DNA of 42,801 nucleotides from Candidatus Eiseniibacteriota bacterium (GTDB lineage: Bacteria; Joyebacterota; Joyebacteria; Joyebacterales; Joyebacteraceae). Each line of letters starts with the position of its first letter. Position 1 is the first letter of the stretch. Below are positions 1 through 42,801 of this stretch, piece after piece. The notes beneath the pieces were generated by a model, which saw only the letters and a list, made by a program, of their open reading frames with translations, was not told the DNA's origin and ran no database searches. Location: the NCBI GenBank assembly GCA_030613615.1, contig JAUWLR010000007.1, positions 1-42,801 of the forward strand, written 5' to 3'. Both the position numbers and the translations under genes were made by a program.

Positions 1-2
1 GC

Positions 3-593
3 GGCGCGTTTCACGTGGATAACATCAGGGTGTACGACTTCGCGACCGGCGAGGTGTACTTCTACGACGACTGTGAGGACGGCATCGGTCTCTGCGAACC
101 CACGGTCCCCCCGGCGGCGGGTGACTGGTGGCACATCATCGCCCGCAGCTGTCCGGCCTACTCGGACCCGCACTCGTGGTGGTGCGGGGATGATGCGGAC
201 ACGAGCCACGTGCCGCCGGGGCTGCACAACGAACTATTCACCCCACTGGTCGAATTCATCAGCGCGGTCTGGAGGTGCACGGTTTACTTCGCCAGTCACT
301 TCGCAGTACCGACAGTGGACAACGACTACATAGAGTTTCTTGGGACATGCGACGGGGATGATTACTACAGCTTCGGCGCATACTGGGGCGACTTCGGTTC
401 GTGCGACGGCTGGGACGGCACGGCCCTCAACATCGGCTTCGACGTCGGCCAGTTCTCGCCGAACGTATTTGTGGAGGCCGCGGGCTTCAAGTTCATCTTC
501 CACACGACCGACGACGGCTGCGGCCCCGGCGCGGCCGGGGATGCGGGCGTCATGATCGATGAGATCTACATGCTAGGCTACCCGTTCTGGTGA
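3..593 (+). CDS. C-terminal part of a secreted beta-sandwich protein (5' end outside window)
   Basis: The reading frame is open to the left edge of the window, so the GTG at 15 is probably not the true start and only the C-terminal ~196 residues are visible. The fragment is rich in Asp, Trp, Tyr, Gly and Cys. It has stretches such as GDWWHI, HSWWCGD and GVMIDEIYML, which resemble the MAM-like/jelly-roll domains seen in secreted proteins and immune-inhibitor-A-type peptidases of FCB bacteria. It most likely acts outside the cell or on the surface, but no catalytic residues can be seen. It lacks the FlgD-like C-terminal domain found on the next gene. It precedes the subtilisin gene by 89 bp on the same strand and may share a transcript with it. 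Function not recognised; the assignment is by resemblance only. Confidence 0.7.
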   Translation, partial: GAFHVDNIRVYDFATGEVYFYDDCEDGIGLCEPTVPPAAGDWWHIIARSCPAYSDPHSWWCGDDADTSHVPPGLHNELFTPLVEFISAVWRCTVYFASHFAVPTVDNDYIEFLGTCDGDDYYSFGAYWGDFGSCDGWDGTALNIGFDVGQFSPNVFVEAAGFKFIFHTTDDGCGPGAAGDAGVMIDEIYMLGYPFW

Positions 594-682
594 TGTAGCC
601 AGAATCGCGGAGAGCTGGAAGAAATACCACGGCAAGACCCGGCGCCGCGGAGGGCCGGGGACCACCAGGCAAGGAGGAACTT

Positions 683-3082
683 GTGTCAAGATGCGGAAGC
701 ATGATCGCGGGCATCGTGCTCGTGTCGCTCGTGGCGGCACCGGCGGCATGCGGAACGCCGGGTGGGACCATCCACCTCCTCACCCACCCCTTCAACCCGG
801 TGGAAGGCGAGCCGGCGATCGACAGCCGGCTCAAGGCAGAGTCGCCGGCGCCGGGAGAATCCGGGTACTACCTCGTGCAGCTTGCGGGAGCCTCGACGGA
901 CGAGCGAAAGGCCGCGGTGGAAGCGCTCGGCGGCGAGCTCATCGCCTACGTGCCGGACGACACGTGGATCACGAGGATCGAGGGAGACCCGTCGGGGTCG
1001 CTGCTCGCTTCACCGGAGGTGGCGTGGGTGGGCGCGTTCCACCCGGCCTACAAGATCTCTCCCACCATCGGCACTCATGAGTTCAGGAATCCGAAGCGCG
1101 CGGGTGATTCGTTTCTGACCCTGCGCGTGCGCGTCTTCGATGATATCGCGGGCACCGCGGTCGCACTCGAGCGGCTCGGCGTTGAGGTGCTCGAGGCAAG
1201 CGACGACGGATTTCAGAAGCTTCTCGTGGTGCACTCCTCCAGACAGATGGTCAACGCCATCGCGCGTTTGCCCGAGGTCTGGTGGATCGAGGAGAAACCG
1301 GAGTTCTACCTTATGAACGACACCACGAAGTGGGTCGTTCAGTCTAACGTCAGCGGCAGCACACCGATCTGGAGCCACGGAATTCACGGAGAGAACCAGC
1401 TGGTCGCCGTGATGGACTCGGGACTGGACTACAACTCTTGCTGGTTCCGGGAGACGGGCGGAGCGGTTCCGGGGCCGTCTCACCGCAAGGTCGTCGACTA
1501 CACGGCCTACGGCGGCGGAGTCGCGTACGACGGATGCGACACGGGGCACGGCACGCACGTCTGCGGGACGCTTGCGGGCGACCAGTCGTACATCAACGCC
1601 GGCAACTACGATTACAACGGCATGGCCTACAAAGCCAAACTGATGATGCAGGACGTCGGCGCCGACGACGAGTGGGCATGTATGATCGGCGAGGTCCTGA
1701 TACCGACGAGCCTCAGCTCCGCGTACACCAACGCGTACGGGCTCGGCGCGCGCATACACTCGAACTCGTGGGGCAGCACCGAGAACTCGTACGATTCATA
1801 TTGCGTGGACATAGACAACTTCATGTGGAACAACCCGCAGTTCCTGGTTCTGTTCGCCGCGGGCAACGGGGGGCCAGGCGGCAGCACGGTCGGATACCCC
1901 GGCACCGCGAAGAACTGCATCACCGTCGGCGCGCCACGCAGGCCGCCGGACCAGGACGTGGTGGCCAGCTACTCCAGCAGAGGGCCCGCGCACGATGGGC
2001 GCTACAAGCCAACGGTGACGGCGCCCGGCGGCGAGGCCGGCTACAGCTATGTCAATTCGGCCGACAACGATCCGGGCAATCCGCCCGCGCAGACGTGCAA
2101 CATGGTCAGCGAGCCGTTCCAGGGCACGTCGATGGCGACCCCGGCGGTCGCAGGGCTGGCGGCCCTCGCCAGGCAGTATTTCGAGGAGGGGTGGTTCCCT
2201 TACGGCATGCCCACCGCAGGTGAGGAGCTCACGCCAAGCGCCGCGCTGGTCAAGGCTACGATCGTGAACTCCGGGACCGACATGGCAACGGCCGATATCC
2301 CCAACCACAACGAGGGATGGGGCCGCGTGCTCCTGAACGACGTCCTGTACTTCGACGGTGACGCGATCGAGCTGAAGCTGGAAGACGAGGCCGGAGGCGT
2401 CTCGCACGGCGGAACGAGCGACTACTCGTTCACGGTGGACAGCTCCTCTGTGCCGCTCGAGATCGCGCTGGTGTGGACGGACTATCCTGCTACCGCCGGC
2501 ACGGGCGTTGCGCTTCAGAACAACCTCGACCTGACGGTCACCGCGCCGGGCGGAACGGAGTACAAGGGGAACTGTTTCAGCGGAGGTCAGTCGGCAACTG
2601 GCGGTTCCTACGACATCAGGAACGTCGAGGAGGCCGTGCGGCTGAACGCACCTCCGACCGGCGCCTACACGATCACGGTGGACGGGACGAACGTGCCCCA
2701 CGCGCCGCAGCCGTTCGCGCTGGTCGTCACGGGGTCGTTCGCCAACTGGCCGCCCCAGAGCGGAGTCGAGGATGACCCGGTGATGGACGGCAGGGCGTTC
2801 GCTATCGAGGGCATCTCGCCCAACCCGTTCAACCCCCAGGCCGTGATCTCCTACACCCTCCACTCCGTTGAGACGGGCCAGGCGCACGTCACTCTTCGTG
2901 TGATGAGCGTGGACGGACGCGTCGTCAGCACGCTCGTCGACAGGGTCCAGGACCCCGGACCTCACGAGATCGTGTGGAACGGTACGGACGCCGACGGCTT
3001 CCCTGTCGCGAGCGGCATCTACTTCTGCGACCTGTCGTACGGCGGAGAGAGAGACACCAGGAAGATGACGCTTCTGAAGTAG
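683..3082 (+). CDS. Secreted subtilisin-family (S8) serine peptidase with C-terminal FlgD-like domain
   Basis: A GTG start is chosen because AGGAGG ends 5 nt upstream; it opens a hydrophobic signal peptide (residues ~1-24). Residues ~60-210 form a pro-region. The S8 catalytic domain follows, with the triad visible as Asp245 (VAVMDSG), His289 (GHGTHVCG) and Ser483 (GTSMATPA), and the oxyanion Asn in FAAGNGG. After it comes a jelly-roll domain of the KP-43 type (around LEIALVWTDYP). A final ~80-residue FlgD/Ig-like domain has the typical ISPNPFNP start and ends RKMTLLK. All catalytic residues are present, so it should be an active extracellular or surface protease. The C-terminal domain is common on exported proteins of Eisenbacteria and related phyla and may be a sorting or anchoring tail (inference). 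At 799 residues it is normal for this architecture. The following hairpin ends the transcript. Confidence 0.95.
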   Translation: MSRCGSMIAGIVLVSLVAAPAACGTPGGTIHLLTHPFNPVEGEPAIDSRLKAESPAPGESGYYLVQLAGASTDERKAAVEALGGELIAYVPDDTWITRIEGDPSGSLLASPEVAWVGAFHPAYKISPTIGTHEFRNPKRAGDSFLTLRVRVFDDIAGTAVALERLGVEVLEASDDGFQKLLVVHSSRQMVNAIARLPEVWWIEEKPEFYLMNDTTKWVVQSNVSGSTPIWSHGIHGENQLVAVMDSGLDYNSCWFRETGGAVPGPSHRKVVDYTAYGGGVAYDGCDTGHGTHVCGTLAGDQSYINAGNYDYNGMAYKAKLMMQDVGADDEWACMIGEVLIPTSLSSAYTNAYGLGARIHSNSWGSTENSYDSYCVDIDNFMWNNPQFLVLFAAGNGGPGGSTVGYPGTAKNCITVGAPRRPPDQDVVASYSSRGPAHDGRYKPTVTAPGGEAGYSYVNSADNDPGNPPAQTCNMVSEPFQGTSMATPAVAGLAALARQYFEEGWFPYGMPTAGEELTPSAALVKATIVNSGTDMATADIPNHNEGWGRVLLNDVLYFDGDAIELKLEDEAGGVSHGGTSDYSFTVDSSSVPLEIALVWTDYPATAGTGVALQNNLDLTVTAPGGTEYKGNCFSGGQSATGGSYDIRNVEEAVRLNAPPTGAYTITVDGTNVPHAPQPFALVVTGSFANWPPQSGVEDDPVMDGRAFAIEGISPNPFNPQAVISYTLHSVETGQAHVTLRVMSVDGRVVSTLVDRVQDPGPHEIVWNGTDADGFPVASGIYFCDLSYGGERDTRKMTLLK

Positions 3083-3135
3083 CCAAACCGCGTGACGCAC
3101 CCTCCGGTCGCGGGTGCGCAACGATAGCAAGATGC

Positions 3136-3170
3136 AGAGAGGCCTCCGCCTTGAGTGCGGAGGCCTCTCT
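3136..3170. terminator. Perfect 14-bp hairpin between convergent genes (bidirectional terminator-like)
   Basis: AGAGAGGCCTCCGC at 3136-3149 and its exact complement at 3157-3170 enclose a 7-nt loop. The hairpin lies between the stop of the plus-strand peptidase (3082) and the stop of the minus-strand membrane gene (3230), as expected for a shared terminator. There is no T-run on the plus side and only a few scattered Ts on the minus side, so it could instead protect 3' ends. Confidence 0.65.
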
Positions 3171-3229
3171 CATTCCGTGCGGAACTGCATCCAGAAGCGG
3201 AGCTCTCCTCCGAGCCTGCTCGCCGTCTC

Positions 3230-3628
3230 TCAGAGCGCCTCATCGGCAGGCCGTGCCGCCTGCTCTCTTCTCCGCGAGAGCAAACCGTGTGTCACGTACA
3301 GAATCCCGGGTATCGCTACCATCACCGCAATGGGAAGGATCCCGGGCATGAAACTCACATACGCCCACCATCCGAACAGACACACGATGGCGAGAACGCC
3401 CCCGACCAGTCCCCAACGGAAGGCGAGCGCGTACGCCACGAACACACCGAAGGGGAACATCGAGAGCCCCAGCCACTCCTTTCCCCTCGGCATCGCCTCG
3501 CCGGCGGGGTGGACGAAGTTGACCACGATCACGAAGACGAGCACCGCGACGAATACCCCACCAGTGATGCGGGCACTCCACAGGAGAGCGCGAAGTCCAC
3601 GGCCTGCTCCTTCAGCCGAATCAGCCAT
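3230..3628 (-). CDS. Small four-helix integral membrane protein (DUF7670-like)
   Basis: The protein has 132 residues. The ATG at 3628 is preferred over the upstream TTG (3649) and ATG (3643) because GGAGGG at 3641-3636 lies 7 nt before it. A short polar N-terminus is followed by four predicted transmembrane helices with very short loops (around residues 20-38, 55-72, 75-92 and 97-115), ending in a basic tail (LSRRREQ). There are no catalytic motifs. Layout and length match the small membrane family I know as DUF7670; function unknown. It starts 27 bp downstream of the tricorn protease stop on the same strand and is probably co-transcribed with it. The gene at 10141 has a similar layout and may be a distant relative. 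Confidence 0.8.
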   Translation of the reverse strand: MADSAEGAGRGLRALLWSARITGGVFVAVLVFVIVVNFVHPAGEAMPRGKEWLGLSMFPFGVFVAYALAFRWGLVGGVLAIVCLFGWWAYVSFMPGILPIAVMVAIPGILYVTHGLLSRRREQAARPADEAL

Positions 3629-3655
3629 CTGACTGCCCTCCATCCGCAACCGCGC

Positions 3656-6600
3656 CTAGTCGAGCTGCTTCATCAGCACTTCGACCGCGCGCTCGAGCTG
3701 CGCGTCGGCGCCTTCCATCGACTCCTCCGGCACCGCGTCGACCCTGACGTCGGGCTCGATGCCCCAGTTCTCCAGGTTCTTCCCGGTAAGGTCGTACCAT
3801 CCCGAGCCGGGCACCCGGAACATGGTGCCATCGATAAGCGGTACGTCATTCGTGCCTATCACCGCGCCGAACGTCGGTGTTCCGACAACTGGTCCAAGTC
3901 CCAGCACTTTCCATCCCATCGGGAATATCTCGGCGTCGCTGTAGCAGCTCTCGTCTATCACGAGCGCGAGCGGCATGGTATAGAGCTCGAGCGGGTTGTA
4001 GGAGGGCGGCCTGCCGCGCGACATCGTGTAGCCGTACACTCGCCTGTCGAGGTACCGCAGGATCTCATCGTGAACCGAGCCGCCACCGTTGCCGCGGATG
4101 TCCACGATGAGCCCGTCCTTGTCCTTGCCCTGGGCGAAGAGGTCTTCCTCGAACTGGAAGAGGTTACCGGTGCCCATGCCCGCGATGTGCAGGTATCCGA
4201 GCCTGCCCCTGGAGGCACGCTCGACCTTCTCCCGGCGCTGCCGCACGCGGTCCTCGTAGGCCAGCGCGTGGACCGAACGCACGGGCCGGATCCTCACCTC
4301 GCGGCGGTTTCCGCCGCCCGCTGACGATGCCACTTCGATCAGTATCTCATCGCCGGCGGTGTCCTCGAGCAGCACGTGGTAGTTCTCACCCGGCGCTATC
4401 TCATGCCCGCCGATGGAAAGGATGTAGTCCCCGGCGACGATGCCCTCACGCTCGGCCGGGCTGTCGGGTATCACCTTCCTCACGAGAATACCGGGCCCAT
4501 CGTACCGCTCGTCGTGGTAGACCCCGAGCCTTCCCGTCGACCCACCTCCCCCGCCCCACTTGTAGATGCCAAGGTGCGACGCGGACAGCTCACCGAGCAT
4601 CTCCCGCACGACCGCACGGAACTCCTCCTCGGTGTACGCCGCCATCGCCAGAGGCTCGTACTTGTCTCGTATGGCGGGCCAGTCGACGCCGTGGAACTCG
4701 GGGTCGTAGAACCCGTTCAAGAGCAGCCGCCACGCCTCTGTGAACATCACCTCCCGCTCTGCAGGTATGTTGACCGTCATCCTGACGGAGAAGCCGACGG
4801 CGCCGCGGCCTGTCACGCTGCCCGAATCGGGGTCGATGCTGACGCTCGAGATCGTGCGTCCGTCAATGTAGTAGCAGGTCTTGCCGTCCTGGTCCCAGTA
4901 GAGATCCGTCGGATCGCTTCCGCCCTGTGAGACCTGCGTCAGGCTGCTGCCCTTCCAGTCGACCAGCCACAGATTGTCCCGCCGGAGGCTTCGGTCACGG
5001 AAGGCGTAGTAGTGCCCGTCGGGAGTCTGTGCGTAGAAATCGTAGCCGCCGCGCATGTCCATGACCGTGATAGTGCGCTCGTTGATGCGGTCGAAATCGA
5101 TGGTAACGTCAACGTCCTCGTCCTCGCCTTCGTCTTCTCCCTCGTCTTCAGCGTCGCCGGCCGCATCTTCGGCCTCGTCCTCCTCGTCCTCCTCGCGCTC
5201 CTCGTCAGTCTTCCAGTAGTCGTCCTTCAGCAACCAGATGTACTTGAGCGCGTACCGGCCGTCGTCGGTCCTCGACGCGAACGAGAGACGCTTCCCGTCG
5301 TCGGACCAGCGCGGCTGGAAGTCATCGTTCGGGTGCTCGGTGACGTCGACGGGCTCCCCGCCTCCCGCGGGCACGATGAAGATGTCTTCCTTGTGACCCA
5401 TCGTCGTGCGGGAGAAGGCGATCCACCGACCGTCAGGTGACCACGCCATGTGCAGAATACCGGGTTCCTCAACGAGTTGGCTCTGGTGCGCCCCGTCCAC
5501 GTCCATCGTCCAGAGCTGCCTGTCACCGCGCATGTAGGCGATGACGTCGCCCTCGGGAGAGGCGCTCGGTGAGAACTCGTCCTCCGGGGAATCGGTCAGC
5601 CGCGTCGTCTCGAACTTGAGCGCGTCCGAGAGCAGCGGCTCTCCCTCCTCTGCCGAGGTGACGGCATAGAGGTCGTAGTCGCCCGTGCGATCCGATGCGA
5701 AGACGAGCGTCTCGCCGTCGAGCATCCAGGAAGGGTCCTTCTCTCTCGCGGCCGTCTCGGTCACGCGTCTCGCGTCTCCAGCCTCCCCATCCTCGAAGGG
5801 GCAGACGAAGAGTTCACCTCGCACGACGAGGGCGAGCTCCGTCTCATCCGGCGAGAACGCGAACTGCGTCACACCTCTCGAGAGGTTCAGGACAAGGTCC
5901 TCGTTCCACTTGAGGTCGCTCGCAACAGAGATGACCACCTCTGTCGGCTCCCCGTCGGGCAGCTTGAGCTTCCAGATGCCCGCGTCCCACTCGTACACGA
6001 TGAGCGAGCCGTCCTCGGAGACCCTTGCCATCTGAACGCCGTCGTGGACGTGGTGCGTCACCTGGAAGGGCCCGCCCACGACCTTGGGCTTCCCGCTCTC
6101 CCCCGACGCCGGCAGATCGACGATCACGTTCCAGATGTTGGCTACGGAATCGGCGCGCTCGGACACGAAGTAGAGCGTGCGCCCATCCGCACCCCACATC
6201 GGGCTGTCGTCGTTGTAGAGAGAGCGCACGGCGCGGTAGCTCGGGCCGCCGTCGATGGCCCGAATCCAGATGTCGCGGGCGGCGGAGCCGTAGTAGTGCT
6301 GGCGCCACCAGGGGGTCCTGCCGCGGACGTACGCGAGCCAGCGTCCGTCCGGCGAGACCGACGTATTGTACCCTCGGTCATGCAGAACCCGCCGGGGTAG
6401 ACCACCGGACACCGACACGCGGTAGACATTGGACTCCAGCGTGTCGCGGTAGGACGTGAAGAGCACGCTTCCGCCGTCGCGGTCCCAGCACTGAGGGATG
6501 TCCCACGAGCTGTGCCACGTCAGTCGCTCGGGTACTCCTCCGGCGGAGGGGATGACGTAAACGTCCGCGTTCCCCGCCCTGTCGGACGAGAACGCGATGC

Positions 6601-6907
6601 GGTCGCCTTCCGGCGACCACAGAGGAACGTCGTCGTAGGCCTCGTGCACGGTGAGGCGCGTCGCGGCCCCGCCGGTGGACTCGACCCTCCACAGGTCCCC
6701 CATGTACGAGAACGCGATCTCACTGCCGTCCGGCGAAGGGGCCGGCTGCCTGGCATTGAGAATGCCATCGCCGGCGAAGCAGGGAAGGGCGGCGAGCAGA
6801 ACAATGAGGGCGGCCGCCAGTGTCACGGTAGTTGCTTGCTGCGCGCCTCGGTGGCCCGGCGCCTCTTCCGGCACGGTCATCTGTGACAGGGCGAAACGGT
6901 TCGACAT
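3656..6907 (-). CDS. Tricorn protease homologue (beta-propeller, PDZ, S41 peptidase)
   Basis: The start ATG at 6907 follows GGGGGGAG; the ORF's 12-residue extension has no such site. A signal-type hydrophobic stretch (residues ~25-50, ending LPCFAGDG) suggests export to the periplasm. Two WD/TolB-like propellers follow, with repeated SPDG, SPEGD and WSPDGRWIAFS blades (to ~residue 590). A highly acidic linker of ~30 Asp/Glu residues comes next, then the rest of the tricorn core, a PDZ domain (~800-880) and the S41 catalytic domain. The tricorn catalytic set is complete: Ser777-His778 (SASH), nucleophile Ser990 with Asp991 (CYSDAE), and Glu1046 (NLENWG). The family trims peptides of about 6-12 residues. 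At 1083 residues it has the usual length. It lies downstream of the histidine phosphatase and upstream of the small membrane protein on the same strand. Confidence 0.95.
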   Translation of the reverse strand: MSNRFALSQMTVPEEAPGHRGAQQATTVTLAAALIVLLAALPCFAGDGILNARQPAPSPDGSEIAFSYMGDLWRVESTGGAATRLTVHEAYDDVPLWSPEGDRIAFSSDRAGNADVYVIPSAGGVPERLTWHSSWDIPQCWDRDGGSVLFTSYRDTLESNVYRVSVSGGLPRRVLHDRGYNTSVSPDGRWLAYVRGRTPWWRQHYYGSAARDIWIRAIDGGPSYRAVRSLYNDDSPMWGADGRTLYFVSERADSVANIWNVIVDLPASGESGKPKVVGGPFQVTHHVHDGVQMARVSEDGSLIVYEWDAGIWKLKLPDGEPTEVVISVASDLKWNEDLVLNLSRGVTQFAFSPDETELALVVRGELFVCPFEDGEAGDARRVTETAAREKDPSWMLDGETLVFASDRTGDYDLYAVTSAEEGEPLLSDALKFETTRLTDSPEDEFSPSASPEGDVIAYMRGDRQLWTMDVDGAHQSQLVEEPGILHMAWSPDGRWIAFSRTTMGHKEDIFIVPAGGGEPVDVTEHPNDDFQPRWSDDGKRLSFASRTDDGRYALKYIWLLKDDYWKTDEEREEDEEDEAEDAAGDAEDEGEDEGEDEDVDVTIDFDRINERTITVMDMRGGYDFYAQTPDGHYYAFRDRSLRRDNLWLVDWKGSSLTQVSQGGSDPTDLYWDQDGKTCYYIDGRTISSVSIDPDSGSVTGRGAVGFSVRMTVNIPAEREVMFTEAWRLLLNGFYDPEFHGVDWPAIRDKYEPLAMAAYTEEEFRAVVREMLGELSASHLGIYKWGGGGGSTGRLGVYHDERYDGPGILVRKVIPDSPAEREGIVAGDYILSIGGHEIAPGENYHVLLEDTAGDEILIEVASSAGGGNRREVRIRPVRSVHALAYEDRVRQRREKVERASRGRLGYLHIAGMGTGNLFQFEEDLFAQGKDKDGLIVDIRGNGGGSVHDEILRYLDRRVYGYTMSRGRPPSYNPLELYTMPLALVIDESCYSDAEIFPMGWKVLGLGPVVGTPTFGAVIGTNDVPLIDGTMFRVPGSGWYDLTGKNLENWGIEPDVRVDAVPEESMEGADAQLERAVEVLMKQLD

Positions 6908-6994
6908 CGGCTCCCCCCGCGGCCGCGTCGAAGGCCGCAACATGTGCAGGCCCCAGGTGTGCCCGTCTCCGGACTCCTTAGGCCCGCTCTGGCT

Positions 6995-7621
6995 CTAGAA
7001 GTACTCCACTGTTCTCTCGTTCAGGTGGCAAGCTTCGTTCCATTTGAGCATAACGAAGGCGCCGTCGTTGAATCCGAAGACAGAGTAGCCCGCATTGTCC
7101 AGGTAGAACCTCCAGAAGTAGCCGCTCTCCATGCCCATGAGCGCGCCCGCCAGGAGCTTGGCCACTGACCTGTGCGACACGATGACCATCCTGGAGTCCC
7201 TGTGCTCATCCACGAGCTCGAGCGTTCGAGCGTACGCCCGCTCTCTCACGTCCGCGAGGCTCTCGCCCCCGGGGATCCGCAGAGCATCCGGGTCTTCCAT
7301 CCACAGGCGCCACAGCTCCGGCTGTTCCCGCCTCACGCGCTCCTTCTCCCTGCCCTGCCACTCCCCCAGATCGATGTTGTTGAACGCGGGATCCACAATG
7401 GGTCTGAGACCGTGCGGAGACGCCACCGCCCGCGCGGTGTCCAGCGCGCGGCCCATCGGGCTTGCGAACACCGCGGCGACCGGGACGCCGGACAGCGCCA
7501 CGGCGACCGCTTCAGCCTGTGTCCGACCGCGCTCATTGAGGGCGACATCGGCGCGCCCCCTGAACACGCCCGCCGTATTGAGCTCTGTCTCACCGTGGCG
7601 TACGAGAACGATCTCCGTCAT
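6995..7621 (-). CDS. Histidine phosphatase family protein (phosphoglycerate mutase-like)
   Basis: The protein has 208 residues. The RHG motif with catalytic His9 (LVRHGETELN) is at the N-terminus, followed by the conserved SPMGRALDTA arginine region, GEWQGRE, PGGES and the second histidine in IVSHRSVAK. All the family's active-site positions appear intact. Members of this size hydrolyse small phosphomonoesters (for example alpha-ribazole phosphate or phosphoglycerate) or act as mutases. The sequence alone does not decide the substrate, and no cobalamin genes are nearby to support a CobC role. There is no signal peptide, so it is cytoplasmic. The ATG start is preceded by AGGAGG at ~11 nt. The tricorn gene follows 87 bp downstream on the same strand and may be co-transcribed. 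Confidence 0.9.
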   Translation of the reverse strand: MTEIVLVRHGETELNTAGVFRGRADVALNERGRTQAEAVAVALSGVPVAAVFASPMGRALDTARAVASPHGLRPIVDPAFNNIDLGEWQGREKERVRREQPELWRLWMEDPDALRIPGGESLADVRERAYARTLELVDEHRDSRMVIVSHRSVAKLLAGALMGMESGYFWRFYLDNAGYSVFGFNDGAFVMLKWNEACHLNERTVEYF

Positions 7622-7732
7622 CGGTCAGTCGGCCTCCTGCAGTCGCCGGATGATCGTATGTCTGATCGCGGCAGGCCCTCGGTCGCGCGTTCGACAGTGA
7701 ACTCCATCGCAAACACGGCATGCGGGCGGACG

Positions 7733-8947
7733 TCATCTGGCGGGGAAAAGGAACTCCACGGCCCGCGGGAAGCGGGACGCCCAGGCACGCTCATTGTGTA
7801 TCGCACCTTCATCTTCGATGTATCGCAGGTGACGCTTGATCACCAGGCCCTTCGCCATCAGTATGTTCCTGGCCTGACGATGCAGCTCTATGATGTCGGG
7901 GACACCGTCCTCGTTCCGGTCCGACTCGTCCTCCGCCGTGCCCATGTCCAGCCACACTTTCACGCCGGGAGGCGGACTCATCTCCTCCAGCACAGTCAGG
8001 ATCTGCGAGTTCGACCACCGGTAGCTGGTGGACATGGCGCCGACGCGAGAGAACACGTCCGGGTGCGTCCACGCGATGTAGAGAGACGCGATGCCGCCGA
8101 GCGAAGAACCCATGATGCCCGTGTGCTCGCGCTCAGGACGCGTGCGGTAGGTCGCATCGATGAACGGCTTGAGCTCGTCAACGATGAAGTCCGCGTAGCG
8201 GGACGCACCGCCGCCCTTGCCGCTGTCGGAATCCTGCGTCGGGGTGTACTCGAATTCCCTCTCGCTCGTGTTGCATATGCCGACGACTATCAGTGGCTCG
8301 ACCAGGCCCTCTCCTATCATGCGTTCCAGCGTCTCATCCACGCCCCACTCCACTCCGATGAAGGAGGTCGCGGCGTCGAAGATGTTCTGACCGTCGTGCA
8401 TGTAGAGTACCGGATACCGCCGCTCCTCGTCCTCCTCATACCCCGGTGGCACATATACCCGCACGCACCTGGTGTTCCCGAGTGCGGTCGAGGGAAAGTC
8501 CTCATGATGCCTGAGGTCGCCGACCACGGTGTAGATCTCCCTTTCCCCCGAATAGTCGCGCCAGTTCAGAACGCGGACCGCCACTGTCTCGTCACCGATC
8601 ACGTCATGTTCCCGATCCGGGATCTCCTCGAACCACCGTCCCTTCTCCACGGTCTCCCACGAACCCCTGGTGAACTTGTACTGGAACTCGAGACCCGCGG
8701 GCAGCATGAGTGTGATCGCATAGCTGAGGTCGCCTATCTTCCCCAGCTCGACCTTCCCGGGATCCCACGGGCCCAGCGAGGGAATGCTGCCCGAGATGAA
8801 GACGCTCGCGTCCGGAGGCGTGTCCTCCGGGACGAGTACCTTGAACGTGACCATCGCGTCGCGCGCGCACGCGGCGACTGGGAACGCGAGCACCGCGGCC
8901 ACCGCCAGCACCAGCAGTCGAATCCCCGTCGAAGAACCCCTTGTCAT
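7733..8947 (-). CDS. Secreted esterase (Fes/esterase-D type alpha/beta hydrolase) with N-terminal CBM20-like domain
   Basis: The ATG follows AGGAGG at 5 nt. A signal peptide occupies residues ~1-28 (VAAVLAFPVAACA). Residues ~30-130 look like a CBM20/starch-binding-type beta-sandwich (ISGSIPSLGPWDP, FQYKFTRGSWE). The rest is an esterase-D/enterochelin-esterase fold: YPVLYMHDGQN, the nucleophile elbow GSSLGG with Ser282, and the probable catalytic His384 (GAIHNE) near the C-terminus; the acid is likely within MGTAEDESD. Such proteins hydrolyse acyl or siderophore esters or esterified polysaccharides. The CBM-like domain hints at a glucan-linked substrate (inference). At 404 residues it is complete. 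It lies 54 bp downstream of the two small lipoprotein genes on the same strand, which may place them in one transcript. Confidence 0.9.
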   Translation of the reverse strand: MTRGSSTGIRLLVLAVAAVLAFPVAACARDAMVTFKVLVPEDTPPDASVFISGSIPSLGPWDPGKVELGKIGDLSYAITLMLPAGLEFQYKFTRGSWETVEKGRWFEEIPDREHDVIGDETVAVRVLNWRDYSGEREIYTVVGDLRHHEDFPSTALGNTRCVRVYVPPGYEEDEERRYPVLYMHDGQNIFDAATSFIGVEWGVDETLERMIGEGLVEPLIVVGICNTSEREFEYTPTQDSDSGKGGGASRYADFIVDELKPFIDATYRTRPEREHTGIMGSSLGGIASLYIAWTHPDVFSRVGAMSTSYRWSNSQILTVLEEMSPPPGVKVWLDMGTAEDESDRNEDGVPDIIELHRQARNILMAKGLVIKRHLRYIEDEGAIHNERAWASRFPRAVEFLFPAR

Positions 8948-9001
8948 GATGTCCTCCTGCGCGCCGCCACACCGTGTACCACACTTGCGGTGCCGGTCCG
9001 G

Positions 9002-9478
9002 CTACATGTCCTGAAGGACCCGAACCAGCAGGAACGCCAGCACAGCCGCGATCGCGGTCCCCCATCCGAAGTACGCCTTGCTCACGACGCGGATGTCGTC
9101 TATCTCGAAGAAGGCCAGCCGCTCCCGGACTACGATGTCGACGCCCCGTATCTCCACCGCTCTCCCGATCGGAGTACCGTCCCGATAGACAACGTCCACG
9201 TCATCATTTCTGACGACGGTGATGCTCGAGCTCTTCGGAACAGAGCGGTCAACGATCAGAACACCGTCGTCCATCCCGATGAGAGTGCCGGAGAAAGAAT
9301 CGCCTGAGGTCAGGACGATGCGAACGGTGACCCCGGGCTCTTCGACGAAGTTCTCAGGCGTAGTGGCGGCACAGCCGGAGAGCATCGTGATGAACCCCGC
9401 GAGCAGACCCGCCACGAGGATGAGCTTGGTCGACCTGACAGTTGGAAACACCCCGCGTGTATTTCCGTGCGCCTCCAT
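9002..9478 (-). CDS. Small lipoprotein with beta-rich domain and C-terminal membrane segment
   Basis: The protein has 158 residues. The ATG at 9478 is chosen because GGAGG lies upstream and because the longer GTG start (9499) would overlap the previous gene. The N-terminal hydrophobic segment ends in a lipobox (LSGC), predicting lipidation at that Cys. The middle holds short strands of the type VRIVLTSGDSFSGTLIGMDD and IRGVDIVVRERLAFFEI. The last ~20 residues (FGWGTAIAAVLAFLLVRVL) form a possible transmembrane helix, so the protein may be attached at both ends. No known family recognised. It is clearly related to the adjacent upstream gene in order of elements (lipobox, strand pair, short strands, hydrophobic tail) and sits 17 bp after it. 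Confidence 0.8.
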   Translation of the reverse strand: MEAHGNTRGVFPTVRSTKLILVAGLLAGFITMLSGCAATTPENFVEEPGVTVRIVLTSGDSFSGTLIGMDDGVLIVDRSVPKSSSITVVRNDDVDVVYRDGTPIGRAVEIRGVDIVVRERLAFFEIDDIRVVSKAYFGWGTAIAAVLAFLLVRVLQDM

Positions 9479-9495
9479 CACGACAGCCTCCGTGC

Positions 9496-9993
9496 TCACA
9501 GGATGAACGCCAGGGTCGCACCGACGGCCGGCCCGAGAAGAAGACTCACGATCGAGGAGAGCGACCGCTCTCCACCGCTCTCATGGAACGTCGCGGAGGC
9601 GATATCCACGGCTCGGAACGTGCGGTGCACGACGGCCACGCGCTCGCCCTCGTCCGTGTCGATGCGCACGAACCGGCCCGGGAGTCGCTCCGTACCGGAG
9701 TAGAGAGCCCGCTCGTCGCCCCGCTCCCGCACCCGGACGTCGCCCTCGAGCGCGTGGCGCAAGGCGATAACCATCGACCCGGCATCGAGCGAGACGACTC
9801 GTCCGGTTACCTGCTCGCCGTCCGATGTAGCCAGCCTGACCCAGACCACCGCTCCGGATGCGCCCAGCTCCGCCAGCGGAACCTGACGCGCGCAACCGCA
9901 CGCGACAAGGCCGGCGCAGACGAGCACGAACAAGGCAATGGCGGGCGCACCGACGCACTTTCTCCCAGCGGTATCTCCGAATCTGAGTGTCAT
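9496..9993 (-). CDS. Small lipoprotein, tandem paralogue of the neighbouring gene
   Basis: The protein has 165 residues. The ATG at 9993 is chosen because GAGGAGG lies ~9 nt upstream; the ORF track's start at 10041 adds a leader without a signal peptide. The hydrophobic N-terminus carries a lipobox-like LVACGC. It is followed by strands of the type VWVRLATSDGEQVTGRVVSLD and RFVRIDTDEGERVAVVHRTFR, and by a hydrophobic C-terminal segment (SIVSLLLGPAVGATLAF). Element order and spacing mirror the downstream lipoprotein. Both have the T/S-G/D-x-x-x-G-x-x-x-x-x-D pattern seen in small SH3-like or Sm-like barrels, though this fold is a guess. Function unknown. The divergent plus-strand membrane gene begins 147 bp away. 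Confidence 0.8.
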   Translation of the reverse strand: MTLRFGDTAGRKCVGAPAIALFVLVCAGLVACGCARQVPLAELGASGAVVWVRLATSDGEQVTGRVVSLDAGSMVIALRHALEGDVRVRERGDERALYSGTERLPGRFVRIDTDEGERVAVVHRTFRAVDIASATFHESGGERSLSSIVSLLLGPAVGATLAFIL

Positions 9994-10016
9994 TGTATGC
10001 GACCTCCTCGGCCGCA

Positions 10017-10022
10017 ATTCTA
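10017..10022 (-). promoter_or_regulatory. Possible -10 box for the lipoprotein pair
   Basis: TAGAAT (5 of 6 to consensus) reads on the minus strand 24 bp upstream of the ATG at 9993. I see no convincing -35 at 16-18 bp, so this is a weak call. Confidence 0.3.
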
Positions 10023-10060
10023 TCCTATCGAGGGCCTTCAAGGAAGCCTCCCGAAATCCC

Positions 10061-10090
10061 TTGCACAGCCCGCATTCACGGCGGTAGATT
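10061..10090 (+). promoter_or_regulatory. Sigma70-like promoter for the plus-strand membrane gene
   Basis: TTGCAC (10061-10066) and TAGATT (10085-10090) are separated by 18 bp and lie 50 bp before the ATG at 10141. Both boxes match consensus at four or more positions. Position and orientation fit the only plus-strand gene here. Confidence 0.5.
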
Positions 10091-10140
10091 CACTCGCGTG
10101 GGCGCCTTCACCGGCAGAACCCCTCACGCAGGAAGCCACG

Positions 10141-10557
10141 ATGAACGAGACAACCAACACGAACTACAATCGCTGGTGGGCCATGGCGCTTGTCGCCGCT
10201 CTGGTGACGCCGGTTTTCACGGTGCTCTGGCTCGGAGTGGCTCTCACGTCCACAAGCGAGAACCTGCCCACGGCAGTGGTCAAGATCGTCTTCACGATCA
10301 TCGCCGTCGGCACCGCCGCGCTCGGCGTCAAGTGGAGGACCGCCTCAGGCGTGGCGCTTCTCGTCGAGTTCGTGGTGGTCGTCGTGTGGATGCTACTCAA
10401 GGCCGAGGTCTACTCGCATGAGGGGCTTGTTCGGACGTCCCTCCTCCTCGCGGCTCCGCTCGCGGTCTCCGGTGTCCTCTACGTTCTGGCGGGAGGGATG
10501 GAGGCGGGAACGTGGCCTCCGACCCGGTTCCGCCGCGCCGCTCGGGGAGACCACTAG
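10141..10557 (+). CDS. Small four-helix integral membrane protein
   Basis: The protein has 138 residues. The ORF track extends to 9442, but the upstream part is a shadow of the lipoprotein gene. The ATG at 10141 follows AGGAA at a sensible distance and opens a short polar N-terminus (NETTNTNYNRWW). Four hydrophobic helices follow (about 15-33, 46-62, 66-84 and 97-117), then a basic C-terminal tail (RFRRAARG). No active-site motif is visible. Length, helix number and the GVLYV near the last helix resemble the protein at 3230-3628, so the two may be divergent paralogues. Its stop overlaps that of the convergent glycosyltransferase, with no terminator between them. Confidence 0.75.
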   Translation: MNETTNTNYNRWWAMALVAALVTPVFTVLWLGVALTSTSENLPTAVVKIVFTIIAVGTAALGVKWRTASGVALLVEFVVVVVWMLLKAEVYSHEGLVRTSLLLAAPLAVSGVLYVLAGGMEAGTWPPTRFRRAARGDH

Positions 10558-11684
10558 ACCAGCTCGCTTCCCTCCCGGGCGTTGAGCCCGCTCCGCAGCA
10601 GATACTCAAGTTCCGAGGCCATCCTGTCCCGACCGAAACACTCGACCGCGCGTTGCCTGGCTGACGCCCCCAGCCGGGCGGAAAGCTCCCTGTCCCGGAG
10701 CAGCGTCAGGATTCCATCGGCCAGTGCCGACGGGTCCGACGGAGCGACCACGAGGCCATCAACGCCGTCGCGGACGGCCTCTCGGCTGCCGGACACGTCC
10801 GTCGCTACGATGGGCGCGCCGACGGACATGGCCTCGAGCAGCGTGTTGGCCATGCCCTCGTTCATCGAGGAGAGCGCGTAGACGTCGACCGCGGAGAGAA
10901 TCTCGCGCACATCCGTGCGGTACCCCGCGAAGACGACGGTGTCAGTCAGCCTTTCAGAACGTGCGAGTTCCTCGAGGCTCCGCCGCTGACCGCCCTCGCC
11001 GACCAGGACGAGCCGCGTGCCCGACATCTTCTCCCTCACGAGCGCCATGGCCCGAATGAGAACGTCGAACCCCTTCTGACTGGTGAGACGTCCCACTCCC
11101 GCGACGACCGGCGTGCCGCGCGCGATGCCCACGCTCTCGAGGAAGTCGAGACCCGCGCCGTCCGCTACCTTCGAGGTCTCGACGCCGTTCAGAAGCACGC
11201 GGACCTTCGACGGGTCCAGCCACTCGGCTCCAAGGAGCGTGTCGCGCACATCTCCTGAGTTCACAAGGATCAGATCCGCGAAGCGCCCGAACGCTGAGCG
11301 GCGCTTGAAGTCCTCCCGCAACGGACGCCTGAGGCCGTGGCGTAATACGACGAGCGGACGGCCGGCGACGCGCGACGCCAGCCCACCCATCCAGTACTCG
11401 CGCTGCTTGGTGAGGATCAGCACGTCTGGCCGGATTCCGCGGAGCAGTCGGACGAGCGCTGAGAACCCGAAGGGATTGACGTCCCCCCACAGCCTGACCC
11501 GACGCGCTGGAATCCCGCGCGACTCGAGCTCCGCGCGGATAGGGGCGTGGGTCCAGAACGCGACGACGCGGTGTCCCCGACACAGAAGCCCACGGGCGGC
11601 CTCCGTGGCCCATTTCTCATTGCCGCCCCAGCTTCGGGAGGTGATCCCGATCAGAACGGACAGCTTCCGGGACTCATCGCTCAT
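10554..11684 (-). CDS. Glycosyltransferase family 4 protein
   Basis: The protein has 376 residues. The ATG at 11684 overlaps the stop of the upstream NTPase gene as ATGA, so the 16-residue ORF extension is rejected. It has the GT-B two-domain layout. The N-terminal acceptor domain includes SRSWGGNEKW and VVLRHGLRRPL. The C-terminal GT4 donor-binding domain shows VAGVGRLTSQKGFDVLIRA, VLVGEGG, VVFAGYRTDV and the EX7E-type region EGMANTLLEAMSVGAPIVATDVSG. It should move a nucleotide-sugar-derived hexose onto a lipid or glycan acceptor at the cytoplasmic face; the sugar cannot be told. It is the last gene of the valS-led run, and its partners (GT9 and another GT4) suggest LPS core or surface glycan assembly. 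Confidence 0.92.
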   Translation of the reverse strand: MSDESRKLSVLIGITSRSWGGNEKWATEAARGLLCRGHRVVAFWTHAPIRAELESRGIPARRVRLWGDVNPFGFSALVRLLRGIRPDVLILTKQREYWMGGLASRVAGRPLVVLRHGLRRPLREDFKRRSAFGRFADLILVNSGDVRDTLLGAEWLDPSKVRVLLNGVETSKVADGAGLDFLESVGIARGTPVVAGVGRLTSQKGFDVLIRAMALVREKMSGTRLVLVGEGGQRRSLEELARSERLTDTVVFAGYRTDVREILSAVDVYALSSMNEGMANTLLEAMSVGAPIVATDVSGSREAVRDGVDGLVVAPSDPSALADGILTLLRDRELSARLGASARQRAVECFGRDRMASELEYLLRSGLNAREGSELV

Positions 11685-12217
11685 CTGCTCAGAAGCTCCA
11701 TGACTCTGTCCCTCAACACCGGCACCATGCACCCGCGGTTGGAGGCGGTGACACGCATAACCTCAACGTCGGCGCGACCGCGGATAGCGTTCAGGAAGTC
11801 GTTGTGCCGTTCCTGCAGTGTGCCAAGAACCGGCACGCGGGAATCAAGGGCACGCCGGACCGCATCCTGGAACGCCTCGGAGCAGAGCTCCATGCGCCCG
11901 ACCTCGTCCATTACGATGAGTCGCGAGCGCTCGATGGCCTCGTCGATCGCGCGCACTCCAACTCTCTCGAGATCCTCGCAGTTGACACCGTACTTCCCGA
12001 CGCGGAAGGAGCCTTCGTGGTCAACGTGGGCCAGCACGCCGCTGTCACCATGCAGCCCGACTATCGAAAAACCCACCCTGCGGCCGCCATCGAGCAACTC
12101 CCTTGTGTAGAAGCCGCCGGCGTCGATGTCCAGTGTATCGAGCACCCGCTCGATCAGCGTGGTCTTGCCAATGCCGGGTCGCCCCGTGACAAAGAGGTTT
12201 TTCCTGAGCGCCGTCAC
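11681..12217 (-). CDS. THEP1-like nucleoside-triphosphatase (P-loop NTPase)
   Basis: The protein has 178 residues. A GTG start at 12217 is preferred: it overlaps the upstream stop as GTGA and is preceded by GGGGAG, and it gives the family's usual length, while the ORF's longer version runs deep into the previous gene. A Walker A motif sits at the very N-terminus (VTGRPGIGKTTL). GGFYTREL and a Walker B-like LIVMDEVGRMELCS follow, the latter being typical of the THEP1/NTPase_1 family. Members hydrolyse NTPs in vitro; the cellular role is not settled. It is cytoplasmic. It sits between a Mut7-C protein and a glycosyltransferase, with overlapping start and stop codons on both sides, which indicates translational coupling. 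Confidence 0.88.
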   Translation of the reverse strand: MTALRKNLFVTGRPGIGKTTLIERVLDTLDIDAGGFYTRELLDGGRRVGFSIVGLHGDSGVLAHVDHEGSFRVGKYGVNCEDLERVGVRAIDEAIERSRLIVMDEVGRMELCSEAFQDAVRRALDSRVPVLGTLQERHNDFLNAIRGRADVEVMRVTASNRGCMVPVLRDRVMELLSR

Positions 12218-12705
12218 CGCTCTCTCCCCTGCGTTCCGAGCACCCGCTCCAGCCATTCGCGCGCACGCTCGACGTGAGTCGCCGCCCAGTAGACTCGGCC
12301 GCACGATGGACACCGTGAGAAGCGCTCCTGCGTCTCGTACACGTAGTCCGGCACGCGCTCTCTCACCTCACACTTCTCCACGTCCTCGACCTCGACGTTG
12401 CAGATGAGGCACCGCGAGAAGAGCTTGCCACCGGGCGCGGTGCCGAAAACCCGCGCGATCTGCAGGAGCTGTTCCTCCACGTGGTCGCTCTCGACCAGAA
12501 GCACGGTGACAGGAAGGTTGGTGTCGGCCACCTCGTGGTCGCGCGTCAATATCACTCTGCCCTCGCGAAGGGCGGTCATCTTGAGCTCGTTGTCGTCGAT
12601 GTCGGGACGATAGAGCGTGTCGAGACCGAGCATACGGAGCGCCCGAGCCAAGCGCCCGAGCATGGCGTCCGCAATGAACTCAAGTCTGTCATCCGTGCCG
12701 GCCAT
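12214..12705 (-). CDS. Mut7-C RNase-domain protein with zinc ribbon
   Basis: The protein has 163 residues from ATG 12705 (AGAGG just upstream); a GTG at 12729 with its own GGAG is a workable alternative adding 8 residues. The N-terminal half matches the Mut7-C/PIN-like domain, with FIADAMLGRLARALRMLG and the acidic residues in TRDHEVAD. The C-terminal third holds two CxxC pairs (RCLICN and RCPSCGRVYW), which should bind zinc. The family is predicted to be an RNase because of its PIN-like fold and acidic residues; substrates are unknown. It is cytoplasmic. Its stop overlaps the start of the THEP1-like gene, and it begins right after the stop of the upstream glycosyltransferase. Confidence 0.88.
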   Translation of the reverse strand: MAGTDDRLEFIADAMLGRLARALRMLGLDTLYRPDIDDNELKMTALREGRVILTRDHEVADTNLPVTVLLVESDHVEEQLLQIARVFGTAPGGKLFSRCLICNVEVEDVEKCEVRERVPDYVYETQERFSRCPSCGRVYWAATHVERAREWLERVLGTQGRER

Positions 12706-12729
12706 GAGACCTCTTGCGAGTCCGCGCAC

Positions 12730-13842
12730 TCAGGACTCCGCGAGAATCCTGTGGTACAGGCGCTCGGTCTCCTCGACCATGCGCTCCACGGTCAGATTCT
12801 CCCGGACGAAACGCTCGCCTTCAGACGCCAGGCGACGAGCGAGTCCGCGATCATCGAGGAACCTCGCGAGCGCGGACGCGAGTGCAGTCGGGTCATCCGG
12901 CGGGACCAGGAGTCCGGTCTCACCGTCTCTGACAAGCTCCCGGTTGCCGCCGACGTCCGTCGCCACCACTGGCCTGCCGACCGCGAGCGATTCTCTGACG
13001 GCGCCCGAGAGCCCCTCTCCGGCCCTCGGCGCGTTGACCGAGATGTCGAGCGCCGATATGATCTCCGGAATGTCCGTGCGGTAGCCGGCCTGTACCACCT
13101 TGCCGGTCAGACCGAACCGCTCGACCATCGCGGTCATCTTGTCGCTGTCGGTTCTGTGGCCTGCCAGAAGGAAGCGAAGCGTCGGTCGTTCCTCGGCCAG
13201 GATCGCGGCCGCGGCCAGGAACGTGTCGTGCCCCTTCCACCCATGGTAGAAGTTCGCGACCTTCCCGATGAGCAGCGCATCAGAGGGGATCCCGAACTCT
13301 TCCCGAACTCGCCCCCCGTCAATCCCCGTCCGGTAGCGGAGCGGGTCGGAGCCGCTGTAGATAACCTCAACGCGGCTGGCATCGACCCCGTAGTCCACCA
13401 GGACATCCTTGACCGCTTGCGAGACCGCGATGATCCTCGTGACGAATCTGTTGCGGTACTTCAGCCTGCTACCGAGGTTGTCCTTCGGCCGGAACGACAC
13501 CCGCCTGGACACAACGAAGGGCCGGCCGGTGGCGAGCGCCGCAAGGAGCCCGAGCGAGTGCGCGTGCGCCCGGTGCGCGTGTATCACGTTCACCCGCCGC
13601 GACCACACGAGAAGCGACAACCTGGCTATCGCCGCGGGATTGAGCTCGGACCGCGTCTCGACAGCGACGACATCCACACCCGCCTCCGCGGCCCTCTCCC
13701 ACAGGATACTCCCCCGCGTCGTCGCCAGGGTGATGCGGTGGCCACGACGCCCCAGCCCGAGCACCAGCTCGAGCGTCTGCGCCATGGCGCCCGTCCACGA
13801 CGGTGATTCGATAACGTGCAGCACGCTCATCGTCCTGCTCAA
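12730..13842 (-). CDS. Glycosyltransferase family 4 protein
   Basis: The protein has 370 residues from a TTG at 13842, which overlaps the upstream stop as TTGA and has AGGAGG 10 nt before it. An ATG four codons later (13830) is possible but has poorer ribosome-site spacing. GT-B fold signs include the N-terminal VLHVIESPSWTGAM, NVIHAHRAHAHS and IIAVSQAVKD. In the C-terminal half are VEVIYSGSD, VANFYHGWKGHDTF, VQAGYRTDIPE and the GEGLSGAVRESLAVGRPVVA donor-site region with its conserved Glu pair. It is likely a surface-glycan or LPS-core sugar transferase; donor and acceptor cannot be read from sequence. It is only distantly similar to the GT4 at 10554, so the two probably add different residues. 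Confidence 0.92.
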   Translation of the reverse strand: MSRTMSVLHVIESPSWTGAMAQTLELVLGLGRRGHRITLATTRGSILWERAAEAGVDVVAVETRSELNPAAIARLSLLVWSRRVNVIHAHRAHAHSLGLLAALATGRPFVVSRRVSFRPKDNLGSRLKYRNRFVTRIIAVSQAVKDVLVDYGVDASRVEVIYSGSDPLRYRTGIDGGRVREEFGIPSDALLIGKVANFYHGWKGHDTFLAAAAILAEERPTLRFLLAGHRTDSDKMTAMVERFGLTGKVVQAGYRTDIPEIISALDISVNAPRAGEGLSGAVRESLAVGRPVVATDVGGNRELVRDGETGLLVPPDDPTALASALARFLDDRGLARRLASEGERFVRENLTVERMVEETERLYHRILAES

Positions 13843-14987
13843 GCGGGGGTGACCTCCTGTTCCTCGAGACTGGGATCGCGGCCCTCGCGGCGACCTCGCG
13901 TGCCGTCTCCGCGGGCGCCTCCAACGGTGCGTGCGCCCGCATCGAGCAGCTCACACACGGCCTCGAACACGCGATCGACCGTGACGTTCTCCATACACAG
14001 GAGCCGGTCCTGCGCGCACGTCGACGCGTCGCAGGGGCGACACGCAAGGCCGTCCGCGTAGACGGGGATGAAGCGCTCACCCGGAGGGTGCCACCTGGCG
14101 ACGGGTGTCGGACCGTGGATGAAGACGCCGGGTGCTCCAACCGCGGCCGCGATGTGCATGGGACCAGTGTTGTTGGTCACGACTGCGTCCATCAACTCGA
14201 AAGCGGCGGCAAGGATGCGGATGTTGCCGGGACCGTGCACGACCGGTGGCGCGGCCCCCTCCCACTCACGCAGCTCCGTGACGGCGTGTGCCAGGTCCTC
14301 TTCTCTTGGGCCGAAGAAAAAGACCGGCGTGACGCCCGCCTCCCGCTCCAGTCTGCCCGCGAGCTCGACAAACAGCCTGATGGGCCACCGCCTGATCTCG
14401 CGACTCGCGCCGGGGTGCAGTCCGACCAACCGCACGTGTTCCGGTGTGGCGCCGATGAGCTTCCGTGCGGAGCGGCGCTCCTCTTCGGTCAGGAAGAGCT
14501 CCAGCTCCCGCCCGTCGGCGGGTATGCGCAGAAGCCTCAGCACCGCGAGATGCTCATCGACCTCGTACGCGGTGCGGTCGCGCGGCCTCTTGTGCGTGAG
14601 AAGGAAGCCGCGGCCCTCACTGGAGAGCCCGGCCCGAACGGGGGCGGCGCCCATCAGCGCGATGAGCGCGCTCCGGAAGGATGTGTGCAGCACGAGCACC
14701 GCGTCGAAGTCCTGGGAGCGAACCCACGAGGCCAGCCGCATGACTCCGAGGAAACCCTTGCGCTCCTTGCCGACGAGCGGCAGGAGCTTTTTCACGTAGG
14801 GACTGCCGACCAGTACCGGCGCCGAACCGGGACGCACCATAACGGTCACGTCGGCCGAGGGAAAGGCCTTTCCGATGGCGCGAAGCACGGGCGTTATGAC
14901 CAGGAGCTCTCCGATGAGCCCGGTCTCCATCACAAGGAGCTTAGGTCTATCGGGCAGTTCGACCAGCTTTCGCTTCGTGAGCGCCAC
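13839..14987 (-). CDS. Glycosyltransferase family 9 (heptosyltransferase-like) protein
   Basis: The protein has 382 residues from GTG 14987, chosen because GGAGG lies exactly 8 nt upstream. The longer ORF start (GTG 15023) touches the valS stop but has its SD only 2-3 nt away. GT9 hallmarks are LLVMETGLIGELLVITPVL at the N-terminus, VGLHPGASREIRRWP in the middle, and VVTNNTGPMHIAAAVGAP followed by FIHGPT, the ADP-heptose-site region of WaaC/WaaF-type enzymes. A cluster of four Cys near the C-terminus (CRPCDASTCAQDRLLC) is common in GT9 proteins and may bind metal. The charged tail after ~residue 350 is low-complexity. It points to LPS-type core synthesis and hence a diderm envelope. It directly follows valS. 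Confidence 0.92.
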   Translation of the reverse strand: MALTKRKLVELPDRPKLLVMETGLIGELLVITPVLRAIGKAFPSADVTVMVRPGSAPVLVGSPYVKKLLPLVGKERKGFLGVMRLASWVRSQDFDAVLVLHTSFRSALIALMGAAPVRAGLSSEGRGFLLTHKRPRDRTAYEVDEHLAVLRLLRIPADGRELELFLTEEERRSARKLIGATPEHVRLVGLHPGASREIRRWPIRLFVELAGRLEREAGVTPVFFFGPREEDLAHAVTELREWEGAAPPVVHGPGNIRILAAAFELMDAVVTNNTGPMHIAAAVGAPGVFIHGPTPVARWHPPGERFIPVYADGLACRPCDASTCAQDRLLCMENVTVDRVFEAVCELLDAGARTVGGARGDGTRGRREGRDPSLEEQEVTPA

Positions 14988-15022
14988 GGGAGCCACCTCC
15001 GTCCCAGCTTTGGAACCGAACA

Positions 15023-17506
15023 CTACTCCTCGATAAGCTCTGCTGCAACCTGAAGGCCCGCGATGTCCGTATCGACGAAGCCTTCGCCCGCGACGTCGAC
15101 GTGCTTGACGCTCTGCGCTTTCGACACGTCACAGAGCTCCGTCGACAGCGGTTCGATCTTTCGCCACGTCTCAGCGTCGCAGGCCACGGCCAGCACGCCC
15201 ACCGGCGTCGCGACCGAGACCTTGTTCACAGACTTGATCTTCCGCATGCCCTCTATGACCGCGAGAGCGATACGCCCCGCCTCGAGCGCCTCGGGATCGT
15301 CCCACTCGTCCCGCGGCTTGGGCCAGGCGGACACGTGTATCGACTCGACGTCCTCGCGCTCAGCGAAGAAGAGCGAGTGAATCTCCTCGGTGATGTGCGG
15401 CATTATCGGCGCGAAGAGCTTGAGCGACGCGAGAAGCGCCTGGTAGAGCGCATACTGCGCGCCGCGCCGCCCGGCCTCATCGTAGCCCTCGTCTCCGTAG
15501 AGGCGCTTCTTGGCTATCTCGATGTAGTTATCACAGAGGTCGTGCCAGAAAAAGCGCTCGCCGGCCTCGAGCGCGCCGTGGTAGTCGCAGACGTCGAAGC
15601 TTCGCGTCGCTCTGGCCACCGCACGGCCGAGCTCTGCCAGGAGCCACCGGTCGATGGTCGAAAGCTCCCGCTCGGCGCCGCCGTCGTAATCCTCCAGCCG
15701 CATGATCGCGAACTTCGACGCGTTCCACAGCTTGACCACGAGCCTGTGCCCGGCATCGAGCGGTTCCTCGGCGAGAATGGTGTCGGTTCCCAGCCTGGTC
15801 GAGCTCGCCCAGTAGCGCACGACGTCGGCGGAACGCTCCGCGACGATGTCGCTGGGAGCGGCGCCCGTTGCGCCCTTGGATTTGCTTATCTTCGCACGAT
15901 CCGGATGCAGCGTGTGCCCGGAGATCATGGCCGTGCGCCAGGGGATCTTCCCCTCGTTCAGCATGCCCTTGACCACCGTGTAGAACGCCCACGTCCGGAT
16001 GATGTCGTGCGCCTGCGGGCGCAGGTCCATGAGGTACTCGGGGCCGCCGTCGACTCCTTCCTTCTTGAAGCGATCGACGCGTGAATCGTCCTCGCCCCAA
16101 CGCAGGTTGATGAAAGGCGTGCACGACGATGTCATCCACGTATCCATGACATCTCGCTCGGGAACGAGCTCAGCAGACCCGCACTTTGGGCACGCGTCGA
16201 CGGGCGGCCACGTCACCGTCGGATCGACCGGTAGCTGCGAGTCCTCCGCCAGAACAACCTCACCGCAACCTCCGCACACCCAGAGCGGGAACGGCACGCC
16301 GTAGTACCGCTGCCTGGAGATGCACCAGTCCCACGCGAGGTTCTCCACCCAGTTCTGGAAGCGGACTGCCATGAACTCGGGGCACCACTGGACCTTCGCT
16401 CCGGCGCCGAGGATCTCCTCTTTGATATCCAGCACCCGGACGAACCACTGCGCGGCGACCGAGAACTCGATGCCTGTGCCGCACCGCTCGTGGACGTTCA
16501 CGACGTGCGTGATGGGCCTCTGACCGCGCAGGAGGCCGGCAGCCTCGAGATCCGCGACGATCCTTTTCCTCGCGTCTCCGAGCGAGAGCCCCTCGTAGCC
16601 CGGTGCGAGTTCGTTCATGCGACCGCCCTCGTCGAAGACGATGCGCATGTCGAGCTTGTGCTTCTTCCACCAGTCGATGTCCGTGGTGTCCCCGAACGTG
16701 CAGCACATGACGAGGCCCGTGCCCTTCTCGGGGTCGGCCTTCTCGTCGGGCATGATTGGCACTTCGTGACCGAAGATGGGAACGGTCGCGCTCTTCCCGA
16801 TGATCGCGGAGTAACGCTCGTCGTCCGGGTGCGCGAACATGGCGACGCACGCGGGCAGAAGTTCCGGACGAGTGGTCGAGATGACGAGGTCCTCATCCCC
16901 CAGGCCGAATGCCACGTCGTAGAAGACGGAATCGTGCTCCGCGTCCTCGATCTCCGCCTGCGCGATGGCCGTGTGACACTCGGGGCACCACAGCGTGGGT
17001 GCTTCCTTCCGGTAGACACGGCCCTTCCTGTAAAGGTCCAGGAACGAGCGCTGCGAGATCCGCTGAGAGCGCGGGTCGATGGTCGAGTAGTCTTCCTCCC
17101 AGTCGACCGAGAGCCCCAGGCTCTTCCAGAACGCGATGAAGTCCACCTCGTACTGCTTCGTGAGCTCGAGGCACATCTCGACGAACTTCTCCCTGCCCAC
17201 CTCCGTCGCCTTGACGCCCTTCTCCTTCTCGACCAGCCGCTCACTCGGGAGTCCGTTGTCGTCAAACCCGAACGGGTAGTAGACGTTGTGCCCGCGCATC
17301 CGCCAGTAGCGCGCGACCACCTCGGCCTGCACGTAGCTGAAGACATGGCCAATGTGTATCTTCCCGGACACGGTGGGAGGCGGCGTGTCGATGCTGTAGA
17401 TGGGACGGTCGGGGAACTTGTCGAACTTGTAGATCCCCCGCTCCTCCCAGTGGCGCTGCCACTTCTGCTCCGCCTCAGCGGGCTTGTACTTCTTTGGAAG
17501 CTTCAT
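15023..17506 (-). CDS. valS: Valyl-tRNA synthetase
   Basis: The protein has 827 residues. The ATG at 17506 is used because AGAGG lies ~6 nt upstream and MKLPKKYKP is the family's usual beginning; the ORF's 21 extra residues run into the leader RNA. It is a class I synthetase with HIGH at residues 51-54 (GKIHIGHVF) and the KMSKS loop as KISKS at 539-543. The CP1 editing region includes ISTTRPELLPACVAMF, and a zinc-type cluster is visible (LWCPECHTAIAQAE, VCGGCGEV, CPKCGSAEL). The length and the absence of the long C-terminal coiled coil resemble the archaeal/rickettsial ValRS subtype rather than the ~950-residue E. coli type. It charges tRNA-Val with valine. It is controlled by the valine-type T-box leader upstream and heads the glycosyltransferase run. 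Confidence 0.97.
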   Translation of the reverse strand: MKLPKKYKPAEAEQKWQRHWEERGIYKFDKFPDRPIYSIDTPPPTVSGKIHIGHVFSYVQAEVVARYWRMRGHNVYYPFGFDDNGLPSERLVEKEKGVKATEVGREKFVEMCLELTKQYEVDFIAFWKSLGLSVDWEEDYSTIDPRSQRISQRSFLDLYRKGRVYRKEAPTLWCPECHTAIAQAEIEDAEHDSVFYDVAFGLGDEDLVISTTRPELLPACVAMFAHPDDERYSAIIGKSATVPIFGHEVPIMPDEKADPEKGTGLVMCCTFGDTTDIDWWKKHKLDMRIVFDEGGRMNELAPGYEGLSLGDARKRIVADLEAAGLLRGQRPITHVVNVHERCGTGIEFSVAAQWFVRVLDIKEEILGAGAKVQWCPEFMAVRFQNWVENLAWDWCISRQRYYGVPFPLWVCGGCGEVVLAEDSQLPVDPTVTWPPVDACPKCGSAELVPERDVMDTWMTSSCTPFINLRWGEDDSRVDRFKKEGVDGGPEYLMDLRPQAHDIIRTWAFYTVVKGMLNEGKIPWRTAMISGHTLHPDRAKISKSKGATGAAPSDIVAERSADVVRYWASSTRLGTDTILAEEPLDAGHRLVVKLWNASKFAIMRLEDYDGGAERELSTIDRWLLAELGRAVARATRSFDVCDYHGALEAGERFFWHDLCDNYIEIAKKRLYGDEGYDEAGRRGAQYALYQALLASLKLFAPIMPHITEEIHSLFFAEREDVESIHVSAWPKPRDEWDDPEALEAGRIALAVIEGMRKIKSVNKVSVATPVGVLAVACDAETWRKIEPLSTELCDVSKAQSVKHVDVAGEGFVDTDIAGLQVAAELIEE

Positions 17507-17550
17507 GTTCGTCCTCTCAGATTTGCGCGCTGTCGCTGGCGGACCCGCAA

Positions 17551-17595
17551 ATGAAACGGGCCCTCTCATTCCACGATTGGGAACGAGAGGACCCG
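17551..17595 (-). terminator. Attenuator terminator of the valS T-box
   Basis: CGGGTCCTCTCGTTCC (17595-17580) pairs with GGAATGAGAGGGCCCG (17572-17557) over 16 bp with two G-U pairs. The loop is CAATCGT, and TTTCATTT follows. The T-box core lies just before it, so antiterminator and terminator compete. Confidence 0.85.
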
Positions 17596-17870
17596 AATGC
17601 GTCCATCCCGCGGTACCATCCCGATTCCAGGGACCCGCGGCTGCACTGCTGCCACGCGGTTCCCCGGCACTCGATTGGGGCTATGACGGGCCCACCCGTC
17701 CGAGCCTACGCGGGACCGCACTCCTGGCTCTCGCCATATGGTCCGTTCAGCCCGGCAGCTCCGGAGCGACCTTCGACCGACGCCTGCCCGGGACTCTCTC
17801 AGCCAGGGAGTCCCTCTCTCTTAGGGCGCGTTCCGGCCTACTCCTCTCCATCGCAGCCTTTGACCGCTAT
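17551..17870 (-). promoter_or_regulatory. T-box riboswitch leader of valS, valine specifier GUC
   Basis: Reading the minus strand 5' to 3': a GGAGAGGAGTAG segment opens stem I. The stem then continues as GCCC..GGGACT paired with AGTCCC..GGGC around GAGAGAG and GGCTGAGAG loop elements. On the 3' side, GAAGGTCGCTCCGGAGC places GTC (17770-17768), a valine codon, in the specifier position. A GGACC...GGTCC helix with a GAGA loop follows. The T-box core TGGTACCGCG lies at 17618-17609; its variable T (17615) would pair with the A expected at the discriminator of tRNA-Val. An intrinsic terminator follows at once. The logic is that uncharged tRNA-Val stabilises the antiterminator and valS is transcribed. 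No clear promoter of its own was found between groEL and the leader. Confidence 0.9.
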
Positions 17871-17888
17871 TCGGATGTCTCACCTGCA

Positions 17889-17906
17889 GACGCGGGTCAC
17901 CGCGTC
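17889..17906 (-). other. 7-bp hairpin just after groEL
   Basis: GACGCGG and CCGCGTC flank a TGAC loop 14 nt after the groEL stop. There is no T-run, so read-through into the T-box leader is likely. It could be a weak terminator or part of the leader's 5' structure. Confidence 0.35.
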
Positions 17907-17919
17907 CGAAGTGATGATG

Positions 17920-19590
<1,671 letters not shown>

Positions 19591-19625
19591 TTAATAGGCA
19601 GAAAACCCACGTTTCGCGCTTCGAA

Positions 19626-19637
19626 GTACGAACGTAC
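19626..19637. promoter_or_regulatory. Inverted repeat at the expected groEL transcription start
   Basis: GTACG-AA-CGTAC is a perfect 5-bp inverted repeat lying directly downstream of the groEL -10 box, about where transcription should begin. It could be an operator; no regulator can be named. Confidence 0.3.
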
Positions 19638-19666
19638 ATCATACACGCGGCGCGTGGCTGCTGCAA
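19638..19666 (-). promoter_or_regulatory. Sigma70-like promoter of groEL
   Basis: On the minus strand TTGCAG (19666-19661) and TATGAT (19643-19638) are separated by exactly 17 bp. The start codon lies 77 bp downstream, with AAAGGAG before it. Confidence 0.7.
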
Positions 19667-19667
19667 G

Positions 19668-19692
19668 CTGAAACGGGCCTCTCAGAGGCCCG
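19668..19692 (-). terminator. Intrinsic terminator after the tamA-like gene
   Basis: CGGGCCTC-TGA-GAGGCCCG on the minus strand is a perfect 8-bp stem with a 3-nt loop, followed by TTTCAG. It lies about 110 bp after the stop of the Omp85 gene and just before the groEL promoter, separating the two units. Confidence 0.65.
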
Positions 19693-19805
19693 GAGGTTGC
19701 AGATTCGGCGATGCTGAGCGCTCGCGCGGCGGGACCGGAGGGCATCCACTCGGGGGGCGTCAGAACGGCTGTCCGTCGGAGCGGGCGGACGTCGGAGCGA
19801 GGCCG

Positions 19806-21674
19806 TCAGAACGCCTGCCCCACGCTGAAGTACCACTGGACATCACCCTTCTCGGACAGCGGGGCGGCCACGTCCAGGCGCAGCAGCCCGACGCGCGTGT
19901 TGTAGCGCAGCCCCACGCCCCCGGCAACAGCGAGGTCCGAGAACCGCATCGCGTTGAAGTCAGGGAACACCTGGCCGGAGTCGACGAACACGGCGGCACC
20001 GAGCGTCTTGTAGACACGGAATCGAATCTCCCCACGGACAAGTGCGATTGCCCTCCCTCCGACGGGTTTCCGCTCTCCTTCCTCATCAGGCGGGCCAAGC
20101 GGCCCCAGTGAGTTCCTCAGGAACCCGCGGACCGTGCCCTCGCCCCCGAGGAAGTAGCGCTCGTTGATCGGAACCTCGTTCTCGCCGCCCTGAGGCTTCA
20201 CCCACCCGGTTCGCAGCTCGAGCGCGGCCACCCACCCGCGCGCGACCTTCTTGTAGCCGCGCCAGTCGATGTTGTACCGAACGAAGTCGTTGGTTCCGCC
20301 GAGCTTCTGGCTCGCGAGTTCCACCTCGGTCCTGACAAACGTGCCGCGCGTTGCGTTCAGGATGTCGTTGCGTGCGTCGTAGATGACCGCGCCGAGGATG
20401 CTCCCTGTGTAGTTCTTCTCTCCATCGCTGGTGTCGTCCACCCCCTCGAGGACCACCGTCCGGTCGTGCCTGTAGCCCCCCTCGAGCGTCAGGCGCAGAT
20501 TCAATTCCTTCGACAGAACGAAGCTCGCGCCTGTCGTCTGCGCGACGAACGACTTCTCGTCTTCCCAGCTGTAACGCGCAGCGACCTCAGCGGACACGCG
20601 CCGCCCGAGGAACCACGGGTCACCTATCGACGCCCTTACCTCCCGGGCACGCGCGCTGTACCTCCCCGTGAGACCCAGAGCCCTCGCCTGCCCCTGCACG
20701 TTCCGGTTGGAAATCCCGGCGCCCACTTCGACACCGTCGATGGCCGCGTAACCGAAGTTGAAGTCGATGTGACCGCTCGAGCGCTCGGCCACGCGTACGA
20801 CGACGCGCTTCTCCGCCCTGCCGGTATCCTCCGGGGCCGGCTCGATCCAGACGGAATTGAAGAGGCCCGTCCGATACAAGTTGACCCGCGACTCACCTGT
20901 CTTCTCGAAATCGAAGAGCTCGCCCGCCGCGAACGTCAGCTCACGCTTGACGACGTACGGTCGCGTCTTCTTGTCGCCGTACACGTCTATCGATGCGATG
21001 GACGCCTGCTCTCGCTCGGTGATGCCGTATGTGATCGTCGCGGAACGGTTCTCGTCATCGCGGACAACGTCCTGCACCACGTGCGCGTCAAGATAGGACC
21101 GGCGCGCGTACTCCTCGAGGATCGCACGTCGGTCGGAGTCGAGTTCGCCGACCATGAGCGGTGTCCCCTCCCTGACGGTCACCACGCCGCGGAGCTTCTC
21201 CTCCGGGATGACGCTTGCGCCTTCGAACGACACATCCTCTACCATCCAGCGGTCGCCCTCGTACACGCCGATCAGCAGTCTTACGCTCGTCGAGTCGGCG
21301 CTGAGCATCATGTCGTCCAACTCGACGTCGGCCTCGAGAAAGCCCTGTGAGACGTAGAATCGCTCGAGGTTCTCGAGGTCGCGAAGGAACGCGCGCCTGT
21401 CGTAGCTGGTTTTTCGGAGGGACCCGCTCTTCCTGGTCTGCATGTACGGAAGCAGCGAGTCGTCCTCGAAGCTCTCGTTCCCGATGAACAGGACGTCCGT
21501 CACGACGGGACCGGTAGGCGCACGCCTCGCGAATGTGCGCCGCACGAGAGCCGGGTCTCCCCTGGCCATCGCCCACCCGGGCGCCAGCAGGAACACCAGC
21601 GCGAGGAGCGACACCATCAGAGCGAGTCCACCACCCTTATTTGAACGGAATCTGCAACTTGAGTCCGACTGCAT
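19806..21674 (-). CDS. tamA: BamA/TamA-family outer membrane protein (Omp85)
   Basis: The protein has 622 residues from ATG 21674 (GGAAGG 5 nt upstream; basic RFRSNK then a hydrophobic signal peptide ending PGWAMA). An internal ATG (21617) is possible but would remove the positive n-region. After the signal peptide come about three POTRA domains (beginning VVTDVLFIGNESF, VEDVSFEGASVI and IASIDVYGDKK), then a 16-strand-type barrel. The barrel includes the diagnostic VRGF motif (GGEGTVRGFLRNS), GGVGLRYNTRVGLLRLD and a terminal aromatic Phe (YFSVGQAF). It inserts barrel proteins or helps build the outer membrane. The short POTRA set and the directly upstream tamB gene favour TamA over BamA, but the subtype is inferred. 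It overlaps tamB by 38 nt, showing tight co-expression. Confidence 0.88.
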   Translation of the reverse strand: MQSDSSCRFRSNKGGGLALMVSLLALVFLLAPGWAMARGDPALVRRTFARRAPTGPVVTDVLFIGNESFEDDSLLPYMQTRKSGSLRKTSYDRRAFLRDLENLERFYVSQGFLEADVELDDMMLSADSTSVRLLIGVYEGDRWMVEDVSFEGASVIPEEKLRGVVTVREGTPLMVGELDSDRRAILEEYARRSYLDAHVVQDVVRDDENRSATITYGITEREQASIASIDVYGDKKTRPYVVKRELTFAAGELFDFEKTGESRVNLYRTGLFNSVWIEPAPEDTGRAEKRVVVRVAERSSGHIDFNFGYAAIDGVEVGAGISNRNVQGQARALGLTGRYSARAREVRASIGDPWFLGRRVSAEVAARYSWEDEKSFVAQTTGASFVLSKELNLRLTLEGGYRHDRTVVLEGVDDTSDGEKNYTGSILGAVIYDARNDILNATRGTFVRTEVELASQKLGGTNDFVRYNIDWRGYKKVARGWVAALELRTGWVKPQGGENEVPINERYFLGGEGTVRGFLRNSLGPLGPPDEEGERKPVGGRAIALVRGEIRFRVYKTLGAAVFVDSGQVFPDFNAMRFSDLAVAGGVGLRYNTRVGLLRLDVAAPLSEKGDVQWYFSVGQAF

Positions 21675-24600
21675 GGTTGCCTTCCGGGTCGGTGCGGGTC
21701 TGCAGCCAGAAGCGCTTCGCCAGCTCATACGAGATCTCCACCCTCTGGTTGCGACCGTGCCCGACCGCCGTCGAGTAGTTGACGCGAAGCCGGTCTCCGA
21801 ACTTCTTGCCGAGGGTGACACTGGTCTCAGTCTCAGTCTCGCTGGCGTCCCCGGGCGCCAGCTCTTCCTGCTCAAACGCGACCCTGTCGAGATGCAAGAG
21901 CCTCTCGAGCGTGCTCTCGGCCAGTCCGAACGCGCTGGAGAGAAATACCGTGCTGGCAAGGTGGCTGAAGGCGCCGCCGGATGAGTCCGAACCTGGGTCG
22001 CCGGAGGTCATCGTGCCGAACGTGTCGCCGAAGGTCAGGAGTGAAACTATGTCCGGCCTGCTCAAGGAAGGAGTGCTGTCGAGCTCCGGCACCGCCTCGG
22101 ACAGGTACCCGTTCAGCCTCGCGGTTACCCGGTAGGACTCGCCGGACCGGCTCTCCACCTCCGCCACGCCCGAGAGGTCGACGTACGGGTCCCGGCGCAC
22201 CGGGTCGATGAAGCTCACGCTCAGCGCGTCGATCTCGAAGTCGTTGTCCAGGTAGGAGAAGGTGCCTTCGTCGGCGTGAACGCTCCCGGAGATGCGTGGC
22301 TTCGCCAACGTACCTCCGATCGACGCTCCGCCCTCGAGCGACAGGTCCGCCACGTTGCTGTAGACCTCGATAGCGTCCTCGATCTCGACGTCCAGGTCCA
22401 GGCCGATCGCCGACCTCGGATCGTCCCCTCGTCTCACAATGGTCACTGTCGGCCCGCGCCCGACGAAGTCGGAGATGCCCACCGAACGCGTCACGTTCAT
22501 CTCCTCGATGACGATGTGCCCCCTCAGGACGGAGCGAGAGAGCATGCCGCCCCAGTCGATGTTCCCAGCGACACGCCCTTCAAGCGTGTTCTTGATCTCG
22601 AACTCGGGAGACTTGAACTGTCCTGTCATGAAGAAGGTCGGGTCGTCGAGTCCAGACGACAGGTCGGCGAGGCCGCTCACATCGATGCTCCCATCGCCGA
22701 ACTCCGCGGTCGCATGATTGAGAAGCACGGTCTCGCCCTTCACCTCCAGGTCGAGTGCGACATGCCTGGCGGGCTTCGCGAGGTCGGCCCCCCCGATCTC
22801 TCCGTCCGTGAGGCTCAGCGTACCGTCGGCGGAGACCCCGTCGGAGCTCCCGCGAACCCGCAGGTCGGCATCGAGCCGGCCCTCCAGACTCGTGAGCTCC
22901 GGTGGCAGAGCAGTGAGCGCCTTGAGTCGGAAGCCGTCCGCGGTGAGGCTCATGTCGAACCCGGGGAGGGTCCCCTCGACTTCGGAGCGCACGTCGACTT
23001 CACCGGTGATCCTGAGTGCGCGGTTACCGGCCAGGAACTCGACCGTCTCCACCTTGACCACGCCGGCCTCGAGTGTCCCGGCGCCCTGGGCGCGGTCGAA
23101 ACCAAAGTCGGCGATCCTTGGCGAATCGACGAACCACGAGAAGCTGGCGCGCGGGTCGCTCGGGAGCCCCCCGACCACCGCCTCCGCATTCAGCCTTCCA
23201 CGAAACTGGGACCCCGAGGAGTACCCCAGTGCCCGAGCCACGTGACCCACGTCGAGGTCCTCGGCTGTCACACTCAGACTGACGTCTCCCCCGGGCACGA
23301 CCGAGCTGCTCAGGACCAGCCGTCCACCGTCAGGGTCGCCAAGAACGTGCGTCCGAACGACGTCGATCACGAGGTGATCGACACGGAAGACCCCGCCCTC
23401 CACCTCGAAGCCGACAGTGTCCGCGAGCGTGAACTCCGCGAGGTCGAACGCCGCCGACAGCTGAGCGAACTGCCCGCTCCCGTTGATGGAGGCCAGGGAA
23501 TCCACGGCGCCGGTCACGAGAACCGACCCGTCCAACCGGAATCGCTTCTCACCACGCACCTGGGGCAGGACGGATTCGCCCGCGTCGAGCGTGAAGCCCT
23601 CCGTCCAGATGCTCACGCCGAACTCTCTGCTCGAGTCGAATCTGAGAACGGTCACCGAATCCGGAGCCACGGGCGCCGAGCCGCTGACCAGGAGCACACC
23701 TGACCCCGCGCTCTCCGCGGTCAGATAGAACACGACGTCGGAGGAATCACCGCTGGCCTCGAGTGTCGCCGACTCGACCGCGAAGCCTGCCATCTCGAAC
23801 TCCCTCAGACGAACGTCGGCTGAGAAGACCGGGGCGTCCCTCGTACCGGCAAGAAGCACGCTGCCCGCCAGCTGACCGCGCGGCGGGACGTCCGGAGGAC
23901 GAGGCAGAAGTTCGGCGAGCTCGGACAGTTCAGCACCGTCGAAGGTCATAGCGATGTCGATCGCGTCGGAGGTGCTCAGTCTTCCCGCGACGGACGCCTC
24001 GCCGAACGTGCCTTCCAGCCGCGCCTCGGTCAGACGGATCGAGTCCGGCGACGCGGTGAAGCTGAAGGGCGCCGTGAGCGCGGCGTTCTGACGGCGCGCG
24101 GCGAGGTCCAGCTCCGAGATCTCCCCGGTCACGGTGTAGGCGCCACCGAGACCCCCGCTCACAGAGGCCGTGCCTGTTACGAGCCCGGCGAGCGACATCG
24201 CTTCGCGAAGCGAATCTTCGAGCACCGCCGCCAGATCAAAGGCGTGGGCCCTGACGGAGGCGGTGTAATCCCCGTCGGGATCCAGCGACGCCCTGCCGAG
24301 CAGCGTGGAATCGAAGGCCTCGTAGAGCAGGTCGTAGGACCCGTCCAGCCCGGACGCTTCGACGCTGACAGGTCCGGCCTGGATGTGCCTGTATCTGAGG
24401 TCGGGGAACTCGGCGGTCGCGGCGAGCGAGAGTGACGAACCGATGTCCGTCAACTCCACCTCGATCGTTCCGCTGCCCGCCAGCCCGTCGCGACCGAAAG
24501 CGGCCGCGAGAACGGCCAGGTCGGAAGTGGCAGCCGACAGATTCACCTGCTGCAACCTACTATCGGTGAGCTGCCCGATGGCTGAGGCGGAAACGCCGCA

Positions 24601-26007
24601 GCAGGAGCCGGAGGAAACAAGCAGTCCGTCCGTAACCCGGCCCCGGACCGACGGAGAGCCGAAGTCCCTCTCCCCGGCGATGAGCCGCGAGGCGTCCAGG
24701 TCGAAGGCCGCATTCAGATTCGACAGCCCCGGTGTCGTCCAGTCGAAGCTCGCCGTTCCACCGAGCGTGCCCGACACCCGCGTGTCACGCTCGGGAGCAA
24801 GCGCCGCCAGCCGGTCGAGCTCGAGCCCCTTGAACTCCGCCCGGCCCGAAAGACGTGGGAACTGCGTGTCGGCACCGGCGCCCGGGAACTCGACGGCCGC
24901 GGCTGCGGTAAGCGTACCGCCCATCCCCTCCGCGTGAAGCGACTTGGCCCTGATGGCTCCGGCGTCTCCGGCGAGGAGTGCGGTCAGAAGGTCGAGTTCC
25001 AGCAGGCCCACGGTGACGCTGTCGGCCCGCAGACTGCTTGAGTACGTCAGGTCCGCGAACGGACCCTCGATCTCGGATGTCAGTGTGAGATTCCCGGTGG
25101 CGTCCCGGAGGTTCTGCGATGCGGTCTCGGGAAGAAACGCCGCCAGCTGCGACAGGTCGTGTGTGGACTCGATCACGAGGTCGGCTGAGGGCCCGGTGCG
25201 GTAGTCCGAGGAGTCCTCGGCCTGGAGTGCCTCCGCGTGCGACTCCGCAGGCGGGACAGGTTGACCCGGGTCACGCAACCACACAGTTCCCGTGACCACG
25301 GCCTCGCCCACGCTCGTGCGAAGCGCAAACGACGACAGCTCGACGGCCTCGCCCGCCACGAATCGCACGCTGCCGTCGAACTCCCCCGTGATGGGTTCCC
25401 TGAGTCCGGGCATCTCGAGCGCCGCGGCGCCCCGAAGAACTGCATCGAGCTCCGCCGCCGTCCCGGACACGGTTCCGTCGGTCGGTCCCACCACCAGATC
25501 GAGACCGGAGACCGCGCTCCGTACGACCACCGTCACGTCCGCAAGCGCAATGTCGAAGCCCACTTCCCACGCGCCGCTTCCGGTGCTGTCGGAAGACGCC
25601 TCCTCGGCCCGTCCTCCTCCGAGCTGCGACCAGCCGAGCTGCTTCCCATCATCGTCGGTTGCAAAGAGGAGTTCGCCACCGCTGACTCGAACGTCGCTGA
25701 GCTCCACACGCTTCGAGCTCAGACTGACAGCGCCTGCCCGGACACCGATGCCCTCAACCACGAGAAGTCGCGTTCCGTCTTCTGTGGTGAGCCGCACGTC
25801 CTCGAAGGTGATCCCCCGAACGAGGCTTCCGCGCGTGGATCCAATGAAGAGCTCGACGCCCGAGTCGCCCGCCGCCATGGACCAGCCGATCGAGGCCGCC
25901 ATCCGCCCGCCGAACGGGGTCAGGAGCAAAACAGCCACCAGAATCGCGAGAACGATCCCGCTGGCTGCCAGAATGTACAGGAACGTGCGAAGCACCCGTT
26001 TCGACAA
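21637..26007 (-). CDS. tamB: TamB-like translocation/assembly protein (DUF490/AsmA-like)
   Basis: The protein has 1456 residues. A TTG start at 26007 is chosen because GGAGG lies 8 nt upstream and it opens a single N-terminal membrane anchor (LYILAASGIVLAILVAVLLL). A very long run of alternating beta-strands follows, with repeated phrases such as GTLSLTDGEIGGADL, ISGSVHADEGTFSYLDNDFEI and VTARLNGYLSEAVPEL. The last ~300 residues match the conserved TamB domain (FGDRLRVNYSTAVGHG, RFWLQTRTDPEGNHAVGLKLQIPFK). These proteins bridge the periplasm as a hydrophobic groove, working with TamA and in phospholipid transport to the outer membrane. It is preceded by its own promoter and followed by the overlapping tamA-like gene, the classic pairing. 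Confidence 0.93.
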   Translation of the reverse strand: MSKRVLRTFLYILAASGIVLAILVAVLLLTPFGGRMAASIGWSMAAGDSGVELFIGSTRGSLVRGITFEDVRLTTEDGTRLLVVEGIGVRAGAVSLSSKRVELSDVRVSGGELLFATDDDGKQLGWSQLGGGRAEEASSDSTGSGAWEVGFDIALADVTVVVRSAVSGLDLVVGPTDGTVSGTAAELDAVLRGAAALEMPGLREPITGEFDGSVRFVAGEAVELSSFALRTSVGEAVVTGTVWLRDPGQPVPPAESHAEALQAEDSSDYRTGPSADLVIESTHDLSQLAAFLPETASQNLRDATGNLTLTSEIEGPFADLTYSSSLRADSVTVGLLELDLLTALLAGDAGAIRAKSLHAEGMGGTLTAAAAVEFPGAGADTQFPRLSGRAEFKGLELDRLAALAPERDTRVSGTLGGTASFDWTTPGLSNLNAAFDLDASRLIAGERDFGSPSVRGRVTDGLLVSSGSCCGVSASAIGQLTDSRLQQVNLSAATSDLAVLAAAFGRDGLAGSGTIEVELTDIGSSLSLAATAEFPDLRYRHIQAGPVSVEASGLDGSYDLLYEAFDSTLLGRASLDPDGDYTASVRAHAFDLAAVLEDSLREAMSLAGLVTGTASVSGGLGGAYTVTGEISELDLAARRQNAALTAPFSFTASPDSIRLTEARLEGTFGEASVAGRLSTSDAIDIAMTFDGAELSELAELLPRPPDVPPRGQLAGSVLLAGTRDAPVFSADVRLREFEMAGFAVESATLEASGDSSDVVFYLTAESAGSGVLLVSGSAPVAPDSVTVLRFDSSREFGVSIWTEGFTLDAGESVLPQVRGEKRFRLDGSVLVTGAVDSLASINGSGQFAQLSAAFDLAEFTLADTVGFEVEGGVFRVDHLVIDVVRTHVLGDPDGGRLVLSSSVVPGGDVSLSVTAEDLDVGHVARALGYSSGSQFRGRLNAEAVVGGLPSDPRASFSWFVDSPRIADFGFDRAQGAGTLEAGVVKVETVEFLAGNRALRITGEVDVRSEVEGTLPGFDMSLTADGFRLKALTALPPELTSLEGRLDADLRVRGSSDGVSADGTLSLTDGEIGGADLAKPARHVALDLEVKGETVLLNHATAEFGDGSIDVSGLADLSSGLDDPTFFMTGQFKSPEFEIKNTLEGRVAGNIDWGGMLSRSVLRGHIVIEEMNVTRSVGISDFVGRGPTVTIVRRGDDPRSAIGLDLDVEIEDAIEVYSNVADLSLEGGASIGGTLAKPRISGSVHADEGTFSYLDNDFEIDALSVSFIDPVRRDPYVDLSGVAEVESRSGESYRVTARLNGYLSEAVPELDSTPSLSRPDIVSLLTFGDTFGTMTSGDPGSDSSGGAFSHLASTVFLSSAFGLAESTLERLLHLDRVAFEQEELAPGDASETETETSVTLGKKFGDRLRVNYSTAVGHGRNQRVEISYELAKRFWLQTRTDPEGNHAVGLKLQIPFK

Positions 26008-26030
26008 GAGCGTAACCTCCAGACAAGCTC

Positions 26031-26059
26031 AGTCTAGCAGGCCGAACGTCACGTTCCAA
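26031..26059 (-). promoter_or_regulatory. Sigma70-like promoter of the tamB-tamA unit
   Basis: TTGGAA (26059-26054) and TAGACT (26036-26031) on the minus strand are separated by 17 bp, with the TTG start of tamB 24 bp downstream. Each box matches consensus at four positions. Confidence 0.6.
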
Positions 26060-26066
26060 GTCCGAG

Positions 26067-26121
26067 GTACTCGCTGGGCGGTAGGTACGCGCTGGTGGGC
26101 AGGTGTGCGGTAGGTACGCGC
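26067..26121. repeat. Imperfect intergenic repeat, ~29-bp period
   Basis: GCGGTAGGTACGCGC occurs identically at 26078-26092 and 26107-26121. A degenerate partial copy (GGTACTCGCTGG) lies just before the first. It is noncoding and sits between the GH57 stop (26179) and the tamB promoter. The rest of this 171-bp gap shows no gene. Confidence 0.7.
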
Positions 26122-26178
26122 CGCGGGGGCGGATTCCCCGAAACGGGACCGTGAGAGTGCCCCCGGTGTGGAGTGCCT

Positions 26179-28236
26179 CTACTGGCCGTTCCCGCGGGGT
26201 CGGACCACGCGAACCGTGTAGGTTCCCGGTCCGCCATCCTCGACGAAGGCGAACTCAACACCCCACGTGTTCTCGTCGAAGGGACCGAGTGTCGTGGAAT
26301 AGCCGCTCAGGTTGGCCATGACGTCACCCCCCGGCTCCAGCGTCCGAGTGGCGCTCGTCTGCCAGCGGTCCAGGCTCCAGCGAACCGTCCCCGGGACGTC
26401 GGACATAATCCGCAGGAGCTGCCCCGGCTCCAGCGCGCGGACCGGCTCGTCCTTCGTCCAGAGCATCTGCTTACGCACGATGGGATCTTCGAGGAACTCG
26501 GGCGGTTCCTCCCCCAGGGAACGGTAGACGTTCTTCAGGTGCTCACGGAAGAGCAGGTCGAACGTCCAGTCGACCCCCTGCGGCAGAACGAAGTCGTCCC
26601 CGAACCACCAGAACCAGTCGCTTCCCTCCGCGGCGTAGAGCGACTCGTAGGCCTTAGGGTTCTCCTCGGGCGTCGCGCCCACTTCGTCCATGTGACCGCG
26701 GACCAATCCCAGAACCTCCCACGCCCGGTTCTCCTGCGGGGAACCGATCCAGATGTTGAGGTCGTTGCCGTGAGGCGAGCCCATCTCGTCGATCCAGCTG
26801 GCCGTGAAGAGCGGGGCAACGGAGTACTGTTCCGCCACCGGATGCGGGGAGACTCCCCGCGCGGGGTCGCCGTCGATGAACTCGGATGGCGTGACGGCCA
26901 CGAGATCGGGGTCGTCGTTGAGGCGCGAGTAGAGGCCCCTCAGGAACGCCCTGGCGTCGTTGCGGTACGAACCCCAGGCGTTCTCACCGTCCACCGCTAT
27001 CGTCAGGATCCTCTCCGACGGGGCCTCGACCCTGCGGGCGAACCCCTCGCGGATCCAGCCCAGGAACTCCTCGGCCGCCCGGTCGTAGTCGGCGTAGTCC
27101 TGCATGCTGAAGCCGATGTCGTCAGAGAGGCGCGTGTGCCTGAAGAAGACGCTGACCTGGCTGCCCTCATTGCCCACTAGATACGGCCTCAGGAGCACCT
27201 CGGGATCCTCGGTCTCGTAGCCGTGGTCTCCGGACTTCTCGAGCACGCCGCGGTCGGTCGCCATCCACCGGAACCCCGCGTCGTGCACCAGCTCCACGAT
27301 GTTCTCGCTGACAGAACCCTCGGACGGCCAGAGCCCTCTCGGTTCGCGTCCGAACCGCTCACGGAAGAAATCGGCGGCACCATCAAGCTGCGCCCTGGCA
27401 TCTTCCGGGTGACTGAAGCGTGGTGGAAGCGTCGCCCCCGCCGCGTCGATCGTGGCCAGGTCGGTGTCCACAAGCAGAGGCAGAATGGGATGGTAGAATG
27501 GTGAGACCGACACCTCGAGCTGCCCGTCCTCGACCAGCTGCCGGTGGATCGGCATGACGTTCCTCATGACCGCAAGCTGCTGTTCCAGGATGCGCAACAC
27601 GTCGTCGGTGTCGAACCCCCTGCCCTTCTCTATGAACTCCCGAATCGAGACCTCTTCCCCATTGTGCAGTCGCCACGGTTCGCCCCTCGCCTCCGGCGGG
27701 AACCACGCCAGATTGAACCACGCCTTGAGGTCGTCGATGTCAGAATCGGTGAACGGGCGGCACTCCCGCCGCATGCGCAGGAGCTCCGCGTAGCGCGGGT
27801 AGATCTCGACCTCGTGCCGCCAGTTGGCGTCGAAGAAGCGGGAGACGATGAAGTCCCTGTCGGCGTCGGTCAGGTGCTCAGTCGGTGTGAGGCAGAGTTC
27901 CATCCAGAGGTCGGTAGCGCCGTTTTCGGTGTAGTCATCCAGCTGGACGATCATCGACGGAACGAGGTTGATCGTCAGATGCACATTCGGGTAGTCGGCC
28001 ACCATCGCGGCCATGGAGTAGTAGTCGCGGACCGCGTGCAGGCGGACCCACGGGAGGAGATAGGCGCCCGTCGGATCTCCGTCCATGCCCATACGATAGA
28101 ACGGCTGGTGCTGGTGCCAGAGAAAAGCGACGGCCAGCCTGCCGTCGCGGTGACGCGGGGATCTCGCCTTCCTGGAGCTCGTACCATCGGCCTTCCCGCC
28201 GGGGCCCTCGCTGCGCTTCGCGTTCTTGTCTCTCAA
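26179..28236 (-). CDS. Glycoside hydrolase family 57 protein (alpha-amylase/glucanotransferase type)
   Basis: The protein has 685 residues from a TTG at 28236 that overlaps the upstream stop as TTGA, with GGGGGAG 8 nt before it; the longer ORF start lies inside the previous gene. After a basic, disordered N-terminus (~residues 1-30) come GH57 signatures: HQHQPFY (region 1), LWPSEGSVS with likely nucleophile Glu306, and IAVDGENAWGSY with likely acid Asp416. A C-terminal ~100-residue beta-domain (from about EPGQLLRIMSDVPG) is added beyond the catalytic core and may bind glucan. There is no signal peptide. It probably cleaves or transfers alpha-1,4-glucan chains in storage-glycogen turnover. It differs clearly from the adjacent GH57 branching enzyme, so the two should have separate activities; the exact specificity cannot be told. 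Confidence 0.92.
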   Translation of the reverse strand: MRDKNAKRSEGPGGKADGTSSRKARSPRHRDGRLAVAFLWHQHQPFYRMGMDGDPTGAYLLPWVRLHAVRDYYSMAAMVADYPNVHLTINLVPSMIVQLDDYTENGATDLWMELCLTPTEHLTDADRDFIVSRFFDANWRHEVEIYPRYAELLRMRRECRPFTDSDIDDLKAWFNLAWFPPEARGEPWRLHNGEEVSIREFIEKGRGFDTDDVLRILEQQLAVMRNVMPIHRQLVEDGQLEVSVSPFYHPILPLLVDTDLATIDAAGATLPPRFSHPEDARAQLDGAADFFRERFGREPRGLWPSEGSVSENIVELVHDAGFRWMATDRGVLEKSGDHGYETEDPEVLLRPYLVGNEGSQVSVFFRHTRLSDDIGFSMQDYADYDRAAEEFLGWIREGFARRVEAPSERILTIAVDGENAWGSYRNDARAFLRGLYSRLNDDPDLVAVTPSEFIDGDPARGVSPHPVAEQYSVAPLFTASWIDEMGSPHGNDLNIWIGSPQENRAWEVLGLVRGHMDEVGATPEENPKAYESLYAAEGSDWFWWFGDDFVLPQGVDWTFDLLFREHLKNVYRSLGEEPPEFLEDPIVRKQMLWTKDEPVRALEPGQLLRIMSDVPGTVRWSLDRWQTSATRTLEPGGDVMANLSGYSTTLGPFDENTWGVEFAFVEDGGPGTYTVRVVRPRGNGQ

Positions 28237-29861
28237 GCGGTCGTCTCCCCCGCGGCGTCCGGCGGCGCGGGAGGTCCGTCCTCCGCGTAGACGCGGTAGT
28301 CGAGCCACGGGAAGATACGGTCGCGCCACTCGATCTCGCTCAGGAACTTCTCGTCGACGCTGTTGGCCTTGATGTCCTCGTAGAGCTTCGTGAATCTCGA
28401 GACGTGTGCGCGCGTGCGCTTGTGGGCGTAGTCGGCCATGTCGCCGGTCTTCATGATGAAGGCCCAGTCGCTCGCCTGGGCGAGGAGGAACTCCCTGGCC
28501 GCCTGGTTGAGCGCGCGGAGCCGCAGGCCTTCAGCGTGGGGATGGGCCTTGGCCAGCTCGGTCATTCGCCTGGCGGCCCTGTGAAGATGGGAGTAGACGT
28601 AGTGATTTGTGGTGTTCAGCCAGACCTCGCTATACCCCCTGTAGCCCCAGCTGGAGTGGAACAGCGTCGCGGTCTGGAACGGCCCCTCACTCCCGATGTA
28701 GTCCATGGGCGTACAGGTTCGCACGGGGCCCTGAACCTCGTAGACCTTGCGGAAGAACGCCTCGAGCCACGCGGGTCCCTCGAACCACCAGTGTCCGAAG
28801 AGCTCAGCATCGTAGGGCGCGACCACGATCGGCCTCTTGCCCATTACTTCGTGGAGGTGCTCGATCTGGCGTTCGCGATTGAACACGAAGTTGGCGGCGT
28901 GCTCGACGACCCGCTCGCGCGCAACCTCCGGCTCGTAGAGTTCCTTATCATCGGTCTCGCCGGTGATTCTGTAGAACTTGAGCCCGAGCGCCTTACGAAT
29001 GCCGTCGTGACCCAGATACGGCCGTATGTAATCGTGGTCAAGCTCGTACGAGTAGTCCCTATAGAAGTCGCGGTAGTGAGGATCGCCCGGATAGCCCTCC
29101 TTGGAGCTCCAGACCTGCTTGGACGACTCGAAGTCGCGACCGAACACCGCCACACCCGCGGGCGTTATGACGGGCGAATACGGCCCGTATTTCGGTTTCG
29201 GAGCGGCGTGAAGCAGACCGTGGCCGTCCACGAACGTGTAGCGGATGCCCGCCTCTGCCAGATAGGCGTCGACGCCCGGGAAGTAGCCGCACTCGGGGAG
29301 CCAGATGCCGGCGGGCGCCTGCCCGAGCGAGTTCGTGTGGCTCTCGACCGCGAGTCGGATCTGGGCCCGGACGGCGGCCGGGAACTGTTCCATCAACGGC
29401 AGGTAGCCGTGGGTGGCGCCGCACGTGACCAGGTCCAGCTTGCCCGCGTCACGGAAGGTCCGGAAGGCCTGGACCAGGTCCAGTCCGTACTCCTCGGTGA
29501 AGATCCGCCTGCAGTCTGAGAAGAGGTCGTGGTACATCCCTGCGAGCGCTCGTAGACGAGGCTTGGACCGGTTCCTGTCCATCTCCTTCTCGGTGAGCTC
29601 GATCAGGCGGGAGATATGCGCTACGTACCGCTCCTGAAGCAGCGGGTCCTGGAGCATGGCAACGAGAGGCGGAGAGAGGGAAAGCGTCAGCCGGAAGTCA
29701 ATGCCGTCGTCCGTCAACCTCTGGAAGACGCGGATGAGTGGGATGTACGTTTCGGTGATCGCCTCGAAGAGCCAATCCTCTTCGAGGAAGCTCTTGTACT
29801 CCGGATGCCTGACGTAAGGCAGATGAGCATGCAGAACGAGGCTCAGGTAGCCCTTTTCCAT
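28233..29861 (-). CDS. GH57 1,4-alpha-glucan branching enzyme (DUF1957 type)
   Basis: The protein has 542 residues; the ATG follows GGGAG at 4 nt. The catalytic barrel begins directly with LSLVLHAHLPYVRHPEY. Nucleophile Glu190 sits in GIWLPECGYFPG and the acid Asp351 in APYDAELFGHWWFEGP. These correspond to the known pair of archaeal GH57 branching enzymes of this size (the Thermococcus TK1436 type). The C-terminal helical DUF1957 region follows (SSWGYRGYSEVWLN, DWAFIMKTGDMADYAH). It should create alpha-1,6 branches in glycogen in the cytoplasm. Its stop overlaps the start of the second GH57 gene. It follows the DUF4912 gene by 59 bp, and all three are probably one transcript. Confidence 0.94.
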   Translation of the reverse strand: MEKGYLSLVLHAHLPYVRHPEYKSFLEEDWLFEAITETYIPLIRVFQRLTDDGIDFRLTLSLSPPLVAMLQDPLLQERYVAHISRLIELTEKEMDRNRSKPRLRALAGMYHDLFSDCRRIFTEEYGLDLVQAFRTFRDAGKLDLVTCGATHGYLPLMEQFPAAVRAQIRLAVESHTNSLGQAPAGIWLPECGYFPGVDAYLAEAGIRYTFVDGHGLLHAAPKPKYGPYSPVITPAGVAVFGRDFESSKQVWSSKEGYPGDPHYRDFYRDYSYELDHDYIRPYLGHDGIRKALGLKFYRITGETDDKELYEPEVARERVVEHAANFVFNRERQIEHLHEVMGKRPIVVAPYDAELFGHWWFEGPAWLEAFFRKVYEVQGPVRTCTPMDYIGSEGPFQTATLFHSSWGYRGYSEVWLNTTNHYVYSHLHRAARRMTELAKAHPHAEGLRLRALNQAAREFLLAQASDWAFIMKTGDMADYAHKRTRAHVSRFTKLYEDIKANSVDEKFLSEIEWRDRIFPWLDYRVYAEDGPPAPPDAAGETTA

Positions 29862-29920
29862 GGTGCTCCCGTTGTGTCAGGGAATGAGCGGATCGCCGCC
29901 CGTGGCGCGCCTCGGGCTTC

Positions 29921-30916
29921 TCAACCCTGCCCCCATCCGCCGGAGCCCCATCCTCCGGAGCCGGATGTCGGCCCGCGCTCGGTGAGAGAGTAGATCTCCC
30001 CGAGCGACTCGAGTGTTACCCACTGCTCGTCGACCTCGGCCGACGGGCCGATGGGTGGAAGCGACACGCGGTTGGACCTGGCAATGACGAGGAACGACCC
30101 GTCCGGCAGGATCAGGCCGATGTCAATGCAGTAGTCGCTCTCCACGTGCGTGACGTTGATGTACCAGTCGCGCGCGCCGGGGGCGACGTCGATGTCGTGA
30201 TAACCGACCGGGTTCTCGGCGTCCACCCCGGTCACGTCGTACACGCGAAGAACCAGTCTGCTGTTGCGCAGCGTGTCTTCGCCCAGCCTGTTCAGAAGCT
30301 GGTCGTTGAGATCAGGAGAGAACTCCCAGTAGGCGAACAGCCAGTAGGGATCGCGCACCATCAGGGCTATGAGGTCCTCCCCGTGCGTCTCAGGAAACAT
30401 GAACCCGTCATCGATATCGGGGGCTTCCTGAACGCCCAGGTGGTACTTGCTGGCCTTGATTCTCTGCTCGCCCGCGGTGCGGTAGATGGAGAACGCCCGG
30501 CGCGTACGCGGTGAGAGCCCGCGGCCCACGTGATCCTCGCGACCGCCGGCGCGCTCCGAGGCCGGTTTCCTTCTGACCTTCGTCGCCCGAACCGGTTTCC
30601 CCGAGGCCTTCGTCGCTCTGGCCTTCGTCGCCCGGACCGGTTTCCTTCTGACCTTCGTCGCCCGGACTGGTTTCCCCGAGGCCTTCGTCGCGCCGGATGG
30701 TCTCTTCGTCGCCGCGGCAGGCTTGTCGGTCCGCCGAGCGGGCGCCTTGGACCGGGCGTTGCCGGACCCGGACGCAGCGAGCAGGTCGACCAGCCTGGTC
30801 TTCTTCAGGGCGGAGCAGTTCTTGAGGCCTGCGGCTTTCGCCAGCGCCCTCAGCTCCTGAACGGTCTTCCCGGATAGCTCGGTCTTCTTCACAACACACC
30901 CTGCGTTCTCTGCCAT
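29921..30916 (-). CDS. DUF4912 protein with Rho_N/SAP-like head and basic repeats
   Basis: The protein has 331 residues from ATG 30916; the ribosome site is weak (GTAGG), and a GTG eight codons in is an alternative. Residues ~12-48 form a Rho_N/SAP-like helix-turn-helix (VQELRALAKAAGLKN). Residues ~50-125 are a Lys/Arg/Ala/Pro-rich disordered stretch with an internal duplication of ATKASGKPVRATKVRRKP. Residues ~150-305 are the DUF4912 domain (LIALMVRDPYWLFAYWEF, RLVLRVYDVTG, DWYINV). The tail is Gly/Trp-rich (SGGWGSGGWGQG). DUF4912 has an Ig-like fold and is often encoded beside GH57 glycogen genes, as here, but its role is unknown. The basic head could bind nucleic acid or polyanions (inference). 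It is first in the GH57 transcript. Confidence 0.88.
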   Translation of the reverse strand: MAENAGCVVKKTELSGKTVQELRALAKAAGLKNCSALKKTRLVDLLAASGSGNARSKAPARRTDKPAAATKRPSGATKASGKPVRATKVRRKPVRATKARATKASGKPVRATKVRRKPASERAGGREDHVGRGLSPRTRRAFSIYRTAGEQRIKASKYHLGVQEAPDIDDGFMFPETHGEDLIALMVRDPYWLFAYWEFSPDLNDQLLNRLGEDTLRNSRLVLRVYDVTGVDAENPVGYHDIDVAPGARDWYINVTHVESDYCIDIGLILPDGSFLVIARSNRVSLPPIGPSAEVDEQWVTLESLGEIYSLTERGPTSGSGGWGSGGWGQG

Positions 30917-30974
30917 TGCCTACGCAAACATGCGCCCGCTGCGCGCGCGCCCACGAATCCCAGTCAATTGCCAC

Positions 30975-31003
30975 AGTATGTTCCGACACCCCGTCTCTGT
31001 CAA
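30975..31003 (-). promoter_or_regulatory. Consensus-like promoter of the DUF4912-GH57 operon
   Basis: A perfect TTGACA -35 (31003-30998) is followed 17 bp later by CATACT (30980-30975) on the minus strand, about 60 bp upstream of the DUF4912 start. No operator-like repeat is evident. Confidence 0.7.
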
Positions 31004-31077
31004 CCTGAACCCTCGATTCTTGCACGGTTCTGACAATCGGGGAATTCGGCCCGCGAGCCACCCAGGGCCCCGGGAGG

Positions 31078-31098
31078 GCAAACAGGCTCCGGGGCCTG
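31078..31098 (-). terminator. Weak hairpin after the radical SAM gene
   Basis: CAGGC-CCCGGA-GCCTG followed by TTTGCC reads on the minus strand shortly after the stop at 31108. The stem has only 5 bp, so it is a modest terminator candidate. Confidence 0.35.
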
Positions 31099-31107
31099 CC
31101 GACCGCG

Positions 31108-32067
31108 CTAGTCCGATGCTATCTCCGTGCCCGCAATCGGTGACAGATCCTCCGAATATTGCTGTACCCACCCGTTCTCGAGGCCTTCGTCCTCCAGCGC
31201 CTCCACCGCTTCGGCCCATTCCTCGCGGGTTATCCTCCGTGCCAGCTCCGGGAACTCGCGTGCGCGGCAGGCGGGGTAGTACTGGGCCATCAGACTCACG
31301 TACGTCTCGACTCCAAGCCTCCGGGCGATGAAGCGCATGGCCTCGCGAGTGCCCGCGTGCCCGTTCGGCAGAACGAGGTGTCTTACGATGAGCCCCCTCG
31401 TAGCGACGCCGTCGGCGTCCACCTTGAGGGCGCCTACCTGCCGGTGCATCTCGACGAGAGCCGCCCGGCTCACGGCGGTGTAGTCAGGTGTATCCGAGAA
31501 CTCCCTCGCCGCATCGTCTGAGGAGTACCGGATGTCCGAGAGGTAGATGTCGACGACCCCATCCAGAAGCCTGAGCGCGAACTCGGACTCGTACCCGGAA
31601 GTGTTCCAGACGAGCGGCAACGCCGCTCCCGCACGCCAGGCGAGCAGAAGCGACTCGAGCACGTGAGGGAGAAACTGCGTCGGGGAAACGTGGTTGACGT
31701 TGTGGCAACCTGCGTCGCTGAGCGCGCCCACCATGGCGGACAGTTCCTCGATCGTACGGTCGGTCCCCTCCCCCAGCTGGCTCATGTGGTAGTTCTGGCA
31801 GAAGCAGCACGACATCGTGCAGTGGCTCCAGAAGATGGTCCCGGAGCCGTGTGTGCCGGAGATCGGCGGCTCCTCGCCGGGGTGCGCCATGTGCCGGTAG
31901 ACTCTCGCGGTGGGCCCGGCGCCGCAGTAGCCGACCTCGCCCGCCAAACGGTCCACGCCGCACTCGCGCGGACATAGCCTGCACGCGCTGAGCGATTCCC
32001 GGGCGACCGCCGCCCGGCGCTCCAGTTCCCCGCTCTCAGCCAGCGAGACGAACATGGGAACGCTCAC
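31108..32067 (-). CDS. PflA-like radical SAM protein
   Basis: The protein has 319 residues from GTG 32067, which shares one base with the upstream stop (TAGTG); an ATG at 32055 is an alternative start. The radical SAM cluster motif is CTMSCCFC (Cys83-x3-Cys87-x2-Cys90). N-terminal to it is a second group of cysteines (Cys29, Cys32, Cys36 in CRLCPREC and Cys48), typical of the PflA-like group that includes YgiQ-unrelated AmmeMemo neighbours. Other family signs are GSGTIFWSHC, NVNHVSPTQF, VWNTSGYES and DIYLSDIRYS. It is expected to bind a 4Fe-4S cluster and S-adenosylmethionine. The substrate (protein or small molecule) is unknown. Its only operon partner is the unrecognised secreted protein upstream; no formate lyase-like target is nearby. 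Confidence 0.92.
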   Translation of the reverse strand: MSVPMFVSLAESGELERRAAVARESLSACRLCPRECGVDRLAGEVGYCGAGPTARVYRHMAHPGEEPPISGTHGSGTIFWSHCTMSCCFCQNYHMSQLGEGTDRTIEELSAMVGALSDAGCHNVNHVSPTQFLPHVLESLLLAWRAGAALPLVWNTSGYESEFALRLLDGVVDIYLSDIRYSSDDAAREFSDTPDYTAVSRAALVEMHRQVGALKVDADGVATRGLIVRHLVLPNGHAGTREAMRFIARRLGVETYVSLMAQYYPACRAREFPELARRITREEWAEAVEALEDEGLENGWVQQYSEDLSPIAGTEIASD

Positions 32068-33530
32068 TATCGGTGCAGGATGAATGAGATCCCCCTCGCC
32101 CCCACCATGACAGTACCGGACATCGCCTCGAGAGAGATGCCCTCCGCGACGACCGACAGTGACCTGGTGAACTCGTAGACGCCCTCCTTGATCTCGAGCT
32201 CCTCCCCGTCCAGCACGACCGTGTACTCATCCGGTATGGCCAGCATCACCTTGAGGAGGTCGAACTGGTCGTTCCCGAGCACGACAGCCGTGGGAACCCC
32301 GAGAAGATGGAGGTGCGTGCCTCCGGAGTACTCGATCCTGAGGATGCCGGAATGCACCTCGCGGTGGGCGTCCACCTTCTCGATCCGCGACCGATCGAAG
32401 CTGATCTCACCACTCGAGAGCAGATGCGTAGCGACCGCGAAGGTCGGGTTCTCGCTTCGCGCGATACTCTCGAACAACCGCTCCGCATCGCTCTTGGACT
32501 CCTCAATCGTCGTGGTCATGCTGGCCACGAGCCGCTCGTACCCGAACCGGGCCAGCACGGCCTTCGCAGACGGTGTCCTGCCCTTGACTCGTTTGCACAT
32601 GAGCTCGAACGGGTCGACGCACCCGAGCGACACGCCTTTCTTCCAGTCCGGGTCGAACCTGTCCATCACACTGCACAGTACAGCGCCGGTCCATCGGAAA
32701 CGCTCGCCGCGATACCAGTCGAGACCCGGTGACTCGGGGAAGCACTGTTCGAGGGCGCCCGCCTCTCCGAGAGCGTCCTCCAGACGCGGGCCGAACCTGC
32801 CACCGAGATAGGGTTCTGCTTCCCTTCGGCATCGCTCCGCGAGATACGTGGGAATGCCATCGGTGAACTCTATCCTCCGCTCGAACTCGGCGTAGCGTCC
32901 GCCCATTCTCAGGCGGCGGTGTCGCCGTACGCTCGTGAACTCGCGGACGCACAGGTCGAGCGAATCCGCGGTCGCGAGCGCGGCTCTGTGAAGCAGGCGG
33001 CACTCGATGTCCGCGAGAACGAGGTTCCAGGCATCTATCGGATAGCCGGAGAGAAGTTCTATCGGCCGCATCCTGCCCTCGCAGAGATCCGCCCCGTGAG
33101 CGCGGAACGACCCCTCGAAAGCGCGCGGCACCATCTCCGCTGCGAGGCCCCAGAGATCGAGCGCCGCCGTGGAGATCCCCTCGATGAGACAGACATCGCC
33201 GGAAGGAACGTCTCGGGCGTGCGCTCGGTACACGGCCGTTCGGAGCGAGGACTCTTCCCTCACACGACGGTAGTGTACCGGCGGTCGCGGGTGATTGATG
33301 AGATAGCAGGTGCTGTCCGGGCCGTGCAATAGGAACGGCGTCTCAGAGATGTCCCAGGCCGGCCAGAGGTCCTGGCTGAACTCGGTCATCTCGAGAACGG
33401 CCTCTATCCTGAGAAGCGCATCCTCCGTTCGGGCGTCCATGGCGCCCGCAAGCGCTCCCGGCGACGCGGCGAGCAGCAGCACCGTCAGGAGGGCAAGCTG
33501 GAGTCTGGTTCGTGAGGGCTCCGCTCGCAT
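32067..33530 (-). CDS. Hypothetical secreted protein (487 aa)
   Basis: ATG 33530 is chosen because GGAGGG lies 5 nt upstream and the protein then starts with a clean signal peptide (RTRLQLALLTVLLLAASPGALAG); the longer ORF begins inside the mRNA leader hairpin. No known family recognised. The mature part has a mixed alpha/beta look with several Cys (TCYLINHP, GDVCLIEG, LCEGRM, ECRLLH, GCVDPFELMC) that could form disulfides in the periplasm. A C-terminal ~120-residue beta-rich part includes HSGILRIEYSGGTHLHLLG and VVLDGEELEIKEGVYEF. The next gene, a radical SAM enzyme, overlaps its stop by one base, suggesting joint expression. It has its own well-formed promoter. Function unknown. Confidence 0.85.
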   Translation of the reverse strand: MRAEPSRTRLQLALLTVLLLAASPGALAGAMDARTEDALLRIEAVLEMTEFSQDLWPAWDISETPFLLHGPDSTCYLINHPRPPVHYRRVREESSLRTAVYRAHARDVPSGDVCLIEGISTAALDLWGLAAEMVPRAFEGSFRAHGADLCEGRMRPIELLSGYPIDAWNLVLADIECRLLHRAALATADSLDLCVREFTSVRRHRRLRMGGRYAEFERRIEFTDGIPTYLAERCRREAEPYLGGRFGPRLEDALGEAGALEQCFPESPGLDWYRGERFRWTGAVLCSVMDRFDPDWKKGVSLGCVDPFELMCKRVKGRTPSAKAVLARFGYERLVASMTTTIEESKSDAERLFESIARSENPTFAVATHLLSSGEISFDRSRIEKVDAHREVHSGILRIEYSGGTHLHLLGVPTAVVLGNDQFDLLKVMLAIPDEYTVVLDGEELEIKEGVYEFTRSLSVVAEGISLEAMSGTVMVGARGISFILHR

Positions 33531-33549
33531 TCCGACCCTCCTTCTCATG

Positions 33550-33573
33550 GCGGACCCGAGGAAGTGGGTCCGC
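33550..33573 (-). other. Stable hairpin at the 5' end of the 33530 gene transcript
   Basis: GCGGACCC and GGGTCCGC form a perfect 8-bp stem around an 8-nt loop. Given the promoter at 33607-33579, the transcript should begin at about 33573, so the hairpin would be the very 5' end of the mRNA, before the GGAGGG site. Confidence 0.55.
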
Positions 33574-33578
33574 AACCC

Positions 33579-33607
33579 ATTCTAGACGCCCCGCAGTCGT
33601 CGGGCAA
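33579..33607 (-). promoter_or_regulatory. Sigma70-like promoter of the secreted protein/radical SAM unit
   Basis: TTGCCC (33607-33602), a 17-bp spacer and TAGAAT (33584-33579, 5 of 6 to consensus) read on the minus strand ~50 bp upstream of the ATG at 33530. Confidence 0.7.
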
Positions 33608-33652
33608 GAGCCCTTGCAGGTGCAGGAACCGCCCACACGCACCCCGCATTCC

Positions 33653-33681
33653 TTGACTGCACGCTCAGATTGCGGTATAAT
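33653..33681 (+). promoter_or_regulatory. Near-perfect sigma70 promoter of the M1 fragment
   Basis: TTGACT (33653-33658), 17 bp, then a perfect TATAAT (33676-33681). It is the best promoter by eye in the window. It faces right, towards the short open frame ending at 34017. Confidence 0.8.
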
Positions 33682-33753
33682 GAGGTGCGAGTATATATCT
33701 CTCAACACCACTCAAGTGACCCGTGAGCGCTCTCCAGCTCCGGGCCAAGGTGA

Positions 33754-34017
33754 GAACCCAGGCAGGCGGCGTTCGAGAAGCTCCAGGCCGCGCTTGCGCT
33801 GCCGCCGGACGCGGTGCGGGCGTTGCAGGAAGACTACGACGTCTACTGCTACGACATCGACATCGAGATAGATGAGGGGCCTGAGACCGTAGCCGGGTCC
33901 GTGGTCATGCGCGCGACGAGCACGATAGACGGCCTGGACACAGTAATCCTCAACCTACATGACAACATGACGGTCGATTCGGTTGCGCACAATGGCGCAG
34001 TAACGGATACGGACTGA
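33754..34017 (+). pseudogene. Fragment of an M1-type aminopeptidase N-terminal domain
   Basis: The frame is open from a TGA at 33751 to a TGA at 34017. The ORF track starts it at GTG 33814 (67 residues), but the coding look (AAFEKLQAALALP) begins earlier. The text QEDYDVYCYDIDIEID, ETVAGSVVMRATS and LDTVILNLHDNMTVDSV resembles the first ~60 mature residues of secreted M1 aminopeptidase-like proteins (the beta-sandwich domain). The HExxH catalytic domain is absent, as is any signal peptide in this frame. A GTG at 33723 in another frame reads SALQLRAKVRTQ, so a frameshift near 33757-33765 may have split an older start. No ribosome site fits the GTG at 33814. It has its own strong promoter and terminator. 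Most likely a deletion remnant; a short expressed protein cannot be excluded. Confidence 0.65.
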
Positions 34018-34019
34018 GA

Positions 34020-34049
34020 GCGGGGAGCCTGAGGAGGCTCCCCGCTTTT
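34020..34049 (+). terminator. Intrinsic terminator after the M1 fragment
   Basis: GCGGGGAGCCT and AGGCTCCCCGC form a perfect 11-bp stem with a GAGG loop, followed by TTTT. It begins 3 nt after the stop codon at 34017. Confidence 0.9.
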
Positions 34050-34057
34050 CGTGTTCC

Positions 34058-34123
34058 GGGCTCGTCTTCAGGGTTCCTCTTGAGGGTTCCTCTTCAGGGC
34101 TCGTGTTCCAAGCTCGTGTTCCG
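34058..34123. repeat. Short tandem repeat array, ~13-bp units, five copies
   Basis: The units are GGGCTCGTCTTCA, GGGTTCCTCTTGA, GGGTTCCTCTTCA, GGGCTCGTGTTCCA and AGCTCGTGTTCCG in direct succession. The array fills the gap between the M1-fragment terminator and the stop of the retropepsin-like gene at 34125. Confidence 0.8.
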
Positions 34124-34124
34124 G

Positions 34125-35981
34125 CTAGAACAAGTCCCGGAGGACCAGTTTCAACTCTCTCCGCTTCCCGTCGCGCTCGACCTCGAAGACGTACTCCGTT
34201 CCCGGCTCCTCGCGAAGCATCGCACGGAACTCAAGTAGTCCTCCAAAGCGCTCGACGTCGATGCCGTTGATTGTGAGCACGACGTCGTCTTCCTGGAATC
34301 CGGCGTCCTCCGCGGGTGTTCCGGGTGAGACGTAGAGCACCTCGCACGCCTCGTCGGGACGCCAGAGCTGCAACCCGCTCCGGTCCCACGGGAATTCGGT
34401 CTCGAAGTCGTCTCCCTTCTCGACCACCACCTGCTGGCTCTTGTAGTCGAGATACAACACGAAGTGTCTGAAGAGCGTGTTGCCGAGGTTGCCGACGAGC
34501 TCCCCACCTGAGAAGCCGCCCGCCACCTCCCCATCGGATCCCGCCATCGATATCATGGGACGCTCTATCGTATAGCCGCCGAGCTCAACGGTCTCGTACC
34601 GGGAGAAGTGGTGTTTAATCCGCCCGCCCGCTCCGAAGCCCACACCGGAGATGCCCTCCCTGCTCGCCAGATCGTGCGCCTTCGCGTACGGAGCGTGGAA
34701 CGTCATCCCCCCGGCCCCAAGATCCAGCATCCAGCGTCCCCTGTAAATACCGTCAACCGTCGCGGCAACGGTGAAGAGGTTGTCCTTGAGAGGAGCATCG
34801 AGAACCGTCCCGTCTCCCTCGTACTCGAATTTCTCCGGGTCATAGAAGGTCAGCATGTTGTTCGCGTAGTCAACCCTGGTGACGAACCGCGACAGGAAAT
34901 CGTAGCCCAGAATACCGACGACCTCGAGATCGGACATCCTGCGGAACAGGCTCACGAGTTCGATGGCCGCGATCTGTTGTTCTTCGAATCCGATGCCCTG
35001 GACGCTGAACGGAGGGAGCGTCGTGAACGCAACGTCCACAGTGTTGCCGGCTCCCTGCCCTTTGATTTCGCCGCTCATCGTGAGCCCGAGACTCTCGGCG
35101 TACTCGCGGTCGATGACCGACATGCTCGCACCCGAGTCCAGGATCCACAGCGCCTCGCGGCAGTTGACGGTCACCGGGAGAAACACATGCCGCTCGATGT
35201 ACTGACAGGGCACGTCCGCCCGGTCGCCGCCATCGGTGAAGACGAAGTCCCGGGTGTCTTCGGCCGGCGGCTCGAAGAACCCGGGGTCGATGTCGATGTC
35301 GGTCTCGAGCAGGGTCGTCACCATCGTCTGCCTCTGTCCTATCGGCAGCACCTCAATGTCCTGTCTGAACGCGTGAAGCGCACCGTTGACCTCACGGAAA
35401 TCTGAATAGACAACGTGTTGCTGCATGTCCGGCCGGACCTCCACAGACTTCCTCAAGAGGAAGTCGATGACGTCTATGTACCAGGTCCGCTCAACGTGGT
35501 CGGACTCACTGGCGACCCCAACCACGTAGCAGTCCGTGCCCTCTACATGCTCGACGCCGGTAAGCGTAACCGCAAATACGTCGGAGGCAGGGTCGAGATG
35601 CTCGAACAGGGCGAGCCTTCTGCCAACCTCCCGGCGCGCCAGCGCGTTCGGATCCTGCTCGATCCGGAGCTTGCCGTTTGGGCCGACCTCCCAGGCGGTC
35701 ACCCCGTTATCACCCGTGGTCTGTCTGAACACCTCCAGGTCGATCTCAGTCCGACTCTGATCGGGCCTGATCTCCCAGTGCTCCACAGTCCCGGTGAGCC
35801 CGGCCATCGAGAAGTCAGCAGCGAAGTGGAGGGATTTCTCTTCCTTGAGTCTGTCCAGGCCTCCCAGAGCCTCGTAGTGTCGGTCGAGCACCTCGTAAGG
35901 ATCAGTGATATCCGCGGCGGCGAGCGCCGCCGGCGCGAGCGCACAGACAAGCGCCAGCGCGATCAGAACCTGTCTCTTCAT
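34125..35981 (-). CDS. Secreted retropepsin-like aspartyl protease with PDZ domain
   Basis: The protein has 618 residues. ATG 35981 is used because GAGGAGG precedes it and a signal peptide begins at once (KRQVLIALALVCALAPAALA); the ORF's 50 extra residues translate an intergenic repeat array. Residues ~25-245 resemble a LolA-like beta-sheet domain (YEVLDRHYEALGGLDRL, VTAWEVGPNGKL). Then come two aspartyl-protease lobes, Asp282 in LDSGASMSVID and Asp420 in MLDLGAGGMTFH, which could form one active site. The second motif is DLGA rather than DTGA or DSGA, so its competence is uncertain. A C-terminal PDZ domain (VLYVSPGTPAEDAGFQEDD) ends the protein. It is likely periplasmic. The following repeat array and the M1-fragment terminator lie beyond its stop. 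Confidence 0.87.
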   Translation of the reverse strand: MKRQVLIALALVCALAPAALAAADITDPYEVLDRHYEALGGLDRLKEEKSLHFAADFSMAGLTGTVEHWEIRPDQSRTEIDLEVFRQTTGDNGVTAWEVGPNGKLRIEQDPNALARREVGRRLALFEHLDPASDVFAVTLTGVEHVEGTDCYVVGVASESDHVERTWYIDVIDFLLRKSVEVRPDMQQHVVYSDFREVNGALHAFRQDIEVLPIGQRQTMVTTLLETDIDIDPGFFEPPAEDTRDFVFTDGGDRADVPCQYIERHVFLPVTVNCREALWILDSGASMSVIDREYAESLGLTMSGEIKGQGAGNTVDVAFTTLPPFSVQGIGFEEQQIAAIELVSLFRRMSDLEVVGILGYDFLSRFVTRVDYANNMLTFYDPEKFEYEGDGTVLDAPLKDNLFTVAATVDGIYRGRWMLDLGAGGMTFHAPYAKAHDLASREGISGVGFGAGGRIKHHFSRYETVELGGYTIERPMISMAGSDGEVAGGFSGGELVGNLGNTLFRHFVLYLDYKSQQVVVEKGDDFETEFPWDRSGLQLWRPDEACEVLYVSPGTPAEDAGFQEDDVVLTINGIDVERFGGLLEFRAMLREEPGTEYVFEVERDGKRRELKLVLRDLF

Positions 35982-36043
35982 TTGCTCCTCCTCACTCCCA
36001 AGAAACCGCCCCATTCCCATCGTGCGAGGAGTGGGGCTCGTCC

Positions 36044-36108
36044 GTGCGTTCCTTTCGTGCGTTCCTTTCGTGCGTTCCTTCCGTGCGTTCCTTCCGTGCG
36101 TTCCTAGA
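36044..36108. repeat. 13-bp tandem repeat array, five copies
   Basis: The unit GTGCGTTCCTTTC/GTGCGTTCCTTCC is repeated at 36044, 36057, 36070, 36083 and (diverging) 36096. The last unit contains the stop codon of the upstream gene (36104-36106). On the minus strand the array lies in the leader of the retropepsin-like gene. Confidence 0.9.
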
Positions 36109-36817
36109 GCTGATGGCTTCCGCTCCTGCACTCGAACATCGCGCTTCCCTTACCCACGGCGCCGGTGCCGACGTCCTCTATCCTCACGCTGAGACCGTGC
36201 TCTCCGTCCGAGAGCTCTGGCCGCTCTACACGGATCAGACAGACGGGCATGTACTTCACGTCGGCTCCGCCCAGGTCACCATACGCCTCGTAGTACCACT
36301 GCAGCGACGACACGGCAGCAGGCTCTCCGTCCAGCTCGATGCCTACGTGGGCCTCATCCAGGACCGGCGCAACGTCGGCCACCTCGATCTCCTCACCTTC
36401 CACTACGGCGAGCCTGACGGGGACCTCTCCGAAGAACGTCTCCATCGAGATCGGGGCGAACGAGAGATAGACGTACCGATCATCCGGCGAATCCCAGACG
36501 GAGAGATTGTGCAGCTCGAGCCGGCCGCTGTCCGAGCCTGCTGAAGCGCTCTCCTCGAACGCGGCTTCGTTCGCGCGCGGCGTGTTGGGACGCCCCGATG
36601 GAATGGCTGTGTCCTTGATGACGGGAGGAACGACGCTCGCCGTCACGCACCCCGCACCGTCCGGCGCCACCGCAATGAGGGGAGCGCTGCAGGTGTCCCG
36701 CGGCGGTTCACCTGCGCGTGCGTCGGTAGAGCCACACACCCTCACCGTCGTGGAGAACGCGACGACCACGAGCGCGAGCAGCGCCAACGAAGCGCACACT
36801 CTCGCGACTGCCCTCAT
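36104..36817 (-). CDS. Hypothetical secreted protein (237 aa)
   Basis: The ATG at 36817 is chosen because GAGGAG lies 6 nt upstream; the signal peptide follows immediately (RVCASLALLALVVVAFSTTVRVCG). No family recognised. After a low-complexity Pro/Ala/Ser-rich stretch (to ~residue 85) the mature domain is beta-rich: SDSGRLELHNLSVWDSPDDRYVY, VRLAVVEGEEIEVADVAP and YMPVCLIRVERPELSDGEHGL. The LELHNLSVWDSPDDRYVYLSF phrase recalls beta-sandwich domains that bind sugars or cell-wall components, but this is only an impression. Its stop codon sits in the last unit of the tandem repeat array, and its start is 78 bp downstream of the SpoIIE-type phosphatase gene. Function unknown. Confidence 0.8.
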   Translation of the reverse strand: MRAVARVCASLALLALVVVAFSTTVRVCGSTDARAGEPPRDTCSAPLIAVAPDGAGCVTASVVPPVIKDTAIPSGRPNTPRANEAAFEESASAGSDSGRLELHNLSVWDSPDDRYVYLSFAPISMETFFGEVPVRLAVVEGEEIEVADVAPVLDEAHVGIELDGEPAAVSSLQWYYEAYGDLGGADVKYMPVCLIRVERPELSDGEHGLSVRIEDVGTGAVGKGSAMFECRSGSHQL

Positions 36818-36848
36818 ACGAGACTCCTCTCTCATGTGGTCAGATGTC

Positions 36849-36885
36849 TTCCTCACCCTCTGCTCGTTCCGGGCGGGTGAGGGAA
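36849..36885 (-). terminator. Hairpin between the phosphatase gene and the secreted-protein gene
   Basis: TTCCTCACCC (36849-36858) pairs with GGGTGAG(G)GAA (36875-36885) with one bulge and a 16-nt loop. There is no T-run, so termination efficiency is doubtful; it lies directly after the stop at 36896. Confidence 0.4.
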
Positions 36886-36895
36886 CTACAACGGG

Positions 36896-38239
36896 TCAGT
36901 TGGCCCGTTCCGGCGAACCGTTAGCCGTGGCGGGTCCCCAAAGGGCACCTGTTGCAGGCGCACCTCGCGCGGCAGGGGACCCGCCCTTGGCCATCCGGGG
37001 GGAATCCGGAGCATCGGCTGTTTCTTCGTCAGTTGAGTCAGAGGTCATCTTCACGATGACCATGGTGAGATCGTCCGTCTGGGAAGCGCCGGCTGCGAAG
37101 TCCTTGACGCTCGTGTAGACCCGCTCCTCGATCTCGCGGGCCGAGGCATGACGGTGCTCGATCAGGAGCTGCTCGAGCCGCTCCTCCCCGAACATCTCGC
37201 TCTCGGGGTTTTCGGCCTCGGTCACGCCATCGGTGTAGAGGACCAGATCGTCTCCCGCGCAGAGAGTCGCTCGTCCCTCCTCGTACTCCGAGTTGGGCAC
37301 GACGCCGATCACGAGCCCTCCACGATCGAGGTACTCGCGACTACCATCGCGCCTGAGGATGCACGGAGGATTGTGCCCGGCGTTGACGTAAACGAGTTCG
37401 CCGGTACGAGTGTCGAGAACCGCGTAGAAGAAGGTGATGAAGACGCTGTCCTCCGTGTAACCGTGCACGAGCTTGTTCACCCTCGTTATGAGCTCCACCG
37501 CGGGCACCTGACTTTCGGACAGCACCCGAACGGCCGCCTGCACATTCGCCATGAGAATCGCAGCGGGCGTTCCCTTGCCCGAGACGTCTCCGATCGTGAT
37601 CGCCAGCTTGCCGTCGCCGATGTCGATGACGTCGTAGCAGTCACCGCCGACGTGCCTCGCCGGAACGGTGAACGCGAACATGTCGAGCCCGGGCAGCTTC
37701 GGGAACGTCTTGGGCAGAAGTTCCATCTGGATGTCTCTGGCGATGTTCATCTCGTGCTCGAGCTTCCCGCGCTCCGCCGCCTCCTGCTCCATCTGGATCC
37801 TCATCTGCTCATACGTGTAGGTGACGAGCCCGACAGCCAGCGCCAGAACGCCGTTGATGGTCAGGACCATGAGGGCGAGCCTCAGCTGGTAGAGAACCAC
37901 CAGAGGGTTCACGAGCATGGCGAGTCCGCTCCCCAGCACGCCACCCGCCACCAGTGTCAGCCCCGCCAGCGGGATCCTGAGGAACACCGGAAGCCCACTG
38001 TACCTTGGTAGCACGAATTTCGCGGTGAGGACCGCCGCGAAGCCGACGACGTTCGCGAACACGATGCTCATTGGAATGAGCCCGCGCACCGTGGTATCGC
38101 TCTCGGCGAACACGTAGATCGCGACTCCCACGGCGAGCCCCGCGAGGCTGTTCCCCAGCACCCAGAGCCAGACGGCCCTGGCCCCGAACGGCCTCGCTTC
38201 CTGAAGCACAGTTGAATTGCCGCGCGTTGCTCCGCTCAT
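36896..38239 (-). CDS. Membrane-bound SpoIIE/PP2C-type serine phosphatase
   Basis: The protein has 447 residues; the ATG has GGAG ~9 nt upstream. Residues ~20-150 contain four transmembrane helices (NSLAGLAVGVAI, SIVFANVVGFAA, FVLPRYSGLPVFLRIPL, NPLVVLYQLRLALMV). A coiled-coil linker (YEQMRIQMEQEAAERGKLEHE) follows, then the SpoIIE/PP2C domain: MNIARDIQMELLPKTFP, GGDCYDVIDIGDGK, GDVSGKGTPAAILMA, NAGHNPP, LYTDGVTEA and TDDLTMVIVK, which carry the metal-binding aspartates. It should dephosphorylate a Ser/Thr protein such as an anti-sigma antagonist, although none is nearby. The membrane region closely matches that of the LytS-type kinase at 40583. The bactofilin-like gene lies 4 bp upstream, so the two are co-expressed. 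The Pro/Gly/Ala-rich tail after ~residue 410 looks disordered. Confidence 0.92.
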   Translation of the reverse strand: MSGATRGNSTVLQEARPFGARAVWLWVLGNSLAGLAVGVAIYVFAESDTTVRGLIPMSIVFANVVGFAAVLTAKFVLPRYSGLPVFLRIPLAGLTLVAGGVLGSGLAMLVNPLVVLYQLRLALMVLTINGVLALAVGLVTYTYEQMRIQMEQEAAERGKLEHEMNIARDIQMELLPKTFPKLPGLDMFAFTVPARHVGGDCYDVIDIGDGKLAITIGDVSGKGTPAAILMANVQAAVRVLSESQVPAVELITRVNKLVHGYTEDSVFITFFYAVLDTRTGELVYVNAGHNPPCILRRDGSREYLDRGGLVIGVVPNSEYEEGRATLCAGDDLVLYTDGVTEAENPESEMFGEERLEQLLIEHRHASAREIEERVYTSVKDFAAGASQTDDLTMVIVKMTSDSTDEETADAPDSPRMAKGGSPAARGAPATGALWGPATANGSPERAN

Positions 38240-38243
38240 CCGG

Positions 38244-39599
38244 TTACGCTCCGGTCCCGGTGCCCGGGAATTCGTCAGGCAGCCCGTTTGAGACGACCGG
38301 AGCGGGCTCGAACGCCGCGTCCAGCCTGGTCTCTTTCCGCTGCATCAGCGCGCCCAGTCCGAAGAAGATGATGACGACACCGACCAGAGTTCCCACGAGG
38401 GGTATCGCCGTCACGAGATAGACGATCGCGAGACCCAGCAGCATCGAGGGGATCGGAGAGACGTCCGTCCTTCCACCCCTCTTGAGGATCAGGTTGCCAA
38501 GCCAGATCGAGAAGTAGAACTTCGCGATGTAGAGAGCGATAGCATAGGCCAGCCCGACAATGAACATCAGCGGGATCGTCAGAATGAAGACCAGCAGCAT
38601 GAGAAGCACGATCGGCATGCAGATGAAGGTGACGAACCCTATCCCCAGACTCTTGAGGGGCTTGGTCCGGATGATCTCCGCCGTCCTCCTGGCATGGTCG
38701 GTCGTCAGAGCGACAATGATCGTGCCCGCAACGAGTGCGGCGAGGAAGCCGAGGAAGTGGAACAGGACGCTGACGCCGCCGAAGAAATCGAAGTCGATTT
38801 CCTCCTCGATGACCTTCTGGAACGTGACCTCGCCCGCGACCGTCCCCTCGGGGATGTCGATCTCGGAGGGGCCCTCGTAGAAGAGATCGCCTCCGATGTG
38901 CGCATCCGGGCCCAGCCTGATGCCTCCATCGGTGGTTATCTCAGCGTTGCCCGCGATCGTGCCGTCCATGTCCAGGAACCCGGTCATGATGCGGGCCCTT
39001 CCGCCGACAGCTCCATCCATGGTCACCGTGGCCGCCGCGATGATGACGTCCCCGTCGATGACCGCGGTCTCGCTGATCTGGACATCCTTGGCGGCGACGA
39101 TGAAGTCCCCGACGACGTAACCGTCGAGATAGAACGTCTCGCACGCGAACCGCACGTCGTCTCCAACCACACCGGTGACGCGCATCGTCTCGCACATGCC
39201 ATTCAGGTCCTGGGTCACCGTGCCGGAGATCGTCCCGTCCTGGAAACCCGCGACGATGTCGCCGTCCAGCGTGCCCGCGATCTCGAGGCTCTGCGCCCAT
39301 ATGTAGAGATCCGCTTCCTTGGTCTCTCCCTCGGGCACGAGATATTGCCCGGCCTGTTGGATATCGATCTTGCCGTGGCCCGGTGTCAGCACGTGGACGG
39401 TGCTGGCCGCGACGCCGCGCGCGGGGTCGCCCGCACCGGTGTCGACGGCCTCAGCAGGCGTTGGCGTCAGCAGGATACCCAGCGCGACAGCCACGACGAG
39501 CAGGCCCAGCGCCACCCGGATCATCACGTTCCTGACGTCTCTCTCTCTCACCACCGCGACGGCGACCTGTCGCGCTCTCACGATGCGCATCGCATTCAT
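38244..39599 (-). CDS. Bactofilin-like/DUF8173 membrane protein
   Basis: The protein has 451 residues. ATG 39599 is preferred (AAGGAG 6 nt upstream); the ORF's 9-residue extension lacks a ribosome site. A signal or anchor helix (IRVALGLLVVAVALGILLT) is followed by a right-handed beta-helix-like region in short repeats (YIWAQSLEIAGTLDGDIVAGF, GYVVGDFIVAAKDVQISE, DGDVIIAAATVTMDG, GNAEITTDGGIRLG). This is the pattern of polymer-forming bactofilin-type domains. From ~residue 285 come several transmembrane helices (FLGFLAALVAGTIIVALT, VTFICMPIVLLMLLVFILTIPLMFIVG), the DUF8173-like part. The repeat region probably faces outside and the C-terminus is membrane-embedded. It may form envelope-attached filaments (inference). 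It lies 4 bp upstream of the SpoIIE-type phosphatase and has its own promoter. Confidence 0.85.
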   Translation of the reverse strand: MNAMRIVRARQVAVAVVRERDVRNVMIRVALGLLVVAVALGILLTPTPAEAVDTGAGDPARGVAASTVHVLTPGHGKIDIQQAGQYLVPEGETKEADLYIWAQSLEIAGTLDGDIVAGFQDGTISGTVTQDLNGMCETMRVTGVVGDDVRFACETFYLDGYVVGDFIVAAKDVQISETAVIDGDVIIAAATVTMDGAVGGRARIMTGFLDMDGTIAGNAEITTDGGIRLGPDAHIGGDLFYEGPSEIDIPEGTVAGEVTFQKVIEEEIDFDFFGGVSVLFHFLGFLAALVAGTIIVALTTDHARRTAEIIRTKPLKSLGIGFVTFICMPIVLLMLLVFILTIPLMFIVGLAYAIALYIAKFYFSIWLGNLILKRGGRTDVSPIPSMLLGLAIVYLVTAIPLVGTLVGVVIIFFGLGALMQRKETRLDAAFEPAPVVSNGLPDEFPGTGTGA

Positions 39600-39645
39600 G
39601 GTGCTCTCCTTGCGTGTGCGGCCCATACGTTTCTCTTACACACAC

Positions 39646-39675
39646 AGTGTACGCGTTATTCGCCCCGCACGGCAA
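39646..39675 (-). promoter_or_regulatory. Probable promoter of the bactofilin-phosphatase unit
   Basis: TTGCCG (39675-39670), 18 bp, TACACT (39651-39646) read on the minus strand, ~47 bp before the ATG at 39599. The rest of the 225-bp gap up to the LytTR stop holds no gene and no clear terminator. Confidence 0.5.
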
Positions 39676-39824
39676 AGCCAAGCCTGTGAAGTGTGGATTC
39701 AGGTGGGTGAAGTGCTTCTGAGCGGGGGTGAAACGCAGCGGCCCGACTACCCCGATTTGTCATGTGAGCGAGCGCCGTGTGGAGGGAAGCGGTGGCCCGC
39801 CCTCCCCGGCCGGACCGATCTCGG

Positions 39825-40580
39825 CTACCAGGGCAGTATCTCCCGCAGGCCCTTCGCCCGCGCTCTCGAGAGCACAAGCTCGCTCTTCTTCTCGTCGTCG
39901 ACGATTATCTTGTACTTGCCGCTGAACCACGGCACGATCTCTTTGACGTGATTCAGGTTGACGATGCTGGAGCGGTGACTCCGGAAGAAGACCCGGGGGT
40001 CCAGGCGGCTCTCGAGCTCCGCCATCGTCGCGTTCATCATGTACTTCTCGGAAGCGGTGTGCACAAAGACCAGTTCGTCCTCGACACCGATCCACACGAT
40101 GTCGTCCAGGTCGACAAGTACGATCTTCTTTCCCTTCATGACGGGGAGCCGCCGCATGTCGCGTGACCTGATGAGCCCGGCGAGTCTCGCCATCTGGTCG
40201 TCGAGCTGAGGGGTGTCATCAAGCAGCGACCGTGCCCGCTCGATCGCCTCACCGAGCCGCTCCCTCGAGATCGGCTTCAGCAGGTAGTCGACCGAGTTGA
40301 CCTCGAACGCCTTGATCGCGTACTCGTCGAAGGCCGTCGCGAAGATGACGAGCGGAACGTGTGTGAGCGCCTCGACGACCTCGAAGCCGTCCATGCCGGG
40401 CATCTGTATGTCGAGAATGACGACATCGGGCCCAAGCTCGCCCACCAGCTCGACCGCCCGGAGGCCGTTCTCCGCCTCACCTGCGACCTCGACGTCGGGG
40501 ATGTCCGCCAGGAGTTCCTTGATCCGCGCCCTGGCCAGCTCCTCGTCGTCGACCACGAGCACCCTCATCGACCTTCTCAT
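39825..40580 (-). CDS. LytTR-family response regulator
   Basis: The protein has 251 residues from ATG 40580; an ATG 12 bp later with closer AAGG is possible. The receiver domain (residues ~5-120) has the acidic pair Asp11-Asp12, the phospho-acceptor Asp57 (VVILDIQMPGMDG), the switch Thr in FATAFDE and the Lys in DYLLKPIS. Residues ~145-250 form a LytTR DNA-binding domain (KGKKIVLVDLDDIVWI, FFRSHRSSIVNLNHVKEI, KYKIIVDD), which binds direct-repeat sites. Both halves look complete. It is the partner of the LytS-type kinase just upstream: the kinase stop and this start are separated by two bases. Likely targets are envelope genes; the PBP4-type gene lies just beyond the kinase. No binding site could be assigned. 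Confidence 0.95.
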   Translation of the reverse strand: MRRSMRVLVVDDEELARARIKELLADIPDVEVAGEAENGLRAVELVGELGPDVVILDIQMPGMDGFEVVEALTHVPLVIFATAFDEYAIKAFEVNSVDYLLKPISRERLGEAIERARSLLDDTPQLDDQMARLAGLIRSRDMRRLPVMKGKKIVLVDLDDIVWIGVEDELVFVHTASEKYMMNATMAELESRLDPRVFFRSHRSSIVNLNHVKEIVPWFSGKYKIIVDDEKKSELVLSRARAKGLREILPW

Positions 40581-40582
40581 GT

Positions 40583-41719
40583 CTAGCTCGGCCCTCCCTT
40601 CAGGCCCTCCGGTTCGATGCCGCCCTCCGCGGGCAATATGAGCTCAACTCTGGTTCCCGTCTCCCTGGAACTCTCGAACTTGAACCACTCCCCCTCACCG
40701 AATCGCGTGGCGAGCCGGTCGCGCACGTTCCTGAGCCCGTAACCCTCCGCCAGCATTTCCTCGAGGTCGATGAGACCGGTCCCCTTCCCGTCGTCCTGAA
40801 CAACTATCCGCAGGGTATCGTCGACGAGCGTCGCCTTTATCCTGATGGTTCCTCCCTCGACCATCGGGGAGATCCCGTGCCTCACCGCGTTCTCCACGAC
40901 CGGCTGGAGGATCAGAGGCGGAACCGGCACGTCGCGCGCGCCGGGATCGATCGCCTGCTCGATGTTCAGACGGCTGCCGAAGCGGGCCCGCTCCACGTCC
41001 AGATAGGCGTCGACCAGCTCCATCTCCTTCCGGAAGGGAACGCTGCCCTTCTCGGAGGCGAGCAGGGTGCCGCGGAAGATCCCCGCCAGCCGCTCGAGGG
41101 TCTGCTGCGCCGCGTCGGGATTGGACGAGATGAGGGCGGAGATCGAGTTCAGTGCGTTGAAGAGGAAGTGCGGGTTGATCTGCGCCTTGAGGGCCTTGAG
41201 CTCGGACCGTGCGGCGAGCTCGCGCAGTCGCTCCTCCCTGACCCTGTTGCGAGCGATGGCGGCGTAGCTCTTCTCTATCTGATCTCTCAGCCGTTCGTAG
41301 TTGTAGATGATCAGGCCGACGATGACGGCGATGATGCTGTCGACCACAACGAGCAGGAGAAGAAGCCTGCCCTGGTACAGGACGGTGAGTGGATTCCAGA
41401 AGATGACGAGAGCGGACCCGAACGCGCCGCCGGCCAGCAGTGTGACGATGGCGAGAGGAAGTCGGACAAGGGTCGGGAGCTCGCTGTAGCGAGGCAGCAC
41501 GAACCGGGCGGAGAAGCCCGCCGCGAACCCGATGGCGTTCGCGAAGAGGATGCCCGTGGGAACGAACCTGGCCATGGCGCCGTCCTCTTGCGAGAACAGT
41601 GCGATGGCCACACCCACGAGTCCGCCGGCCAGCGAGTTCGCAAGGAGCCAGAGGACGAGGCCGCGCGCCGTCGCCCAGAACTGCCCCGTGGCTGTTCCTG
41701 CCCGATTCACGTCTATCAC
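40583..41719 (-). CDS. LytS-type sensor histidine kinase
   Basis: The protein has 378 residues from GTG 41719 with GGGAG 4 nt upstream. Residues ~18-145 hold four transmembrane helices (NSLAGGLVGVAI, ILFANAIGFAAGF, FVLPRYSELPTLVRLPL, NPLTVLYQGRLLLLLV) without a large outside loop. A helical linker leads to the His_kinase domain: LKAQINPHFLFNALNS with phospho-His184, then the ATPase N-box VVENAVRHGISP and the G-box DDGKGTG. It should autophosphorylate and pass phosphate to the adjacent LytTR regulator. The sensor is not the classical 5TM-Lyt type; it matches the membrane part of the SpoIIE-type phosphatase at 36896 almost element for element. The signal sensed is unknown; with so little outside the membrane, a membrane or lipid state is plausible (inference). 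Confidence 0.94.
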   Translation of the reverse strand: MIDVNRAGTATGQFWATARGLVLWLLANSLAGGLVGVAIALFSQEDGAMARFVPTGILFANAIGFAAGFSARFVLPRYSELPTLVRLPLAIVTLLAGGAFGSALVIFWNPLTVLYQGRLLLLLVVVDSIIAVIVGLIIYNYERLRDQIEKSYAAIARNRVREERLRELAARSELKALKAQINPHFLFNALNSISALISSNPDAAQQTLERLAGIFRGTLLASEKGSVPFRKEMELVDAYLDVERARFGSRLNIEQAIDPGARDVPVPPLILQPVVENAVRHGISPMVEGGTIRIKATLVDDTLRIVVQDDGKGTGLIDLEEMLAEGYGLRNVRDRLATRFGEGEWFKFESSRETGTRVELILPAEGGIEPEGLKGGPS

Positions 41720-41730
41720 GATTCTCCCTT

Positions 41731-41784
41731 GTGCATTCCCGCGCGAACGTGCGTGCCCGTGCGAACGTGCATTCCCGCGCGAAC
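41731..41784. repeat. 18-bp tandem repeat, three copies
   Basis: GTGCATTCCCGCGCGAAC occurs at 41731-41748 and 41767-41784, with the variant GTGCGTGCCCGTGCGAAC between them. It is intergenic, between the PBP4-type gene and the LytS-type kinase, just before the kinase's ribosome site on the minus strand. Confidence 0.9.
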
Positions 41785-41830
41785 GCCGCGTGGAAGCTTC
41801 TGTCCGTCATGGGCGAGGCAGACGGCGAGG

Positions 41831-42801
41831 TCAGCTTCGGCGGATGACCGCCAAAACGCTGTGCTCGAAGTCGTGGACACGCCAGGCCTCACATTCGAAG
41901 CCGTTGACAATGACGGAGAACAGGACCTCCTCGCCCGACCCGTTCTCCATGATGCCGGATATCGCCGTGACGCCGTCTAAGAGCCCTGTCTTCGCGCGCA
42001 CGACGCTCCGGAGTTCCGCATATCCCATCCGATCGCTGAGCGTTCCGTCCGTGCCGCTGACACTCAGTGATGCCGCGAACTCGTACGAGGTTGTGAAGTC
42101 GGACAGTGCCTGTTGCATGACAGCGACTATCGCGCGCGGCGTCAGACGGTTGTCGCCGGAGAACCCGGACCCGTCCTCTATGTGGCACAACCCGCTGTCC
42201 CCCCCGGCCGCCCGCAGGTGATCCGTGAGGACCGCGGCCCCGCCCGCAGTGGTGCCGGGAGCGCCGTAGACGTGCGCGGCCATGGCCTTGAGAAGCTGCT
42301 CCGCCACGAAGTTGTTGCTGAATTTGTTGAGGTCGCGCACGATGAGCGACAGCGGCTTGGACGTATGCACCACGAGCGTCCGCGCGTCCTCGGGCGCCGC
42401 TCCCAATGCCACCGTCCCTCCAAACTCCACGCCCGCCGACTCAAGGAACTCCTGTAGTACTGCGCCGAAATACCCCAGACCGTCGTCCAGACTGCGGTAG
42501 TGAACGCGCGTTCCAGATCCCGCCGGAACGCTCCCGCTCACAGTGATCACATTCTTGCCCTCCTCGAACGTCCGTCGCACGCTCAGATTCGAACGGCTTC
42601 GGGACCTCCCGGTGGACACTCCGCCCCGCAACTCCACGAACGACGTCCCGGGCGCGAGCTCCACGACGGCGGGGGCGCCGGGACGCTCGGCGGGCGTAGT
42701 GTGCACGGCGACCGCGTTGAAGTTCAGGGAGAGAGCGCCCGTCCGCGCGTGATAGGCGCGGTCTCCATTGGCGACCGTCAGTGATGTCGTGTTCGCGGAA
42801 T
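41831..42801 (-). CDS. dacB: PBP4/DacB-type D-alanyl-D-alanine carboxypeptidase (5' end outside window)
   Basis: The frame stays open to the right edge: upstream of the ORF track's GTG (42706) the sequence reads GALSLNFNAVAVH, a typical PBP4 (peptidase S13) phrase, so only the N-terminal part is missing. Visible family motifs are SNN (the SxN motif, in KFSNNFVAEQLLKAM), EDGSGFSGDNRLTPRAI and the KTG motif (RAKTGLLDGVTAISG). The SxxK nucleophile lies outside the window. The enzyme trims or cleaves peptidoglycan stem peptides in the periplasm. It ends 112 bp before the LytS-type kinase gene on the same strand, with a tandem repeat array in the gap. Confidence 0.93.
   Translation of the reverse strand, partial: SANTTSLTVANGDRAYHARTGALSLNFNAVAVHTTPAERPGAPAVVELAPGTSFVELRGGVSTGRSRSRSNLSVRRTFEEGKNVITVSGSVPAGSGTRVHYRSLDDGLGYFGAVLQEFLESAGVEFGGTVALGAAPEDARTLVVHTSKPLSLIVRDLNKFSNNFVAEQLLKAMAAHVYGAPGTTAGGAAVLTDHLRAAGGDSGLCHIEDGSGFSGDNRLTPRAIVAVMQQALSDFTTSYEFAASLSVSGTDGTLSDRMGYAELRSVVRAKTGLLDGVTAISGIMENGSGEEVLFSVIVNGFECEAWRVHDFEHSVLAVIRRS

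Follow-up and report, generated by a model that had tools for sequence, protein, structure and literature searches.

The question raised by this locus is whether the leader of valS, in a stretch of 42,801 nucleotides (the window), is a valine T-box, as an initial annotation had proposed, and where in bacterial diversity such an element would then belong. T-boxes are known from Firmicutes, Actinobacteria, Chloroflexi, Deinococcus-Thermus, and Geobacter relatives or a few Deltaproteobacteria and were found to be absent from Bacteroidetes/Chlorobi in surveys (PMC3766115, PMC2494555). The leader upstream of valS was indeed identified as a valine T-box by a covariance match, a GUC specifier, a cognate tRNA, covarying folds, and phylum-wide conservation.

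Structure of the valS leader

The minus strand from 17863 to 17576 matched the Rfam T-box model RF00230 over its full length (model positions 1 to 219) with 78.1 bits and an E value of 3.2e-17. An Rfam scan at curated cut-offs returned no entry for the leader because this score lies below the gathering score of 93 for RF00230, which is an annotation criterion that the leader fails and not a biological feature. In the same search, 93 was passed by only two of five control genomes with T-box matches, the other three falling short, and the Rfam cut-off is therefore strict; valS leaders from Chloroflexota and Bacilli/Clostridia that contain T-box parts scored 48 to 140 against RF00230. The initial annotation had held that a score below threshold would speak against a T-box; taken literally, the score is below it, but this is outweighed by the E value (3e-17) and the independent evidence. 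The RF00230 alignment placed stem I, the AGUA/GAA loop E, the AG bulge, the distal loop, and stem II and also the IIA/B hairpin, stem III, and an antiterminator with UGGUACC in its bulge. The features of the locus are as follows.

17920 to 19560, minus strand: groEL, the conserved upstream neighbor, whose stop lies about 50 to 60 nt before the T-box start
17576 to 17863, minus strand: T-box leader core, from stem I to the antiterminator (RF00230 positions 1 to 219; covariation in 16 relatives)
17758 to 17857, minus strand: stem I with the specifier loop (cmscan alignment; helices 1 to 5 of the covariation analysis)
17815 to 17822, minus strand: AG bulge, AAGAGAGA (cmscan alignment)
17794 to 17804, minus strand: distal loop, GGCUGAGAGAG (cmscan alignment)
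17768 to 17770, minus strand: specifier codon GUC (Val) in GAAG-GUC-G (RF00230 specifier position; invariant in 16 relatives)
17700 to 17755, minus strand: stem II (RF00230 alignment; helices 6 and 7, together with IIA/B)
17686 to 17699, minus strand: IIA/B hairpin, ACGGG-UGGG-CCCGU (RF00230 alignment; helices 6 and 7, together with stem II)
17579 to 17622, minus strand: antiterminator (RF00230 alignment; helices 8 and 9, 100% paired)
17612 to 17618, minus strand: T-box bulge UGGUACC (invariant; UGGU for the ACCA of the tRNA)
17557 to 17595, minus strand: competing intrinsic terminator hairpin of 16 bp (minimum-energy fold; 15 pairs, each formed in all 16 relatives)
15023 to 17506, minus strand: valS, archaeal-type valyl-tRNA synthetase (PRK13208; NF009687, 1030 bits)

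All the parts named in the initial annotation (stem I, its loops, GUC, the T-box, and the 16-bp terminator) occur on the minus strand, arranged in the right order. Stem I contains GGAGAGGAGUAG (minus strand), the T-box sequence in the leader is GGGAUGGUACCGCGGGA, and the leader fold was more stable than its dinucleotide shuffles (z = -3.9; 0/100). Read from the fold, GUC was at the specifier position; it is a valine codon, in agreement with the valS gene downstream. In 16 genomes the GUC, with GAA before it and G behind it, was unvarying, and block GGAUGGUACCGCGGGA was invariant across the alignment of the 16 leaders. A tRNA-Val(GAC) ending in ACCA is encoded in the genome (L073) and matches both contact points of the leader, the GUC specifier and the UGGU of the T-box bulge. 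By its sequence, the leader is a genuine, complete, and standard class I T-box. It has all structural elements, the specifier logic, the UGGN bulge, and the mutually exclusive terminator in common with the class I leaders of RF00230 and differs from RF00230 T-boxes in being G+C rich, in scoring below the curated cut-off (78 bits), and in its position about 50 to 60 nt after groEL.

Competing folds and the proposed control of valS

The terminator was formed in the minimum-energy fold of the leader, and its 5' arm overlaps the 3' arm of the antiterminator, so that the two folds are mutually exclusive. In the 16 relatives, the antiterminator-state structure comprised 43 pairs, with 99.6% of cells paired and two-sided changes at 9 pairs, a covariation that was not reached in any of 500 shuffles; helices 6 and 7, formed by stem II and IIA/B, were 100% and 98.8% paired. 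Four of the 15 fully paired terminator positions also had two-sided changes. Compensatory changes were thus present in both of the exclusive folds, and both states are therefore maintained. These results, together with the invariant specifier and T-box in 16 genomes, argue against a decayed or incidental T-box from which regulation is gone; only the 3' part is left in one relative (G006), and the T-box is to that extent dispensable, but we consider decay highly improbable.

We are strongly confident that the leader is a class I (transcriptional) T-box controlling valS. Stem I would read the anticodon of tRNA-Val(GAC) through the GUC specifier, and the free ACCA end of an uncharged tRNA would hold the antiterminator by pairing with UGGU in the T-box bulge, allowing RNA polymerase to run on into valS. 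With charged tRNA, the 16-bp terminator hairpin would incorporate the 3' arm of the antiterminator, and transcription would end before valS. A build-up of uncharged valine tRNA is predicted to switch valS on; the binding of tRNA, the termination, and the response to valine starvation are likewise predictions, whereas the sequence, both folds with their covariation, the matching tRNA, and the conservation with valS were observed. Points against this explanation are the score below the gathering cut-off, the only moderately U-rich tail after the terminator hairpin (TTTCATTTGC), and the lack of a recognized promoter, no match to a sigma-70 promoter having been found before the leader.

The valS start was placed at 17506 (MKLPKKYKP..., with RBS GAGAGGA), and the upstream ATG at 17569 of the longest open reading frame was rejected in its favor. 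The modest U tract after the hairpin would also fit a translational T-box, in which the fold adopted with charged tRNA masks the ribosome-binding site of valS and transcription is not stopped, and the 5' arm of the terminator contains UCCUCUC, the complement of this GAGAGGA. However, the ribosome-binding site follows the hairpin and is not part of it, which argues for transcription attenuation and not for masking. Moreover, the UCCUCUC arm covaries with the 3' arm of the same hairpin, and the match between the arm and the ribosome-binding site is poorer in some relatives (e.g., G013). Stem I is of full length and not of the short class II form; class II was rejected on this ground, together with the free ribosome-binding site and the presence of a terminator, and translational control is very unlikely. 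The genome contains one full ValS; the genome search found no second one, and weaker matches look like other class I synthetases.

Conservation of the locus and host lineage

The occurrence of the T-box was assessed in 20 genomes of the GTDB phylum, which comprise one family and eight genera; the relatives compared were MAG-like draft genomes throughout. The search of all 20 genomes detected exactly one T-box per genome in 16 of them (6/8 genera), in every case directly upstream of valS and between groEL and valS. In G006, the sensor is lost and the gap between groEL and valS (L038:1428-1500) holds a decayed 3' part of the T-box/antiterminator and an intact terminator hairpin (local alignment score of 59, versus 31 for the best of 300 shuffles), which looks like a secondary loss. 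G012, G015, and G018, without a match, were uninformative, valS being at a contig edge or present in fragments only.

At all 16 T-box loci, groEL was found upstream of the leader, which in 15 of them starts about 40 to 85 nt from the groEL stop. The truncated groEL tail of G002 is fused to the 5' end of the leader (L015), with about 20 groEL codons gone, reflecting either a deletion or a mis-assembly. Behind the groEL stop, the window (17864 to 17919) and relatives have a variable stretch that resembles an inverted repeat and lacks a T run, and a conserved block resembling GACAnnnGAATAGCGG, which may be a promoter element or a processing site, lies immediately 5' of stem I. Directly upstream of groEL (19560 to 19806), a groES-like open reading frame is absent, and the next gene encodes BamA. 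The genome is a draft with an estimated contamination of 5.79%, and the locus could in principle stem from binning contamination or from a mis-assembled contig of Firmicute or Chloroflexota origin. However, the order groEL, T-box, valS recurs in six genera and many assemblies, and groEL and valS diverge together; this recurrence makes either origin very unlikely.

The description of the host as an apparent FCB-type diderm was right in kind. The window (G+C content of 65%) carries diderm genes for BamA, a TamB-like protein, and an LPS heptosyltransferase, and the named relatives are "Candidatus Eisenbacteria" CSMAG genomes, which we take to be cold-seep MAGs. A subtilisin-like S8 protease encoded at 683 to 3082 has a T9SS-type match at its C terminus that is weak and falls below the curated cut-off. 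Since the single-family phylum, the habitat, and the G+C content fit, this is probably Ca. Effluviviacota (GTDB VGIX01), a cold-seep phylum that has been placed next to Eisenbacteria and Latescibacterota and for which a Gram-negative wall is predicted (PMC11323493).

ValS phylogeny and origin of the leader

In the ValS tree, the phylum grouped with Fermentibacterota (93/86) and then with Chloroflexota, and this set was separated from archaea and Firmicutes (100/98); groupings of Chloroflexota with the phylum or with Fermentibacterota were not rejected (p-AU of 0.38 each). No T-box was found in 42 Fermentibacterota genomes, and a T-box motif was present at 9 of the 11 Chloroflexota valS loci in the first ValS tree. 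These Chloroflexota T-boxes precede the same class of target gene (archaeal-type valS) and share with the phylum leaders a similar distal loop (GGCUGAGAG) and a IIA/B hairpin (CGGGU..GCCCGU); of the five aligned, four have the specifier GUC (L099, L108, L111, and L118) and one has GUG (L119). Unlike at the phylum loci, groEL was not found in the neighborhood examined. Firmicutes T-boxes of archaeal-type valS also lie directly before the gene, but the leaders shown in full (L131, L162, and L145) have the specifier GUA and are less G+C rich, and their ValS branch is separate from that of the phylum.

By nhmmer, the nearest leaders outside the phylum were L004 of G058 and three Chloroflexota valS leaders; the closest (L004:1501-1777) is a T-box with a GUC specifier that precedes an acetolactate-synthase-like gene. 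The phylum leaders were more like Chloroflexota valS T-boxes than like other Chloroflexota T-boxes (one-sided P = 0.018) in a comparison that was small and post hoc and whose "other" set included one second valS T-box (L179). The latter belongs to G091 (Chloroflexi), which has two different valS-like genes, L119 and L179, each with its own T-box and, apparently, with the specifiers GUG and GUA.

The initial annotation had offered transfer of the leader with or without the archaeal-type valS, and transfer with the gene gains in plausibility from the Chloroflexota valS leaders. The likeness suggests a common transfer of leader and gene but is no proof of it; a simple reading is joint transfer with loss of the leader in Fermentibacterota, independent acquisition being an alternative. 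A published T-box tree was called unreliable (PMC2494555). More tentatively, and with the chances rather against it, T-box and archaeal-type valS may have been exchanged as one module between the Chloroflexota lineage and the FCB-side phylum, with Fermentibacterota having lost or never had the leader, and may have come to lie behind groEL. There, the T-box might attenuate a groEL-valS transcript from within. The chaperonin unit would then be tied to the charging of valine tRNA.

No published report of a T-box for this lineage was found in the literature, of which coverage was partial. The predicted mechanism follows the textbook; the novelty lies in the phylum, in the conservation of the element throughout it as its only T-box, and in the groEL neighborhood. 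With this single-copy T-box, which is conserved and covaries throughout a Gram-negative candidate phylum, a lineage is added to those known to carry such leaders, and the Rfam cut-off hides G+C-rich T-boxes of uncultured phyla. Since the history of the gene can be set against that of its leader, the locus is a case for studying the spread of T-boxes between phyla.
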